Below are positions 1 to 64,000 of a DNA stretch of 64,000 bases, in pieces (the stretch's first letter is position 1; every line of letters starts with the position of its first letter). Both the position numbers and the translations under genes were made by a program. Source of the stretch: Xanthomonas sp. F10 (lineage in GTDB: Bacteria; Pseudomonadota; Gammaproteobacteria; Xanthomonadales; Xanthomonadaceae); the NCBI RefSeq assembly GCF_014206815.1, contig NZ_JACHNP010000002.1:1-64000 (forward strand). Direction: 5' to 3'. The notes under the pieces are model-generated. The model saw nothing but the letters and a program-made list of their open reading frames with translations. It did no database searches and had not been told where the DNA came from.

Positions 1-478
1 AAAGCCTCGAAATGACGGATCGGCGAGGCGCTGCCCGTTCCCTCACCCCGACCCCTCTCCCGCGGGGAGAGGGGCTCGGTTCCTCCCTTCTCCCGCCAGG
101 ACCACGACCCCCTTTGCGGGGGAAGCGGCCCCGCAGGGGCGTCACCGAACTCTTGCAAAGACTTTTTGGGGTCTTTTATGTCGTGCGTCTCATCGATGTC
201 GCGCGTCTTCCACAGGCGCGCTTGACTGATGAAGCAATCGCTGCCCGCACGCCATCGGCGAAGTACATCCAGGTTCAGCTGAACACGTGCGCCAGTCCAC
301 AACTGGCCACTTCGACAGCGGGTTTTGAGCGAGCGCATCGTACCGTTCCATGGAGCGATGCGTGCCTTTCATGCCATGGCGCTTAGACTTTTTTCCGATT
401 CCGGCGATCGCGAGGGCATTCGCTGCCTGCTTCACGCGTCGCTCTCGGCCCCCTTTCACCCACCACGAGGCCTTCCCC
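1..478. other. Leading intergenic region with hairpins
   Basis: No reading frame here looks like a gene; the short open frames overlap on both strands and resemble no family I know. A perfect 10-bp stem (CCCCTCTCCC at 52-61 with GGGAGAGGGG at 65-74) and a weaker one (AAAGAC 157-162 with GTCTTT 171-176, followed by T) could be the end of transcription of a gene lying before the window. The 3' part is presumably the leader and promoter of the alcohol dehydrogenase. Confidence 0.5.
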
Positions 479-1546
479 ATGAGCCAAGCCACTGGATACG
501 CCGCCCAGGCATCCGATCAGCCGCTGACCCCCTTCACCTTCGAGCGCCGTGCGCTCGGTGCCAAGGATGTCAGCATCGAGATCCTCTACTGCGGCGTCTG
601 CCACTCCGATCTGCATACCGCCCGCAACGAGTGGCACAACACTCAGTACCCATCGGTACCAGGCCATGAAATCGTCGGCCGCGTCACCGCGGTGGGCGAC
701 CAGGTCGGTAGCTTCAAGGTCGGCGACCTGGCCGGCGTCGGCTGCATGGTCGACAGCTGCCGGCACTGCTCCTCCTGCGCCGATGGCGAAGAGCAGTACT
801 GCGAAAACGGCTTCGTCGGTACCTACAACGGCCCGATGTTCGGCGGCGAGAACACTTATGGCGGCTACTCCGACCATATCGTGGTCGACGAGAAGTACGT
901 GCTGCACATCCGCCACGATGCCGACAAGCTGGCCGCGGTGGCGCCGCTGCTGTGCGCCGGCATCACCACCTATTCGCCGCTGAACCACTGGAAGGTGGGT
1001 CCTGGCAAGAAGGTCGGCATCGTCGGTCTGGGCGGCCTCGGCCACATGGGCGTGAAGATCGCCCACGCCATGGGCGCGCACGTGGTGCTGTTCACGACGT
1101 CGGCCGGCAAGCGCGAGGATGCGCTGCGTCTGGGCGCGAACGAGGTGGTGGTGTCGAAGAACGCCGAGGAGATGGCGGCGCATACCAACAGCTTCGATTT
1201 CATCCTCAACACCGTGGCGGCGCCGCACGATCTGGATGCCTTCCTGACCCTGCTCAAGCGCGATGGCACCATGACCCTGGTCGGCGCACCGGCCGAACCG
1301 CATCCGTCGCCGACGGTGTTCAACCTGATCATGAAGCGGCGCCAGCTGGCCGGCTCGCTGATCGGCGGCATCCGTGAGACTCAGGAAATGCTGGATTTCT
1401 GCGCCAAGCACGGCATCGTGTCCGACATCGAGACGATCGAGATGGCGCAGATCAACGAGGCCTACGAGCGCATGCTCAAGGGCGACGTGAAGTACCGCTT
1501 CGTCATCGACATGGCCAGCCTGGCACAGACCAAGCGAGCGGCCTGA
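479..1546 (+). CDS. Zinc-dependent NAD(P) alcohol dehydrogenase (YahK/cinnamyl-alcohol dehydrogenase type)
   Basis: A 355-residue medium-chain dehydrogenase/reductase that should interconvert aldehydes and alcohols with NADP(H) in the cytoplasm. Visible features: catalytic zinc motif GVCHSDLH (Cys41), His63-Glu64 in PGHE, third ligand candidate Cys158, four structural-zinc cysteines (94, 97, 100, 108), and a Rossmann dinucleotide loop GLGGLG at 182-187. The frame is open upstream to 350, but ATG 479 is preferred: GAGG at 467-470 is well spaced and family members start about here. It stands alone, with a strong hairpin terminator behind it. Substrate cannot be read from the sequence; the CAD/YahK subgroup typically reduces a broad range of aldehydes. 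Confidence 0.93.
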   Translation: MSQATGYAAQASDQPLTPFTFERRALGAKDVSIEILYCGVCHSDLHTARNEWHNTQYPSVPGHEIVGRVTAVGDQVGSFKVGDLAGVGCMVDSCRHCSSCADGEEQYCENGFVGTYNGPMFGGENTYGGYSDHIVVDEKYVLHIRHDADKLAAVAPLLCAGITTYSPLNHWKVGPGKKVGIVGLGGLGHMGVKIAHAMGAHVVLFTTSAGKREDALRLGANEVVVSKNAEEMAAHTNSFDFILNTVAAPHDLDAFLTLLKRDGTMTLVGAPAEPHPSPTVFNLIMKRRQLAGSLIGGIRETQEMLDFCAKHGIVSDIETIEMAQINEAYERMLKGDVKYRFVIDMASLAQTKRAA

Positions 1547-1608
1547 GGCGGCGTCCGCGGTGGCGTTTCGCTACCGCGGCCACGTCACGCATCATGGCGA
1601 GACCTCGG

Positions 1609-1637
1609 AAGCCCGGGCAAGCATGCCCGGGCTTTTC
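1609..1637 (+). terminator. Rho-independent terminator of the alcohol dehydrogenase
   Basis: Stem AAGCCCGGGCA (1609-1619) pairs perfectly with TGCCCGGGCTT (1624-1634) around a 4-base loop and is followed by T residues. It lies about 60 bp after the dehydrogenase stop codon. Confidence 0.8.
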
Positions 1638-1974
1638 TATTGGGGAGGGCGGGGCCGATATCGTCGTATGCGCCAGGGGCGGTGGATCCTCGTTTCCGGG
1701 GAACAGGTCGCAGGCATCCTTGGGCGCGGGAACGAAGCGCTGCAGGATCGAGACAGCCGACAGGCAGCGCAGCGGATGGCCGCAAGGCGAGCCACGCGCT
1801 CTGCAGGGTGGTGATGCTCCGCGAGGCGCGCGAATCCATCTTGTCGTGATTGAATACATCGTAAGAACGTCAGCCTGATTCGCCCCGCGCTGACGAAAGC
1901 CAGACAGACCGCGACTGCGTGTCGTGTCGCGCCAAGGCCGTCGGTATCCAGGCGACTGATGCGCGATCCACCGC

Positions 1975-2042
1975 TGTAGGAGCGGCTTCAGCCGCGACGG
2001 GCATTCCCGGTAACTCCTGTCGCGGCTGAAGCCGCTCCTACA
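1975..2042. repeat. REP-like palindrome, copy 1 of 4
   Basis: An inverted repeat of TGTAGGAGCGGCTTCAGCCG type, with about 24-bp arms facing each other across roughly 20 bp. The same element recurs at 19854, 43029 and 47483, always between genes. This matches the palindromic REP elements common in Xanthomonas and Stenotrophomonas, which are mobilised in trans by RAYT transposases. No RAYT gene is in the window. Confidence 0.85.
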
Positions 2043-2213
2043 GTTGCCAGGTGTCGTGATTCGAGGCGCCTCGAAGAGGCCCCCACAACAGCGCACCCGC
2101 AACGCGCTGTTGAACATGATCGGATGGAAGCCGGCACAGCGATGATGGCAACGCATGCCGTCGTGTTCCGCGCGCCCTATGCCGCCCGTCGCACGACCGA
2201 CGCCCACAAACGA

Positions 2214-2235
2214 CAACGGCGCCGAAGCGCCGTTG
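2214..2235 (-). terminator. Hairpin ending the M28 peptidase transcript
   Basis: CAACGGCGC (2214-2222) and GCGCCGTTG (2227-2235) form a perfect 9-bp stem. Read on the minus strand the loop is the stable tetraloop TTCG. It lies about 25 bp after the leftward peptidase stop. The following minus-strand bases are only moderately T-rich, so termination efficiency is uncertain. Confidence 0.6.
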
Positions 2236-2260
2236 CCATGAAACTGGAGGGCGCAGCCGC

Positions 2261-4003
2261 CTACTTGGCGGCGGCAGGCGCCGCTGCCGGCAGCGACGTG
2301 GGCCGGCCCATCATCTTGTCGCGTGCGGCCTTGAACGGGTTGTCCGGATACCAGTTCGGCCAGCTGTCGCCGGCGGCCAGTTCCTTGCCGACCCCGTATA
2401 CCGCCTGCAGGTCGTCCATCACGCCATCGAGCTTCCAGGTCGCCGGGTCGTACTCGTCGGCCGCCGTGTGATAACGCTTGGCGTAGTCCGCCGCGGCACG
2501 GCGTCCGGCCTCGATGCCGCCGTCGACCAAGTCCTCGCCGCCGTCGATGTACAGCGCGGGCACGCCGGCCTTGGCGAAGTTGAAGTGATCGGAGCGGAAG
2601 TAGAAGCCGCTCTGCGGCGCGTCTTCAGAGTGCAGCACGCGGCCTTGCGCGGCGGCGATGGGCTTGAGCAGGTCTTCCAGCTGCGAGTTGCCGAACCCGT
2701 TGACCACCAAATCCCTGGCGCGCCCGGCCACCGGCATCGCATCCAGGTTGATGACGCCGGCGATCTTGTTCAGCGGGAAGGTCGGATGCGCCACGTAGTA
2801 CTTGGAACCGAGCAGTCCCGACTCTTCCAGGGTCACCGCCAGGAACACCACCGAGCGCTCGGGCTTGGGCTGCTGGTGCGCGAACGCCTCGGCGATTTCC
2901 AGGATGCCGGCCACGCCGGTGGCGTTGTCGACCGCGCCGTTGTAGATGTTGTCGCCCGGTTCGCCCTCGTGCTTGCCCAGGTGATCCCAGTGCGCCATGT
3001 ACACCACCGCTTCGTCGGCGCGGCTGCTGCCGGGCAGCACGCCGACCACGTTGCGCGAGGTCTTCTCGGCGATGGTGCTCTTCAGGTCCACCGAGAGCTT
3101 GGCCTTCAGCGGGACCGGCTTGAAGCCGCGCTTGCTGGCGTCCTTGTAGGCCTGTGCCAGATCCAGGCCGGCGTCGGCGAACAGCTTCTTGGCCGCCTCG
3201 GCGGTGAGCCAGCCCTGCACCGGAATGCGCGGCTCCGGATCGTCCTTCGCCGGCAGGTCGTACTGCGCGCCGGACCAGGAGTTCTTGACCACGTCCCAGC
3301 CGTAGCTGGCGCCGGGCGTGTCGTGCACGATCAACGCGGCGGCGGCACCCTTGCTCGCGGCTTCCTCGAACTTGTAGGTCCAGCGCCCGTAGTAGGTCAT
3401 GCGCTTGCCTTCGAACAGGCTGCCGTCGCCGGTGTGGAAGCCGGGGTCGTTGACGAACATCACCACCGTCTTGCCCTTCCAGTCCTGGCCGGCATAGTCG
3501 TTCCACTTCTGCTCCGGCGCGTCCACGCCGTAGCCGACGAAGACCATGTCGCTGCCATCGAGCTTGACCTCGGGCTGGCCGGTGCGCGTGCCCACCACCA
3601 TGTCGGTGCCGAAGGCGAGCTGCCGTGCCGCGCCGTCGTGCGCGATGGTGAGCGTGGTGCCGGGCGCCGCGGTGGTCTCAGTCATCGCCACGTCCTGGAA
3701 CCAGCTGTCGCCGTTGCCCGGCTGCAAGCCGATGCGTTGCATCTGGTCGCGGATGTAGGCCACGGTCTTGTCCTCGCCCGGCGTGCCGGGGCCGCGGCCT
3801 TCGAAAGCGTCGGAGGACAGCGTCTTGACCAGTTCGGCGAAGTCCGCCGGCGCGATCCCGGTGGAAAACGCATGCGCGGGCGCCGCAGCAGGCGCGGGCG
3901 CTGCGGTCGGTGGCGCGGCGTCGGCGGCCGGGGCGGGGGCTTCGCGCTTGCACGCGGTCAGCGCCGCCGCTGCGGCCAGGCACAGCACGAGCTTGCGGGA
4001 CAT
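2261..4003 (-). CDS. M28 family metallopeptidase, lipoprotein
   Basis: A 580-residue predicted zinc aminopeptidase-type enzyme anchored in the envelope. The start MSRKLVLCLAAAAALTACKR is a lipoprotein signal with lipobox LTAC; an Ala/Pro-rich linker follows. The region around residues 100-300 carries the protease-associated-type insertion often seen in this family, and the M28 core follows: AHWDHLG (first metal His and Asp), NGAVDNATGVAG, LEESGLLGS (catalytic and metal Glu), NLDAMP, and RSDHFNFAKAGVPALY with a late metal His. AGGAG precedes the chosen ATG at 4003; longer starts would add non-signal residues. It probably cleaves N-terminal residues from peptides in the periplasm. It shares its strand with the VNG-repeat gene 76 bp upstream and may be cotranscribed. 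Confidence 0.9.
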   Translation of the reverse strand: MSRKLVLCLAAAAALTACKREAPAPAADAAPPTAAPAPAAAPAHAFSTGIAPADFAELVKTLSSDAFEGRGPGTPGEDKTVAYIRDQMQRIGLQPGNGDSWFQDVAMTETTAAPGTTLTIAHDGAARQLAFGTDMVVGTRTGQPEVKLDGSDMVFVGYGVDAPEQKWNDYAGQDWKGKTVVMFVNDPGFHTGDGSLFEGKRMTYYGRWTYKFEEAASKGAAAALIVHDTPGASYGWDVVKNSWSGAQYDLPAKDDPEPRIPVQGWLTAEAAKKLFADAGLDLAQAYKDASKRGFKPVPLKAKLSVDLKSTIAEKTSRNVVGVLPGSSRADEAVVYMAHWDHLGKHEGEPGDNIYNGAVDNATGVAGILEIAEAFAHQQPKPERSVVFLAVTLEESGLLGSKYYVAHPTFPLNKIAGVINLDAMPVAGRARDLVVNGFGNSQLEDLLKPIAAAQGRVLHSEDAPQSGFYFRSDHFNFAKAGVPALYIDGGEDLVDGGIEAGRRAAADYAKRYHTAADEYDPATWKLDGVMDDLQAVYGVGKELAAGDSWPNWYPDNPFKAARDKMMGRPTSLPAAAPAAAK

Positions 4004-4079
4004 GGGGGCTCCTGGTGGCGAGGGAACCCTGGATTCTATAGGCAAGCCGCGCGCACCCGGGTGCGCACGGCAACGCGGC

Positions 4080-4739
4080 TCAGTTGTTCGGCGCGGTGTC
4101 GCCGTCGAAGGGCAACGCGGTGGCCCCGGTGATCGGCCCGGTCTTGGCACTGCGGTGCACGTACAGGGTGACTTCGCGCTCGAAGCGCAGCGGGCCGTCG
4201 ATCACCGCACGCGGGCCGACGATGACCCGCGGCTTGCGCGCCGGCTTGAACGACATGCTGAAGCTGGGCTTGTTGATCGAGATGCCGCCGCCGACATGCG
4301 AATCGTGGCCGACGGTGATGTCGCCGTTGACCGTCTCGATGCCCTTGTCCAGTTGCGTGGCGACCAGGCCGATGCTGCCGTTGACGCTCTCGATGCCGCC
4401 GCCGACGCGGCCGCCGCGGTCGACGAAGATGCCGCCGTTGACGGTTTCGATGGAACCGGCGACCTGCGCGCGCTCGCCGAGGGTGATGCCGCCGTTGACC
4501 GTGGACAGACCCTTGGTCTGCGCGCCGTCGGCGACCTTGACGCTGCCGTTGACCGTTTCCACGCTGCCTACCTGGGCGCCGGACTGGACGTTGATACTGC
4601 CGTTGACGGTTTCCAGATCCCCGTACTGCTTGCCGGCGTCGGCGGTGATGCTGCCGTTGACCTTGCTGATGCTCTCGCTCGCGAACGCCGGGCCGGCCAG
4701 GGCCAAGGCCAGCACAACCGCCAGATGCATGCGTTTCAT
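4080..4739 (-). CDS. Secreted VNG-repeat (probable beta-solenoid) protein, function unknown
   Basis: A 219-residue protein with a cleavable signal peptide (cut near AFA-SE). Residues about 24-160 consist of seven imperfect repeats of 18-20 residues, each carrying a VNG[SGD][IV] core usually preceded by ET, such as LETVNGSINVQSGAQVGS. A short IxIN unit and a basic C-terminal segment with KPARKPRVIVGPRAVIDG follow. Short periodic Val/Ile-Asn-Gly repeats suggest a beta-helix like bactofilins or DUF4097-type proteins, but this one is exported. The ribosome site GGGAGGTGAGGG precedes the ATG. I do not recognise a biochemical function; an envelope structural or stress role is only an inference. Confidence 0.8.
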   Translation of the reverse strand: MKRMHLAVVLALALAGPAFASESISKVNGSITADAGKQYGDLETVNGSINVQSGAQVGSVETVNGSVKVADGAQTKGLSTVNGGITLGERAQVAGSIETVNGGIFVDRGGRVGGGIESVNGSIGLVATQLDKGIETVNGDITVGHDSHVGGGISINKPSFSMSFKPARKPRVIVGPRAVIDGPLRFEREVTLYVHRSAKTGPITGATALPFDGDTAPNN

Positions 4740-4842
4740 CCCTCACCTCCCGGGCGCCGACGATGCGGCGGCAATCAATCGTGAGGCGATCACAACACGC
4801 TTCGCTACAATCCACACCTGCCTGAAGTCACTGGACCCCCGC

Positions 4843-6153
4843 TTGCCCGCAGCCGCGCCTGTCCCATCGCATTCCGCCGCGCCCTGCGCGGCCGAGCGGC
4901 GTGCGCCCGGCGACTGGCGCGGGCCGTTGCGCAGCCTGCTGGCGGCGGCGTGGCTGCTGACCGCGGGGATGGCCGCGGCGCAGAATCCGCGCGAGGCCGA
5001 GAAGCGCCTGGAGAAGGTGCGCGGCGAGCTGAAGAGCGTGGCCGAGGAACGGCGGCAACTGGAGGGCAAGCGCGGCGACGCCGCACGCCAGTTGCGCGAG
5101 GCCGACGAAAAAGTCGCCGCCACCGGCCGCAGCCTGGCGCAGACGCAGCAGGCGCTGCAGCGGCACCAGCAGACCCTGGCCGAGCTCGAACGCAAGCGCG
5201 ATGGCCTGCGCAGCGGCCTGACCCGCCAGCGCGCCGAATTGGCGCAACTGTTGCGCGCGGCCTACGCCATCGGCGGCAATGCGCCGCTGAAGCTGTTGCT
5301 GGCGCAGGACCGCGTGGCCGACGCCAACCGCCTGCTGGCCTATCACCGCTACCTGCAGCGCGAGCGCGCGCAGCGCATCGCCACCTTGACCCACGAGTTG
5401 CAGGCGCTGGAACAGGTGCAGCGCGAGGTCGTCGAACAGAAGCAGCAACTGAGCGAAGCCCAGCGCCGCCAGCAGGAACAGGCGCAGGCCCTGCAGCGCG
5501 ACCGCAAGCAGCGCGCCAGCGTGGTCTCGGAACTGGACCAGCGCTATCAGGACCGCAGCGAACGCGAGAAGGCGCTGGGCCAGGACGCCAAGGCGCTGGA
5601 AACCCTGCTCGCCAACCTGCGCGCCGCGGCGGCCCGTGCCGAAGCCGAGCGCCGTGCCGCGGCCAGGCGCGAAGCCGCCGAGCAGGCGGCGCAGGCCAAG
5701 GCCGCGGCGAAGGCCGGGCGTGGTGGTGGCAAGGTGCCACCCAAGGTGGTCGCTTCGGCGCCGCCGTTGAAGGTCGGCGGCCTGGGCTGGCCGCTGTCGG
5801 GCGACCTGATCGCGCGTTACGGCGGCCGGCTGCCCGACGGGCGCACCAGCAGCGGCGTGCTGATCGCCGCCCCCGCCGGCAGCACCGTCACCGCAGTCGC
5901 CGACGGCACCGTGGTGTTCTCCGACTGGATGACCGGCTACGGCATGATCCTGATCGTGGACCACGGCAACGGCTACATGAGCCTGTACGCGCACAACGAC
6001 ACCTTGCTGCGCGACGCCGGCGCCAAGGTCAAGCGCGGCGATGCGGTGGCCAAGGTCGGCAATTCCGGCGGCCAGGGCCGTCCGGCGCTGTACTTCGAAC
6101 TGCGCCGCAATGGTCAGCCGGTGGATCCATCGTCGTGGCTGCAGCGCCGCTGA
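4843..6153 (+). CDS. envC: Murein hydrolase activator EnvC
   Basis: A periplasmic activator of AmiA/AmiB amidases during septum splitting. About 436 residues: an export leader (RSLLAAAWLLTAGMAAAQ), a long Arg/Gln/Glu-rich coiled coil over about residues 45-300, and a C-terminal LytM/M23 domain over the last 115 residues. The LytM domain is degenerate: the usual zinc-binding HxH near the end reads LYFELR, as expected for a non-catalytic activator. The open frame runs far upstream, where it overlaps the divergent VNG gene, so the start is uncertain. No ATG precedes the signal region; TTG 4843 is the best in-frame choice, TTG 4927 an alternative. The ATG at 4969 would delete the signal peptide. 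Followed by the S41 protease, a pairing seen in other proteobacteria. Confidence 0.88.
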   Translation: MPAAAPVPSHSAAPCAAERRAPGDWRGPLRSLLAAAWLLTAGMAAAQNPREAEKRLEKVRGELKSVAEERRQLEGKRGDAARQLREADEKVAATGRSLAQTQQALQRHQQTLAELERKRDGLRSGLTRQRAELAQLLRAAYAIGGNAPLKLLLAQDRVADANRLLAYHRYLQRERAQRIATLTHELQALEQVQREVVEQKQQLSEAQRRQQEQAQALQRDRKQRASVVSELDQRYQDRSEREKALGQDAKALETLLANLRAAAARAEAERRAAARREAAEQAAQAKAAAKAGRGGGKVPPKVVASAPPLKVGGLGWPLSGDLIARYGGRLPDGRTSSGVLIAAPAGSTVTAVADGTVVFSDWMTGYGMILIVDHGNGYMSLYAHNDTLLRDAGAKVKRGDAVAKVGNSGGQGRPALYFELRRNGQPVDPSSWLQRR

Positions 6154-6257
6154 GCCACGCCAACGCGGTGCGTTCAACGCGAATTTAGCTCCGCTTCGCG
6201 CATAATCCGGACAACCGCGCCGTGCACGGTGCGGGTCTTCCCCAATCGGAGTGCTTC

Positions 6258-7742
6258 ATGCGCGTAGTCCTGTCCGCAGCCCTGTTGCTCGCCCTGGCGC
6301 CGCTGCCGTCGATGGCGCAACGCGCCGAGACGCAGACGCCCACGGCCCCGGCGGCCAGCGCCGACGATCCCGATGCCACCGAATCGGCCAGCACCAAGGT
6401 GCCGCTGGACGAGATCCGCCGCTACGTCGCGGTCTACAACGCGGTGAAGGAAGCCTACGTCGATCCGGTCGACGACAAGAAGCTGATGCAGTCCGCGATC
6501 CGCGGTCTGCTGCTGGACCTGGATCCGCACAGCACCTATTTCAGCAAGGAAGACGCCGAGGCCTTCGACGAGCAGACCAGCGGCGCCTACGACGGCATCG
6601 GCGTGGAGCTGCTGCAGTTGCCGGACAATACCCTCAAGGTGGTGTCGCCGATCGACGACACGCCTGCCGCGCGCGCCGGCCTGCGCTCGGGCGACATCAT
6701 CATCGCCATCGACGGCAAGCCGATCAGCGCGGTCAAGGCGATGGAGCCGCTGCGCGGCGAGTCGGGCAGCAAGGTCGTGCTGACCATCGCCCGCGACAAG
6801 GTCGACAAGCCGTTCGACGTGACCCTGACCCGGCAGACCATCCGCGTGGCCAGCGTGCGCAGCCGCATGCTCGAGCCGGGCTACGGCTACATCCGCATCA
6901 GCACCTTCCAGGCCGACACCGGCGCCGATTTCCACAAGCAGCTGCAGCAGTTGCAGGCGCAGGCCGGCGGCAAGCTGCGCGGGTTGGTGCTGGATCTGCG
7001 CAGCAACCCGGGCGGCCTGCTGACCGCCGCGGTGCAGGTGGCCGACGACGTGCTCGACAAGGGCACCATCGTCAGCACGCGTGGGCGCATCTCGGTCAGC
7101 GATTCCAAGTTCGACGCCACGCCCGGCGATCTGCTCAACGGCGCGCCGATGGTGGTGTTGGTGGACGCCGGTTCGGCCAGCGCCTCGGAAGTGCTGGCCG
7201 GCGCGCTGCGCGACAACAAGCGCGCGCGCATCGTCGGCAGCCGTACCTTCGGCAAGGGCTCGGTGCAGACCGTGCTGCCGCTGGACAACGGCGATTCGGT
7301 CAAGCTGACCACGGCGCGCTACTACACGCCGAGCGGCAAGTCGATCCAGGCCAGCGGCATCGTGCCCGACGTGGTGCTGCACCCGGAGGCGAGTGCGGAC
7401 GACGCCGACAAGCCGGCCGCGATCGCCGACTACAGCGAAGCGACCCTGCCGGGCCATCTGCATGGCGACGACGAGGGCGCCGAGGGCTACACCGCCGGCG
7501 ACGTGCTGCCGGGCGATGGCCCGATCGCGCAGGCGCTGGCCGAACTGAAGCAGCCCGGCGCCGTGGCGCGGGCCGCTGCGGCGGCCCCGGCCGGCAAGGG
7601 CAAGGCCAAGCCGGCGCACAAGCCGGCGGGCGCGGCGCCGAAGCAGGCCCCGGCAAAGCCGCCGGCAGCGGAACCGGCCAAGCCCGACGCGGCCAAGCCG
7701 GCAACGAATACGCCCGAACCGGCCCCGGCGTCCGGTTCCTGA
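6258..7742 (+). CDS. ctpA: S41 family carboxy-terminal processing protease (CtpA-like)
   Basis: A 494-residue periplasmic serine protease that trims C-termini of envelope proteins. It has a signal peptide (cut after SMAQ), an N-terminal helical region, a PDZ domain at about residues 95-175 (GIGVELLQLPDN to RDKVDKPF), and the S41 catalytic core with VDAGSASASEVLAGAL (catalytic Ser) and SRTFGKGSVQT (catalytic Lys). The last 60 or so residues are a low-complexity Ala/Pro/Lys tail, unusual for the family and possibly a wall- or partner-binding extension. ATG 6258 has GGAG 8 bases upstream; an in-frame start at 6222 would extend before the signal. It lies 104 bp after envC on the same strand, so cotranscription is likely. 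Confidence 0.93.
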   Translation: MRVVLSAALLLALAPLPSMAQRAETQTPTAPAASADDPDATESASTKVPLDEIRRYVAVYNAVKEAYVDPVDDKKLMQSAIRGLLLDLDPHSTYFSKEDAEAFDEQTSGAYDGIGVELLQLPDNTLKVVSPIDDTPAARAGLRSGDIIIAIDGKPISAVKAMEPLRGESGSKVVLTIARDKVDKPFDVTLTRQTIRVASVRSRMLEPGYGYIRISTFQADTGADFHKQLQQLQAQAGGKLRGLVLDLRSNPGGLLTAAVQVADDVLDKGTIVSTRGRISVSDSKFDATPGDLLNGAPMVVLVDAGSASASEVLAGALRDNKRARIVGSRTFGKGSVQTVLPLDNGDSVKLTTARYYTPSGKSIQASGIVPDVVLHPEASADDADKPAAIADYSEATLPGHLHGDDEGAEGYTAGDVLPGDGPIAQALAELKQPGAVARAAAAAPAGKGKAKPAHKPAGAAPKQAPAKPPAAEPAKPDAAKPATNTPEPAPASGS

Positions 7743-7805
7743 GCCGGTCGCGGCGCGCCGTCGCCTAGCGCGCGGCGCGCCCGCTGGACGAAGGCGGTCT
7801 GCCGC

Positions 7806-8792
7806 TCAGCCGCGGGCGCTCAGCACCTCGGGATTGGCCAGCCGCTGCGGCGTGCCGGCGGCGAAGGCCAGCACGTTGTCGAAAGCCGTGCCGAAATACA
7901 GGTCGTAGCTGGCCTGCTCGACGTAGCCGATGTGCGGCGTCGCCAGCACGCGCGGATGCCGCAGCAGCGGATGCTGCGGGTCCAGCACCGGCTCCTGTTC
8001 GAAGACGTCCAGCGCTGCCTGTCCCGGGCGACCGGCGTCCAGCGCGGCCAGCAGCGCGCCCGGCGCAAGCAGTTCGGCGCGGCTGGTATTGACCAGCAAC
8101 GCATCGGGTTTCATCCGCAGCAGGTCGTCCAGCCCGATCTGGTGCCGGGTGGCCGCGACCAGGCGGCGATGCAAGCTGAGGACATCGCTCTCGGCGAACA
8201 GCGCCTCGCGGCTGGCAGCGACCGCGAAGCCGTCGGCGCGCGCCTGCGCACAACTGTCCTCGCTGCCCCACACTTGCACCTGCATGCCGAAGGCACGGCC
8301 GTAGGCGGCGACGCGACGGCCGATCTTGCCGTAGCTCCAGATGCCCAGCGTCAGACCATCCAGGCTGCGGCCCAGCTGCGCATCGCCGGTGACCTGCCAG
8401 TGTCCGGCCAGCAGCGCATGGCGGTAGGCGGGCAAGCGCCGGCTGGCGGCCATCAGCAGCGCCCAGGTCAGCTCCGCCGGCGCCACCGGCGAACCGACAC
8501 CTTCGGCCACGGCCACGCCGCGCGCGGTGCAGGCGGCTAGATCGATGTGCTCGCCGATCCGCCCGGTCTGGCTGATCAGGCGCAGCGTCGGCAGTTGCGC
8601 CAGCAGCGCGGCGTCGATGCGGGTGCGCTCGCGGATCAGCACCAGCGCCTCGGCCTCGGCGGCGCGTCGGAGGAAGGTCGCGCGGTCGGGCGCCAACGCG
8701 GTCAGCACCTGCACGCTGTGCGCCTGCAGGCGCGCGAAGCAGGGCAGGTGACGCACCGCATCCTGATAGTCGTCGGCGATCAGGATGCGCAT
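7806..8792 (-). CDS. D-2-hydroxyacid dehydrogenase family protein
   Basis: A 328-residue NAD-dependent dehydrogenase of the D-isomer 2-hydroxyacid family. The nucleotide-binding signature is altered but recognisable (LGIWSYGKIGRRVAAYG, around residue 150). Catalytic residues sit in VNTSRAELL (Arg), LDVFEQEPV (Glu) and LATPHIGY (His). The ATG giving MRILIADDYQDAVRH at 8792 is chosen over an in-frame start 21 codons upstream, which adds an Arg-rich stretch within the neighbouring DUF1820 gene. Only 4 bp separate it from DUF1820, indicating cotranscription. Substrate unknown; the subgroup is often annotated as phosphoglycerate-dehydrogenase-like, but the ACT domain of serine biosynthesis enzymes is absent. 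Confidence 0.88.
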   Translation of the reverse strand: MRILIADDYQDAVRHLPCFARLQAHSVQVLTALAPDRATFLRRAAEAEALVLIRERTRIDAALLAQLPTLRLISQTGRIGEHIDLAACTARGVAVAEGVGSPVAPAELTWALLMAASRRLPAYRHALLAGHWQVTGDAQLGRSLDGLTLGIWSYGKIGRRVAAYGRAFGMQVQVWGSEDSCAQARADGFAVAASREALFAESDVLSLHRRLVAATRHQIGLDDLLRMKPDALLVNTSRAELLAPGALLAALDAGRPGQAALDVFEQEPVLDPQHPLLRHPRVLATPHIGYVEQASYDLYFGTAFDNVLAFAAGTPQRLANPEVLSARG

Positions 8793-8796
8793 GCGC

Positions 8797-9117
8797 TCAG
8801 CGCGGCTTGCCGGGCATCGGGAACGGCGTGACCACCTTTTCGCCGGTGGTCGCATCGCGGATCGCCGACGGCCCTTTCTTCTCCACCTCTTCGATGCGCA
8901 CGATGCTCTGCATCGGCAGGTGCAGCGTCTTGGTGGCGCCGAACTCCTCGCGCAGGCGTTCCTCGGTGGGATCGATCACCAGCCCGTCGTGCACGTCGAA
9001 CACCAGGGTGCCGATCTCGGTGAAGCCCCACAGGTGGCTGCTGCCGACGTGCTGGCAGTACAGCTCGTAGACCTTGCCGTGGTTGAGGAAGGTCACTTTG
9101 TACAGGTGCTTGAACAT
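8797..9117 (-). CDS. DUF1820 family protein
   Basis: A 106-residue cytoplasmic protein starting MFKHLYKVTFLNHGKVYELY, with the FTEIGTLVFD and LPMQSIVRIEEVEKKGP segments I associate with DUF1820, a short family of gammaproteobacteria with no assigned biochemical role. No signal peptide or membrane segment. The gene directly precedes the hydroxyacid dehydrogenase. Confidence 0.85.
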   Translation of the reverse strand: MFKHLYKVTFLNHGKVYELYCQHVGSSHLWGFTEIGTLVFDVHDGLVIDPTEERLREEFGATKTLHLPMQSIVRIEEVEKKGPSAIRDATTGEKVVTPFPMPGKPR

Positions 9118-9154
9118 GCCCGCAGTATAAGGCGCGGCCGTCGCCGCACGCGGC

Positions 9155-9847
9155 TCAGAACCCCTTGCGCTTGCGCAGCCGCCGCGCGATCGCCGCGCGC
9201 ACGTACAGCCCGTAGACCATGCCGAAGGCGAAGCCGGCCAGGTGCGCCGACCACGCCACCATGCCGAACGCCGGGCCGATGTAGGCGAACACCACCTGCA
9301 GCGCCGCCCAGGTGCCGATCAGCAGCGAGGCCGGGGCGCGCACGAACTCCAGGAACAGCCCCAGCGGCAGCACCACGCCGAGCTTGGCCCGCGGGAACAG
9401 CGCCAGATAGGTGCCGATCAGTGCCGAGACCGCGCCGCTGGCGCCGATGATGACCCGGTCCGGGGTGCCGATCGCGAACACCGCGGCTAGGTTGGAGATC
9501 GCCCCGCCGCCCAGGAACAGCAGCAGGAACCGCCACGGCCCCAGCACGCGCTCGGCCGGCAGGCCGAAGATCAGCAGGAACACCAGGTTGCCGAGCAGGT
9601 GCGACCAGTCGGCGTGCAGGAACAGCGCGGTGAACAGGCGCAGCACGCTGCCGTCCTGCACCGTGGCCAGCCAGTCGCGCGGGCTGCCGACCCCGGCCGA
9701 GAGCGCGCCCCAGTCCAGCCACAGGGTCGCGCGCGCCTCGTCGGGGCGGCTGATCGACCACAGGAAGGCCAGCCACATCGCCGCGAACAGCAGCGGGGTG
9801 GCCCAGCGCAGCGTGGTGCGTTCGCGGGAGGGGATGGAAACGAACAT
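9155..9847 (-). CDS. Rhomboid family intramembrane serine protease
   Basis: A 230-residue polytopic membrane protein with about six hydrophobic segments. The catalytic serine lies in GASGAVSALIG, preceded by a segment with HLLGNLVFLLIFG (HxxxN motif of TM2), and the catalytic His is in AHLAGFAFGMVYG. This is the complete GxSG...H dyad of active rhomboids, which cleave single-span membrane proteins within the bilayer. The ATG at 9847 lacks an obvious Shine-Dalgarno, so the exact start is less certain. Substrates are unknown. It lies 37 bp before DUF1820 on the same strand. Confidence 0.92.
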   Translation of the reverse strand: MFVSIPSRERTTLRWATPLLFAAMWLAFLWSISRPDEARATLWLDWGALSAGVGSPRDWLATVQDGSVLRLFTALFLHADWSHLLGNLVFLLIFGLPAERVLGPWRFLLLFLGGGAISNLAAVFAIGTPDRVIIGASGAVSALIGTYLALFPRAKLGVVLPLGLFLEFVRAPASLLIGTWAALQVVFAYIGPAFGMVAWSAHLAGFAFGMVYGLYVRAAIARRLRKRKGF

Positions 9848-9950
9848 GCGAGGAAAGGGAAGCAGGAGACCGCCAGGGACGCCACGATAACGGCTTCATC
9901 CGGCTGAACGCACGCCGACTCCACACGAACCTGAACGTATCATGTCGTTA

Positions 9951-9978
9951 TTGTTGAGTTAACGCGGAGGCGTATACT
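9951..9978 (+). promoter_or_regulatory. Candidate sigma70 promoter of the FadL-type porin gene
   Basis: TTGTTG (9951-9956), 16-bp spacer, TATACT (9973-9978), giving a leader of about 105 nt before the ATG at 10093. CGTAT (9971-9975) and ATACG (9982-9986) form an inverted repeat overlapping the -10 region, a possible repressor site. No known regulator motif is matched. Confidence 0.55.
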
Positions 9979-10092
9979 CGCATACGGCGTCGTATGTCGG
10001 GAGGGGACTCCGGCGCGCACTCCTGGGTCTTTTCGGCCCCGGCCTGCGCAGACGCGAACACAGACAATTCGTCTTCCGGAGAAAAACTAGCC

Positions 10093-11433
10093 ATGCAAAA
10101 CGCAACCCAGTTCGTCCGTTTCACCGCTCTGGCCGTCGGCATCGTCGGCGCGCTGGCCATGGGCCAGGCGCACGGCGCCGCGTTCCAGCTCAAGGAGAAC
10201 AGCGCCAAGGGCCTGGGCCGCGCCTTTGCCGGCTCCGGCAGCGCCCCCGGCGACGCGTCCATCATTGCCAACAACCCGGCCGGCATGCGCCAGCTCGACG
10301 GCAAGGTGTTCCAGGCCGACGTCAGCGCCATCCAGTTCTCGGCCAAGTACCAGGGCGACGGCGGCACCTATGCCACCGGCGCGCCGATCTCGGGCGGCCG
10401 CGGTGGCGACGCCGGCATGATCGCGCCGGTCCCGGCCGTGTACTTCCACATGCCGTTCGGCGAAAACAACAACATGCACTTCGGCACCTCGCTGACCGTG
10501 CCGTTCGGCTTCAAGACCGAATACGACCGCGACTGGGTCGGCCGCTACAACGGCGTGAAGACCGAACTGCAGGCGATCGACCTGAACTTCGCCTTCTCCT
10601 ACGACGTCAACCCGTACGTGTCGTTCGGCGCGTCGGTGTTCGCCGAGCGCCTGGACATCGATCTGACCAACGCCATCGACTTCGGCACCATCCTGGCCTC
10701 GCGCCGCGTGCCGGGCTTCGCGCCGGGCAGCGCCGACGGCTTCTCGCGCATCAAGGGCGACAACACCGAGGTCGGCTTCACCCTGGGCGGCCTGTTCAGC
10801 ATCGACGAGAACACCCACATCGGCTTCAGCTACCGGTCGCAGGTCGAGCACAAGATCACCGGCGGCGACGCCGACTTCACCGTGCCGGGCAATGCCGCCA
10901 CCGTGCTGGCCGTCGCCGCGCCGGGCACCTTCGTCGACACCAAGGGCCGCGCCACGGTCAAGCTGCCGGCCAGCGCCACCGCCAGCTTCACCCACAACAT
11001 CAACGAGCAGTGGACGGTGATGGCCGACGTCACCCGCACCGCCTGGAGCAAGTTCGACAAGGTCACCGTCGACTTCGCCTCCAACCAGCCCGACAGCGTG
11101 CTGGACTTCTCGTATCGCGACACCACCTTCGTGTCGCTGGGCGCCGACTACCGCATGAGCGACACGCTGACCCTGCGTGGCGGCCTGGCCTACGACCAGA
11201 CCCCGACCACCGACCGTCACCGCGACGTGCGCGTGCCGGATGCGAGCCGCAAGTGGGTCTCGCTGGGTCTGACCTGGAAGCCGTCCGAGCAGTCCGAGTA
11301 CAGCTTCGGCTACACCCACCTGTTCACCAGCGATCCGAGCATCGCCACCACCAGCGCCACCGGCAACACCCTGGTCGGCGACTACGACGTGAGCGGCAAC
11401 GTGCTGGCGGCTTCGGTCAACTACAAGTTCTGA
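10093..11433 (+). CDS. fadL: Outer-membrane transport protein, FadL/TodX family
   Basis: A 446-residue outer-membrane beta-barrel predicted to import long-chain fatty acids or other hydrophobic molecules. The signal peptide ends at GQAHG-AAFQ. The FadL N-terminal signature is present (AFQLKENSAKGLGRAFAGSG, then IIANNPAGM with the NPA motif), amphipathic strands alternate throughout, and the chain ends in an aromatic residue (SVNYKF), typical for BAM-dependent insertion. ATG 10093 follows GGAG in the leader; the open frame extends upstream only through the leader. Monocistronic: a strong promoter lies before it and a terminator directly behind. Confidence 0.93.
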   Translation: MQNATQFVRFTALAVGIVGALAMGQAHGAAFQLKENSAKGLGRAFAGSGSAPGDASIIANNPAGMRQLDGKVFQADVSAIQFSAKYQGDGGTYATGAPISGGRGGDAGMIAPVPAVYFHMPFGENNNMHFGTSLTVPFGFKTEYDRDWVGRYNGVKTELQAIDLNFAFSYDVNPYVSFGASVFAERLDIDLTNAIDFGTILASRRVPGFAPGSADGFSRIKGDNTEVGFTLGGLFSIDENTHIGFSYRSQVEHKITGGDADFTVPGNAATVLAVAAPGTFVDTKGRATVKLPASATASFTHNINEQWTVMADVTRTAWSKFDKVTVDFASNQPDSVLDFSYRDTTFVSLGADYRMSDTLTLRGGLAYDQTPTTDRHRDVRVPDASRKWVSLGLTWKPSEQSEYSFGYTHLFTSDPSIATTSATGNTLVGDYDVSGNVLAASVNYKF

Positions 11434-11456
11434 TCGCAGGCGCTTCACGGCTCACG

Positions 11457-11487
11457 AAAAAGCCCCGCTTCGGCGGGGCTTTTTTTG
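11457..11487. terminator. Bidirectional terminator between fadL and putA
   Basis: Stem AGCCCCGC (11461-11468) / GCGGGGCT (11473-11480) with loop TTCG. It is flanked by A5 on the left and T7 on the right, so it can stop the rightward porin transcript and, read on the other strand, the leftward putA transcript. Confidence 0.9.
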
Positions 11488-11574
11488 TGCCTGTCCGCGG
11501 CGTGCGGTGCGCGCCGCGGCAGGCCGGGCGGTCGGCGCAGGTTCCGGGGGGAATGCTGCGCCGAGATAGGCCGG

Positions 11575-14500
11575 TCAGTCGCCCAGGGTCAGCAGCGAGG
11601 CGTTGCCGCCGGCGGCGGTGGTGTTGACCGTCACCACCTTTTCGGTGGCGAAGCGCAGCAGGTAGTGCGGGCCGCCGGCCTTGGGGCCGGTGCCGGACAG
11701 GCCCTGGCCGCCGAACGGCTGCACGCCGACCACCGCGCCGATCTGGTTGCGGTTGACGTAGACGTTGCCCACCGCCACGCGCGAGGCGATGCGCTCGATG
11801 GTCTCGTCGATGCGCGAATGCACGCCCAGGGTCAGGCCGTAGCCGGTGGCGTTGATCTGGTCGATCACCGCATCGAGTTGGTCGGCCTTCCAGCGGATCA
11901 CGTGCAGTACCGGGCCGAAGATCTCGCGCTGCAACTGCGCCAGCGACTGCAGCTCGTAGGCGCGCGGGGCGAAGAAGCTGCCGTGCGCGGTGGCGGCGTC
12001 GGTCGCGGCGACGGCGATGGCGCGCGCCTCGCGGTCCATGCGTGCGGCATGATCGGTGAGGATCTGCAGCGCGTCGGCATCGATCACCGGGCCGACGTCG
12101 GTGGACAGCAGGCCGGGATCGCCGACCTTCAGTTCGGCCATGGCGCCGGCCAGCATGGTCATCACCTTGTCGGCGATGTCGTCCTGCACGAACAGCACGC
12201 GCGCGGCCGAGCAGCGCTGGCCGGCGGAGATGAAGGCGCTGGAGATCGCGTCCTTGACCACCGCCTCGGGCAGCGACGAGGAATCGGCGATGAAGGCGTT
12301 CTGGCCGCCGGTCTCGGCGATCAGCACGCCGATGGCGGCATCGCGCGCGGCCAGCGCGCGGTTGATCGCGCGGGCGGTCTCGGTGGAGCCGGTGAAGGCG
12401 ACGCCGGCCACGCGCGCGTCGCGGGTCAGTGCGGCGCCGACGGTGGCGCCGTCGCCGGGCAGGAACTGCACCACCGCCTCCGGCACGCCGGCTTCGTGCA
12501 GCAGCTTCACCGCGGCATGGCCGACCAGGTTGGTCTGCTCGGCCGGCTTGGCGATGACGCTGTTGCCGGCGGCCAGCGCCGCGGCGACCTGGCCGAGGAA
12601 GATGGCCAGCGGGAAGTTCCACGGGCTGATGCACACGAACACGCCGCGGCCGTGCAGCTGCAGCTCGTTGGATTCGCCGGTCGGCCCGGGCAGGCGCTCG
12701 GGGGCGCCGAACTGCGCGCGCGCCTGGCCGGCGTAGTAGCGCAGGAAGTCCACCGCCTCGCGCACTTCGGCCACGCCGTCGGGCAGGGTCTTGCCGGCTT
12801 CCTTGACGCACAGCGCCATGAACTCGGGCATGCGCGCTTCCAGCAGGTCGGCGGCGTGTTCGAGGATGGTGGCGCGGCTGGCGGCCGGGGTGCGGTTCCA
12901 GGCCGGATAGGCGGCTGCGGCATTGCTCAGTGCCTTCTCCACGGTGGCGGCATCGGCCGGCTTCCAGTGGCCGACGATCTGGCGGCGGTCGGCCGGGTTG
13001 GCGACCGGCAGCGCATCGCCGGCGATCACCGCGCCGGGCACCAGCGGCGCGGCGTGCCAGGGCTTGAGCGCGGTGTTGAGCTGGTCGGCCAGCGCGCGCA
13101 GATCGTTGTCGTTGGCGAGGTTGGCGCCCATGGAGTTCTTCCTGTTGTGGTTCTGGCTGCGCAGCAGATCGACCGGCAGCGGAATCTTCGGATGCGGGAT
13201 GGAGGCGAATGCGGACACGGCCTCGACCGGGTCGCGGATCAGGTCTTCGATGGCCACGTCTTCGTCGGTGATGCGGTTGACGAAACTGGAGTTGGCGCCG
13301 TTCTCCAGCAGGCGCCGCACCAGGTACGGCAGCAGGTCCTCGTGTGAGCCCACCGGCGCGTACACGCGGCAGGGCACGCCGAGGCGGTCGGCGGGGATCA
13401 CTTCGGCGTAGAGGTCGTCGCCCATGCCGTGCAGCTTCTGGTGCTCGTAGTCGCGGCCGCCGGCGATGGCCCGCACCGCGGCGATGGTCTGCGCGTTGTG
13501 GGTGGCGAACATCGGGTACAGCGCGTCGCTGTGCGCGAACAGGCGCTTGGCGCAGGCCAGGTAGGACACGTCGGTGTTCTGCTTGCGGGTGAACACCGGA
13601 TAGCCCGGGTGACCCTCGACCTGCGCGCGCTTGATCTCCGCGTCCCAGTACGCGCCCTTGACCAGGCGCACCGGGATGCGGCGGCCGACGCGGCGCGCCA
13701 GGTCGGCGAGGAAATCGATCGTGTACGGGGTGCGCTTCTGGTACGCCTGCACCGCCAGGCCGTAGCCCTCCCAGCCGTCCAGCGAGGGATCGGAGAAGGT
13801 GGCCTCGATGATGTCCAGCGACAGTTCCAGGCGGTCGGCTTCTTCGGCATCGACCGTGTAGCCGATGCCGTAGGACTTGGCCAGCTGCGCCAGTTCCAGC
13901 ACGCCCGGCACCAGCTCGGCCATCACCCGCGCGCGCTTGGCGTGCTCGTAGCGCGGGTACAGCGCCGAGAGCTTGATCGAGATGCTGGGCGCGGCGAACA
14001 CCGCGTCCTTGCCGCCCTGCTGGCGCTGCGCGGCGAAATGCCTGCCGATGGCGTGGATCGCCTGGCGGTAGGCATCGAGGTAGCGCTGCGCGTCCTTCAT
14101 GGTCAGCGCGCCTTCGCCGAGCATGTCGAACGAATAGCGGTAGTGGGCGTTGTCGCCCTTCTTCGAGCGGGTCAGCGCCTCGCCGATGGTCCGGCCCATC
14201 ACGAACTGGTGGCCCATGATCTTCATCGCCTGGCGCACCGCCAGGCGGATCACCGGCTCGCCGACGCGGCCGATCAGGCGCTTGAACGCGCCGGACACGT
14301 CGGCCCGGGTGAGATCGTTGATCTGCACCAGCTTGCCGGTGAGCATCAGGCCCCAGGTCGAGGCATTGACGAGAATCGAGTCGCTCTCGCCCATGTGCTT
14401 CTTCCAGTCCGCATCGCCGAGCTTGTCGCGGATCAGCTTGTCGGCGGTGTCCTGGTCTGGGATGCGCAGCAGCGCTTCGGCCACGCACATCAGCAGCACG

Positions 14501-14802
14501 CCTTCCTCGCTGCCGAGGTCGTACTGGCGCATGAAGGCTTCGATCGCGCCCTGGTCCTGGGCGCGGGCGCGCACCCGGGTGACCAGGTCGGCGGCCAGCG
14601 CCTGCACCTTGGCCTGGTCGGCCGCGGGCAGGCGCGCCTGCTCGAGCAGTTCGCGCACGTGTTCGGCTTCGTCCTTGAGCCAGGCAGCGGTGATCGCCGC
14701 GCGCAGGGCCTGCGGCGCGGGCGGGAGTTCGGGGGACAGCAAGGGCGAAGGGGACGCGGACGGCATCGCCGGAACAGAGCCGGCGCCAGGCAGAGCGTTC
14801 AT
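11575..14802 (-). CDS. putA: Bifunctional proline dehydrogenase / L-glutamate-gamma-semialdehyde dehydrogenase PutA
   Basis: Oxidises proline to glutamate in two steps: an FAD proline dehydrogenase in the N-terminal half and an NAD aldehyde dehydrogenase in the C-terminal half, with substrate channelling. About 1075 residues. PRODH features: SIKLSALYPRYEHAKR, LVKGAYWDAEIKRAQVEGHP, FATHNAQT and YEHQKLHGMGDDLY. ALDH features: ISPWNFPLAIFLGQ, AFTGSTETARAIN, AETGGQNAF (Glu) and SAGQRCSAARVLF (catalytic Cys). The N-terminus lacks the ribbon-helix-helix of trifunctional PutA, so it should not repress its own gene. Three in-frame starts (14832, 14802, 14766) all lack a clear Shine-Dalgarno; 14802 is a compromise. 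It shares a bidirectional terminator with the fadL-like gene. Confidence 0.95.
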   Translation of the reverse strand: MNALPGAGSVPAMPSASPSPLLSPELPPAPQALRAAITAAWLKDEAEHVRELLEQARLPAADQAKVQALAADLVTRVRARAQDQGAIEAFMRQYDLGSEEGVLLMCVAEALLRIPDQDTADKLIRDKLGDADWKKHMGESDSILVNASTWGLMLTGKLVQINDLTRADVSGAFKRLIGRVGEPVIRLAVRQAMKIMGHQFVMGRTIGEALTRSKKGDNAHYRYSFDMLGEGALTMKDAQRYLDAYRQAIHAIGRHFAAQRQQGGKDAVFAAPSISIKLSALYPRYEHAKRARVMAELVPGVLELAQLAKSYGIGYTVDAEEADRLELSLDIIEATFSDPSLDGWEGYGLAVQAYQKRTPYTIDFLADLARRVGRRIPVRLVKGAYWDAEIKRAQVEGHPGYPVFTRKQNTDVSYLACAKRLFAHSDALYPMFATHNAQTIAAVRAIAGGRDYEHQKLHGMGDDLYAEVIPADRLGVPCRVYAPVGSHEDLLPYLVRRLLENGANSSFVNRITDEDVAIEDLIRDPVEAVSAFASIPHPKIPLPVDLLRSQNHNRKNSMGANLANDNDLRALADQLNTALKPWHAAPLVPGAVIAGDALPVANPADRRQIVGHWKPADAATVEKALSNAAAAYPAWNRTPAASRATILEHAADLLEARMPEFMALCVKEAGKTLPDGVAEVREAVDFLRYYAGQARAQFGAPERLPGPTGESNELQLHGRGVFVCISPWNFPLAIFLGQVAAALAAGNSVIAKPAEQTNLVGHAAVKLLHEAGVPEAVVQFLPGDGATVGAALTRDARVAGVAFTGSTETARAINRALAARDAAIGVLIAETGGQNAFIADSSSLPEAVVKDAISSAFISAGQRCSAARVLFVQDDIADKVMTMLAGAMAELKVGDPGLLSTDVGPVIDADALQILTDHAARMDREARAIAVAATDAATAHGSFFAPRAYELQSLAQLQREIFGPVLHVIRWKADQLDAVIDQINATGYGLTLGVHSRIDETIERIASRVAVGNVYVNRNQIGAVVGVQPFGGQGLSGTGPKAGGPHYLLRFATEKVVTVNTTAAGGNASLLTLGD

Positions 14803-15029
14803 GCGGGAAAGGCCAGGGACAGAGCCCACCATTTTATGTCAGCGCCTGCACGCGCAGGGCGTCGCCGGCATCGTCGCGATGCCGGCGGCAGCGTCCAGGC
14901 TGAACGCGAATCTGGTTGCGCTGCAGCATTTTTTGTGGTGAACGCGCGCTTGCCGCCGCGCAGGCCCGGGGCTACCATCCAGGCGTGCTCGCGGCTCGGG
15001 GCGCGAGCGGTTCGGAAGCGCGGTTCGAC

Positions 15030-15506
15030 ATGATCGAAATGTTTCCGTTTTCTCCGGAGGGGTCGGGTACGCAGCTGCGGCTGCGACCGCCGCGGGCGTT
15101 GAATGCCCGGCAATTCGTTCTGTTGTTCGTCGCACTGGCCGGGGCGATGTGGGCCGTGGCTGGGCTGGGGTGGCTCGCCGGCAACGTGTTCGCGCCTGCG
15201 TTCGCTCTGTTGCACAGCATCGTGGTGGCGCTCGCGCTGCATTGGTCGTGGCGCGGCGGCGAGCGCGAAGAGGATATCCGGGTGGGTCCGGCCTGCGTGG
15301 AAGTGACCCGTCCGAATGCAGGAACGCCGGCGTTCCGGGCCCATCCGCATTGGGTGCGGTTGCGGATCGAAGGCGACGACAGGGTGGTGCTGGCATCCAG
15401 CGGCAAGCAGGTCCGGGTCGGCGAGTTCCTCGGCCCCGACGAACGCCGGCAACTGGCGCAGACCCTGGAAGGCTTGCTCGCGGCCGTGACCGGCCGCAAC
15501 CGATGA
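15030..15506 (+). CDS. DUF2244 domain protein of the cox cluster
   Basis: A 158-residue integral membrane protein, MIEMFPFSPEGSG..., with two adjacent transmembrane helices at about residues 25-70 (LFVALAGAMWAVAGLGW and FALLHSIVVALALHW) and a C-terminal beta-rich domain (VEVTRPN to VRVGEFLGPDERRQLAQ). DUF2244 proteins commonly sit beside cytochrome oxidase genes; their role is unknown. ATG 15030 is preferred over an upstream in-frame ATG because the extra 38 residues look non-coding. It lies 20 bp before coxB and probably heads the operon. Confidence 0.82.
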   Translation: MIEMFPFSPEGSGTQLRLRPPRALNARQFVLLFVALAGAMWAVAGLGWLAGNVFAPAFALLHSIVVALALHWSWRGGEREEDIRVGPACVEVTRPNAGTPAFRAHPHWVRLRIEGDDRVVLASSGKQVRVGEFLGPDERRQLAQTLEGLLAAVTGRNR

Positions 15507-15526
15507 CGCTCCAAGGGGTCTAGGCA

Positions 15527-16519
15527 ATGAAGCAACGCGGCGGGTGGGTGCAACAGGCGGTCAGGGGCGGGATGGCGTTGGCGGCGGCGATGGCCGCACC
15601 GCTGGCGTGGGCGCAGTCGGCCGATCCCAAGCCGTGGCAGCTCAACATGGGCAGGGGCGTCACCCAGAGCGCGCGCAACGCCTACGACGCGCACATGGTC
15701 GCGTTGTGGGTCTGCGTGGTCATCGGCGTGCTGGTGTTCGGCGCGATGGCCTATGCGATCTTCAAGTTCCGCAAGTCCAAGGGCGCGGTGCCGGCGCAGT
15801 TCAGCCACAACACCAAGGCCGAGATCGTGTGGACGGTGATCCCGGTGCTGATCCTGATCGTGATGGCGTGGCCCGCCACGGCCAAGCTCATCGCGATGTA
15901 CGACACCCGCGATGCCGAGATGACGGTGAAGGTCACCGGCTACCAGTGGATGTGGCGCTACGAATACCTGGGCGAGAACGTGACGTTCACCAGCCGCCTG
16001 GCGCGCAGTTCCGATCGCCTGCGGCAGAGCGGTGCGGTGCCCACTGTCGAGCACGACCCGCACTACCTGCTGGACGTGGACAACCGGCTGGTGCTGCCGG
16101 TGAATACCAAGGTGCGTTTCGTCATCACCGCCGACGACGTCATCCACGCCTGGTGGGTGCCGGCACTTGGGTGGAAGCAGGACGCCATCCCCGGGATCAT
16201 CAACGAGGCCTGGACCAGCATCGACACCCCCGGCGTGTACCGCGGCCAGTGCGCCGAACTGTGCGGCAAGGACCATGGCTTCATGCCGATCGTGGTCGAG
16301 GCAGTGAGCAAGCAGGACTTCCAGAAGTGGCTGGCATCGCGCAAGCCGGCGCCCGCCGCCGCGCCTGCGCCGGCCACGCCGACGGCGGCTCCGGCGGCCG
16401 CGCCGGCCACGGCCGCACCCGCTGCCGCGCCCGCCGATGCCCAGGCGCCGGCAGCGCCGCCGCAGGCGCGGCTGTCGCGTCCCCGTTCCGACTCGCACCC
16501 GTTCGTGCAAGCCGCCTGA
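15527..16519 (+). CDS. coxB: Cytochrome c oxidase subunit II
   Basis: The CuA-bearing subunit that accepts electrons from cytochrome c. 330 residues: signal peptide (cut after LAWAQ), two transmembrane helices near residues 60-80 and 105-125, then a periplasmic cupredoxin domain with the CuA loop YRGQCAELCGKDHGFMPI (two Cys, His, Met) and the electron-entry stretch YQWMWRYEY. It ends in an Ala/Pro-rich tail of about 70 residues in place of the extra cytochrome c domain some bacteria carry. AAGGGG precedes the ATG. Second gene of the cox operon. Confidence 0.96.
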   Translation: MKQRGGWVQQAVRGGMALAAAMAAPLAWAQSADPKPWQLNMGRGVTQSARNAYDAHMVALWVCVVIGVLVFGAMAYAIFKFRKSKGAVPAQFSHNTKAEIVWTVIPVLILIVMAWPATAKLIAMYDTRDAEMTVKVTGYQWMWRYEYLGENVTFTSRLARSSDRLRQSGAVPTVEHDPHYLLDVDNRLVLPVNTKVRFVITADDVIHAWWVPALGWKQDAIPGIINEAWTSIDTPGVYRGQCAELCGKDHGFMPIVVEAVSKQDFQKWLASRKPAPAAAPAPATPTAAPAAAPATAAPAAAPADAQAPAAPPQARLSRPRSDSHPFVQAA

Positions 16520-16550
16520 TCTCCAGCATTCCTTTCCTGAGGTAGCCGCC

Positions 16551-18161
16551 ATGGCCCATTCGGCAGTCGATCACCACGACGAGCACGGGCATCAGCAGAG
16601 CTTCGTCGAGCGTTGGTTCTTCTCCACCAACCACAAGGACATCGGCACGCTGTACCTGCTTTTCAGCTTCACCATGTTCGTCATCGGTGCGGCGATGAGC
16701 GTGGTGATCCGCGCCGAACTGGCGCAGCCGGGCCTGCAGTTCGTCAAGCCCGAGTTCTTCAACCAGATGACCACCGTGCACGCGCTGGTGATGATCTTCG
16801 GCGGGGTGATGCCGGCCTTCGTCGGCCTGGCCAACTGGATGATCCCGCTGCAGATCGGCGCGCCGGACATGGCGCTGCCGCGCATGAACAACTGGTCGTT
16901 CTGGTTGCTGCCGGTGGCTTTCACCCTGCTGCTGCTGACCCTGTTCCTGCCCGGCGGCGCGCCGGCCGGTGGCTGGACCATGTACCCGCCGCTGATGCTG
17001 CAGGGCGGCTACAACGTCGCGTTCTCGGTGTTCGCCATCCACGTCGCCGGCATCAGCTCGATCATGGGCGCGATCAACATCATCGCCACCGTGCTGAACA
17101 TGCGCGCGCCGGGCATCGACCTGCTGAAGATGCCGATCTTCTGCTGGGCCTGGCTGATCACCGCGTTCCTGCTGATCGCGGTGATGCCGGTGCTGGCCGG
17201 CGCGGTGACCATGCTGCTCACCGACAAGTTCTTCGGCACCTCGTTCTTCAATGCCGCCGGCGGCGGCGACCCGGTGATGTACCAGCACATCTTCTGGTTC
17301 TTCGGGCATCCCGAGGTCTACATCATGATCCTGCCGGCGTTCGGCGTGATCAGCGAAATCATCCCGACCTTCAGCCGCAAGCCGCTGTTCGGCTACCAGG
17401 CGATGGTCTACGCGATCGCGGCGATCGCGTTCCTGAGCTTCATCGTCTGGGCCCACCACATGTTCACCGTGGGTATGCCGCTGGGCGGCGAGATCTACTT
17501 CATGTTCGCCACCATGCTCATCTCCATCCCCACCGGGGTGAAGGTGTTCAACTGGGTCAGCACCATGTGGCAGGGCTCGATGACCTTCGAATCGCCGATG
17601 CTGTGGGCCATCGCCTTCGTCATCCTGTTCACCATCGGCGGTTTCTCCGGGCTGATGCTGGCGATCGTGCCGGCCGACTTCCAGTACCACGACACCTATT
17701 TCGTGGTCGCGCACTTCCACTACGTGCTGGTCACCGGCGCGGTGTTCGCGCTGATCGCGGCGGTGTACTACTGGTGGCCGAAGTGGACCGGGCGCATGTA
17801 CAACGAGGCCTGGGCCAAGTTCCATTTCTGGTGGACGATGCTGTTCGTCAACCTGCTGTTCTTCCCGCAGCACTTCCTCGGCCTGGCCGGCATGCCGCGG
17901 CGCATCCCCGACTACAACGTGGTGTTCGCCGACTGGAACCTGGTCAGCTCGATCGGTGCGTTCGGCATGTTCGTCACCCCGTTCCTGATGGCCGGCATCC
18001 TGCTGGCGTCGCTGCGCAACGGCGCGCGCGCCGAAGCGCGCTCGTGGGAAGGCGCGCGCGGCCTGGAGTGGACGGTGCCGTCGCCGGCGCCGGCGCATAC
18101 CTTCACCCTGCCGCCGGTGCTCAAGCCCGGCGACCTGGCCCACGACGACATCAGCCACTGA
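16551..18161 (+). CDS. ctaD: Cytochrome c oxidase subunit I (aa3 type)
   Basis: The catalytic 12-helix subunit holding haem a and the haem a3-CuB site. 536 residues starting [18 protein letters not shown]. Ligand motifs are intact: [10 protein letters not shown] (haem a His), [15 protein letters not shown] (CuB His and cross-linked Tyr), WAHHMFTVG (the two other CuB His), and VAHFHYVLV (haem a3 and haem a His). GHPEVY with its downstream Tyr marks an A-type oxidase. The stop TGA shares its last base with the ATG of the following small gene, so the two are translationally coupled. Confidence 0.97.
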
Positions 18162-18292
18162 TGACCGCGCAACCGCCGCTCGACGACCTGGTCCTGCGCC
18201 GCAAGCGTGCGGCGCGCACCGCGCTGGTGGTCGGCGCGGTGGCGCTGGCGATCTATGTCGGCTTCATCCTCACCGGGGTGCTGGGCCGATGA
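18161..18292 (+). CDS. 43-residue single-span protein between ctaD and ctaG
   Basis: [20 protein letters not shown] leads into one hydrophobic helix ([22 protein letters not shown]). The charged stretch RRKRAAR before the helix predicts an N-in orientation. The gene overlaps the ctaD stop by one base and the ctaG start by four (ATGA), so it is plainly part of the operon. Comparable tiny proteins between coxA and ctaG in betaproteobacteria are annotated as small oxidase assembly proteins; I infer a similar role here. It is too short for most gene callers. Confidence 0.8.
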
Positions 18293-18879
18293 ACGCGCCG
18301 GCGCCGCAGGTGCACAGCAGCGCCGGGCTGTTCAAGCTGGTCGGCGTGGCGCTGGCGGTGTTCCTGCTGACCTTCTCGCTGGTGCCGCTGTACCGCATCG
18401 CCTGCGAGAAGGTGTTCGGCGTGCGCCTGGAGCGCGGCCCGGGCGAAGGTCCGCAGGCCGGCAAGCCACTGGCGGGCAAGCGCACGGTCACGGTGCAGTT
18501 CGATGGCGGCGTGAACTCCAAGCTGCCGTGGTCGTTCCATCCGGAGCAGCTGACCATGCAGGTGGTGCCGGGCGAGCTCAACGAGGCGCTGTACTACGCG
18601 CACAACGATGGCGCGCACGCCATCGTCGGCAGCGCGGTGCCGTCGGTGGCGCCGGCGCGCGCCTCCGGCTACTTCACCAAGACCGAGTGCTTCTGCTTCA
18701 CCGCGCAGACCCTGCAGGCCGGCGAGAAGCGCGACATGCCGGTGCGTTTCATCGTCGATCCGAATCTGCCGCGCGACATCACCACCATCACCCTGTCCTA
18801 CACCTTCTACAAGAACGATGCGCTGAGCGCGGAACTGGGATCGCCGAAACTGGCCGGTTCCGCGCGCGCGGCTCCCTGA
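18289..18879 (+). CDS. ctaG: Cytochrome c oxidase assembly protein CtaG/Cox11
   Basis: Delivers copper to the CuB site of subunit I. 196 residues with one N-terminal transmembrane helix ([19 protein letters not shown]) followed by IACEKVFG and a periplasmic immunoglobulin-like domain. The copper-binding motif CFCF is present in [12 protein letters not shown], together with the usual [13 protein letters not shown] and [15 protein letters not shown] segments. The start overlaps the preceding small gene by 4 bp. Confidence 0.96.
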
Positions 18880-18898
18880 CCCGACCGGAATGCCTGCC

Positions 18899-19780
18899 AT
18901 GGCCCAGCCCAGCACCGACGCCACCGCCAACGCCTATTACGTGCCCAGCCAGAGCCGCTGGCCGTTCATCGGCTCGATCGCGATGTTCGTGACCATGATC
19001 GGCGTGGCCAGTTGGCTCAACGACGCGTCCTGGGGCAAGTGGACCTTCTTCACCGGCATCGCGATGCTGGTGGCGACGCTGTTCATGTGGTTCGGCGACG
19101 TGATCCGCGAATCGATCGCCGGGCACTACAACCGCCAGGTCGACGTGTCGTTCCGCATGGGGATGGTGTGGTTCATCTTCTCCGAGGTGATGTTCTTCGG
19201 CGCCTTCTTCGGCGCGCTGTTCTACACCCGCACCTTCATCCTGCCGTGGCTGGGCGGCGAGGGCGACGGGGTGATGACCAACGCGCTGCTGTGGGACGGC
19301 TACTCCGCTGCCTGGCCGACCAACGGCCCGGGCGGCATCGGCGGCCAGTTCCAGACGATTCCGGCGTGGGGCCTGCCGCTGATCAATACACTGATCCTGC
19401 TCAGCTCCGGCGTGACCCTGACCATCGCCCACCACGCGCTCAAGGCCGGCCACCGCACCCGGCTGATGGTGTTCCAGGCGCTGACCGTGGTGCTGGGGTG
19501 CACCTTCCTGTACTTCCAGGCCGAGGAGTACATGCATGCCTACAAGGAGCTCAACCTGACCCTGGGCTCGGGCATCTACGGCTCCACCTTCTTCATGCTC
19601 ACCGGCTTCCACGGCGCGCACGTGCTGCTGGGCACGATCATGCTGCTGGTGATGCTGCTGCGGATCACGCGCGGGCACTTCAGCCGCGACAACCACTTCG
19701 CCTTCGAAGCGGCGGCGTGGTACTGGCACTTCGTCGACGTGGTGTGGCTGGCGCTGTTCCTGTTCGTCTATGTGCTTTGA
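18899..19780 (+). CDS. coxC: Cytochrome c oxidase subunit III
   Basis: About 293 residues with seven predicted membrane helices. Typical motifs are present: SRWPFIGSIAMF near the start, FRMGMVWFIFSEVMFFGAFF (helix III with the lipid-binding Glu), and FEAAAWYWHFVDVVWLALF at the end. Two nearby ATGs exist (18890, 18899); the second has GGA at a better distance. It ends the rightward structural-gene run; a REP palindrome and a reversed gene follow. Confidence 0.95.
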   Translation: MAQPSTDATANAYYVPSQSRWPFIGSIAMFVTMIGVASWLNDASWGKWTFFTGIAMLVATLFMWFGDVIRESIAGHYNRQVDVSFRMGMVWFIFSEVMFFGAFFGALFYTRTFILPWLGGEGDGVMTNALLWDGYSAAWPTNGPGGIGGQFQTIPAWGLPLINTLILLSSGVTLTIAHHALKAGHRTRLMVFQALTVVLGCTFLYFQAEEYMHAYKELNLTLGSGIYGSTFFMLTGFHGAHVLLGTIMLLVMLLRITRGHFSRDNHFAFEAAAWYWHFVDVVWLALFLFVYVL

Positions 19781-19853
19781 GGGCGGGGATTGGGAAGTTG
19801 GGATTGGGGATTCGTTGGATCCCGCGCGTGCCCGCGTCCTCGGTGGTGGTGCT

Positions 19854-19915
19854 GTAGGAGCGGCTTCAGCCGCGACGCATTCCCGGTAACGGGTCGCGGC
19901 TGAAGCCGCTCCTAC
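19854..19915. repeat. REP-like palindrome, copy 2 of 4
   Basis: GTAGGAGCGGCTTCAGCCGC and its inverse complement face each other across about 18 bp, downstream of coxC. It is flanked by short GGGATTGGG / GAATCCCGAATCCC simple repeats (19783-19815 and 19976-20001). Confidence 0.85.
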
Positions 19916-20008
19916 GAGGAACAGCGCACTTTGCGGATCTTGCGTGCACGGTCATACGCGCACGGCATGCTCATTCGAATCCCGAATCCCGAATCCCGAA
20001 AGCAACGT

Positions 20009-20227
20009 CTACCTCCCGAGCCCATGAGGCTTGATCACTCCCGTGTAGATGCCCAGGATCACCAGCAGGATCAGGCACACCGATAGGCCGATGCGCCAGG
20101 TCAATGCGTTCACCGTGCGCTTGCTCTGGCCGCGGTCCACCAACAGGTAATACAGGCCGGCGCCCAGGTTCCACAGGATGAGCAGCAGGAACGCGACGAT
20201 CAGCAAGGTCTTCAGCGAGTCGTTCAT
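20009..20227 (-). CDS. Twin-transmembrane protein, DUF2909 family
   Basis: A 72-residue protein with two hydrophobic helices (residues 7-30 and 45-65) separated by a charged loop (VDRGQSKRTVNALTWR). This matches the small DUF2909 family often found beside cytochrome oxidase genes. Function unknown; an assembly or stability role is inferred from context. It is the only minus-strand gene inside the cox cluster, and its ATG lies 30 bp from the divergent SURF1 start. Confidence 0.82.
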   Translation of the reverse strand: MNDSLKTLLIVAFLLLILWNLGAGLYYLLVDRGQSKRTVNALTWRIGLSVCLILLVILGIYTGVIKPHGLGR

Positions 20228-20257
20228 GGGCGTCTCGGCGCATGGTGTGTCCGCATT

Positions 20258-21016
20258 ATGACCCTCGCCGCTGCCTCGCGCGTGGGCGAGCGCCGGCGCA
20301 TGCCGTTGTGGCTGGGCTGGAGCGTCGCGCTGGCGGTGGCGCTGGCCTTCTGCCTGCTTGGTCGCTGGCAGTTGCAGCGCATGCACGAGAAACAGGCGCT
20401 GCTGGCGCAGGCGGCGCATGTGCGCGATCGCCCGCAGACGCTGGCCGATGCGCTGCGTGCGAGCCCGCCCGGCCACTTGCGCTGGGTGCATGGCGCCGGC
20501 CGCTTCCTGCCCGGGCAGATCCTGCTCGACAACCAACTGCGGCAGGGTCGCAGCGGGGTGAAGGTGTACCAGCCGTTCCTGGCCGACGGCGTCGCGGCGC
20601 CGTTGCTGGTGGAGCTGGGCTGGTTGCCGCTGCCGGCCGACCGCGCGCTGCCGGAGCCGGCGCCGCTGCAGGGCCGCTACACGCTGGTCGGCCTGCTCGG
20701 GCCGGCGCCGTCGCATGGGCTGGCGCTGGGTCCGGCGCTGGTGGCGGCGCCCTCGCCGCAGCGCTGGTTGGCGATGCGCATCGAGCCGGCGGCGATCGGC
20801 GAGGCGCTCGGCCGCCGCGACATTTTGTCGCAGGTGCTGCGCCTGGATCCGGCCCTGCCGCTGGGCTATCCGCGCGACCTGGACCTGCTGCCGAACACGC
20901 TGCCGCCCGAGCGCCACTTGGGTTACGCGGTGCAATGGTTCGGCCTGGCGCTGGCGGTGCTGGTCACCGCGGCGCTGCTCAGCTGGCGCGCGCGCAGGGG
21001 ACGGGGCGGGCGCTGA
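20258..21016 (+). CDS. SURF1 family oxidase assembly protein
   Basis: A 252-residue protein involved in haem a insertion and maturation of subunit I. It has two transmembrane helices, at residues 17-37 and near 225-245, flanking a periplasmic domain. The SURF1 signature is seen as LLGRWQLQRMHEKQAL after the first helix, HGAGRFLPGQILLDNQ in the domain, and HLGYAVQWFGLALAV at the second helix. It begins the second rightward gene run of the cluster. Confidence 0.93.
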   Translation: MTLAAASRVGERRRMPLWLGWSVALAVALAFCLLGRWQLQRMHEKQALLAQAAHVRDRPQTLADALRASPPGHLRWVHGAGRFLPGQILLDNQLRQGRSGVKVYQPFLADGVAAPLLVELGWLPLPADRALPEPAPLQGRYTLVGLLGPAPSHGLALGPALVAAPSPQRWLAMRIEPAAIGEALGRRDILSQVLRLDPALPLGYPRDLDLLPNTLPPERHLGYAVQWFGLALAVLVTAALLSWRARRGRGGR

Positions 21017-21043
21017 GCGCGCGCGCATGAGAAAATCCCCGGC

Positions 21044-21619
21044 ATGAATGCTCCCACCCCGGCCCCGCGCCCGGCGGCCGCACGCGGCCGCTGGCCGCTG
21101 ATCGTGTTGTTCGTCCTGTTCTTCGGCTCGATGCTGGTCGCCGGCGCGTTGCGCTTCTCCGGCTGGCAGCCGGCTGCCAGCCGCAACCATGGCGAGCTGC
21201 TGCAGCCGCCGGCCGACCTGCGCGCGCTGCAGCCACGGCTGGCCGACGGCCGCAGCTACGCCTGGGAACCGCAGCGGCGCCTGTGGCGCATCGCGCTGGC
21301 GCCGCCGGCGGACTGCGGCAGCGCCTGCGATGCGCTGGCGCGCGACCTGGACAAGGTCTGGCAACTGTTCGGCCACGACGCCGACCACGTGCAGATCCTG
21401 TGGATCGGCACGCCGCCGGCCGCCGCCCAGGCCCTGCCGCAGGTGCAGGCGCTGCGCGCGGACCCGGCGCTGCTGGCGGCGCTGCCGCGGGTGCGCGATG
21501 CGGCCGGAGTGCCGGTCTACGTCATCGATCCGAACGGTTTCGTGGTGCTGCGCTATGCCCCCGGGTTCGACCCGGCCGGGCTGCGCGCGGACCTGGCGAA
21601 ACTGCTGAAACTCCTGTGA
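21044..21619 (+). CDS. SCO-like thioredoxin-fold protein of the cox cluster
   Basis: A 191-residue protein with an N-terminal membrane anchor (PLIVLFVLFFGSMLVAGAL) and a periplasmic domain. PADCGSACDALARDLDKVWQ contains a CxxxC pair spaced as in SCO copper chaperones, and PVYVIDPNGFVVLRYAPGFD resembles the end of the SCO/thioredoxin fold. The SCO-type DPxxDT region is poorly conserved, so this is a divergent relative, as found between SURF1 and ctaA in other gammaproteobacteria. I infer CuA delivery or thiol reduction of CoxB. It starts 27 bp after the SURF1 stop and ends 10 bp before ctaA. Confidence 0.75.
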   Translation: MNAPTPAPRPAAARGRWPLIVLFVLFFGSMLVAGALRFSGWQPAASRNHGELLQPPADLRALQPRLADGRSYAWEPQRRLWRIALAPPADCGSACDALARDLDKVWQLFGHDADHVQILWIGTPPAAAQALPQVQALRADPALLAALPRVRDAAGVPVYVIDPNGFVVLRYAPGFDPAGLRADLAKLLKLL

Positions 21620-21629
21620 GCCGCTTCCT

Positions 21630-22793
21630 ATGACCTTGTTCGCGCGCCCGGCGCTGTTCCGGCATTTCCACCGCATGGCCTGGCTGGCGGCGCTGTTCAC
21701 CGCCAGCACCATCATGTTCGGTTCGTTCGTGCGCTTGTCCGATGCGGGCATGAGCTGCCCGGACTGGCCGACCTGCTACGGCCGCATCACCTGGCCGCAG
21801 ACCAGTGCCGAGGCCGACACCCACGCCGCCAGCAAGATCCGGCCGCTGGAGACGCACAAGGCCTGGCGCGAGCAGATCCACCGCTTCCTGGCCGGTGCGC
21901 TGGGCGTGGAGGTGCTGGTGCTGTCGCTGCTGGCGGCGCGGCGGCGCCGGCTCGGCATCGCCCAGATCGTCACGGCGGCGGCGCTGGTGGCGCTGTCGAT
22001 CCCGCTGTACATGTCCGGCTGGCCGGGGCTGGCGATGCTGGTGGCGGTCGGTGGCGAGGCGATCCTGCTGCTGGCGGCGCTGCGCTGGTCCAACGACGAC
22101 CTGGCCCGCGCGGCGGTGCTGACCCTGTCGGTGGTGATCTTCCAGGCCTTGCTGGGCATGTGGACGGTGACCCTGCTGCTCAAGCCGATCGTGGTGATGG
22201 GGCACCTGCTGGGCGGCCTGCTGATGTTCTCGCTGCTGGTGTGGATGGCCTGGCGCGCCACCCACCTGCCAATCACCCTGGCCGATGCGCCGCGCCTGAA
22301 ATGGCTGCTGCGCCTGGGCGTGGCGGTGCTGGTGCTGCAGATCGCGCTGGGCGGCTGGGTCAGCGCCAACTACGCGGCGCTGGCCTGCGGCGGCGGCAGC
22401 TGGTCGGCCGACAACTTCCCGCGCTGCGTCAGCCAGTGGTGGCCGCCGCACGATTTCCGCGAGGGCTTCACCCTGTGGCGCGGCATCGGCGTGGACTACG
22501 AAGGCGGCGTGCTCGATGGCGCGGCGCGCATCGCCATCCAGATGGCGCACCGGATGATGGCGATGGTGGTGGCGGCCTACCTGCTGTGGCTGAGCTGGCG
22601 CCTGAGCCGCACGCCGGGCATGCGCGGCTGGGCCGCGGCGCTGGCGCTGCTGCTGGTCGCGCAGGTGTGCCTGGGCATCCTCAACGTCAAGCTGGCGCTG
22701 CCCTTGCCGGTGGCGGTGCTGCACAACGCCGGCGCGGTGGCGCTGCTGTTCGTGCTGGTGTCGTTGCTGGCGCGATTGCGGGCACCGCAATGA
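21630..22793 (+). CDS. ctaA: Haem A synthase CtaA (COX15)
   Basis: A 387-residue protein of about eight membrane helices that oxidises the C8 methyl of haem O to give haem A. The N-terminal half has [20 protein letters not shown] with its paired cysteines and haem-ligand histidines at [21 protein letters not shown]; the second half has QMAHRMMAM and [12 protein letters not shown]. The stop overlaps the ctaB start (ATGA), giving tight coupling with the preceding step of haem A synthesis. Confidence 0.95.
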
Positions 22794-23683
22794 GCGCGCG
22801 CGGCGTCCACTGGCGCGACTACTGGGACCTGACCAAGCCCAAGGTGGTGGCGTTGATCGTGTTCACCGCCCTGGTCGGCATGTGTCTGGCGATCCCGGGG
22901 CTGCCGACCTGGGCGCAGGTGCGCACCGGCTTGCTCGGTTTCTTCGGCATCTGGCTGGCGGCCTCGGCGGCGGCGGCGATCAACCAACTGCTGGACGCGC
23001 GCATCGACGCGCAGATGGCGCGCACCTCCTGGCGCCCGCTGGTGGTGGGCAAGGTGCTGCCGTGGCAGGTACTGGTCTTCGCGGCGCTGCTGACCGCGCT
23101 GTCGATGACCGTGCTGGTGGTGTGGGTCAACTGGATCACCGCGGTGCTGACCTTCGCCTCGCTGATCGGCTATGCGGTGATCTACACGGTGTTCCTCAAG
23201 CGCACCACGCCGCAGAACATCGTCATCGGCGGCCTGGCCGGCGCGGCGCCGCCGCTGCTGGGCTGGGCCGCGATCACCGGCATGCAGGGCCAGTGGGACT
23301 GGGCCTATGCCTCGCTGCTGGTGCTGATCATCTTCGTGTGGACGCCGCCGCACTTCTGGGCGCTGGCGATCTTCCGCCGCGCCGACTACGCCAAGGCCTC
23401 GATCCCGATGCTGCCGGTCACCCACGGCGTGGCGCATACCCGCCGGCAGATCCTGGTGTACACGGTGCTGCTGGTGGTGGTGACCCTGCTGCCGGTGGCG
23501 GTGGGCATGAGCGGGGTGTTCTACCTCGGCGGCACCCTGGTGCTGGACGCGGTGTTCCTCTGGTACGCCTGGCGCATGCTCGACCCGCCGGACGAGATGT
23601 TCTCGATGCGCATGTTCGGCTATTCCATCGTGTACCTGATGGCGCTGTTCGCGTTCCTGCTGGTCGATCACTGGATCGCCTGA
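22790..23683 (+). CDS. ctaB: Protoheme IX farnesyltransferase (haem O synthase)
   Basis: A 297-residue UbiA-family prenyltransferase that attaches farnesyl to haem B to form haem O. It has about nine membrane helices and the two Asp-containing loops: [20 protein letters not shown], and the second loop around [14 protein letters not shown] and [15 protein letters not shown]. The start is fixed by [18 protein letters not shown] and the 4-bp overlap with ctaA. Also called cyoE; it is the last gene of the oxidase cluster. Confidence 0.96.
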
Positions 23684-23704
23684 ACCGCCCGTTCAGTCTC
23701 CCGC

Positions 23705-23731
23705 TCAAGTGTTGCCGGCCGCGGTCGTTAC
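23705..23731 (+). promoter_or_regulatory. Candidate sigma28 (FliA) promoter of the chemoreceptor
   Basis: TCAAGTGT (23705-23712), exactly 11 bp, then GTCGTTAC (23724-23731), compared with the enterobacterial consensus TAAAGTTT-N11-GCCGATAA: 6 of 8 and 5 of 8 matches. It lies 40 bp before the chemoreceptor start, where flagellar-regulon promoters usually are. Confidence 0.4.
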
Positions 23732-23771
23732 CGGACGAACGACCAAAATCGGCAAAGCCGCGGAGACACGT

Positions 23772-25508
23772 ATGTGGGGCAAGAGCAAGCAAGACGCGGC
23801 GAAGCTGCAGGCACTGATGGAGCGCCTGCGTGAGGCCGAGGCGGAGCGCGACCGCGCGCGTGCGCAGGCCGACAGCGCCCTCGCCAACCTGGACGAGATG
23901 CGCGTCCGTTTCGACCTGGTCACCAAGGCAACCACCGACGGCCTGTGGGAAATGAGCGTGATCGCCGGCGATCCGATCAACCCCGCCAATGAATTCTGGT
24001 GGTCCTCGCAGTTCCGCGCGATGCTGGGCTTCTCCTCCGAGCTCGACTTTCCCAACGTGCTGGACAGTTGGGCTTCGCGCCTGCATCCGGACGACAAGCA
24101 GGCCACGCTGGACGCGTTCGCCGCGCACCTGGGCGACCGCAGCGGCCAGACCCCGTACGACGTGGACTACCGCCTGCAGCTGAAGAACGGCCAGTACCGC
24201 TGGTTCCGCGCGATCGGCACCACGCAGCGCGATGCCCAGGGCACGCCCTTGCACGTGGCCGGCGCGCTCACCGACATCACCGAGCGGCGCGAGCGCGAGG
24301 CCTTCCTGGACATCGTGCTGACGCGCTTCGAGCTGGGCCAGGACATGCTCAACGACGGCCTGTGGGACATGAGCGTGATTGCCGGCGACCCGATCAATCC
24401 GTCCAACGAGTTCTGGTGGTCGCCGCAGTTCCGCTCGCTGCTGGGGTTCGCCTCCGAGGCCGAGTTCCCCAACGTGCTCGACAGCTGGTCCTCGCGTCTG
24501 CACCCGGAGGACGCGCAGTTCGCGCTCAACGCATTCGCCGCGCACCTCAACGACCGTACCGGCCGCACCGGCTTCGACATCGAATACCGCTTGCAGCTGA
24601 AGAATGGCGAGTACCGCTGGTTCCGCGCGCGCGGCCTGACCAAGCGCGCCGCCGACGGCACCCCGCTGCGCGCGGTCGGCGCCCTGCTGGACATCCATGC
24701 CGCGCGCCAGCTCGGCGAGGCCGCGCACACCCTGCAGACCGCGGCGGCGGAAATGGTCGACGACAACAGCGACCTGGCCCGGCGCACCGAGCAGCAGGCC
24801 GCGGCGCTGGAAGAGGCGGCCAGCTCGATGGAAGAGATCACCGGCACCGTGCAGCGCAACGTCGAGCACGTCGGCCATGCCAACCGCCTGGTGGACGGCG
24901 CCAGCGACGTCGCCCAGCGCGGCGGCGAGGTGGTGCGCGACGTGGTGCAGACCATGGCCGGCATCGAGAGCGCCTCGCGCAAGATCGCCGACATCATCAG
25001 CGTGATCGACGGCATCGCGTTCCAGACCAACATCCTCGCCCTGAACGCGGCGGTGGAAGCGGCGCGCGCCGGCGAGCAGGGCCGCGGCTTCGCCGTGGTC
25101 GCCACCGAAGTGCGCAGCCTGGCCCAGCGTTGCGCGGACGCGGCCAAGGAAGTGCGCGGCCTGATCGCCGGGTCCAGCGAGCAGGTCGATCGCGGCTCGG
25201 CGCTGGTCGCGCGCGCCGGCGCCACCATGGAAGAACTGCTCGGCTCGGTGCGCGAGGTGCAGCGCATCATGACCGACATCGCCGGCGCCAGCCGCGAGCA
25301 GAGCGCCGGTATCGGCCAGGTCAACCAGATCGTGGTGCAGATGGACACCGCCACGCAGCAGAACGCGGCGCTGGTCGAAAAGATGGCCGAGGCTGCGCGC
25401 GCGCTGGAAGGGCAGGCGCAGGGCCTGAATGCGCATACCGGCAGCGGCCGCCGCCCCGGCAGCCAGGGCGCCGGTCAGGCAGCGGCGCCGGTCCGCGTGG
25501 CGGCCTGA
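23772..25508 (+). CDS. Soluble methyl-accepting chemotaxis protein with tandem PAS domains
   Basis: A 578-residue receptor with no signal peptide or membrane helix. Order: a short coiled coil (residues 1-55), PAS 1 (about 58-175), PAS 2 (about 198-310), then a signalling coiled coil whose tip has the conserved hairpin [19 protein letters not shown] and [20 protein letters not shown]. The two PAS units are strikingly alike: both contain [28 protein letters not shown] and YRLQLKNG. This implies a recent duplication. Such receptors sense internal or diffusible signals, often redox through PAS cofactors, and signal to CheA/CheW; no cofactor is evident. No CheR-tethering pentapeptide at the C-terminus. 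ATG 23772 follows GGAG. Confidence 0.93.
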
Positions 25509-25697
25509 TCGGAAACGGTCGAGCGCACGGCGCGCGCCATGGTGCGCCGCTGCGCGAGGCCTGCCTACGGTCCATCGTGCGGCGTAGGCAATCGCGCCGC
25601 GGCGCACAGGATCTCCAGCGAATGGCGGCCGTGCAGAGGACCAGCGGCGGCCGCCGGCGCGTTGCACGGGTCATCGCGCGTTACGCGCCGCGTGCCC

Positions 25698-27284
25698 TCA
25701 TCCCAGCCAATGCTGGCAGCCGTCGCGCGCCTGGCTGCCGCAGCTTTGCTGCATCTTCTGCTGCAGCCGCGCCAGCACCGCGCGGCCGTCATGACCCTTG
25801 CTCCAGGCCTGCAGGGCCTTGGCCAGGGTATCGAAGCGCTGCCGGGTGCGCTGGTGATAGCCGTCGGGCTGGCCGGCCAATTCCCCAATCACTTGTCCGG
25901 CGGCTGCCTCGATCGCGGCCGCATTGTCCGGCTGCAGCCGGACCAGGCCGTCGACGTAGAGCACGCCCCACTGCACGCGGGTGGCGGGGCCTTGCGCGCT
26001 CTCGTAGGCCTTCTTCAGCCAGAACAGCGCCGTCTGCTTGTCGCCGCGCGCCTCGGCCAGGCTGGCCAGTTCCGGCATGTAGTAGTACGGGGTCTTGCTG
26101 CGCTGAAGCTCGGCCAGCAGCAGTTGTTCGGCGCCGGCGCTGTCGCCGGCCGCGTCGAGCAGGCCGGCGGCGGTGCTGATCGTGGACTGGCGTTCGTCGT
26201 CGGTCTTGGCGGCCTGCTCGGCCCATTGCACGCGCTGCTGCACCTTGGCGACCACCGCGGGCGGCAGCGGCGGCTGCGGCCCGTCGCCGGCCTCGGCCGG
26301 CTGGCCTTGCGCCAGGCGCGCCAGGGCGATGTCCGCAGCGGCGGTGTCCAGGCGATCGCTGATCGGCAGGCTGCCGTCGGCATAGACCTGGTCCAGTGCA
26401 TGGGTCAGCGCGCTCGACAGTGCGCTGCGTTCGGCGGCGTCGCTGGCCGCGGCCTGCACCAGTTCGCGCGCCGCATAGGTCAGCGTGCTGCGATTGGCGC
26501 GCACCTCGGCCGGATCGGCCAGCACCGCCTGCAGCAGCGCGCGGTCGGCGGCGCGGTGCCTGGCGTCCACGGTGGCAGCCTTGGCCGGATCCTGCGCCGC
26601 CAACGCCTGCAGCGCGAAACGGCGCTGCAATGCCGGCTGCGGCGCGGCGGCGGCCAGCCGCGTGAGCACGTCGGCCGCCTCACCCGGCTTGACCAATTGC
26701 GCTGCATCCACGGCCCAGCCGTATTCGCCGAGCAGGGTCCAGTCGTCGGCGCCGAGCGTGGCCGGCGCCTTCAGCGCTTGCTGCAGCAACTGCGCCGAGG
26801 TGGTGGTGCGGGTCGCGGCGACACGTAGCGCCTCGGCCAGACGCTGCGTGTCGCTGTCGCCGGCCAGGCGGGTGATCTCGGTGCGGTCCGGGCGCAGCAC
26901 GATGATGGTCGGATAGCCCTTGATGCCGAAGCGTTCGCCCCAGGCCTGGGCGCCTTCCGAATCGCCGTCCAGGTGCACCGCGACGAAGGCGCGGGTGCGG
27001 GCGATGAACGCCGGGTCCTTGAACAGCGTGGCCTTGAGCCGGTTGCAGGGTGGGCACCAAGCTGCGCCCCAGTACAGCAGCACCGGTTTGTCGTGTTCGC
27101 GCGCTTCGGCGAAGGCGTCGTCGACGTCGCCCTCGCGCCAGGCGATGCCGGCGCTGTCGGTGGCAGGTGCCGGCGTGGTGGCCTTGGGCGCGGCGGGCGT
27201 TGGCGGTTGCTGGCAGGCGCCCAGCGCCAGCAGCGTGGCCAGGCTGGCGGAGATCGTCGCGGAACGGCGCAACATGCGGCTCAT
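25698..27284 (-). CDS. Thioredoxin-fold lipoprotein (DUF255/thiol:disulfide type)
   Basis: A 528-residue envelope protein. The start MSRMLRRSATISASLATLLA ends in lipobox LGAC, followed by a Pro/Ala/Thr linker. Residues about 55-170 form a thioredoxin domain with active site WCPPCNRLKATLF (CxxC) and the cis-Pro segment IKGYPTIIVLRPD. The remaining 350 residues are alpha-helical and repeat-like, resembling tetratricopeptide arrays, with AEQLLLAELQRSKTPYYYMPELASLAEARGD. Likely a periplasmic thiol reductase or thioredoxin-like chaperone with a protein-interaction tail. The frame extends upstream 16 codons, but the lipoprotein signal fixes the start at 27284. Confidence 0.85.
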   Translation of the reverse strand: MSRMLRRSATISASLATLLALGACQQPPTPAAPKATTPAPATDSAGIAWREGDVDDAFAEAREHDKPVLLYWGAAWCPPCNRLKATLFKDPAFIARTRAFVAVHLDGDSEGAQAWGERFGIKGYPTIIVLRPDRTEITRLAGDSDTQRLAEALRVAATRTTTSAQLLQQALKAPATLGADDWTLLGEYGWAVDAAQLVKPGEAADVLTRLAAAAPQPALQRRFALQALAAQDPAKAATVDARHRAADRALLQAVLADPAEVRANRSTLTYAARELVQAAASDAAERSALSSALTHALDQVYADGSLPISDRLDTAAADIALARLAQGQPAEAGDGPQPPLPPAVVAKVQQRVQWAEQAAKTDDERQSTISTAAGLLDAAGDSAGAEQLLLAELQRSKTPYYYMPELASLAEARGDKQTALFWLKKAYESAQGPATRVQWGVLYVDGLVRLQPDNAAAIEAAAGQVIGELAGQPDGYHQRTRQRFDTLAKALQAWSKGHDGRAVLARLQQKMQQSCGSQARDGCQHWLG

Positions 27285-27468
27285 GGGGGCACCGGGTGGG
27301 GAGGGGCGCACGGCGCCGGCCGTGCCGGCCATCTACTGTACGTAGCCCCTGCCGCGCTTGCACATGCCGGCTGTGCATCTGCATATGCCGCGATCACCGG
27401 TGCCGCGGAGGGCGGCTCGCCCGCGGTCGCACCGGCGCGATGGGCGGCCGACTGCTGTCTGCCGCTCG

Positions 27469-28455
27469 CTAGGGCATCGCTTCCGCCTTCGCACGCGCGT
27501 AGCGTTGCGCGATCACCGCGCAGACGATCAACTGGATCTGGTGGTAGATCATCACCGGCAGCACGATCGCGCCGAGGCTGCCGCTGGCGAACAGCACCTT
27601 GGCCATCGGCACGCCGGTAGCCAGGCTCTTCTTGGAGCCGCAGAACACGATCGGGATCTCGTCCTCACGCGAAAAGCCCAGGCGCCGCGCGCCGAAGGTG
27701 ATCAGCGTCATCGCCAGCGCCAGCAGCAGGGCGCCGACCAGGGCGACGCCGAGCAGTGCCGGCAGCGGCGTCTTGCGCCACAGGCCTTCGACCACCGCGG
27801 CGCTGAACGCGGTGTACACCACCAGCAGGATGGTGCTCTGGTCGGTGTAGCGCAGCACCGCACGGCGGCGCTCGACCCAGCCGCCGATCCAGCGCTGCAG
27901 CAGGTGGCCGGCGACGAACGGCACCAGCAGTTGCAGCATGATCTTGCCCATCGCCTCCAGCGGGTTGGCCATGGCGCTTTGCGCACCGGCCAGCAGGCCC
28001 ATCAGCAGCGGCGTCAGGAACACCCCGAGCAGGCTCGACAGCGAGGCGCTGCACACCGCCGCCGGCACGTTGCCGCCGGCCATCGAGGTGAAGGCGATCG
28101 ACGACTGCACCGTGGACGGCAGCGCGCACAGGAACAGCACGCCGATGTACAGGTCCGGGGTCAGCAGCCAGTGCGACAGCGGCTTGAACAGCAGGCCCAG
28201 CAACGGGAACAGGATGAAGGTGGCGGCGAAGATGGTCAGGTGCAGGCGCCAGTGCAGCGCGCCGGCGACAATGGCCTCGCGCGAGAGCCGCGCGCCGTGC
28301 AGGAAGAACAGCGCGGCGATCGCCAGGTCGGTGACCACGTCCATCACCGACGCCGCGCGTCCCTGCACCGGCAGCAGCGAGGCGAGCAGCACCGTGCACA
28401 GCAGCGCCAGGGTGAACGGTTCGATGCGCAGGCGCGCGAGCCAGGACTTGATCAT
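27469..28455 (-). CDS. Bile acid:sodium symporter family protein
   Basis: A 328-residue membrane protein of about ten helices in the BASS/SBF family (PF13593-like, the YfeH/RCH1 group), which moves organic anions with sodium. Typical stretches: PLLGLLFKPLSHWLL, ALPSTVQSSIAFTSMAGGN in the re-entrant helix, and FCGSKKSLATGVPMAKVLF, the conserved GxxKSLxxGxP motif. ATG 28455 gives MIKSWLARLRIEPFTL; the longer frame adds an unrelated 26 residues. The substrate is not predictable. Monocistronic as seen. Confidence 0.9.
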   Translation of the reverse strand: MIKSWLARLRIEPFTLALLCTVLLASLLPVQGRAASVMDVVTDLAIAALFFLHGARLSREAIVAGALHWRLHLTIFAATFILFPLLGLLFKPLSHWLLTPDLYIGVLFLCALPSTVQSSIAFTSMAGGNVPAAVCSASLSSLLGVFLTPLLMGLLAGAQSAMANPLEAMGKIMLQLLVPFVAGHLLQRWIGGWVERRRAVLRYTDQSTILLVVYTAFSAAVVEGLWRKTPLPALLGVALVGALLLALAMTLITFGARRLGFSREDEIPIVFCGSKKSLATGVPMAKVLFASGSLGAIVLPVMIYHQIQLIVCAVIAQRYARAKAEAMP

Positions 28456-28691
28456 TGGGGGGCGGGCGGCGGGGAGTGTGCATTTTAGGAAGCATGGCGC
28501 CCGCACGCGAATCCGGACGCACGGCGTAGACAACTCGCAGACATCTTGCGGTGCTGGCGGTTTCGATCGAATGCGTGTCGCGGCGGCTTGCTAGATTGCC
28601 TCGGCCCGTCCGATTGGGGGAGCGCGTCGGGCACGATGCCGCGCCGCACGTGCGCCATCGACTCCCGCTCTCCGGGATCAGGAGCACGCAC

Positions 28692-29888
28692 ATGCAATAC
28701 GATCAATATCAGACCGTGTTTGCGCTTTCGAGCTTGGCCAATTGGGTAGGGACGCGCACCGGCACTGCCCCTGCGCTGCAATCCGATTACCAGCGCATGT
28801 TGTTGGATACCCTGAAGTCGACGGCCGCGCAGCAGACGATCGGGGCCTGGGAATTGGTCTGGGGGCCGCAGGTGTGGCAGGGGCAACACTCCGATCTTTC
28901 GGACAACGCGATGTTCGTCGCCAAGTGCATGGACATGCCTGGCTTCTCCACCGCTGTCTATGTGGTGGCGATCTGCGCCACCAACCCGAAGTCCTCCTAC
29001 GACTGGTTGGTCGAGGATTTCGACGTTGCGTCGGTGGTCGACTTCTCCACCTACGACCCCTTGGCCAGTGCCATGCCGACCAGGGCATCCAAGCCGATCC
29101 CGCAGGATGCCGCGGTGATCTCGATGGGTACCGCATTGGGCGTATGGCATCTGCTCAACATGGTGAGTCCGGGTACTGCGAAGGCGCCAAACACCACCTT
29201 GTGCAGCTTCCTGCAGAGCAATGCGAGCAACGATGCCACGGTGATCTTCGCCGGCCATAGCCTCGGTGGCGCGTTGTCGCCGACCACTGCGGCGTGGCTC
29301 AAGCAGGCAGGCAAGCTCGACGGATACAACGCGGTGTACTGCTATCCCACTGCAGGCGCAACGCCGGGCAACGCGGCGTTCTCCAGCCTCTGCACGCAGC
29401 TGTTGCCGGCCACGCCTGCCAACGGTTACCGGGCCTGGAACCGCGATATGTGGAATACCCTGGACGCGGTACCGCATGCGTGGGTCATTGCCATGCTTCG
29501 GCAGATCAAGACGCTCTACGGCAACACGCCCATCTCGGATGTCGATCTGGCGGTGAATGCGGCCATCGTGCAGGCCTGGGCATCGGGCGTCTCCTACACG
29601 CAGATTGCCAATCAGCCGTTGGCGGGAACGCCCAGCGGTAGTCCTCCGACCGACCTGAAGACCTTCCTGCAGCAGGTGGCGTTCCAGCACACGAAGGCCT
29701 ACGAGGCGCTGATCGCGAACTGGCTGCAGCCGGTGTTTCCGCCCGGTGCCACGGCGCAGACGCAGCCGCTGGAGGCAGATGCGCTGCTCGATGCGCTGGT
29801 CGCGCGCATCCAAGCGAAGGGTGTGGAGTGGAAGAGGCTGGAGGCAGACGCGACGGCGGCGTTGGCACCGGCGCAAACGTCGGCATAG
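28692..29888 (+). CDS. Lipase class 3 family protein
   Basis: A 398-residue alpha/beta hydrolase of the class 3 lipase type. The nucleophile elbow is VIFAGHSLGGALSP at about residues 195-205. The following YNAVYCYPTAGATPGN suits the loop after the elbow, and an aspartate and histidine (LDAVPHAW) lie downstream as possible triad partners. There is no signal peptide, so if it is secreted another route is needed. AGGAG sits 8 bases before ATG 28692. The gene converges on dnaG, 73 bp apart. Its substrate could be a lipid or another ester; the family name does not prove lipase activity. Confidence 0.78.
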   Translation: MQYDQYQTVFALSSLANWVGTRTGTAPALQSDYQRMLLDTLKSTAAQQTIGAWELVWGPQVWQGQHSDLSDNAMFVAKCMDMPGFSTAVYVVAICATNPKSSYDWLVEDFDVASVVDFSTYDPLASAMPTRASKPIPQDAAVISMGTALGVWHLLNMVSPGTAKAPNTTLCSFLQSNASNDATVIFAGHSLGGALSPTTAAWLKQAGKLDGYNAVYCYPTAGATPGNAAFSSLCTQLLPATPANGYRAWNRDMWNTLDAVPHAWVIAMLRQIKTLYGNTPISDVDLAVNAAIVQAWASGVSYTQIANQPLAGTPSGSPPTDLKTFLQQVAFQHTKAYEALIANWLQPVFPPGATAQTQPLEADALLDALVARIQAKGVEWKRLEADATAALAPAQTSA

Positions 29889-29961
29889 CCCGGACGAGGC
29901 GTGGTTGGAGGTGGCGGTCTGTCATGCGGATCGCCGCCTTTTCAGTGAACCCTGTACGGAC

Positions 29962-31704
29962 TCAATGCAGCCCCGCGCGCGCCTTCAACAGTTCCCGCAA
30001 CTCGTACTTGTCGGTGTCGTCCAGGCCTTGCGCGCGCTGCTTGGCCTGCAATTCGTCCAGGCGCTGCTGCAGCGTCTGCTTTTCCAGCTGCACGACCACG
30101 TCGTGCAGCTCCTGACGCCAGCTGGCGGTCTCGCCGGCGATCTCCTGCACCGCCAGCTTCTGCAGCGCGGCCAGTTCCTCGCGTTCGTGGAAGTGTTCGA
30201 GCAGGGCGCCGGTGGTGATTTCCGGGCGCGCATGCACGATCTGCAGCAACTCGATCATCAGCTCGATGCCCGGCAGGCGCAGGCCGGCGAACGGGTAGGG
30301 CGGCGGCAGGTCCAGCGCCAGCGACGGCGCCTGCAGCAGGCGCACGATCGCCTCGCGCACCAGGCTGCGCTTGTGTGCCGGGCGCGGCACGCGCGGCGGC
30401 GGCCTGCTCGTCGCGGCGCTGGCGGCCGCCGGTGCGGCGGCGCCGATGCCGGTGAGTTCGGCCAGGCGCTGGCGCATCAGGTCGCCGAAGGCGCCGTCGG
30501 GAATCTGCGCCAGCATCGGCCGCGCGCGTTCGGCCAGGCGTGCCTTGCCGTCGAGAGTGCCGAGGTTGATCTCGCGCGAGAGTTCGTCGAAGAAGAACTG
30601 CGACAGCGGCGTGGCCTGGACCAGCCGCGCATCGAAGGCCGCGGCGCCTTCCTTGCGCACGATGGTGTCCGGATCCTCGCCATCGGGCAGGAACAGGAAG
30701 AACGCCTGGCGGCCGTCCTTCATCCGCGGCAGCACCGATTCCAGCGCCTTCCAGCCGGCGCGGCGGCCGGCGGCGTCGCCGTCGAAGCAGAAGAACACGT
30801 CCGGCGCGTTGCGGAACAGCAGTTCGGCGTGGTCCGGCGTGGTCGCGGTGCCCAGCGTCGCCACCGCCTGGGTGACGCCGAACTGGAACAGCGAGACCAC
30901 GTCCATGTAGCCCTCGACCACGATCAGCCGCTCGATCTTCTGGTTGGCCTGACGCACCTGCCATAGGCCGTACAGTTCGCGGCCCTTGTGGAACAGCGCG
31001 GTCTCCGGCGAGTTCAGGTACTTGGGGCCGTCGTCCTTGTCGAGCACGCGGCCGCCGAAGGCGATGACCCGGCCGCGGCGGTCGAAGATCGGGAACATCA
31101 CCCGGTCGCGGAACTTGTCGTAGACGTGGCCGCGGTCGTTCTTGGAGAACAGCCCGGCGCGGTCCAGCAGCTTGAGCCGGCGCTCGTCGGTGCCCAGCGC
31201 ATCCTTGAGCGCGCTGTAGCCGTCCGGGGCATAGCCGATCTGGAAGCGTGCGCGGTTCTCCGCATCCACGCCGCGGCCGTCCAGGTAGGCACGCGCCTTG
31301 TCGCTGCCGTCGAACTGGCGCTGGAAGAACTTGGCCGCCGCTTCCAGCGCCGAGTACAGGTCGCGGTGGTCGTCGCCGGCGGCCTGGGCGGCGCCGCGCT
31401 GCTGGGCGTCGCGCGGCACTTCCATGCCGGCGCGCTTGGCCAGTTCGTCGACCGCGTCGAGGAATTCGAGGCGGTCGTAGTTCATCAGGAAGCTGATCGC
31501 GGTGCCGTGCGCGCCGCAGCCGAAGCAGTGGTAGAACTGCTTGGTCGGGGACACCGTGAACGAGGCCGAGCGCTCGTCGTGGAACGGGCAGCGCGCCGCG
31601 TATTCCTTGCCCTGGCGCTTCAGCGGCACGCGCGTGCCGACCACCTCGACGATGTCGGTGCGGGCGAGCAGGTCGTCGATGAATGCGTCGGGGATGCGGG
31701 CCAT
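29962..31704 (-). CDS. dnaG: DNA primase
   Basis: Makes RNA primers at the replication fork with DnaB. 580 residues: N-terminal CHC2 zinc domain (CPFHDERSASFTVSPTKQFY followed by HCFGCGAHG), the RNA-polymerase core, a Toprim centre with VVEGYMDVVSLFQFGV and FCFDGDAAGRRAGWKALE, and a C-terminal DnaB-binding helical domain. MARIPDAFIDDLLART at 31704 matches the usual N-terminus; an ATG two codons earlier is possible. It closes the leftward rpsU-yqeY-brkB-dnaG set. rpoD, normally next in the macromolecular-synthesis operon, does not follow. Confidence 0.97.
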   Translation of the reverse strand: MARIPDAFIDDLLARTDIVEVVGTRVPLKRQGKEYAARCPFHDERSASFTVSPTKQFYHCFGCGAHGTAISFLMNYDRLEFLDAVDELAKRAGMEVPRDAQQRGAAQAAGDDHRDLYSALEAAAKFFQRQFDGSDKARAYLDGRGVDAENRARFQIGYAPDGYSALKDALGTDERRLKLLDRAGLFSKNDRGHVYDKFRDRVMFPIFDRRGRVIAFGGRVLDKDDGPKYLNSPETALFHKGRELYGLWQVRQANQKIERLIVVEGYMDVVSLFQFGVTQAVATLGTATTPDHAELLFRNAPDVFFCFDGDAAGRRAGWKALESVLPRMKDGRQAFFLFLPDGEDPDTIVRKEGAAAFDARLVQATPLSQFFFDELSREINLGTLDGKARLAERARPMLAQIPDGAFGDLMRQRLAELTGIGAAAPAAASAATSRPPPRVPRPAHKRSLVREAIVRLLQAPSLALDLPPPYPFAGLRLPGIELMIELLQIVHARPEITTGALLEHFHEREELAALQKLAVQEIAGETASWRQELHDVVVQLEKQTLQQRLDELQAKQRAQGLDDTDKYELRELLKARAGLH

Positions 31705-31773
31705 CCGCATAGGATGCCACGCGCGTGCGCCGTCACGCTGGGCGCGCTGCCTGTGAGGTTCAGCGCCGTGCGG

Positions 31774-32688
31774 TCAGGACGTCGGCGGTGCCTGCGCGGC
31801 GTTGCGCGGGTCGATCCCGGCGGCGACGAGCTTGCTGTGCGAGCGCAGGCGCTCGTCGATCACCGCGGTGATCAGCGCGCCGACGAAGAACACCACGGTG
31901 GCGTAGTAGATCCACACCAGCAGGATCACCAGCGCGCCCATCGAGCCGTAGGCGCTGCCCGGCGCGGCGGTGGCGATGTACAGGCCGATCGCATAGCGCC
32001 CGGCCACGAACAGGCAGGCGGTGATGGCGCCGCCGATGATGGCCTGGCGCCATTGCACCCGGCGGTCGGGCAGGTAGTGGTAGAGCACGGCGAAGGCCAG
32101 CACGTAGATCGCCAGGGTCGAGACGTAGCCGACCGCGGGCAGCAGCGACGGCATCCGCGCGAACACCACCTGCAGCACGGTGGTCAGAATCATCGAGATC
32201 AGCAGCAGGAAGCCCAGCCCCAGCACCACGCCGAAGGAGAACACGCGCTTCTTCAGCCAGGCCATGATGCCGTCCAGGCGCTGCTTGTCGGTGCGGAAGA
32301 TCAGGTTCAGCGCGTTCTGCAGCTGCGCGAACACCGCGGTCGCGCCGACGAACAGCAGCAGGGTGCTCCACAGCCCGGCCAGCGAGCCGATGTTGGGCTG
32401 GTTCTTGGCATTGTCGATCACCGTCTGCGCGACCTCGCGCGCGCCGTGTCCGGCCAGCTGCCCGATCTGCGCGATCAGCGCCTCCTGGGCCTGCGGGTAC
32501 AGCGAGGCGGTGAGCCACAGCAGCAGCACCAGCAGCGGCGCCAGCGACAGCAGGGCGTAGAACGACAGCGAGGCCGACTGGGTCATCACGTCGATCTCGA
32601 CGAAGCGCCGCACCAGCGCGGCCGGCAGGCTCTGCTGCAGGCGGGCGAGATGTTTGTGCAGGCGATCGGACGACAGGGGCAGGGACAT
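31774..32688 (-). CDS. YihY/BrkB family inner-membrane protein
   Basis: A 304-residue protein with six or so membrane helices and the family hallmarks SLSFYALLSLAPLLVLLLW, GSLAGLWSTLLLFVGATAVF, and SAYGSMGALVILLVWIYYAT near the C-terminus. Formerly mis-annotated as ribonuclease BN; the biological role is unsettled. It lies between yqeY and dnaG on the same strand and may be cotranscribed with them. Confidence 0.9.
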   Translation of the reverse strand: MSLPLSSDRLHKHLARLQQSLPAALVRRFVEIDVMTQSASLSFYALLSLAPLLVLLLWLTASLYPQAQEALIAQIGQLAGHGAREVAQTVIDNAKNQPNIGSLAGLWSTLLLFVGATAVFAQLQNALNLIFRTDKQRLDGIMAWLKKRVFSFGVVLGLGFLLLISMILTTVLQVVFARMPSLLPAVGYVSTLAIYVLAFAVLYHYLPDRRVQWRQAIIGGAITACLFVAGRYAIGLYIATAAPGSAYGSMGALVILLVWIYYATVVFFVGALITAVIDERLRSHSKLVAAGIDPRNAAQAPPTS

Positions 32689-32829
32689 GGGCGCGGGACC
32701 TTCGGCGCGCGGCGTCGCAACGCCGGTCCCGCACTGCGCGCTGAAGGAGGGCGCGGGCTTGCCGGGCGTTGTAGCAGCCCGGCATCGAAAGGCGGGTGAA
32801 GCCCGCCGCCCGCGCGCCCCTCGGGAGCG

Positions 32830-33276
32830 TCAGCCGGCCAGTTGCTGCTTGACCAGCACCGAGACCTGGCCCATGTCGGCCTTGCCGGCCAGCATCGGCT
32901 TGAGCACGCCCATCAGCTTGCCCATGTCGGCCGGGCTGGCGGCGCCGGTCTGCGCCATCGCCGCCTGGATCGCGGCGACGATCTCGGCCTCGCCCATCTT
33001 GCTCGGCAGGTAGCGCTCGATCACCACGATCTCCTCGCGCTCCACCTGGGCCAGATCGTCGCGGCCGGCGGCCTCGTACTGGCTCACCGAGTCCTTGCGC
33101 TGCTTGACCATCTTGTCCATCACCGCGATCACCGCGGCGTCGTCCATCTCCACGCGCTCGTCCACTTCCTTCTGCTTGATCGCGGCGTTGATCAGCCGGA
33201 TCACGCCCAGGCTGTGCTTGTCGCCGGACTTCATCGCGGCCTTCATGTCGTCGGTGAGCTGCTGCTTGAGGGTCAT
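32830..33276 (-). CDS. yqeY: GatB/YqeY domain protein
   Basis: A 148-residue soluble helical protein, MTLKQQLTDDMKAAMKSGDK..., with the YqeY signature stretches IRLINAAIKQKEVDER, SVSQYEAAGRDDLAQ and IVVIERYLPSKM, and the C-terminal helical bundle ending MGQVSVLVKQQLAG. It resembles the tail domain of GatB, which binds tRNA; its own role is not well defined. GGAG precedes ATG 33276. yqeY between rpsU and dnaG is a common arrangement. Confidence 0.92.
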   Translation of the reverse strand: MTLKQQLTDDMKAAMKSGDKHSLGVIRLINAAIKQKEVDERVEMDDAAVIAVMDKMVKQRKDSVSQYEAAGRDDLAQVEREEIVVIERYLPSKMGEAEIVAAIQAAMAQTGAASPADMGKLMGVLKPMLAGKADMGQVSVLVKQQLAG

Positions 33277-33433
33277 GAGGGGCTCCACAGGGAAGAGAAA
33301 AGGGGGAAGGGCATTCTAGGCAAGCGCGCTGGCGCAGGCCGTGCGGCCGAGGCGGCACGCGGGTGCCGAGGGATCAGGGGACGGGGCCGATACTCCGCGA
33401 GGGCGGATCGCCTGGTCCAAGCAGGAGATGCAC

Positions 33434-33465
33434 AAAAAGCCGGCGACGCTTGCGCGTGCCGGCTT
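33434..33465 (-). terminator. Rho-independent terminator behind rpsU
   Basis: AAGCCGGC (33437-33444) pairs with GCCGGCTT (33458-33465). Read on the minus strand a T5 run follows (A run at 33434-33438). It sits about 60 bp after the rpsU stop, allowing separate high-level rpsU expression with read-through to yqeY-dnaG, as in the classical operon. Confidence 0.75.
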
Positions 33466-33525
33466 CGTGGGCTTACCGTAGCGGGTGCCGAAACCGGCAC
33501 ATCCCGCTACCGCAGGCCGCGATCC

Positions 33526-33741
33526 TCAGTACAGACGCTGGCGCTTGGTGACGTCGCGCGAGGTGCGACGCAGCTGGCGCTTCACCGCGGCAGCGGCCTT
33601 GCGCTTGCGTTCCTGGGTCGGCTTTTCGTAGAACTCGCGCTTGCGGGTTTCGGCCAGCACGCCGGCCTTTTCGCAGGTGCGCTTGAAGCGACGGAGCGCA
33701 AACTCGAAGGGCTCGTTCTCGCGGACTTTAACGCTGGGCAT
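33526..33741 (-). CDS. rpsU: 30S ribosomal protein S21
   Basis: A 71-residue very basic protein, [20 protein letters not shown]..., with [20 protein letters not shown] and an Arg/Lys-rich tail, the standard bS21. It helps start-site selection on the small subunit. GGAGA lies before the ATG. Divergent from tsaD with about 120 bp between starts; both orders are widely conserved. Confidence 0.97.
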
Positions 33742-33862
33742 GGAATCTCCGGGACACAATGGTGACCGGGTCAGGCCCGGCGAGCCGCACATTATAGCGA
33801 CAGATTTCGCCGCTGCAAGCGCCGCGTTTGGCCTGCCGCCGATTCGGCCCCACAATGCATCC

Positions 33863-34945
33863 ATGAACGTTCTCGGCATCGAATCCAGTTGCGACGAAAC
33901 CGGCGTCGCCGTCTACGACACCACGCGCTCCGGCGCGGCCGCGCTGCGCGCGCACGCGCTGTACAGCCAGATCGCCCTGCACGCCGAGTACGGCGGGGTG
34001 GTGCCGGAGCTGGCCAGCCGCGACCACGTGCGCAAGTTGCTGCCGCTGATCCGCCAGACCCTGGCCGAGGCCGGCCTGCGGGTGCGCGACCTGGACGGGG
34101 TGGCCTACACCGCCGGGCCGGGCCTGGTCGGCGCGCTGCTGGTCGGTGCCGGCGTGGCCCGGGCCCTGGCCTGGGCGCTGGAGGTGCCGGCGATCGGCGT
34201 GCACCACATGGAAGGCCACCTGCTGGCGCCGCTGATGGAGGATCCGGACCCGGTGCACGGGGCGCCGGCGCCGCCGTTCGTGGCGCTGCTGGTGTCCGGC
34301 GGCCACACCCAGCTGATCGCGGTGGAGGCCATCGGCCGTTACCGCCTGCTCGGCGAGACCCTGGACGACGCCGCCGGCGAGGCCTTCGACAAGACCGCCA
34401 AGCTGATGGGGCTGCCATATCCGGGCGGCCCGCAACTGGCGGCACTGGCCACGCAGGGCACCTCGGGGCGGTTCCGCTTCGCCCGGCCGATGACCGACCG
34501 GCCCGGCCTGGACTTCAGCTTTTCCGGGCTCAAGACCCAGGTGCTGCTGGCCTGGCGCGACAGCGACCAGTCCGAGACGGTGCGCGCCGACATCGCCCGC
34601 GGCTTCGAGGATGCGGTGGTGGACACGCTGGCGATCAAGTGCGAGCGCGCGCTGGAGGCGGCCGGCAGCGACACCATCGTGGTCGCCGGCGGCGTCGGCG
34701 CCAATCTGCGCCTGCGCGCCAAGCTGCAGGCGACGGCGCAGGCGCGCGGCGGTCGTGCCTGCTTTCCGCGCCCGGCGCTGTGCACCGACAACGGCGCGAT
34801 GATCGCCTTCGCCGGCGCCCTGCGCCTGCAGGCCGGATTGCACGATGCCGCAGCCGCGGTGCAGGTGACGCCGCGCTGGGACATGGCGACGTTGCCGCCG
34901 CTGGCGGCAGCGCGGGAGTCGGGAATGGAGAATCGGGAATCGTAA
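33863..34945 (+). CDS. tsaD: tRNA threonylcarbamoyladenosine transferase TsaD
   Basis: Transfers threonylcarbamoyl to A37 of ANN-decoding tRNAs, working with TsaB and TsaE. 360 residues, [20 protein letters not shown]..., with the metal-binding [10 protein letters not shown] (HxxxH), [32 protein letters not shown] and the C-terminal [13 protein letters not shown] and CTDNGAMIA (third ligand Asp). All expected motifs of the ASKHA-fold family are intact. Older names are gcp and ygjD. Confidence 0.97.
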
Positions 34946-34967
34946 AAGCGGCTCACGTCCCGCTTTT
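34944..34967 (+). terminator. Possible terminator after tsaD
   Basis: AAAAGCGG (34944-34951) and CCGCTTTT (34960-34967) pair immediately at the tsaD stop codon. The U tract is short. The surrounding 34918-35017 contains mirrored GGGAATGG / CCATTCCCGAATCC simple repeats seen elsewhere in the window. Confidence 0.5.
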
Positions 34968-35017
34968 GCCTTTGCTCTTACCATTCCCGAATCCCCATTC
35001 CCCAATCCCTGCTCCCA

Positions 35018-35371
35018 ATGGATAAAGTCTTCATCGAAGGTCTGGAAATCGACGCGCTGATCGGCATCTACGATTGGGAGCGGCGGATCCGGCAGACGCT
35101 GCGCTTCGATCTGGAAATGGGCTTCGACAACCGCAAGCCCGCGGCCAGCGACGACATCGCCGATACGCTCAACTACAAGGCGGTGAGCAAGCGCCTGGTG
35201 GAACTGGTCGAGCAGTCCGGCTACGGGCTGGTGGAGACGCTGGCCGAGCGCTGCGCGGAAGCGGTGCTGCAAGAATTCGACGTGCGCTGGTTGCGGCTGA
35301 AGCTGAGCAAGCCGGGCGCGGTGCGCGGGGCGCAGGCGGTGGGGGTCATCATCGAGCGCAGCCGCGCATGA
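35018..35371 (+). CDS. folB: Dihydroneopterin aldolase
   Basis: Cleaves 7,8-dihydroneopterin to 6-hydroxymethyl-dihydropterin and glycolaldehyde in folate synthesis; also epimerises it. 117 residues, MDKVFIEGLEIDALIGIYDW..., with the invariant early glutamate (ALIGIYDWERR), catalytic Tyr in TLNYKAVSKR, LVETLAERCAEAVL and the catalytic Lys in LRLKLSKPGAVRGA. The stop overlaps the next gene's start by 4 bp (ATGA). Confidence 0.95.
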   Translation: MDKVFIEGLEIDALIGIYDWERRIRQTLRFDLEMGFDNRKPAASDDIADTLNYKAVSKRLVELVEQSGYGLVETLAERCAEAVLQEFDVRWLRLKLSKPGAVRGAQAVGVIIERSRA

Positions 35372-36684
35372 GTGTGCAGGCGTTGCTGCCGTTCGCCAGC
35401 GCCTCGTCGGCGCTGCCCGGCGCGGCGTTTTTCGCCGACCTGCAGCACACCCTGGCGCCGTATCCCTGGGCCTACGACGCGATGGTGATCGTGGCGCTGC
35501 TGCTGGTGGCGTGGCTGGCCAACTGGGTGACCAAGCGGATCCTGCTGCGCGGGCTGCGGCGGGCACTGCGTGCCACCGTGCTCAGCGACAAGGAAGTGAA
35601 GCTGAGCGTGATCCCGCGCCTGGCCAACGTGATCCCGGCGCTGGTGCTGTCGCTGGGCATCGGCGCGGTGCCGCATCTGCCGGCGGCGATGGTCAGCGTG
35701 GTGCGCAACGTCTGCGCCGCCTTCATCGTGCTGACCGTGGCACTGGCCTTGTCGCGCGTGCTGGACCTGCTCAACCACGTGTACGAGCGGCGCCCGGACG
35801 CGCACAACAAGCCGATCAAGGGCTACATGCAGTTGCTCAAGATCGTGCTGGGCGTGGTCGCGGCGGTGCTGATGGTGTCGGTGCTGGTGGACAAGTCGCC
35901 GGTGATCCTGCTGTCGGGCGTGGGCGCGATGATGGCGGTGCTGATCCTGGTGTTCCAGGACACCCTGCTGTCGCTGGTGGCCAGCGTCACCATCAGTTCC
36001 AACGACATGGTCCGCGTCGGCGACTGGATCGAGATGCCGCAGCAGAACGCCGACGGCGACGTGATCGACATCGCGCTGCATACGGTCAAGGTCCAGAACT
36101 GGGACAAGACCATCACCACCATCCCGACCAAGAAACTGATCAGCGACTCGTTCAAGAACTGGCGCGGGATGAGCGAGGCCGGCGGGCGCCGGATCAAGCG
36201 CGCGCTGTACCTGGACCAGCACAGCGTGCGCTTCCTCGACGCCGCCGAGATCGAGCAGATGCGGCAGTTGACCGTGCTGCGCGAGTACATCGACCGCAAG
36301 CGCACCGAGCTCGACGCCTGGAACGGCGCGCTGGCCGAGCGCGGGGTGGCGCCGATCAACGGCCGCCGGATCACCAACCTCGGCACCTTCCGCGCCTACG
36401 TCGAGCACTACCTGCGCGCCAGCCCGCACGTGCGCCAGGACATGACCCTGCTGGTGCGGCAACTGGAGCCGGGCGCCAACGGCCTGCCGCTGGAGGTGTA
36501 CTGCTTCGCCAACGACACGCGCTGGGCGATGTACGAGCAGATCCAGGCGGACCTGTTCGACCACCTGCTGGCGATCCTGCCCAACTTCGACCTGCGCGTG
36601 TTCCAGGCCTCCAGCGACGCGATGTTCATGGACAGCGCGCGCATCCGCCGCGCCCCGGACACCGTCCCGCCGCCGGCGGCTTGA
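35368..36684 (+). CDS. Mechanosensitive ion channel family protein (YbdG-like)
   Basis: A 438-residue MscS-superfamily inner-membrane protein. About five helices precede the pore helix (VILLSGVGAMMAVLILVFQD) and MscS beta domain (DTLLSLVASVTISSNDMVRVGDWIEMP). The C-terminal cytoplasmic region contains TIPTKKLISDSFKNWRGMSEAGGRRIKRALYLD, which is characteristic of the YbdG/MscM type. Length is close to E. coli YbdG (about 415). It should open under osmotic downshock. Translationally coupled to folB through ATGA. Confidence 0.92.
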   Translation: MSVQALLPFASASSALPGAAFFADLQHTLAPYPWAYDAMVIVALLLVAWLANWVTKRILLRGLRRALRATVLSDKEVKLSVIPRLANVIPALVLSLGIGAVPHLPAAMVSVVRNVCAAFIVLTVALALSRVLDLLNHVYERRPDAHNKPIKGYMQLLKIVLGVVAAVLMVSVLVDKSPVILLSGVGAMMAVLILVFQDTLLSLVASVTISSNDMVRVGDWIEMPQQNADGDVIDIALHTVKVQNWDKTITTIPTKKLISDSFKNWRGMSEAGGRRIKRALYLDQHSVRFLDAAEIEQMRQLTVLREYIDRKRTELDAWNGALAERGVAPINGRRITNLGTFRAYVEHYLRASPHVRQDMTLLVRQLEPGANGLPLEVYCFANDTRWAMYEQIQADLFDHLLAILPNFDLRVFQASSDAMFMDSARIRRAPDTVPPPAA

Positions 36685-36763
36685 CGGCCGTCACGACTGC
36701 GGGCATGTTGCGGGACAACATGCCGGCGCCGTTCGCCGCCGGCCCACAGCAACAAGGGGCGCG

Positions 36764-38212
36764 ATGGACTGGAGCAAGTACCGCACGGCCACCTTCGACG
36801 AGCTGATCCAGTCCGATGGGCAGCCACGTCCGGCCGCGCGCCGGGTCATCGAGTACCTGTCCAGCCTCAGTGGACGCGAATTGTCCGAACGCCAGCTCGC
36901 CGCCGATGTCGCCGCGCGGGTCATGGGCATCACCTTCACCGTCTACTCCGACGGTCGCAACGTCGACCGCACCCTGCCGTTCGACCTGATCCCGCGGGTG
37001 ATCCCGCTGCACGAGTGGCAGCGCACCGAGGCTGGGCTGAAGCAGCGCATGCGCGCGCTCAACCTGTTCATCGGTGACATCTACGGCGCCCAGCGCATCG
37101 TCAAGGACAAGGTGTTCCCGGCGATGCTGCTGGAGCACTCGGTCAACTTCCGCCCGCAGTGCGTGGGCATCGCCCCGGCACTGGGCGTGTGGGCGCACGT
37201 GTGCGGCTCGGACCTGGTGCGCGACGCCGACGGCACCCTGTACGCGCTGGAGGACAACCTGCGCATCCCCAGCGGCGTGTCGTACATGCTCGAGAACCGC
37301 ATGGTCGCCAAGCGGGTGTTTCCGGAGCTGTTCGAGACCAGCGCGATCCTGCCGGTGGACGATTACCCGGCGCAGCTCTACGACACCCTGGCGGCGCTGT
37401 CGCCGCGCCCCGGCGACCAGCCGGTGATCGCGTTGCTGACCCCGGGCATCTTCAACAGCGCCTACTTCGAACACGCCTACCTGGCGCAGGCGATGGGCAT
37501 CGAACTGGTCGAGGGCGACGACCTGTTCGTGGCCGACGACGACTGCACCTACATGCGCACCGTGTACGGGCCGCGCCGGGTCGACGTGATCTACCGCCGG
37601 GTCGACGACCTGTTCCTGGATCCGGAGGCGTTCCGCGCCGATTCGGTGCTGGGCGTGGCTGGGCTGATCCGCAGCTGGCGCGCCGGCAAGGTGGCGCTGG
37701 CCAATGCGCCGGGCGCCGGCGTGGCCGACGACAAGGTGGTGTTCGCCTACGTGCCGAAGATGATCCGCTACTACCTGGACGAGGAGCCGATCCTGCCCAA
37801 CGTGCCCAGCTACCTGTGCCACGACGACAAGGACCGCCAGTACGTGCTCGAGCACCTGGACGAGCTGGTGGTGAAGCCGGCCAACGAGTCCGGCGGCTAC
37901 GGCATGCTGATCGGCCCGCGCTCGACCACGCGCCAGCGCGAGCAGTTCCGCAAGCTGATCCTGGCCGACCCGCGCAACTACATGGCGCAGCCGACCCTGG
38001 GCCTGTCCACCGCGCCGATCGTGACCGAGGCCGGGCCGGCGCCGCGGCACCTGGACCTGCGCCCGTTCATCCTCTCCCGCGAGGACGTCTACGTGACCAC
38101 CGGCGGGCTGACCCGGGTGGCGATGGAGGAGGGCTCGCTGGTGGTCAATTCCTCGCAGGGCGGCGGCGCCAAGGACACCTGGGTGGTGGACCTGGACGAG
38201 GAGCTGGACTGA
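36764..38212 (+). CDS. Circularly permuted ATP-grasp type 2 family protein
   Basis: A 482-residue protein, MDWSKYRTATFDELIQSDGQ..., with DLIPRVIPLHEW, ALNLFIGDIYGAQRIVKDK, LYALEDNLRIPSGVSYMLEN, and VVKPANESGGYGMLIGP, the nucleotide-binding grasp region placed by circular permutation. Family enzymes are predicted to form carboxylate-amine (peptide-like) bonds using ATP; no product is known. The stop overlaps the alpha-E gene start by one base, the usual partner. No transglutaminase or Anbu gene follows, unlike fuller versions of this cluster. Confidence 0.9.
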   Translation: MDWSKYRTATFDELIQSDGQPRPAARRVIEYLSSLSGRELSERQLAADVAARVMGITFTVYSDGRNVDRTLPFDLIPRVIPLHEWQRTEAGLKQRMRALNLFIGDIYGAQRIVKDKVFPAMLLEHSVNFRPQCVGIAPALGVWAHVCGSDLVRDADGTLYALEDNLRIPSGVSYMLENRMVAKRVFPELFETSAILPVDDYPAQLYDTLAALSPRPGDQPVIALLTPGIFNSAYFEHAYLAQAMGIELVEGDDLFVADDDCTYMRTVYGPRRVDVIYRRVDDLFLDPEAFRADSVLGVAGLIRSWRAGKVALANAPGAGVADDKVVFAYVPKMIRYYLDEEPILPNVPSYLCHDDKDRQYVLEHLDELVVKPANESGGYGMLIGPRSTTRQREQFRKLILADPRNYMAQPTLGLSTAPIVTEAGPAPRHLDLRPFILSREDVYVTTGGLTRVAMEEGSLVVNSSQGGGAKDTWVVDLDEELD

Positions 38213-39153
38213 TGCTCTCGCGCGTCGCCGACAACCTCTACTGGTTCAGCCGCTACGTGCGCCGCGCCGAGACCACCGCGCGGCTGGTGGGAGTGGGCAG
38301 CCTGCTGCAACTGGACCTGCCGCGCTCGGTGCGTTTCGCCTGGCGGCCGATGATCGACACGGTAGGCGCCGGCGAGATCTTCGCGCTGTGGTTCCCCAAT
38401 GCCGGCGACGACGTCGGCGATGCCGACGTGGTGCGCTTCCTGCTGCTGGACGAGCGCAACCCGTCCTCGCTGCGCAGCTCGGTGCGCTACGCCCGCGAAC
38501 TGCTGCGCAGCATCCGCGACACGCTGCCGCAGGAGATCTGGGAAGCGGTCAACGACCTGCATCTGCACATCGACGCCAACGGCGAGCGCAGCGTCGGCCG
38601 CCGCTACCGCATGGAGTTCCTGGGCCACGTCACCGATGCCTGCCTGAAGGTGTCCGGGCTGTTGACCGCCAACGTCAGCCGCGACATCGGCTTCCAGTTC
38701 CTGCGCCTGGGCACGGCGATCGAGCAGGCCGACATGACCACGCGCATCATCGACGCCGGCGCCTCGGGCCTGATCACCCCGCGCCAGGCCGACGACCGCG
38801 AGGCCTACCAGGCCATGCAGTGGATGAGCGTGCTGCGTGCCCAGGCCGCCTACCAGATGTACCGCCGCCACGTGCGGCAGCGCGTCACCGGCGAGCAGGC
38901 GCTGCGTTTCCTGCTGCAGAACAACGACTTCCCGCGCAGCGTGCAGTTCTGCCTGGTGCGCGCCCAGCACATCCTGCCGACCATGCCGCCGCGGCCGCCG
39001 GTGGAGCGCGCACTGATGCGCATCAGCGGGCTGGTGCGCAATGCCGACCCGGCCTACCTGGCCGCGCACAACCCGGCCGGGTTCATGGACGAGATCCAGA
39101 CCCACCTCGGCCACCTGCACAACGCCATCGCCGAGGCCTACTTCAGTTCCTGA
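38212..39153 (+). CDS. Alpha-E domain protein
   Basis: A 313-residue mostly helical protein, MLSRVADNLYWFSRYVRRAE..., with the alpha-E signature RYVRRAETTARLV, LHIDANGERSVGRRYRMEFLG, and FLRLGTAIEQADMTTRIID. Always found beside the type 2 ATP-grasp protein in bacteria; biochemical activity unknown. Overlap TGATG with the preceding gene indicates coupled translation and probably a stable partnership. Confidence 0.9.
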   Translation: MLSRVADNLYWFSRYVRRAETTARLVGVGSLLQLDLPRSVRFAWRPMIDTVGAGEIFALWFPNAGDDVGDADVVRFLLLDERNPSSLRSSVRYARELLRSIRDTLPQEIWEAVNDLHLHIDANGERSVGRRYRMEFLGHVTDACLKVSGLLTANVSRDIGFQFLRLGTAIEQADMTTRIIDAGASGLITPRQADDREAYQAMQWMSVLRAQAAYQMYRRHVRQRVTGEQALRFLLQNNDFPRSVQFCLVRAQHILPTMPPRPPVERALMRISGLVRNADPAYLAAHNPAGFMDEIQTHLGHLHNAIAEAYFSS

Positions 39154-39381
39154 GCCGCGCAGGGCGCCCCGGGCCCCGAGTCCGGCGGTCGCGGCGCGGC
39201 CCGTGTGAGGCGCGGCATAGTGGCCAGGGCGTCCTGTCGTTCCCCCTATGCGGCATCCGTCCGCAGGCGTATGGTGCGCGGCGGCCGGGGCGCACCCGGT
39301 TGGTAGACAGTTTTCTGAATAGGCGATTCCGGCGCCGGAACTTGCCCCATCGTCTGGCCGGAGAGCTAGAATTGGCGGCTA

Positions 39382-39395
39382 TGTAAACGTTTTCT
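39382..39395 (+). promoter_or_regulatory. cre-like LacI-family operator upstream of the GH3 gene
   Basis: TGTAAACGTTTTCT matches every position of the Bacillus CcpA cre consensus TGWAARCGYTTNCW and has the central CG dyad expected for LacI-family repressors. It lies 12 bp before the ATG, directly downstream of a possible promoter (TTGCCC at 39342 and TAGAAT at 39367, with a long 19-bp spacer). Xanthomonads have no CcpA, so another LacI-family protein is inferred. No regulator gene is adjacent. Confidence 0.6.
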
Positions 39396-39406
39396 CAAAG
39401 GACCCC

Positions 39407-41584
39407 ATGGCTTCGGATCGTATCGAATCGCTCATCGCCCGCATGACCGTCGAGGAGAAGGTCGGCCAGCTCGGCGTCTTCGCCGACATGGTGCGCCCGT
39501 TCGCCCCCGACGTGAATCCGGAAGCCAACGTCCGCAATGCCGACGAGGTGCTGCAGCAGGTGCGCGCCGGCCGGGTCGGCTCGCTGTTCAACGGCGTCGG
39601 CGCGGAGCTGGGGCGGCGCATCCAGCAGGTGGCGCTGGAGGAGAGCCGGCTGGGCATCCCGGTGATCCTGGCCGCGGACGTGATCCATGGCATGCGCACG
39701 GTGTTCCCGATCCCGCTGGGCGAGGCCGCCAGCTTCGAGCCGGAGCTGGCCGAGCGCACCGCGCGCGCCACCGCGGTCGAGGCCACCGCCGCCGGCATCC
39801 ACTGGACCTACGCGCCGGCGGTGGACATCGCCCGCGACCAGCGCTGGGGCCGCGGCGCCGAGGGTGCCGGCGAGGACGTGGTGCTGGGCTGCGCCTTCGC
39901 CGCCGCACGCGTGCGCGGCTTCCAGGGGCCGGACCTGCGTGCCGACGACGCACTGCTGGCCACGCCCAAGCACTTCGCCGCCTACGGCGCGGTCGCCGCC
40001 GGCATGGAGTACGCCAGCGTCGATATCGCCCCGCAGACCCTGCGCGACGTGCACCTGCCGCCGTTCCAGGCCGCCCTCGGCGCCGGCGCGCTGAGCGTGA
40101 TGACCTCCTTCAACGACATCAATGGCGTGCCGGCCAGCGCCAACCACGAACTGCTGACAGAGATCCTGCGCGGCGAATGGAAGTTCCCCGGCGTGGTGAT
40201 CTCCGACTACACCGCCGACATGGAGCTGATCGCGCACGGCTATGCCGCCGACGAGCGCGACGCGACCAAGAAGGCGTTCCTGGCCGGCATGGACATGAGC
40301 ATGCAGAGCGGCTTCTACGCCGCGCACCTGCCGTCGCTGGTGGAGGACGGCGAGGTGCCGATGGCGCTGCTGGATGCGTCGGTGCGCCGCGTGCTGGAAC
40401 TGAAGGAAGCGATCGGCCTGCTGGACGATCCGTACCGCTCGCTGGACGCGGCGCGCGAGGCCGACCAGTCGCACATCGCCGCGCACGATGCGCTGGCGCG
40501 CGACGCGGCGCGGCGCTCGATCGTGCTGCTGAAGAACGACGGCCCGGTGCTGCCGCTGCGCAAGCAGGGGCAGAAGATCGCGCTGATCGGCCCGTTCGTG
40601 CAGGACCGCGACAACATCGAGGGCTGCTGGACCCTGTTCGGCGACAAGAGTCGCTACGTGACCCTGGAGGCCGGCGTGCGCTCCGCGCTGGACGACGCGC
40701 AGGCGCTGACCGTGGTGCCCGGCTGCGCGCTGGAAGCGCCGCTGGACGGCGGCATCGAGGCGGCGGTGGCCGCCGCGCGCGCCGCCGACGTGGTGGTGCT
40801 GGCGCTGGGCGAGCCGCAGCGCTACAGCGGCGAGGCGCAGTCGCGCACCCAGATCGTGCTGCCGCCGGCGCAGCAGGCGCTGGCCGAGGCGGTGGCCGCC
40901 ACCGGCACGCCGCTGGTGGTGCTGCTGCGCAACGGCCGCGCGCTGGCCCTGCAGGGTGCGGTGCGCGACGCCGCGGCGATCGCGGTGACCTGGTACCTGG
41001 GCACGCAGACCGGCCCGGCGGTGGCCGACGTGCTGTTCGGCGACTACAACCCGTCCGCGCGCCTGCCGGTGAGCTTCCCGCTCGACGCCGGGCAGCAGCC
41101 GTACTTCTACAACCACCCGCGCACCGGCCGGCCGGAATTGCCGACGATGAGCGAGTTCAAGTCGCGCTGGCGCGAGGTGCCGAACGCGCCGCTGTATCCG
41201 TTCGGCCACGGTCTCGGCTACACCCAGTTCGCCTACGGCGTGCCGCAGCTCGACCGCACCCAGGTCGGTTGGGACGACACCCTGACCGTGACCACGCGCA
41301 TCGACAACGTCGGCGAGCGCGAGGGCGAGGAAGTGGTGCAGCTGTACATCCACGACCGCGTCGCCAGCCGGGTGCGCCCGGTGCGCGAGCTGAAGGCGTT
41401 CCGCAAGGTGCGGCTGGCGGCGGGCGAGGGCATGGAGGTCAGCTTCACCCTCGACCGCCACGCGCTGGCCTTCACCGGCCGCGACGGACAGTGCACGGCC
41501 GAGCCGGGCATGTTCGACCTGTGGGTGTGCGCGTCCTCGGCCAGCGGCGAGCCCGTGGCCTTCGAACTGCTGCCGCAGGGCTGA
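39407..41584 (+). CDS. Glycoside hydrolase family 3, BglX-like, cytoplasmic
   Basis: A 725-residue GH3 enzyme, [20 protein letters not shown]..., with no signal peptide, unlike periplasmic BglX. Order: TIM barrel (residues 1-340) with RWGRGAEGAGED, TPKHFAAYGA, and the nucleophile Asp in GVVISDYTADMEL; then the alpha/beta sandwich (VLLKNDGPVLPL to VADVLFGDYNPSARLPVSFP); and a C-terminal fibronectin III-like domain. Likely a beta-glucosidase releasing terminal beta-linked sugar from imported oligosaccharides. The fully cytoplasmic location implies an importer elsewhere. Preceded by a cre-like operator; no other sugar genes adjoin. Confidence 0.92.
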   Translation: MASDRIESLIARMTVEEKVGQLGVFADMVRPFAPDVNPEANVRNADEVLQQVRAGRVGSLFNGVGAELGRRIQQVALEESRLGIPVILAADVIHGMRTVFPIPLGEAASFEPELAERTARATAVEATAAGIHWTYAPAVDIARDQRWGRGAEGAGEDVVLGCAFAAARVRGFQGPDLRADDALLATPKHFAAYGAVAAGMEYASVDIAPQTLRDVHLPPFQAALGAGALSVMTSFNDINGVPASANHELLTEILRGEWKFPGVVISDYTADMELIAHGYAADERDATKKAFLAGMDMSMQSGFYAAHLPSLVEDGEVPMALLDASVRRVLELKEAIGLLDDPYRSLDAAREADQSHIAAHDALARDAARRSIVLLKNDGPVLPLRKQGQKIALIGPFVQDRDNIEGCWTLFGDKSRYVTLEAGVRSALDDAQALTVVPGCALEAPLDGGIEAAVAAARAADVVVLALGEPQRYSGEAQSRTQIVLPPAQQALAEAVAATGTPLVVLLRNGRALALQGAVRDAAAIAVTWYLGTQTGPAVADVLFGDYNPSARLPVSFPLDAGQQPYFYNHPRTGRPELPTMSEFKSRWREVPNAPLYPFGHGLGYTQFAYGVPQLDRTQVGWDDTLTVTTRIDNVGEREGEEVVQLYIHDRVASRVRPVRELKAFRKVRLAAGEGMEVSFTLDRHALAFTGRDGQCTAEPGMFDLWVCASSASGEPVAFELLPQG

Positions 41585-41766
41585 TTGCGGCGTCGCGGCG
41601 TAGCGGCAGCGCCTGCCGCCGCCGCAGCGACGTTCTTGAATAGGCGACGTGTCTACCGGACCCGTCGCCGTGACGTGACCGCGGCCACGCCCTGGCCGCG
41701 GCATGCTTGCCGTGCACGCGCGCTCTGCTAGGTTCGGGATTCGACCCCAACCGATAGGTGCACGTC

Positions 41767-42909
41767 ATGCGTACTCCCCTGGGTTTGGCTTGCGCGCTGG
41801 CCATGGGCCTGGCGATGTCCGCGGCACACGCCGCGCCCGCCGACAAGGCGGCCGAGCGGCGCGGCGACTGGCCGTTCTCGGCGACGCCGGTCGCCACCTT
41901 CAACGAACCCTGGGCGATGAGCTTCCTGCCCGACGGCACCGCCCTGGTCAGCGAGAAGGGCGGCACGCTCAAACGCATCGATCCGGTCAGCGGCCACACC
42001 GGCACGGTCAGCGGCGTACCCACCGTGGCGTACGGCGGCCAGGGCGGCCTGGGCGATGTGCTGCCGCATCCGGGCTTCGCCAAGAACGGCTGGGTCTACC
42101 TGAGCTACGCCGAACCCGGCAGCGGCGATACCCGCGGTGGCGCGGTGATGCGCGCCAAGCTGACGCTGGACAGCAACGGCGGCGGCGCTCTGTCGCAGCA
42201 GCAGGTGATCTGGCGGCAGCAACCGAAGGTGTCCGGCAACGGCCACTTCGGCCACCGCCTGGCGTTCGGCCCGGACGGCAAGCTGTGGATCAGTTCCAGC
42301 GAGCGGCAGAAGTTCGACCCGGCGCAGGACATGAGCGGCAACCTGGGCAAGATCGTGCGCCTCAACGACGACGGCAGCGTGCCGGCCGACAACCCGTTCG
42401 CCAACCGCGGCGGCGTCGCCGCGCAGGTCTGGTCGCTCGGCCACCGCAATGTGCTCGGCCTGGCCTTCGACGCCAACGGCCGGCTGTGGGAGCACGAAAT
42501 GGGCCCGGCCGGCGGCGACGAACTCAACCTGATCCAGCGCGGCGCCAACTACGGCTACCCGATCGTGTCCAATGGCGACCATTACGACGGCCGCCCGATC
42601 CCCGACCACAGCACGCGGCCGGAGTTCGCCGCGCCCAAGGTGAGCTGGACGCCGGTGATCTCGCCGGCCGGCTTCGTCATCTACAACGGCAGCCGCTTCC
42701 CGCAGTGGCGCGGCAACGGCTTCATCGGCGGCCTGTCCTCGCAGTCGCTGGTGCGGATCGAGTTCAATGGCGAAACCGCGCGCGAAGCGGCGCGCTACGA
42801 CATGGGCAAGCGCATCCGCGAAGTGGAGCAGGGGCCGGACGGCGCGCTGTGGCTGCTGGAAGACGGCGCCGGCGGGCGCTTGCTGAAGCTGCAGCCGCTG
42901 GAGAGTTGA
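41767..42909 (+). CDS. PQQ-dependent aldose sugar dehydrogenase (YliI-like)
   Basis: A 380-residue periplasmic beta-propeller quinoprotein of the soluble glucose dehydrogenase family. It has a signal peptide (cut after AAHAA), [39 protein letters not shown] with the presumed catalytic His, [19 protein letters not shown] and [16 protein letters not shown], which line the cofactor site. It should oxidise aldoses at C1 and pass electrons to the respiratory chain. ATG 41767 is chosen because AGGTG lies 7 bases upstream; an in-frame GTG three codons before is less well placed. No PQQ biosynthesis genes are in view. Confidence 0.9.
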
Positions 42910-42914
42910 AGCAC

Positions 42915-42950
42915 GCACCCGGCAGTGGCGGTTGTGCCGCTGCCGGGTGC
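42915..42950 (+). terminator. Long hairpin after the PQQ dehydrogenase
   Basis: GCACCCGGCAG (42915-42925) pairs perfectly with CTGCCGGGTGC (42940-42950). It lacks a following T run, so it is a possible terminator or RNA-stabilising 3' hairpin. Confidence 0.4.
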
Positions 42951-43028
42951 GCGGCATGGGCGTACGCTTGGCGATGCGTCGGTTTCGTCGGGCGCGTCGT
43001 GCTGTTAGGAACAACGCCGTGCTGCCCT

Positions 43029-43096
43029 CGTAGGAGCGGCTTCAGCCGCGACGGGCTTTACCGAACAAGCGCGTCGCGGCTGAAGCCGCTCCTACG
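43029..43096. repeat. REP-like palindrome, copy 3 of 4
   Basis: CGTAGGAGCGGCTTCAGCCG and its inverse complement, with a 20-bp centre, between two convergent genes. The same family as the copies at 1975, 19854 and 47483. Confidence 0.85.
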
Positions 43097-43120
43097 AACG
43101 GGCGAGGTGGCGCGTCCGCC

Positions 43121-43429
43121 TCAGTCGCCGTTGCCGGCCCGCTCCCAGGCGCGTCGCACCGCGTGGCGGGCCTTGCTCCAGCTCAGGGTCTGCGAGCCCT
43201 TGTTGTTGTCCCAGTCGCGGTGCAGTTCCGCTTCCACCTGCTCGTAGGCGCGGTTGAAGTCGCGGATGCGCGCCTCGTGGCCGGCGTGGTAGGCGGGCTC
43301 GTAGTCTTCAAAGCGCTCGCCTTCGCTGTAGTAGGGCTCGTCCGCGAAGCGATCGCGCCAGTACTGCGAGACGCTGCTGCGGTCCCCGTCGTTGGGGGCG
43401 CGGCCGGGAATCTGATACGGAACGCTCAT
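43121..43429 (-). CDS. Small charged conserved-type protein, function unknown
   Basis: A 102-residue soluble acidic/aromatic protein with YWRDRFADEPYYSEG, DYEPAYHAGHEARI and LHRDWDNNKGSQTLSWSKAR. The Tyr/Trp and charged pattern looks like small stress-associated proteins of proteobacteria, but I cannot name a family. The gene has a good ribosome site (GGAGACCGACG before the ATG) and codon use like its neighbours, so it is probably real. Confidence 0.65.
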   Translation of the reverse strand: MSVPYQIPGRAPNDGDRSSVSQYWRDRFADEPYYSEGERFEDYEPAYHAGHEARIRDFNRAYEQVEAELHRDWDNNKGSQTLSWSKARHAVRRAWERAGNGD

Positions 43430-43597
43430 CGTCGGTCTCCGTTGCTGTGAATACGCTCCACGCTAGTCAGGCGCTCGTTAACCCTGTCCCTGCGCGGCGT
43501 GATCGCGGTATGAAACATTCATGCCTTCTGGCAGGCTGCGCCCGCGTGCACGGTGGCTTACGATCCGCCGCTACATCCTCGCTTTCCGGCAGACCCC

Positions 43598-44101
43598 ATG
43601 GCCGCCAACGGCATCGCCTTGCTGACCCCGTACCTGGCCACGGCCGGCGTCGGCTGGCTGTATTACCGGCGGATCCGCCGCTACTTCGGCCGCCAGCCCT
43701 GGCAACCGCGGCGCACCGCCGTGCGGCTCGGGTTCCTGCTGCTGGTCGCGGTCCTGCTGACCTGGCTGGCCGTGCAGTTGCCCGCCGTGCGCCTCGGCAT
43801 GGCGCTGGGCGCGGTGGGCGGTGCCGCGCTGGGCGCCTTCGCCCTGCACCACACCCGGATCAAGGTACAGGACGGCGCGCGCTGGTACACGCCCAATCCC
43901 TGGATCGGCGCCGCACTGAGCGTGCTGTTGCTGGGGCGCCTGGCCTGGCGCTGGGCCAGCGGTGCCTTCTCCGGCGGCAGCGCGCAGACCCTGCAGAACG
44001 CCAGTCCGCTGACCATGAGCATCGCTGCGGCGTTGATCGCCTATGGGCTGGTGTACGCCGCCGGGCTGCTCGTGCGCATGCGGGCGTTGACGACCACCTG
44101 A
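43598..44101 (+). CDS. Four- or five-helix membrane protein (possibly DUF1453/CcdC-like)
   Basis: A 167-residue hydrophobic protein, MAANGIALLTPYLATAGVGW..., with helices near residues 5-22, 40-58, 62-78, 103-120 and 140-160, and a basic loop YYRRIRRYFGRQPWQPRR. The layout resembles CcdC-type (DUF1453) proteins, but the similarity is weak. An in-frame start 15 codons upstream is possible. No functional clue from neighbours. Confidence 0.6.
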   Translation: MAANGIALLTPYLATAGVGWLYYRRIRRYFGRQPWQPRRTAVRLGFLLLVAVLLTWLAVQLPAVRLGMALGAVGGAALGAFALHHTRIKVQDGARWYTPNPWIGAALSVLLLGRLAWRWASGAFSGGSAQTLQNASPLTMSIAAALIAYGLVYAAGLLVRMRALTTT

Positions 44102-44225
44102 TCGCCGACGCGCGCCGGTTGCGACGCCATCGTGGTCGTCTTCATGCTGCGCAGACCATCGAGCGCAGCACCTCGCGCGCGAGATCGCGCGCAAGCCGAT
44201 GTGGTGTTCGCTCCGTGGCGCCGCG

Positions 44226-44723
44226 TCAGTGCGCGGCCGCCGCCGCTTCGTACGGCAAGGCCGTGGTGCCGGCCGCGCGCAGCGGGGCGTCGGCGGCGTC
44301 CAGTTGTTCCGGCTCGCCTTCGATCACCACCAGGATGCGGCCGGCCTCGATTTCCTCTTCGAAGTTGCGCCGCACCGGGTCCGGCACGGTCGACCCGACC
44401 AGGGCCGAGGACCAGCTGCCGACCAGCGCGCCGGCAATGGCCATCACGCCGGCGCCGGCCAGGGTGATGCCCAGTGGCGGCACCGCGATCGCCGCCAGCC
44501 CGGCCAGCAGGCCCGCCGCGCCGCCACCCAGGGCGCCGCGCGCGGCGGCCGGCACGGTGTCGGTCTTGCCTTCCTTGCGGTCGTCGGGGATGGCTTCCAG
44601 TTCGATGTCGCCGCGTGCGACCAGCGACAGGTCGTCGTTGTCGACACCGGCGCTGCGCGCGGCCTGCAGCGCACGGGTGGCGGTGGGCAGATCCGGGGCA
44701 CTGTAGACGCGGCGGCGTTTCAT
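44226..44723 (-). CDS. Hypothetical protein with a glycine-rich membrane hairpin
   Basis: A 165-residue protein starting MKRRRVYSAPDLPTATRALQ. A small N-terminal domain is followed by a Gly/Ala-rich hydrophobic region (residues 62-105, with GGGAAGLLAGLAAIAVPPLG), then an acidic C-terminal domain (FEEEIEAGRILVVIEGE). The arrangement is like general-stress proteins that pair a ferredoxin-like fold with a glycine-zipper hairpin, but I cannot name the family with certainty. Confidence 0.6.
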   Translation of the reverse strand: MKRRRVYSAPDLPTATRALQAARSAGVDNDDLSLVARGDIELEAIPDDRKEGKTDTVPAAARGALGGGAAGLLAGLAAIAVPPLGITLAGAGVMAIAGALVGSWSSALVGSTVPDPVRRNFEEEIEAGRILVVIEGEPEQLDAADAPLRAAGTTALPYEAAAAAH

Positions 44724-44810
44724 GGCGGGCGGCCCTTGCTGGCGGGCGTCCAGCCTCCGGGCGCTGGAGTTATCCGCGCGTGACCTGCGCGCAAGGCGGC
44801 GTGAAGGTGT

Positions 44811-46106
44811 TCAGGCCGCGTCCTTGCGCGGGAAGCGATAGAACAGCGCGCCCACCAGCAGCGCTACGCCTGCGGCGGCCAGGTTCTGCCAACTGGCACT
44901 GAGCAGCAGTGCCAGCGCCAGCAGCAGTGCCGCCAGCGGAATCAGTGGCCCCCCCGGCAGCCGCAGCGCACCGGGCCGGTCGCGGTAGCGCCGTGCCAGC
45001 ACCAGCACCGCCGCGGCGGTGCCGATGTAGGCGAACAGGCGGGTGACCATCGACAGCAGGGCCAGCTGCACGAACGAGCCGGACAGGGCCAGCGCCAGCG
45101 ACAGCACGCCCTGCAGCAGGATCGCCGCGGCCGGCGTGCGGAAGCGCGGATGCACCCGCGCCAGGAACGCCGGGCCATAGCCGTCCTTGGCCAGTGCGAA
45201 CAGGAAGCGCGGCCCCAGCATCACCGTGTTGCTGGTGGTGCCGAGGATGGAGATGGTGGCGCCGACAGTGAGGATCAGCGCCAGCGCCTCGCCGCCGAAG
45301 CCGCTGGCGGCGTCGGCCAGCGGCGTCGCCGATTGCGCCACGTTGGGCAGCGTGCCCTGCGCCACCACCTGCACCGCGGCATAGATCAGGGTGACGGTGA
45401 CGATCATGGTGATCAGCGCGAACGGCACGTCGCGGCGCGGATTGCGGTACTCGCCGGCGGCGGCCGGGATGTTCTCGAAACCGGCGTAGGCGAACAGCAG
45501 CAGCAAGGCCGCTTCGCCGAGGTTGCCGACATCGCGCGGGTCCGGGGTCTTGCCGGAGAACGCCCACGACCAGTCCACGTAGAACACGCCGATGGCCACG
45601 AACAGCAGCAGCGGCACCAGCTTGCCGATCACCAGCGCCACGCCGGTGCGCGCGGCCGACTTCACGCCGATCACGTTGATCGCGGTGAGCAGGCCGAGCG
45701 AGCCGACCACGATGCCCAGGCGTGCGCCGCCACCGGCCGCGGCCGGCCAGAAGCGCACCACCGCATCGGCCAGGCCGTTGCTCAGCGCCGCCGCCGAACT
45801 GATCCGGGTCAGCCAGATCATCCAGCCGATCTCGAAACCGGCGAAGCGGCCGAACGCCTCGCGCGCATATAGATAGCTGCCGCCGGGCTCGTCGAAGTAG
45901 CTGGCCGCCTGCGCGTAGCACAGCACCAGCAGGGCCACCGCCACGCCGGCCAGCAGCACCGCCCACAGGCTCAGCGGCCCGAGCAGGGCGGCGGTGGCCG
46001 CCGGCAGCAGGTAGATGCCGCTGCCGATCACGTCGTTGATCGACAGCCCGACGATCTGCCAGCGGCTGACCGCACGGACCAGCCCGGGTTGCGGCGCCTG
46101 GCTCAC
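44811..46106 (-). CDS. APC family permease
   Basis: A 431-residue, twelve-helix amino acid/polyamine/organocation transporter. Typical motifs: GLSINDVIGSGIYLLPAATA (helix 1 substrate site), EPGGSYLYAREAFGRFAGF, and FAYAGFENIPAAAGEYRNPR in helix 6. It starts with GTG at 46106 (VSQAPQPGLVRAVSRWQ), which overlaps the stop of the L,D-transpeptidase by 3 bases (GTGA), so translation is coupled. Likely an amino acid importer or exchanger; the substrate is unknown. Confidence 0.88.
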   Translation of the reverse strand: MSQAPQPGLVRAVSRWQIVGLSINDVIGSGIYLLPAATAALLGPLSLWAVLLAGVAVALLVLCYAQAASYFDEPGGSYLYAREAFGRFAGFEIGWMIWLTRISSAAALSNGLADAVVRFWPAAAGGGARLGIVVGSLGLLTAINVIGVKSAARTGVALVIGKLVPLLLFVAIGVFYVDWSWAFSGKTPDPRDVGNLGEAALLLLFAYAGFENIPAAAGEYRNPRRDVPFALITMIVTVTLIYAAVQVVAQGTLPNVAQSATPLADAASGFGGEALALILTVGATISILGTTSNTVMLGPRFLFALAKDGYGPAFLARVHPRFRTPAAAILLQGVLSLALALSGSFVQLALLSMVTRLFAYIGTAAAVLVLARRYRDRPGALRLPGGPLIPLAALLLALALLLSASWQNLAAAGVALLVGALFYRFPRKDAA

Positions 46107-46921
46107 GGTGCCGGCCCCACGGCCGGCAGCGCCCAGTCGGCCTGCAGGCGCCGGTACGCATCGCGCGGCAGCAGCACGAACAGCGGCGCGGCCGACGGCC
46201 GCAGCCACGCCAGCAGCCCTTGCATGTCGGCCGGCTGCATCGCGGTGCAGCCGGCGGTGGGCGCGCCCGGCGCACGCCACAGGTGGGCGAAGATGCAGCT
46301 GCCGGCCCCCGGCGTGCCCTGCGCGTTGTGGTGGATGACGAAGCCCTCGCGGTAGCGCGTGTCGCCGTCGTGGCGCAGGTCCAGGCGCATCGGCTCGGTG
46401 GACCCGGCCACCGCGGCGCTGCCGACCTCCTTGGCATCGACGATGCGGTTGTACAGCGGCGAGGTGGGCACGTCGATGCAGTAGTTGCTCTCCTGCATCG
46501 CCTGGTAGGGCATGGCGCTGTCGATGCGCGGCGCATAGCCGAAGGCCTCGCCGATGGTGAACACCCCCGCTGGGCTGCGGCCGTCGCCTTCGCGTTTCTG
46601 CGGGCCGTCGTCTTGTGCCGGATGCAGGCCCAGGCCCCAGGCGCTGCCGTGGCGGCCGAGGCTCACGTCGAAGGCCTTGCCATGCGCACGCCACCCCTGC
46701 GCGTCGCGCTCGAACGCCTGCAGCTGCCCCTGCGGGCTGTCCCAGTCCGGCGCCAGCACCAGGATCAGCTGCTGCGCGCGCTGCAAGGCGGGCAAGGCGG
46801 CGCTGTCGGCGGCCATGCTCGGCGCGGCGATCAGGGTGCACAGCAGGGCCAGGCCGATGCGCCAGGCGCGGTGGTGACCGTTGTGCACTGACGCGGCAGG
46901 GGACCGATGGAGCAGGGGCAT
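46103..46921 (-). CDS. L,D-transpeptidase (YkuD-domain) family protein, exported
   Basis: A 272-residue protein with a signal peptide (IGLALLCTLIAAPSMA, cut near AADS). The YkuD-like domain has FAHLWRAPGAPTAGCTAM with the catalytic Cys and upstream His, and DGRSPAGVFTIGEAFG, the usual substrate-side loop. It could form or exchange meso-diaminopimelate cross-links in peptidoglycan. ATG 46921 is preferred because GGAG sits 6 bases before it; an ATG two codons earlier directly abuts the GGAG. Its stop overlaps the GTG of the APC permease, an unusual partner. Confidence 0.85.
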   Translation of the reverse strand: MPLLHRSPAASVHNGHHRAWRIGLALLCTLIAAPSMAADSAALPALQRAQQLILVLAPDWDSPQGQLQAFERDAQGWRAHGKAFDVSLGRHGSAWGLGLHPAQDDGPQKREGDGRSPAGVFTIGEAFGYAPRIDSAMPYQAMQESNYCIDVPTSPLYNRIVDAKEVGSAAVAGSTEPMRLDLRHDGDTRYREGFVIHHNAQGTPGAGSCIFAHLWRAPGAPTAGCTAMQPADMQGLLAWLRPSAAPLFVLLPRDAYRRLQADWALPAVGPAP

Positions 46922-47155
46922 GGGCATCTCCGGTGGCGGCATGGGCGCGAGGGCGCGCCTTGGGTGCAAGGTAGCGCAGTTGCTAGGCGGATGGCGTGCG
47001 CTGGTGCCGCCATCTCGGCCGACTGCTCAACCGATGAAGTTGTTGACAGTGATGTGCGTGCTGACGACACATGGTCGGTGCGAGCAGTCTTGTCGTGTGA
47101 TGCCCTGGTTCCGAAACCGGGCAAGACGATCCATGCCGTTGCCGTTGCCGTTGCC

Positions 47156-47880
47156 GTTGCTCCGGCTGTTGCTGTTGTTTTGGCTTTTGACTTACCGGGT
47201 TCCCTTCCGAAGCGGCGAACCAGGCGGGAAACACCCGAAGGGCGGCGCACAGGGATGTGCGCCGTCCGCGGCAGGGGCAGGATGCCCCTTCCGCGGATCC
47301 CGTCTGGTTCGCGGACCCGGAGCGCGCAGCGCGGAGGGCGCGTAGGCAGGGCGCGCTTTCTTTTGGTTACCTTTTCTTTGCGCGAGCAAAGAAAAGTAAC
47401 TCGCCCGAAAGGGCGAAAGCCTTTAAAGCTTTTGCTGTTGCTACTGCTATTGATTGAAGTTGGTCTGTCGGACGAGAAAATCTGTAGGAGCGGCTTTAGC
47501 CGCGACAGCATCACCGAGTACGTCGGTCGCGGCTGAAGCCGCTCCTACAATCTAGCGGTCGCCGCTGAGCAGCAAGTGCAAGAGCAAAGCTTTCGCCTTG
47601 CGGCGAGTTACTTTTCTTTGCTTGTGCAAAGAAAAGTAACCAAAAGAAGCGCTTTACCACAGCCGAAGGCTGGTCAAGCACACCCTGCCTCGCGCCCTCC
47701 GCGCTGACGCGCTCCGGGTCCGCGTCCAGCCCGGGGATTCGCGGAAGGGGCATCCTGCCCCTGCCGCGAACGGCGCACGTCCATGTGCGCCGCCCCTTCG
47801 GGGTTTTTCCCCGGGCTGGCCGCCGCTTCGGAAGGGGACCCGGTAAGTCAAAAGCAACAGCAACAGCCGAAGCAACAGCA
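47156..47880. repeat. Long imperfect inverted repeat around a REP
   Basis: The left arm (about 47156-47432) and right arm (about 47577-47880) are inverted copies. Shared stretches include CTTTTGACTTACCGGGT, GGCAGGGGCAGGATGCCCCT, CTTCCGAAGCGGCG and CTTTTCTTTG...CAAAGAAAAGTAACTCGCC. Each arm also has its own hairpin (CTTTTCTTTG and CAAAGAAAAG around a short loop). A transposase is absent. It could be two copies of an intergenic repeat family that landed in opposite orientations, or a MITE-like unit. Confidence 0.75.
47483..47549. repeat. REP-like palindrome, copy 4 of 4
   Basis: TGTAGGAGCGGCTTTAGCCG and its inverse complement, with one mismatch (T for C) from the other copies. It lies between the two arms of the long inverted repeat. 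Confidence 0.85.
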
Positions 47881-47963
47881 AATGCACTCCACGGCGGTGC
47901 GCTTGTGCGCAATGCGTGAGACGCAGCGGCCCTGCGCCGTCCTCCAGCCCGCATCCAATGACG

Positions 47964-49052
47964 CTAGCGATCCAATAGCGGCCGCGACACCGAATCGCGT
48001 GTGATCAAGCGGTGCGGCACCACGTGATTGACGCTGACGCGCTCCGCCCCGGCGGCCTGCCGGATCTCGCGTAACAGGAGGTCGATGGCGGCATCGGTCA
48101 TGTCCGCCACCGGCTGATGGATGGTGGTCAGCTCCGGCCACACCATCGTCGATGCCGACGTGTCGTCGAACCCCACCACCGACAGATCCTCCGGCACCTT
48201 CAGGCGCCGGCGATGCGCCACCGACACCACCGCCGAAGCCATGTCGTCGTTGCTTGCGAAAATCGCGCTGGGGCGCGGCTGCAGCGCCAAGAGCCGCTCG
48301 GCCGCCTCCAATCCGGCGCGATAGGTGAAGTCGCCGGCCTGCACCAGTGCGGCGTCGTAGCCGATGCCCGCCTCCGCCAGGGCATCGCGGTAGCCCTGCC
48401 AGCGGTGCGCGCTGGCGGTCTGGTTCGGGTCGCCGGTGATGTAGCCGATGCGGGTGTGCCCGTGCGCGATCAGATGCGAGACCATGTCGTGGCTGGCGCG
48501 GCGGTCATCGATGCGCACGCAGGAGACCTTGTCGCTGAACCGGCTGGACGCGATGGCGACGACCGGAATCCCGGCCTCGACGAAAGCACCGACGATGGCC
48601 TTCGATTCGCATAGCGGCGGCGGCAGGATCACCCCCGCCACGCTGTTGCAGAGCGTCTGCGCGGCAGCGCGGCGTGCCCGCGGACCCAGGCCATCCCAGG
48701 TCGCGATCACCAGTTGCGCCGCTGCACGGGTGGACCCGCGCAGTGCCCCGACCAGCAGTTCGCGCAGATAGCTGGAGCTGGGATTGGTGTAGATCAACGC
48801 GATGCACAGGTGCTGCGCCGCGGCGAGGGCGCTGGCGGCCGGGTTGGGCCGGTAGTCCAGGGCGCGCACGCTGCGCATCACCCGCTCGCGGGTGCTCTCG
48901 CGCACGCCGGCATGGCCATGGGTGACGCGCGAGACGGTCATGGGCGAGACGCCGGCATGCGCCGCCACGTCGTCGATGGTGATGGTGCTCGCTTTTCGAC
49001 GCAGCGTTTTGGGGGTGCTCTTCAAGGAATGCGTTCCTTTGTTGCGACGCAT
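47964..49052 (-). CDS. LacI family transcriptional regulator
   Basis: A 362-residue repressor-type regulator. The N-terminal helix-turn-helix is [20 protein letters not shown], the hinge region is PNPAASALAAA, and the rest is a periplasmic-binding-protein fold ([36 protein letters not shown]). It is divergent from the TonB receptor, with the palindrome TGATAGCGCTATCA between them, which I infer is its binding site. It is paralogous to the regulator at 61426-62484; both share [19 protein letters not shown] and ILPPPLCES. The start at 49052 lacks a clear Shine-Dalgarno; a TTG at 49112 would lie inside the operator. Confidence 0.92.
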   Translation of the reverse strand: MRRNKGTHSLKSTPKTLRRKASTITIDDVAAHAGVSPMTVSRVTHGHAGVRESTRERVMRSVRALDYRPNPAASALAAAQHLCIALIYTNPSSSYLRELLVGALRGSTRAAAQLVIATWDGLGPRARRAAAQTLCNSVAGVILPPPLCESKAIVGAFVEAGIPVVAIASSRFSDKVSCVRIDDRRASHDMVSHLIAHGHTRIGYITGDPNQTASAHRWQGYRDALAEAGIGYDAALVQAGDFTYRAGLEAAERLLALQPRPSAIFASNDDMASAVVSVAHRRRLKVPEDLSVVGFDDTSASTMVWPELTTIHQPVADMTDAAIDLLLREIRQAAGAERVSVNHVVPHRLITRDSVSRPLLDR

Positions 49053-49097
49053 GATGACAAGCGATATCGGGGGTGCGTAGTCTGCGCCGTGACGTGA

Positions 49098-49111
49098 TGA
49101 TAGCGCTATCA
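49098..49111. promoter_or_regulatory. Perfect palindromic operator between the LacI and TonB-receptor genes
   Basis: TGATAGCGCTATCA is a perfect 14-bp palindrome with an AGCGCT core, as in the Xanthomonas xyl-box TGGTAGCGCTAACA (as I recall it from published work; 12 of 14 match). It lies 46 bp upstream of the LacI start and 234 bp before the TonB-receptor start, suited to auto- and cross-repression. Confidence 0.75.
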
Positions 49112-49345
49112 ATTAGCGGCAGTCGGGCTCGGGGGGAGCCTTTATCGCGCGTCGTCTGGCAATCCTGAAACGGAGTTTTGAGTCGCAGCGACCGCACAGC
49201 GCGCTGCGATGTTCGGCGTGGAAGACGGGCATCGCCCGTGCGTGCCTCTTTGGGGGAGGGGCGGTACATCCATCGATCGCATGTCAGAGGGGAGAGTCAT
49301 GAGCGCTTCTATGTTTCGTCGTCTGCCAGTCCTGAGGGCTCGTCC

Positions 49346-52300
49346 ATGAGCCGGGCGCTGGCGAAGTTCAAATCCAGGGCCATGTTCACGTTCGTCGGCG
49401 GCGTGCTGGTCATCAATCCCGCCTTCGCACAGGACGCGTCGACGCCGGCGCCGGCACCGCCCGCCCAGCAGCAGGCCCAGAGCAGCCCGACCCAACTGGA
49501 CACCGTCCAGGTCACCGGCCTGCGCAACAGCCTCAGCCAGGCGATGGACATCAAGCGCGACGCCGCCGGCGTGGTGGATGCCATCAGTGCCGAGGACATC
49601 GGCAAGTTCCCGGACACCAACCTGGCCGAGTCCCTGCAGCGCATCACCGGCATCTCCATCGAGCGGCGCGATGGCGAAGGCGCGCAGGTCACCGCGCGCG
49701 GCTTCGGCCCGCAGTTCAACATGGTGACGCTCAACGGGCGGCAGATGCCGGGCGCCGATGCGTTCGGCGCCGCCGGGCAGGTCGCCATCGGCGGCGTCGA
49801 CGGCGGCACCCGCGCCTTCAACTTCGCCCAGTTGGCCGCCGAGGCGATCAACGGCATCGAGGTCTACAAGACCAGCCAGGCCAACGTGCCCAGCGGCGGC
49901 ATCGGCGCCACCATCAACATCCTGACCTCGCGTCCGTTCGACCATCAGGGCATCGTCGCCAGTGCCGGCGCCAAGGCGGTTTCGGACCGCAGCCAGCCGT
50001 TCGACAACGACCTGACCCCGGAACTGTCCGGCATCTTCAGCTACAGCAATCCGGACAAGACCTTCGGCGTCGGCGTCAGCGCGAGCTACCAGAAGCGCAA
50101 GGGCGGCTCGGTGCAGGCCACCGAGAACTACTGGAACGTGCAGCCGTGGACCGGCTCGATGCCCGGCAACCCGACCGTGGTCAACGCGCCGCAGATCGGT
50201 GCGCTGTACGCGCGCCCGAACGACCTGCGCTATGCGTTCTCCGAGTTCGAACGCGAGCGCGTCAACGGCCAGGCGGTGCTGCAGTTCGCGCCCACCGACA
50301 GCCTGACCCTGACCCTGGACTACACCTACTCGACCAACGAGATCACCGAGAATCGTGGCGAGCAGGGCATGTGGCTGCAGAACAGCAACTACACCGACGT
50401 GACCTTCGACACCAGCGGCGCGGTGGCCGTGCCGACCTACATCCGCGAAATCGCCGGCACCAAGGATTTCGGCCTCGAGCAGCAACGCAGCATGCAGAAG
50501 TACAAGCTGGGCTCGCTCGGCCTGAACGCGGTGTGGAACGTGACCGACCGGCTCAAGCTGAGCTTCGACGCGCACGACTCGAAGAACGAAAGCCGCCCCA
50601 ACGATCCGCTGACCGGCGGCGGTTCTCTCTTCATGAGCATCGCCGGCACCAACAACTGCACCACCGGCCCGCACTGCGGCGGCTCCTGGGTGCAGGAGTT
50701 GAACTTCAACAACGGCCTGCCGATCGGCACCCAGGTGTGGTATCCGAGCGACGCCGCTGCCGCGGCCAACGTCAACGGCGTGGTCAACCCGGGCTTCGTG
50801 CCGGGCGAGATCGGCACGCAGGTGCTGCGCGTCAACTCGCAGAGCCAGATCAGCCAGATCAAGCAGGCGCGCGTGGACGGCGAGTGGAGCTTCGACCAGG
50901 GCCGCTTCCAGTTCGGCGTGGACAGCAGCAAGTCGACCACCCACCGCATCCAGGCCGCCGAGGCGTATTCCACCCTGGGCGACTGGGGCGTGGCCAATGT
51001 CGACCGCGATACCGCCGGCGGGCTGATGAACCTGATGCAGCCGGTCAACATCATCGGCCTGTTCGACGACTACGGCGGCACCAGTTGGCCCGCATGGCGG
51101 GGCGATGCCGGCCGGCTCGCGGAATGGGCAGCCGGCCAGTACGGCGTCGGCCTGGGCGTGAGCCCGCAGCGCGCCGCCGACAATTTCGTGGAGGAGAAGA
51201 CCCGCTCGGCGTACTTCCAGGTGGAACTGGATGGCGAGTTGGCCGGTCGGCGTACCAATACGCGGTTGGGCGTGCGCTACGAAACCACCGACGTGGTCTC
51301 GACCTCGGTCATCGCCACCCCGGAAGCGATCGAGTGGCAGTCCAACAACGACTTCCGCGTGGTGCTGTCCAACGCGCAGCAACCCTTCAGCGAAAAGACC
51401 ACCTACAGCTACATCCTGCCCAACCTCGATTTCAGCATCGACCTCACCGACACGCTGAAGGGCCGCGTCTCGTTCGGCAAGAGCATCGCGCGCGCGCCGA
51501 TCGGCAACCTCTATGCCGGCCCCGGGGCGCAGCAGCCGTTCGGCTCGGTGCTGATCGACCCGTCCTCGCGGGCCAGCGGCACCGCGCAGAACCCGGCGCT
51601 GAAGCCGCTGGAGTCCGACAACCTCGACCTGGCGCTGGAGTGGTACTTCGCCGACGCGAGTTACCTGTCGGTGACCTACTGGAACAAGTCGGTCAACAAC
51701 TTCATCGGCAACACCGTGGTGCAGGAGAATCTGTACGGCCTGCGCGATCCGACCTCCGGCCCGGACGCGAGGACGGCACTGGCCTTCCTCACCAGCGGTG
51801 CCTGTCTCGCCCAGGTCGGCCCGGCCAACGCAGCGGCCTGCTCGGCCAACGATACCTCGCTGTTCACCGCGCTGGCCCTGCTGCGCAACAATCCGGCCGG
51901 CCTGGCCGCCTACAACGGCACCGGCGCGCAGGTGCTGGCGACCGAAGCGGCCTACGATCTCTACGGCGAGGCCGACGACCCGCTGTACGAGTTCAACGTC
52001 AACCGCCCGATCAACCAGAACCAGGCCAAGCTGCACGGCTGGGAACTCGGCGGGCAGTACTTCTTCGGCGACACCGGGTTCGGCGTCCTCGCCAACTACA
52101 CCATCGTCAAGGGCGACGTGGGCTACGACAACGGCGGCGATCCGGGCATCGACCAGTTCGCGCTCACCGGCCTGAGCGACACCGCCAATGCGGTGCTGAT
52201 GTACGAGAAGTACGGCTGGTCGGTACGCCTGGCCTGGAACTGGCGCGACCAGTACCTGATCCTGGCCAACCAGGGCACCAGCCGCAATCCGTACTATGTG

Positions 52301-52483
52301 GAACCCTACGAACAGTGGGACCTCAGCGTGAACTACACGTTGAACGACAACTGGTCGTTCGGCCTGGAAGCGATCAACCTGACCGGCGAGGACGTGCGCT
52401 GGCGCTCGCGTACCTCGCAGATGATCGTGAAGCTGGCCGACCAGAGTCCGCGCTACATGCTGGGCGTTCGCTACAGGTTCTGA
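49346..52483 (+). CDS. TonB-dependent receptor of the xylose/xylan locus
   Basis: A 1045-residue outer-membrane active transporter. It has a signal peptide (MSRALAKFKSRAMFTFVGGV to AFAQD), a TonB box (LDTVQVTG at residues 51-58), a plug domain (about 65-190) with IGKFPDTNLAESLQRITGIS and ERRDGEGAQVTARGFGPQFN, and a 22-strand barrel ending in YMLGVRYRF. ATG 49346 follows GAGGG; a longer in-frame start would lose the signal peptide. The plug is of the IroN/FepA-like carbohydrate type common in Xanthomonas, where TBDRs import plant oligosaccharides. Xylo-oligosaccharides or substituted ones are the inferred ligand, from the genes behind it. Confidence 0.95.
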   Translation: MSRALAKFKSRAMFTFVGGVLVINPAFAQDASTPAPAPPAQQQAQSSPTQLDTVQVTGLRNSLSQAMDIKRDAAGVVDAISAEDIGKFPDTNLAESLQRITGISIERRDGEGAQVTARGFGPQFNMVTLNGRQMPGADAFGAAGQVAIGGVDGGTRAFNFAQLAAEAINGIEVYKTSQANVPSGGIGATINILTSRPFDHQGIVASAGAKAVSDRSQPFDNDLTPELSGIFSYSNPDKTFGVGVSASYQKRKGGSVQATENYWNVQPWTGSMPGNPTVVNAPQIGALYARPNDLRYAFSEFERERVNGQAVLQFAPTDSLTLTLDYTYSTNEITENRGEQGMWLQNSNYTDVTFDTSGAVAVPTYIREIAGTKDFGLEQQRSMQKYKLGSLGLNAVWNVTDRLKLSFDAHDSKNESRPNDPLTGGGSLFMSIAGTNNCTTGPHCGGSWVQELNFNNGLPIGTQVWYPSDAAAAANVNGVVNPGFVPGEIGTQVLRVNSQSQISQIKQARVDGEWSFDQGRFQFGVDSSKSTTHRIQAAEAYSTLGDWGVANVDRDTAGGLMNLMQPVNIIGLFDDYGGTSWPAWRGDAGRLAEWAAGQYGVGLGVSPQRAADNFVEEKTRSAYFQVELDGELAGRRTNTRLGVRYETTDVVSTSVIATPEAIEWQSNNDFRVVLSNAQQPFSEKTTYSYILPNLDFSIDLTDTLKGRVSFGKSIARAPIGNLYAGPGAQQPFGSVLIDPSSRASGTAQNPALKPLESDNLDLALEWYFADASYLSVTYWNKSVNNFIGNTVVQENLYGLRDPTSGPDARTALAFLTSGACLAQVGPANAAACSANDTSLFTALALLRNNPAGLAAYNGTGAQVLATEAAYDLYGEADDPLYEFNVNRPINQNQAKLHGWELGGQYFFGDTGFGVLANYTIVKGDVGYDNGGDPGIDQFALTGLSDTANAVLMYEKYGWSVRLAWNWRDQYLILANQGTSRNPYYVEPYEQWDLSVNYTLNDNWSFGLEAINLTGEDVRWRSRTSQMIVKLADQSPRYMLGVRYRF

Positions 52484-52578
52484 AGAAGGCGAGGAGCTTC
52501 TCTTCGCGTGTCGCCACGGACGCCGTCGCTGTCGCGGCGGCGCTCCGTGCCAGGCTGCAACCGGGAGTGCGCAACACG

Positions 52579-53337
52579 ATGCCGCGTTACGAAATGCTCA
52601 ACAACATCGCGCACCGCGACCTGCGCGTGGCCACCGACTTCGGGCCGGAGTTCGGCGACGCGGTGGGCATGGTGCCGGCCTATCCGAGCGAGTTCGCCGA
52701 GCTGCAGCGGGAATATCCGCTCTTCCTGCGCAAGGATCCGGCGACCGGCGCGTGGCAGTCGGTGGTGTTGCTGGGGTTCGAGCAGCACGAGAACCTGTTC
52801 CTGCAGGAGCGGCGCTGGGCGGCCTCGTATCTGCCCGGGGCTGCCGCCAAGGGGCCGTTCCTGATCGGCTTCCAGGAGCAGCGGATCGATGGCGTGCTCA
52901 CCCAGGAGGCGGTTTTGCACGTGGACATGGAGCATCCGCGGGTGACCGCGATGCAGGGCGAGCCGGTGTTCTTGCCGCAAGGGGGTAACACCGCCTATCT
53001 CGACCACATCACCACGGTGCTGCGCGGCATCCACGAGGGCCATGCCTTCGGCGCGGAGATGTTCGCCGCGCTCGATGCGCACGGACTGATCCAGCCGGTG
53101 ACGCTGGACGTGCAAGTCGATGCGCAGCATCGGGTCGGCGTCAGCGGCCTGCACGCGATCGACCGTGAGCGCCTGTCTCAGTTGGATGGCACCGCGCTGG
53201 CCGCGCTCAACCGCGCCGGCTATCTCGAAGGGGCGTTCCTGATGCTGGCGTCGCTGCACAACATGCGGCGGCTGATCGCCGAAAAGCAGCGACGCTTGCG
53301 ATTGCAGGATGCCGCCGTCGCGGCGGGCAGGAACTGA
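52579..53337 (+). CDS. SapC family protein
   Basis: A 252-residue soluble protein, MPRYEMLNNIAHRDLRVATD..., with the SapC landmarks VPAYPSEFAELQREYPLFLRK, VLLGFEQHENLFL and FLPQGGNTAYLDHI. SapC was named in Campylobacter S-layer work, but here the protein is of the kind found between TonB receptors and halogenase genes in Xanthomonas and Caulobacter. Its role is unknown. It lies 95 bp after the receptor and 2 bp before the cupin gene. Confidence 0.88.
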   Translation: MPRYEMLNNIAHRDLRVATDFGPEFGDAVGMVPAYPSEFAELQREYPLFLRKDPATGAWQSVVLLGFEQHENLFLQERRWAASYLPGAAAKGPFLIGFQEQRIDGVLTQEAVLHVDMEHPRVTAMQGEPVFLPQGGNTAYLDHITTVLRGIHEGHAFGAEMFAALDAHGLIQPVTLDVQVDAQHRVGVSGLHAIDRERLSQLDGTALAALNRAGYLEGAFLMLASLHNMRRLIAEKQRRLRLQDAAVAAGRN

Positions 53338-53339
53338 CC

Positions 53340-54359
53340 ATGCCGGACGGCGGGGCCATGCGGACACTGGAGGGCGTGCAGCCCACCGCGCTGCCAGTGC
53401 AGGACCTGGTGGCGGCCGGGGAGCCGGTGGTGTTGCGCGGCATCGCGCGCGACTGGGGGCTGGTCCAGGCCGGCTTGCGCTCCACGCAGGAGGCCCTGGC
53501 CTACCTGCGTGGTTTCGATGCGGGTGTGCCGGTTCCGTATTCCTTCGGCGAACCCGGGATCGAGGGGCGTCCGTTCTACAACGCCGATTTCACCCAGTTG
53601 AATGTCGAGGTCCGGCGTGGACCGCTCACGCAGGTGCTGGACGCGATCGCCGCCACCTTCGAGGATCCGCGGCCGCCCACCTACTATGTCGCGTCGCTGC
53701 CGATCGAGCGGGCGCTGCCGGGGTTCGCGCAGGCCAACGACGCCGGTCTGGCCGGTCAGGGCATCGATGCGCTGGCGAGCATCTGGATCGGCAACCGGGT
53801 GACGGCGTCCTGCCATTTCGACACGCCGGACAACCTGGCCTGCTGTGCCGTGGGCCGGCGCCGCTTCACCCTGTTTCCGCCGGAGCAGATCGACAACCTG
53901 TATCCGGGACCGCTGGACCCCACGCCGGGCGGGCAGGTGGTCAGCGTGGTGGACTTTGACCGCCCCGACTTCGCGCGGTATCCGCGCTTCCGCGATGCCC
54001 TGGCCAGCGCGCAGCACGTCGAGCTGGAGCCGGGCGATGCGCTGTTCATCCCGAGCATGTGGTGGCACCACGTGCGCAGCCTTGAGCCGTTCAACGTGCT
54101 GGTGAACTACTGGTGGCGCAGCGCGCCGGCGTTCCTGCCCTCGCCGCTGCCTGCGCTGCAGCACGCGATGTGGGCGCTGCGCGATCTGCCGGCGCGCGAG
54201 AAACAGGCGTGGGCGCAGATCTTCGATTACTACGTGTTCGGTCCGGGCGAACGCGCAGCGCAGCACCTGCCCGAGGCCGCGCGCGGCGAACTGGCGCCGT
54301 TCGACGAAACGCGTGCGCGCCGCGTGCGCGCGCAGTTGCTGGCGCGGCTCAACCGCTGA
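53340..54359 (+). CDS. Cupin-like (JmjC/Cupin_8) domain protein
   Basis: A 339-residue predicted Fe(II)/2-oxoglutarate-type oxygenase or cupin. The metal-binding HxD is in TASCHFDTPDNLACC and the distal His in MWWHHVRSLEP, in the order expected for Cupin_8/JmjC proteins; VVLRGIARDWG near the start is typical. It starts 2 bp after the SapC stop. The substrate is unknown; hydroxylation of a protein or small molecule is inferred from the family only. Confidence 0.88.
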   Translation: MPDGGAMRTLEGVQPTALPVQDLVAAGEPVVLRGIARDWGLVQAGLRSTQEALAYLRGFDAGVPVPYSFGEPGIEGRPFYNADFTQLNVEVRRGPLTQVLDAIAATFEDPRPPTYYVASLPIERALPGFAQANDAGLAGQGIDALASIWIGNRVTASCHFDTPDNLACCAVGRRRFTLFPPEQIDNLYPGPLDPTPGGQVVSVVDFDRPDFARYPRFRDALASAQHVELEPGDALFIPSMWWHHVRSLEPFNVLVNYWWRSAPAFLPSPLPALQHAMWALRDLPAREKQAWAQIFDYYVFGPGERAAQHLPEAARGELAPFDETRARRVRAQLLARLNR

Positions 54360-54372
54360 TGGGAGCATCGCC

Positions 54373-55902
54373 TTGAACCTGGCCACCACACCAGACGGAC
54401 GCATCCGCAAGGTCGTCATCGCCGGCGGCGGCACCGCCGGCTGGCTGGCAGGCTGCGCGCTGGCGCACCAGTTCCGCGATCGTTTGGACATCACCCTGGT
54501 GGAGTCCGAGCAGATCGGCACCGTGGGCGTGGGCGAGTCGACCGTGCCGCCGATCCGCATGTTCCACCGCTTCCTGCAGATCGACGAGCAGGAGTTCCTG
54601 CGCGCGGTGGCCGGCACCTTCAAGCTCTCGATTTCCTTCGAGCACTGGCGTCGCCCCGGCGATCGCTTCATCCATCCGTTCGGCACCATCGGGCAGGGCA
54701 CCTGGGCCACACCGTTCCATCATTTCTGGCTGGACAGCCTGCGCCGCGGCATGCCGTCGGACCTGGGCGATTACTGCCTGGAAAGCGTGGCCTCGCGTGC
54801 GGACCGGTTCTCGCTGGAGACGCAGCCGCAGGTCAACTACGCCTATCACTTCGACGCCGCGCTGTACGCGAAGTTCCTGCGCAAGAAGGCCGAAGGCTAT
54901 GGCCTGCGCCGGGTGGAAGGGCAGATCCGCGAGGTTCGGCAACATGCGCATGACGGCGCCATCGCGTCGCTGCTGCTGGACGACGGGCAGGTCATCGAGG
55001 GCGACCTGTTCATCGACTGCACCGGCTTCCGTGGCCTGCTGACCGAGCAGACCCTGCACACCGGCTACGAAGACTGGCGCGACTGGTTGCCCAGCGATCG
55101 CGCCGTGGCGGTGCAGACCGAGGCGGTCGCGCCGCCGGTGCCGTATACCCGTGCCATCGCGCACGAGGCCGGGTGGCGCTGGCATATCGCGCTCCAGCAC
55201 CGGGTCGGGTGCGGGCTGGTGTTCTCCAGCCGCCACATGTCCGACGACGAGGCGCACGCCAAGCTGCTGCGCGACGTCGACGGTCCGCCGCTGCGCGACC
55301 CGTGGCTGGTGCCGTTTCGCAGCGGGCGCAGGTTGCAGGCCTGGAACAAGAACGTGGTGGCGCTGGGCCTGGCCAGTGGCTTCATCGAGCCGCTGGAATC
55401 GACCAGCATCCACCTGACCATCAGCGCCGTGGTGCGCCTGATCCAGCTGTTTCCGAGCGACGGCATCAGTCCGGCGTCGGTGGAGCTGTACAACACGGTC
55501 AGCCGCCAGGAGATGGAGCACGTGCGCGACTTCATCATCCTGCATTACCACGCCACCCAGCGCGACGAGCCGATGTGGAAGGCATGCCGCGAGATGGCGC
55601 TGCCCGAGTCGCTGGCGATCCGGCTGCGCGCCTGGCGCGAACGTGCGCACGCCTGGCAGGACCCCGGCGAGCTGTTCCGCGTGGATTCCTGGACCAGCGT
55701 GTTGATGGGCCAGGGAGTCCAGCCCGGGCCGCCGCATCCGCTGGCCGCCGCCATCGGCGATGCGGATCTGCGCACGCTGCTGACGCGGATCCGGCAGCCG
55801 CTGCAGCAGGCCCGCGCGGCGATGCCCTCGCAGGCGGAGTTCATCGAGCGCTATTGCAAGGCGGCGCCGGACGTGTGGCAGCGGAGCGTTTCCCTGGCGT
55901 AG
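54373..55902 (+). CDS. Flavin-dependent tryptophan halogenase family protein
   Basis: A 509-residue FAD-dependent enzyme. The dinucleotide loop is VVIAGGGTAGWLAG; VGVGESTVPPI precedes GTFKLSISFEHW, the region where halogenases carry their catalytic lysine; and EAGWRWHIALQHRVGCG corresponds to the WxWxIP motif with the final Pro replaced by Ala. GLASGFIEPLESTSIHLT is the usual late motif. It begins with TTG 54373 behind GGGAG (no in-frame ATG nearby). Whether it halogenates anything is unproved; this subgroup always sits with SapC and TonB-receptor genes. Next gene, 63 bp on, is xylB. Confidence 0.9.
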   Translation: MNLATTPDGRIRKVVIAGGGTAGWLAGCALAHQFRDRLDITLVESEQIGTVGVGESTVPPIRMFHRFLQIDEQEFLRAVAGTFKLSISFEHWRRPGDRFIHPFGTIGQGTWATPFHHFWLDSLRRGMPSDLGDYCLESVASRADRFSLETQPQVNYAYHFDAALYAKFLRKKAEGYGLRRVEGQIREVRQHAHDGAIASLLLDDGQVIEGDLFIDCTGFRGLLTEQTLHTGYEDWRDWLPSDRAVAVQTEAVAPPVPYTRAIAHEAGWRWHIALQHRVGCGLVFSSRHMSDDEAHAKLLRDVDGPPLRDPWLVPFRSGRRLQAWNKNVVALGLASGFIEPLESTSIHLTISAVVRLIQLFPSDGISPASVELYNTVSRQEMEHVRDFIILHYHATQRDEPMWKACREMALPESLAIRLRAWRERAHAWQDPGELFRVDSWTSVLMGQGVQPGPPHPLAAAIGDADLRTLLTRIRQPLQQARAAMPSQAEFIERYCKAAPDVWQRSVSLA

Positions 55903-55927
55903 CGGGACGCACGCCGTCATCCAAAAA

Positions 55928-55941
55928 TGGTAGCGCTAACT
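55928..55941 (+). promoter_or_regulatory. Xyl-box type operator before xylB
   Basis: TGGTAGCGCTAACT differs from the Xanthomonas xyl-box TGGTAGCGCTAACA (as recalled) at one base only. It stands 24 bp before the xylB ATG, between the halogenase stop and xylB, implying a separately controlled xylB-xylA-GH3 transcript bound by a XylR-type LacI regulator. Confidence 0.8.
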
Positions 55942-55965
55942 TAGGGCGGGTACGAAGTGGAAGAC

Positions 55966-57459
55966 ATGCAACTGGTGGCCGGAATCGATGCGGGAACGCA
56001 AAGCCTGAAGGTCGTGGTCTACGACCCGGTCGGGCGCAGCGTCGTGGCCAGCAGCACCGCGCCGCTGGAGTTGGAGGCCGCCGCCGACGGCAGTCGCGAA
56101 CAGCGGCCGGCCGACTGGGTCGTCGCCATGCAGGCCTGCTTCCGGGCGATCGATCCTTCGCTGCGGTCGCGCCTCGGCGCGCTGGCGGTCTCGGGCCAGC
56201 AGCACGGCTTCGTTCCGGTCGATGCGGCAGGCGAGGTGCTGGCACCGGCCAAGCTGTGGTGCGACACCAGCACCTCGGCCGAGTGCGTGCAGATCATGGA
56301 CGCAGTCGGCGGCACGGCGCGCACCATCGCACTGGCGGGCAATCCGATCCTCACCGGCTACACCGCGTCCAAGCTGCCGTGGACCAAGACCCACCGGCCC
56401 GAGGCCTATGCGCGCCTCGCCACCATTCTGCTGCCGCACGACTACCTCAACTTCGTGCTCACCGGCCAGCGCTTCTGCGAATACGGCGACGCCTCGGGCA
56501 CGGGCTGGCTGGACGTGCGCACGCGCACCTGGTCGACCGAGCTGCTGCGCGCCACCGATCCGCAGCGCGATCTGGCGGAGTGCCTGCCGCGCCTGGCCGC
56601 ACCCGATGCCCTGTTCGACATCGACCCGGCCGCGGCCAGCCTGCTCGGCGTGCCGGCGACGCTGAAGGTCGCCGTCGGCGGCGGCGACAACATGATGGCG
56701 GCCATCGGCACCGGCTGCGTCGTGCCCGGTCGCCTGGCGATGAGCCTGGGCACCTCGGGCACCTTGTTCGCCTATTCCGACACGCCGGTGGTCGACCCGG
56801 ACGGCGCGTGGGCCGCGTTCTGCTCCTCCACCGGCGGCTGGCTGCCGCTGATCTGCACGATGAACTGCACCGTGGCGACCGAGCAGGTCGCCGCCGCGTT
56901 CGGTTTCAGCACCCGCGACGGCGATGCGCACCTGCACGCCACCGCGCCCGGTGCCGATGGACTGGTGATGCTGCCGTTCCTCAATGGCGAGCGCACGCCG
57001 GACCTGCCGCTGGGCAAGGGCGTGCTGGCGGGCTTGGACACCACCAACATGACCCCGGCCCATCTCTATCGCGCGGCGATGGAAGGGGCGACGTACAGCC
57101 TGAAGTACGGCTTCGACGCGTTCGTGCGTGCCGGCATGCACTTCGAGCGCATCGTGCTGACCGGCGGCGGCAGCAACAGCGGCGCGTGGCGGCAACTGGT
57201 GGCCGATGTGTTCGGCCTGCCGGTGGACGTGCCCACGCAGCCGGAAGGCGCGGCGTTCGGTGCGGCCTTGCAGGCGCTGTGGGCCGTGGGCCTGGCACGC
57301 GGCGATGCCGCCTCCATCGCCGACATCGCGCAGCGGCATGTGGCGGTGGATCCGCAGCTGTCGGCCCGCCCGGATCCGGCGCGCACCCAGGCCTACGCCG
57401 CGGCCTATGCGCGTTTCCTGCGTCATCTCGACGCCCTGACGCCGCTGTTGCGCGGCTGA
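55966..57459 (+). CDS. xylB: Xylulokinase
   Basis: Phosphorylates D-xylulose to xylulose 5-phosphate for the pentose phosphate pathway. A 497-residue FGGY sugar kinase. MQLVAGIDAGTQSLKVVVYD carries the phosphate-binding loop, VSGQQHGFVPVD and LWCDTSTSAEC the sugar site, SLGTSGTLFAYSD the second loop, and IVLTGGGSNSGAWRQLVADV the adenosine site. The GTG at 55957 is also possible (AGGGCGGG is 6 bases before it). An operator stands just upstream; xylA follows after 42 bp. Confidence 0.95.
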   Translation: MQLVAGIDAGTQSLKVVVYDPVGRSVVASSTAPLELEAAADGSREQRPADWVVAMQACFRAIDPSLRSRLGALAVSGQQHGFVPVDAAGEVLAPAKLWCDTSTSAECVQIMDAVGGTARTIALAGNPILTGYTASKLPWTKTHRPEAYARLATILLPHDYLNFVLTGQRFCEYGDASGTGWLDVRTRTWSTELLRATDPQRDLAECLPRLAAPDALFDIDPAAASLLGVPATLKVAVGGGDNMMAAIGTGCVVPGRLAMSLGTSGTLFAYSDTPVVDPDGAWAAFCSSTGGWLPLICTMNCTVATEQVAAAFGFSTRDGDAHLHATAPGADGLVMLPFLNGERTPDLPLGKGVLAGLDTTNMTPAHLYRAAMEGATYSLKYGFDAFVRAGMHFERIVLTGGGSNSGAWRQLVADVFGLPVDVPTQPEGAAFGAALQALWAVGLARGDAASIADIAQRHVAVDPQLSARPDPARTQAYAAAYARFLRHLDALTPLLRG

Positions 57460-57501
57460 CCTTCCGTTTCGCACCCCTCCCACCACGACAGGACCACGCA
57501 C

Positions 57502-58836
57502 ATGCACACCCAACCCTTCATCGGCGCCAAGGAATACTTCCCCGGCATCGGCCGCATCCCCTTCGAAGGCCGCGGCTCGGACAATCCATTGGCCTTCAAG
57601 GTCTATGACGCCAACAAGGTCGTCGGCGGCAAGACCATGCAGGAACATCTGCGCTTCGCGGTCTGCTACTGGCACACCTTCTGCAACGCCGGGCAGGATC
57701 CGTTCGGCCCGGGCACGCGCCACTTCCCCTGGGAGGTCGGCGCGCCGATGGCCAGCGCCGAGGCCAAAGTGGATGCGGCGTTCGAGTTCTTCACCAAGCT
57801 CGGCGTGCCGTACTGGTGCTTCCACGACATCGACCTGGCGCCGGACGCCGACGATGCCGGGCAGTACGAAAAGAACCTCAAGCACATGGTCGGCCTGGCC
57901 AAGGCGCGCCAGGACGCGACCGGGATGAAGCTGCTGTGGGGCACGGCCAATCTGTTCTCGCATCCGCGCTACATGAACGGTGCCGCGACCAATCCCGATT
58001 TCGCCGTGGTGGCGCGCGCCGCGGTGCAGGTGAAGGCGGCGCTGGAGGCGACGGTGGAACTGGGCGGCGAGCATTACGTGTTCTGGGGCGGCCGCGAAGG
58101 CTACGCCTCGCTGGTCAACACGCAGATGAAGCGCGAGCTCGAGCACTTCGCGCGCTTCCTCACCATGGCGCGCGACTACGGCCGCAGCATCGGCCTGAAG
58201 GGCAACTTCCTGATCGAGCCCAAGCCGATGGAGCCGATGAAGCACCAGTACGACTTCGACAGCGCGACGGTGGCGGGCTTCCTGAAGGCGCACGGCCTGG
58301 ACAAGGATTTCAAGCTCAACATCGAGGCCAACCACGCCACGCTCTCCGGCCACACCTTCGAACACGACCTGCAGGTCGCGGCCGACCATGGCCTGCTCGG
58401 CAGCATCGACGCCAACCGCGGCAATGCGCAGAACGGCTGGGATACCGACCAGTTCCCCACCGACCTGTACGACACCGTCGGCGCCATGCTGGTGGTGCTG
58501 CGCCAGGGCGGGCTGGAGGGCGGCCTGAACTTCGACGCCAAGGTGCGCCGCGAATCGACCGACCTGGAGGATCTGTTCATCGCCCACATCGGCGGCATGG
58601 ACGCCTTCGCCCGCGGATTGGAAGTGGCCCATGCGCTGCTCAACGAGTCGCCCTGGGAACAGTGGCGCCAGGAGCGCTACGCCAGCTTCGACAGCGGCGC
58701 CGGTCAGGAATTCGCGCGTGGCGCGCTCGGCCTCGCCGAGCTGGCGGGGCTGGGCGCGAAGGCCGGCGAGCCGCAGCAGATCAGCGGCCGGCAGGAGCGC
58801 TACGAGAACCTGATCAACCAGTACCTGCTGCGCTGA
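57502..58836 (+). CDS. xylA: Xylose isomerase
   Basis: Interconverts D-xylose and D-xylulose, the first cytoplasmic step. A 444-residue class II enzyme, the usual length of this class. It starts [20 protein letters not shown]. Catalytic and metal regions: [15 protein letters not shown] (catalytic His), [62 protein letters not shown] and GSIDANRG. The HDIDLAP rather than HDTDLAP variant appears. AGGACC precedes the ATG. Confidence 0.96.
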
Positions 58837-58858
58837 GCGCGGCGGCAAGGAGAGCGCC

Positions 58859-61411
58859 GTGACCGACACCCATTCCGCACGCCATACCGGCGCACTGCTG
58901 GCCGCACTCCTGCTCGCGCTTGCCGTGTGCGAGGGCGGCGTCCAGGCCGCGGCGCCCGCCCGCGCGGAGGCCAGCGCCTGGCCCAACGTGACCTGGCCGC
59001 TGCCCGAGGATCCCGCGCTGGAGAAGCGCCTCACCGACCTGATCGCCACCATGACGGTGGAGGAGAAGGTCGGCCAGCTGGTGCAGGGCGACATCGGCAG
59101 CCTCACACCGGAGGACGTACGCAAGTATCGATTGGGGTCGATCCTGGCCGGCGGCAACTCCGATCCCGGCGGCCGCTACGATGCTGCGCCGGCCGAATGG
59201 CTGGCGCTGGCCGATGCGTTCTATGCGGCGTCGATGGATACGTCGCAGGGCGGCAAGGCGATTCCGGTGCTGTTCGGCATCGATGCGGTGCACGGGCAGA
59301 GCAACATCGTCGGCGCCACGCTGTTCCCGCACAACATCGGCCTGGGTGCGACCCGCAACCCGGCGCTGCTGCGCCGCATCGGCGAAATCACCGCGCTGGA
59401 GACCCGTGCCACCGGCATGGAGTGGACCTTCGCGCCGACCGTGGCGGTGCCGCAGGACGACCGCTGGGGGCGGACCTACGAGGGCTATTCGGAGTCGCCC
59501 GAGGTGGTGGCCAGCTATGCCGGTGCGATGGTCGAGGGACTGCAGGGCAAGGTCGGAACACCGGCGTTTCTCGATGGCCGCCACGTGATCGCCTCGGTCA
59601 AGCACTTCCTGGGCGATGGCGGCACCACCGACGGCCGGGACCAGGGCGACACCAAAATCGACGAAGCCGAGCTGGTACGCATCCACGCCGCCGGCTATCC
59701 CCCGGCGATCGCCGCGGGCGCGCAGACCGCGATGGCCTCGTTCAACAGCGTCAACGGCGAAAAGATGCATGGCCACAAGGCGTACCTGACCGATGCGCTG
59801 AAGGGCCGCATGCACTTCGGCGGTTTCGTGGTCGGCGACTGGAACGGCCACGGACAGGTCAAGGGCTGCACGCCCACCGACTGCCCGGCCACCATCAATG
59901 CCGGCCTGGACATGGCCATGGCCTCGGACAGTTGGAAGGGCTTCTACACCACCACGCTGGCGGCGGCCAGGAACGGCACCATCTCCCCGCAGCGCCTGGA
60001 CGATGCGGTGCGCCGGATCCTGCGGGTCAAGATGCGGCTGGGCCTGTTCGAGGCGGGCAAGCCGTCGGCGCGCGCGGTCGGTGGCCAGTTCGCGCTGATC
60101 GGTGCGCCGGCGCATCGCGCAGTGGCGCGGCAGGCGGTGCGCGAGTCGCTGGTGCTGCTGAAGAACCAGGGTGGCGTGCTGCCGCTGTCGCCGAAGCAGC
60201 GCATCCTGGTGGCCGGCGACGGCGCCAACGACGTCGGCAAGCAAGCCGGCGGCTGGACGCTGAACTGGCAGGGCACCGGCACCACCCGCAAGGACTTCCC
60301 GAACGCGGACACCATCTACGAGGGCCTCGCGCAGCAGGCCAAGGCCGCCGGCGGCGAGGCCGTGCTTTCGGTCGACGGCAAGTACACGACGAAGCCGGAC
60401 GTGGCCGTTGTGGTGTTCGGAGAAAACCCGTATGCGGAGTTCCAGGGCGATCGGCCGACCCTGGCCTACAAGCCGGGCGACGACACCGACCTGGCGTTGA
60501 TCAAGCGGCTCAAGGCCGACGGCATTCCCGTGGTCGCGGTGTTCCTCAGCGGACGCCCGCTGTGGGTCAACCGCGAACTCAATGCCGCCGATGCCTTCGT
60601 GGCGGCGTGGCTGCCGGGCTCGGAAGGCGCCGGTATCGCCGACGTGCTGTTGCGCAGCCCGCAGGGCGGCGTGCAGCACGACTTCAAGGGCAAGCTGAGC
60701 TTCAGCTGGCCGCGCACGGCCACGCAATACGCCAACAACGTGGGGCAGAAGCACTACGACCCGCTGTTCGCCTTCGGCTACGGCCTGCGCTATGCCGACA
60801 ACGGCGATCTTGCCAAGCTCTCGGAGGTGTCCGGCCTCACCGGCAACGAAGGCGCGGCCGGGGTGTTCTTCGCCCGCGGTGCGGCCGGCCCGGGCATGGC
60901 CTTGCGCCTGGAAGGCAGCACCGGGCAGGGCGTAACCGTCACCCGCGTGCCGGAATCGCTCGACGGCGCGCTGTTGAAAGTCACCGGCGTGGATCACCTG
61001 GCGCAGGAAGATGGCCGCCGCCTCGCCTGGTCGGGCCGGCGCGAAGCGGTGGTTGCGCTGCAGTCGCATACGCCGCTGGACCTGCAGCGCGAGAGCAACG
61101 GCGACCTGATGCTGGTGACCACGCTGCGGGTGGACACCGCACCGCAGGGCCAGGCGTGGCTGACGGTCGGCTGCGGCAGCGGCTGCACGGCGCGGGTGGC
61201 GATCGGGCCGACGCTGGCAGCCCTGCCGGTGGGCCAATGGACGCGCGTGGGCGTGCCGCTCAAGTGCCTGGCGGCGGCCGGCGCGGATCTGGGCAAGCTC
61301 GATCGCCCCTGGGCGGTGGCGACGGCGGGCACGATGACGCTCTCGGTGTCGCGGGTCGCGCTCGGTGCGTTGAACGAAGCGGAGACGACCGTCGCATGCC
61401 CGAGCGCGTGA
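58859..61411 (+). CDS. Exported GH3 glycosidase (exo-beta-glucanase/beta-xylosidase type)
   Basis: An 850-residue secreted glycosidase. It begins with GTG 58859 behind AAGGAG and has a signal peptide ([20 protein letters not shown]). The GH3 barrel contains [65 protein letters not shown] and the nucleophile Asp in [11 protein letters not shown]; the sandwich domain ends [14 protein letters not shown], and a C-terminal extra domain of about 170 residues follows, like that of marine ExoP enzymes. Locus context suggests removal of terminal xylose from xylo-oligosaccharides, though ExoP relatives act on beta-glucans. Cotranscribed with xylBA. Confidence 0.9.
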
Positions 61412-61425
61412 GCCCGCGTCCTGCG

Positions 61426-62484
61426 CTAGCGCCCCTTGGGTGGACTGGCGACCGAACCGCGCAGCACCAGCCGGTGCGGAACCACGTGGTCGCTGGACAC
61501 GCGCGCGTCGTCGCGCTTGTGGCGGATGCTGCGCAGCAGGATGTCGATGGCGGCATCGGCCATCGAGGCGATCGGTTGATGGATGGTGGTGAGTTCCGGC
61601 CACACGGTGGTGGCGGCCGAGGTATCGTCGAAGCCCACCACCGACAGGTCGCGCGGCACCTCCAGGCCGCGCCGGTGCGCGACCGAGATCGCCGCCGCGC
61701 CCATGTCGTCGTTGCTGGCGAAGATCGCGGTCGGCGGCCGCCGCTGCGACAGCAGTTTCTCGGTGGCGGCCAGCCCGGATCGATAGGTGTAGTCCCCCTG
61801 TTGGACCAGGCCGGGTTCGACCTGCAGCCCGGCCTCCTGCAGGGCGGTGACGAAGCCCTCGTAGCGCCGCGCGCTGGCACTGAGGTCCTGGCGGCCGCGG
61901 ATGAAGCCGATGCGCCGGTGGCCCTGTCGGATCAGGTGCTCGGCCATCTCCTTGCCCGCATGGAAGTCGTCGATGCGCACGCAGGAGATCGCGTCGCTGA
62001 GCCGCCCAGCGGCGATCGCGACCACCGGGATGCCGGCCTTGACCAGCTCGGTCACCGCCGCCTGCGACTCGCACAAGGGCGGCGGCAGGATGACGCCGTC
62101 CACGCGCCCGCCCAGGGCCCGCGCGGCCTTGCGCTCGGCGTCGGGGTCCAGGTCCTCCCAGTAGTGGATGACCAACTGGATGGCGGCGTTGGAGGCGACG
62201 CGCAGCAAGCCGACCAGCAGCTCGCGCAGGTAGGCGCCGCTGGGGTTGGTGTAGATCAGGGCGATGCGCGTGTGCTGCGCGGCGGCCAGCGAACTGGCGG
62301 CCAGGTTGGGCGTATAGCCCAGCTCGCGCACCGCGCGCAGCACGCGCTCGCGGGTGGCATCGCGCACCTTGCCCTGATTGATCGCGCGCGAGACGGTCAT
62401 CGGCGAGACCCCGGCCAGGGCGGCGACCTCGTCGATCGTCACCCCGCTGGTCTTGCGGCGGACCGCTTTCTTCGGCTTGTCCAA
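61426..62484 (-). CDS. xylR: LacI family regulator, probable XylR
   Basis: A 352-residue regulator paralogous to the one at 47964. The helix-turn-helix is [20 protein letters not shown]; the effector domain has [16 protein letters not shown] and [17 protein letters not shown] infer that it is the xylan-locus repressor of Xanthomonas, from its place between the xylose genes and the alpha-glucuronidase, an order I recall for published xylR. TTG 62484 is chosen, with AGGGAA upstream; a GTG at 62529 adds 15 residues. It converges on the GH3 gene, 14 bp apart, and is divergent from the alpha-glucuronidase gene. No xyl-box is visible in its own 111-bp promoter region. Confidence 0.85.
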
Positions 62485-62595
62485 AACGCGTTCCCTTTGC
62501 TCTTCTTGACGCTGCCGCGCCGCGGGCACGCCGTCAGCTTACAAGGTTTGCTGGCGGCGCTTGGGCGCCGTATCCATGTCATTCGGTGTCACCGG

Positions 62596-64000
62596 ATGGC
62601 GTGCGTTGCCATAGCACTGATGGTCTGCGCGGGCAGCGTGCGCGCGGAAAATGGCGCGGCGCTGTGGATGCGTTACGTGCCCTCGCAAGGCACCGCGCGC
62701 GCGGCGGACGCGCGCGTGCGGCTGGACGAGGTCGTGGCGCCGGAGCGGACGCCGATGCAGCGCGTGGCGCGCGACGAACTGGTGCGTGGCTTCACCGGCC
62801 TGCTGGGGCGCGCGCCGGCGATGCGGGCCGCGGCGACCGGCGACCACGCCGTGGTGCTGGGCACGCCGCAGTCGACGCCAGCGCTTGCGCCGTTCCGCGA
62901 GGAGATCGCGGCGCTGGGCGAGGAGGGCTATCTGCTCAAGCGCGCCCGCATCGATGGGCATGCGGTGTTGCTGGTGGTCGCGCGCCGGGACATCGGCGTG
63001 CTGTATGGGGTGTTCCATCTGCTGCGGCTGGTGCAGACCGGCGCGTCGCTGGACGCGCTGGAGGTGCGCGAGTCGCCACGGATCCAACTGCGCGTGCTCG
63101 ACCATTGGGACGACCTGGACGGCCATGTCGAGCGCGGCTATGCGGGCCGCTCGTTGTGGGACTGGCAGAGCCTGCCGGAGTGGCGCGACCCGCGTTACAC
63201 CGACTACGCGCGCGCCAATGCCTCGATCGGCATCAACGGCACGGTGCTGAACAACGTCAACGCCAACGCGCAGAGCCTGGCGCCGGCCTACCTCGACAAG
63301 GCCGCGGCGCTGGCGGACGTGTTCCGGCCCTACGGCATCCGCGTGTACCTGAGCGCGCGCTTCAGCGCGCCCATCGAGCTGGGCGGGCTGAAGACCGCCG
63401 ATCCGCACGACCCGGCCGTGCAGCGCTGGTGGCGCGACAAGGCCGACGAGATCTACGCGCGCATTCCGGATTTCGGCGGCTTCCTGGTCAAGGCCAATTC
63501 GGAAGGGCAGCCCGGCCCGCAGGACTATGGCCGTTCGCATGCCGACGGCGCCAACCTGCTGGCCGATGCGCTGGCGCCGCACGGCGGCGTGGTGATGTGG
63601 CGGGCCTTCGTCTACGCCCACGACGTGCCGGTGGATCGCGCCATGCAGGCGTACACCGAGTTCGTCGGCCTGGACGGCGCCTTCCGCCCGAACGTGATCG
63701 TGCAGGTCAAGAACGGGCCCATCGACTTCCAGCCGCGCGAGCCCTTCCATCCGCTGTTCGGCGCCATGCCGCGCACGCCGCTGATGCTGGAGTTGCAGAT
63801 CACCAAGGAGTATCTCGGCTTCGCCACGCACCTGGTGTACCTGGGGCCGCTGTACGAGGACGTGCTGCAGGCCGACACCCACGCCCGCGGCGCGGGCTCC
63901 ACGGTGGCGGACGTGGTGGATGGATCGCTGGAAGGCCACGCCCTGACCGGCATCGCCGGCGTCGCCAACATCGGCAACGACCGCACCTGGAGCGGCTCGC
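62596..64000 (+). CDS. agu67A: Alpha-glucuronidase GH67 (truncated by the window)
   Basis: The first 468 codons of an exported alpha-glucuronidase that removes 4-O-methyl-glucuronic acid from glucuronoxylan oligosaccharides. [20 protein letters not shown] is a signal peptide; family members are about 700 residues, so the C-terminal third is missing. Catalytic residues are present: acid Glu303 in [12 protein letters not shown], Asp377 in [10 protein letters not shown] and Glu405 in QITKEYLG, matching the spacing of Glu292, Asp365 and Glu393 in Cellvibrio GlcA67A. Start uncertain: an in-frame TTG at 62548 would extend it. Divergent from the LacI regulator. Confidence 0.92.

Follow-up and report, generated by a model that had tools for sequence, protein, structure and literature searches.

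A conserved TonB receptor module with SapC, JmjC-type cupin and halogenase-homologue genes: a possible system for editing surface-bound polypeptides

Introduction

The locus described here raises the question of what a SapC-family protein, a JmjC-type cupin and a flavin-dependent halogenase homologue do between a TonB-dependent receptor gene and the xylose genes xylB and xylA. An earlier note on the window (the whole stretch of DNA analysed, 64,000 nucleotides) had proposed that the three proteins act together on imported plant material or modify the receptor. The answer put forward here, tentatively and at less than even confidence, is a TonB receptor under sugar control, accompanied by an oxidative tailoring trio of its own that acts on a surface-bound polypeptide.

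Gene organization of the locus

The order of receptor, SapC, Cupin_8 and halogenase-homologue genes at 49346-55902 is as first described; the families match, and the gaps were re-measured as 95, 2 and 13 bp. The features of the locus, in window positions, are as follows.

47964..49052, minus strand: LacI-family regulator (PF00356/PF13377), divergent from the receptor gene
49098..49111, no strand: operator-like perfect palindrome TGATAGCGCTATCA, in the intergenic region of lacI and the receptor gene
49346..52483, plus strand: TonB-dependent receptor, TonB-Xanth-Caul subfamily (PF00593, PF07715; TIGR01782, 775 bits)
52579..53337, plus strand: SapC-family protein (PF07277, E 1e-63, 215 bits, cut-off 28.9)
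53340..54359, plus strand: JmjC-type (Cupin_8) Fe/2OG oxygenase (PF13621, E 7e-73)
54373..55902, plus strand: flavin-dependent halogenase homologue (Trp_halogenase; PF04820, E 1e-187, 625 bits)
55928..55941, no strand: further operator-like palindrome TGGTAGCGCTAACT, immediately before xylB
55957..57459, plus strand: xylB xylulokinase (TIGR01312), with ATG at 55966 as a possible start
57502..58836, plus strand: xylA xylose isomerase (TIGR02630)
58859..61411, plus strand: GH3 glycosidase with Exop_C domain (PF00933, PF01915, PF18559)

The first listed start of lacI is a TTG at 49112; the alternative ATG at 49052, which leaves the palindrome upstream of the gene, is more probable for that reason. 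The halogenase-homologue gene has a TTG start, with a GTG at 54313 as a possible alternative. The adjacency of xylB-xylA to this gene stands as reported; however, an operator-like site (55928-55941) lies within the 54 bp gap, and the pair may therefore have its own promoter.

Conservation of the receptor module

The window's cupin type gave 590 matches, and the best 80 of them define the named cupin-anchored loci, a set which is for that reason biased toward complete modules. In these best 80 of 590, the receptor lies upstream of the cupin in 76 (the remaining four are near the start of the fetched stretch), SapC is present in 76, a halogenase gene lies downstream in 72, and all four genes occur together in 66. 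The co-occurrence that the earlier note had proposed to tabulate thus recurs across Proteobacteria, and the three proteins do belong together and with the receptor. Gene order is identical in named Gamma- and Alphaproteobacteria loci, and SapC adjoins a halogenase gene at no fewer than 38 of 150 places listed (mostly five candidates scored per genome). Recurrence of the same unit in many Proteobacteria marks it as a genuine conserved system, with the four genes inherited together, and not as a local oddity. The idea that unrelated genes came together here by chance has nothing in its favour beyond the odd mix of families, is refuted by the conserved order, and keeps a negligible probability. 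In 20 loci a gene for DUF6445, a putative 2OG oxygenase, follows directly 3' of the module, and some loci carry a second halogenase besides the module genes.

The module tracks one receptor clade. On a tree of 218 receptors, 6 changes suffice to explain the cupin label, whereas shuffles require 73 on average. In 6/6 compared pairs of paralogous modules from the same genome, all four genes have diverged widely, and the trios therefore go with their receptors. One locus was fetched twice (L065 = L155) and inflates by one each receptor-tree, operator, halogenase-alignment and paralogue-pair count that includes it; the remaining rows include near relatives and hence are not independent.

Control by sugar and identity of the substrate

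The site at 49098..49111 is the sole exact match of TGNTAGCGCTANCA in the genome. A LacI-type palindrome with at most one mismatch precedes 52 of the 91 distinct receptors that have SapC or Cupin directly next (53/92 with the duplicate), whereas it precedes 0/23 receptors whose first downstream gene is a second halogenase and 0/22 with a halogenase only; 3 of the 218 receptors, close to a stretch edge, were left out of this count. The palindrome, again with at most one mismatch, also lies before xylB in 7/8 related Xanthomonadaceae loci. This distribution supports control of the receptor module by sugar through the operator-like site. The earlier note's picture of a module wired into a xylose locus holds for this lineage, in which the receptor and xylBA upstream regions share the operator-like palindrome. 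In contrast, a xylan-specific substrate is not supported, because homologues of xylA/xylB lie in the fetched stretch (~20 kb) in only 9 of the 80 named loci (best of 590), and the neighbour genes elsewhere belong to varied sugar and non-sugar families. The neighbour frames were chosen by a crude procedure, and some of them are spurious; of those picked, 94/132 and 84/117 were scanned. The dienelactone-hydrolase family (DLH) occurs twice among the neighbour families listed.

These data bear on a second reading, in which the cytoplasmic trio acts on the aromatic or phenolic part of an imported glycoside or substituted oligosaccharide, which is thereby detoxified or opened for catabolism. The LacI-type operator-like site common to the module and xylBA is in line with it, as are GH3, GH43, GH9, GH16, GH1 and sugar transporters among the neighbours, and a module that follows one receptor clade is what uptake of a single ligand class by that clade would produce. 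However, the neighbours are varied, no esterase or aromatic-catabolism family recurs among the 25 families listed of 75 and of 89, and the scarcity of xylA/xylB counts against it too. Tailoring of the imported ligand is thus somewhat unlikely.

A third reading, in which the receptor imports a metal ligand that carries halogen and hydroxyl groups and is made or modified by the trio, is improbable. The receptor belongs to the same superfamily as siderophore receptors, and the DUF6445 oxygenase after the module resembles multi-step tailoring. Iyer and co-workers, in a survey of 2010, reportedly connected such oxygenases to halogenated siderophores. Against this, the operator-like site before those 52/91 distinct SapC/Cupin-type receptors is of sugar type, and the 25 neighbour families listed include no NRPS or PKS family. 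Moreover, few of the Xcc receptor genes have Fur boxes according to the available part of Blanvillain 2007 (PMC1790865).

Residues of the receptor

Receptors of 101 halogenase-bearing modules were compared with 5 receptors of halogenase-less modules. Among the 127 columns conserved at 95% or more in the 101 halogenase-bearing rows, a single one differs in at least half of the 5 receptors from halogenase-less modules, so that modification of the receptor, the other option of the earlier note, finds no support in this single residue-level test. A clade member with no adjoining module (L241) deviates at 3 of the columns conserved at 97% or more, none of them Trp. The clade-specific W344, W548, W665 and W967 are retained in the halogenase-less rows and in L241, and thus look like structure or ligand residues. 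That the conserved receptor residues are the same with or without a halogenase has no bearing on the ligand either way.

The SapC-family protein

The SapC namesake has a surface-layer or export role. No signal peptide was seen in the window's SapC by eye, and its AF2 model (52597-53334; pLDDT 96.1) has no clear PDB match. The invariant SapC residues, including W74, are the same in lone SapC rows and therefore say nothing about the trio in particular. The lone-SapC set comprises 37 loci, 18 from a first sample and 19 from a second of 20 (L278 was dropped for a cupin or halogenase match), and the neighbour frames scanned were 63/70 and 55/56, respectively. An open frame of at least 1500 aa is present in 15/37 lone-SapC loci versus 4/80 module loci (p 5e-6), and such a frame with less than 0.4% Cys in 14/37 versus 0/80. 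The giant-frame signal is uneven, with 11/18 loci in the first sample against 4/19 in the second. Other lone-SapC neighbours are ShlB, SecA, HlyD, outer-membrane efflux and PPIase genes. The giant-protein and secretion genes suggest modification of a polypeptide; SapC is thus found in two genomic settings, both pointing to surface or exported proteins.

The cupin and the halogenase homologue

The HxD...H metal triad of the cupin is intact, as noted before, and consists of the invariant H159, D161 and H243. Structure prediction gives a JmjC fold, the model being closest to JMJD5, TYW5 and FIH, and the protein is accordingly modelled as a JmjC-type Fe(II)/2OG oxygenase, a predicted hydroxylase. 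It differs from the FIH, JMJD5 and TYW5 hydroxylases in being bacterial and in an operon with a halogenase homologue.

The FAD loop, Lys and WRWHIA described for the halogenase homologue are all present in the sequence. The GxGxxG loop is found in the window and in 100/102 module copies, the other 2 being gapped there, and the catalytic Lys and Glu are retained in 101/101 distinct module halogenases (102/102 with the duplicate). With WRWHIA in place of WxWxIP the full motif is not matched, and the window enzyme is therefore filed as a halogenase homologue and not as a proven halogenase. The W, W and I are kept in 102/102 copies, while the last position is P in 85, A in 14, S in 2 and G in 1; by this alignment, the change of IP to IA is a tolerated variant. 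The altered motif is no sign of a dead enzyme, as Lys and Glu persist in all module copies and the final Pro varies naturally. The nearest solved structure is 6Y1W (Xcc4156 of X. campestris, 544 bits), and the module halogenase of X. arboricola CFBP 7645 aligns with Xcc4156 at 988 bits, gapless over 483 residues.

The flavoenzyme may instead be a peptidyl or small-molecule monooxygenase in the cell, its in vitro bromination being a side reaction. The last Pro of WxWxIP, a motif said in the accessible part of the BrvH paper to prevent monooxygenase function (PMC5945002), is replaced in 17/102 module copies, the window included. QhpG and LodB superfamily matches, weak and far below cut-offs, point the same way, as does the fact that the Xcc enzymes only brominate in the text available (PMC7336383). 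On the other hand, a pure hydroxylase would not need the halogenase-mechanism Lys and Glu found in every copy, and this option is rather improbable.

Proposed mechanism

In the polypeptide-editing proposal, SapC, the cupin and the halogenase homologue would all be cytosolic and made when the sugar is present. SapC, to judge by its neighbour genes, may serve as adaptor or chaperone, binding a polypeptide that is destined for the cell surface. Before export, the JmjC enzyme would hydroxylate side chains of this polypeptide and the flavoenzyme would halogenate or oxidise them. The simplest target would be the receptor, or else a small partner that is exported, and each receptor would accordingly carry its own matching trio. 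Support comes from the 66/80 complete loci, the fit to the receptor tree, the co-divergence of paralogues, the JmjC model, the kinship with Xcc4156 and the lone-SapC neighbours. Counted against it are the unchanged receptor columns, the retained Trp residues, the uneven giant-frame signal and the SapC residues that are not trio-specific. A fuller version is unlikely as a whole: the system would chemically edit, ahead of export, either an outer-membrane transporter or an exported peptide dedicated to it, with SapC holding the nascent chain, the JmjC enzyme and flavoenzyme (with the second halogenase and DUF6445 in some loci) adding hydroxyl or halogen, and a sugar repressor co-controlling receptor and editors.

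Comparison with known systems

Halogenation in vitro is reported for relatives such as Xcc4156, whose authors suggest, as a hypothesis, that the substrate is a peptide in the part of the paper available (PMC7336383). Xcc4156 differs from the window enzyme in having WMWRIP instead of WRWHIA and TN instead of TS, and its close homologue in X. arboricola CFBP 7645 sits in a receptor-SapC-Cupin-halogenase module. The text available for PMC7336383 contains neither 'TonB' nor 'gene cluster' and describes no gene neighbours. BrvH of Brevundimonas BAL3 (6FRL), of the same type as the window enzyme, brominates indole but not free tryptophan, and its natural substrate is given as unknown; the only neighbour named in the available text is another halogenase gene, and 'TonB' and 'SapC' are absent from it (PMC5945002). 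The native substrates of BrvH and three Xanthomonas halogenases are likewise stated as unknown in the portion available of PMC7336383. A close relative of one such halogenase and many further homologues now have a defined genomic place, a receptor operon under sugar control that also encodes two partner proteins, and the substrate question can thereby be approached by deleting genes and examining a single receptor by mass spectrometry.

The claim of an undescribed system stands in part. The receptor-SapC-cupin-halogenase association is described in none of the titles and abstract openings listed by full-text searches of a library with few subscription papers; the survey of Iyer and co-workers, with its reported link between such oxygenases and halogenated siderophores, bears on the claim as well.

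The CUT loci of Xanthomonas likewise have a TonB receptor beside sugar enzymes and a sugar regulator in the part available of Blanvillain 2007 (PMC1790865), which also reports, for the xylose-induced receptors XCC2828 and XCC4120, a palindrome present in Caulobacter too. Corresponding features in the window are the TonB receptor with GH3, xylA and xylB, and LacI-family genes on both sides; for an inner-membrane sugar transporter, two frames past 62.5 kb gave no Pfam match. As a difference from the window locus, the words 'halogenase', 'SapC' and 'cupin' are absent from the main text of that paper. The LacI-type palindrome that lies before the receptor gene and recurs ahead of xylB is new here.

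Organization of the receptor module

The module of a TonB receptor followed by SapC, a JmjC-type cupin (Cupin_8) and a flavin halogenase homologue is real, conserved and sugar-controlled. The gene set claimed in the earlier note is borne out in the window, with xylB-xylA next, and the hunch that these genes form a joint system was right.

49098-49111, operator-like palindrome TGATAGCGCTATCA, upstream of the receptor
49346-55902, receptor-SapC-Cupin_8-Trp_halogenase-family unit, with gaps of 95, 2 and 13 bp
55928-55941, operator-like palindrome TGGTAGCGCTAACT, immediately 5' of xylB

The window receptor belongs to the TonB-Xanth-Caul subfamily (TIGR01782), with a LacI-family gene divergent and upstream of it; 3' of the halogenase lie xylB, xylA, a GH3 gene and, past the latter, a second LacI-family gene. 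The genome is Xanthomonas-like: in the cupin alignment scan, Xanthomonas sp. NCPPB 1128 supplies the best named relative of the window cupin (95% identity). The window genome has a single SapC match and at least 14 receptors above the TIGR01782 cut-off, and the cassette is thus tied to one receptor among many. Its second full-length halogenase homologue (fetched locus L054, G000:C3:245500-265400; 9158-10636, minus strand) has a LacI-like gene close by, and no SapC, Cupin or TonB-receptor match was found within the fetched 20 kb.

Distribution of the module

When tabulated, the co-occurrence of SapC, Cupin_8 and halogenase genes beside TonB receptors recurs across Proteobacteria. Among the 80 named cupin loci that were the best of 590 matches, the receptor is 5' of the cupin in 76, SapC is immediately 5' of it in 76, the halogenase is 3' in 72 (5' instead in two, L138 and L175), and the complete set of receptor, SapC and downstream halogenase is found in 66; in the four loci without an upstream receptor, the cupin lies less than 2.5 kb from the start of the fetched stretch. 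These 80 loci come from Xanthomonas, Stenotrophomonas, Pseudoxanthomonas, Lysobacter, Luteimonas, Sphingomonas, Caulobacter, Asticcacaulis, Hyphomonas, Microbulbifer, Gilvimarinus, Catenovulum and others.

Across 299 Pseudomonadota genomes, SapC matches occur in 111 and PF04820 matches above cut-off in 144. At least 38 of the 150 SapC places listed have a listed halogenase within 4 kb on the same strand, and in 27 of 40 SapC-halogenase pairs among the matches listed the halogenase is downstream with a cupin-sized gap between, both counts being lower bounds as the SapC and PF04820 listings are partial. In 140 genomes sampled from the class, SapC is present in 19 (24 genes), and mapping places the cassette, with or without the cupin, at six of these genes (the window, L041, L043, L045, L050 and L052).

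Cassette and receptor go together. In a FastTree phylogeny of 218 receptors, 6 changes suffice for the cupin label versus a shuffle mean of 73, and in 6/6 pairs of paralogous modules from a single genome, each of the four genes is distant from its counterpart. Receptor distances correlate with SapC, cupin and halogenase distances at 0.87, 0.81 and 0.82 for all pairs, and at 0.63, 0.56 and 0.44 for receptors more than 50% different, values that partly reflect the species' shared ancestry.

The operator-like site

The site at 49098-49111 is the sole exact genome match to TGNTAGCGCTANCA. With up to one mismatch there are four sites genome-wide, two of them at the window locus; a backwards control pattern gives 18, and one-mismatch sites elsewhere in the genome therefore mean little. 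At the same tolerance, the motif is upstream of 53 of 92 receptors with SapC or Cupin directly next (52/91 with the twice-fetched locus counted once), so that it marks many modules, not all. It precedes 0/23 receptors that have a second halogenase as the next gene downstream, 0/22 with a halogenase only, and 9/78 with none of these; 30 shuffled palindromes upstream of the same 92 receptors gave a mean of 0.03 and a maximum of 1. The xylB-upstream site is kept in 7/8 related Xanthomonadaceae loci, and Hyphomonas johnsonii (L149) has one-mismatch sites before both xylB and the module receptor. Blanvillain 2007 (PMC1790865) describes a palindrome that precedes receptors induced by xylose in X. 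campestris and Caulobacter, and that may or may not be the window motif.

The halogenase homologue

Each of the 102 halogenase copies standing after a cupin (101 distinct, one locus having been fetched twice) keeps both catalytic residues, Lys and Glu, as well as W, W and I of WxWxIP; GxGxxG is found in 100, the remaining two being gapped. The last WxWxIP position is P in 85, A in 14, S in 2 and G in 1. The WRWHIA reported earlier as an altered motif is indeed present, and this variation marks it as a lineage variant.

The nearest solved structures to the window halogenase are Xcc4156, 9LUQ and BrvH. In X. arboricola CFBP 7645 (L187), the halogenase of the module aligns with Xcc4156 from end to end and without gaps (988 bits), with identity above 80% as judged by eye from the alignment. 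According to PMC7336383 and PMC5945002, the substrates of Xcc4156 and BrvH are indole or derivatives, not free tryptophan, their native substrates are given as unknown, and a peptide substrate is put forward as a hypothesis.

Ligand or receptor as substrate

The earlier note had the three downstream proteins acting on imported plant material, such as a phenolic-substituted xylo-oligosaccharide, or modifying the receptor. A xylan-specific substrate is unsupported: of the same best 80 of 590 loci, 9 have xylA and xylB homologues within the fetched stretch, 17 have LacI-like proteins and 18 have GH3, and the tallied neighbour Pfam families are varied.

For receptor modification, 127 receptor columns reach 95% conservation or more across 101 modules that have the halogenase, and only N949 among them is altered in at least half of five halogenase-less receptors. 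The clade-specific W344, W548, W665 and W967 (P0001 numbering) are also kept in halogenase-less module receptors and in two clade members with no module directly downstream, though the first receptor of L127, one of the two, adjoins another module, and a trio encoded at a different place in the genome could act in trans. This residue test thus gives no support for receptor editing, which may nonetheless occur. Receptor-linked tailoring of a polypeptide is placed slightly above tailoring of the ligand.

Variants and related loci

No halogenase was seen adjoining the module in six loci (L143, L147, L151, L169, L173 and L176). The first four are Sphingomonas loci with receptor, SapC and cupin, and are natural test cases for the role of the halogenase. 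Some loci carry a second halogenase between receptor and SapC. A DUF6445 gene (PF20043) was found in 23 loci, and in 20 of these it is immediately 3' of the module halogenase; none was found in the window.

L121:11337-12047, DUF6445 gene after the module halogenase
L123:12599-13309, DUF6445 gene after the module halogenase
L156:12531-13226, DUF6445 gene after the module halogenase (17 further loci alike)

By eye, its alignment has an HxD...H...R pattern resembling 2OG oxygenases, which suggests a putative additional 2OG-Fe(II) oxygenase.

Two to four halogenase genes stand in tandem beside TonB receptors, without SapC, in L091, L097, L101, L102, L103 and L110. Over all loci, the catalytic Lys is absent in 7/26 copies standing after another halogenase. 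In nine loci (L032, L033, L035, L037, L039, L040, L264, L271 and L279), SapC without cupin or halogenase occurs together with very large Cys-poor open frames, in some cases alongside genes for ShlB or outer-membrane efflux; genes for SecA, HlyD and PPIase turn up in the neighbour tallies.
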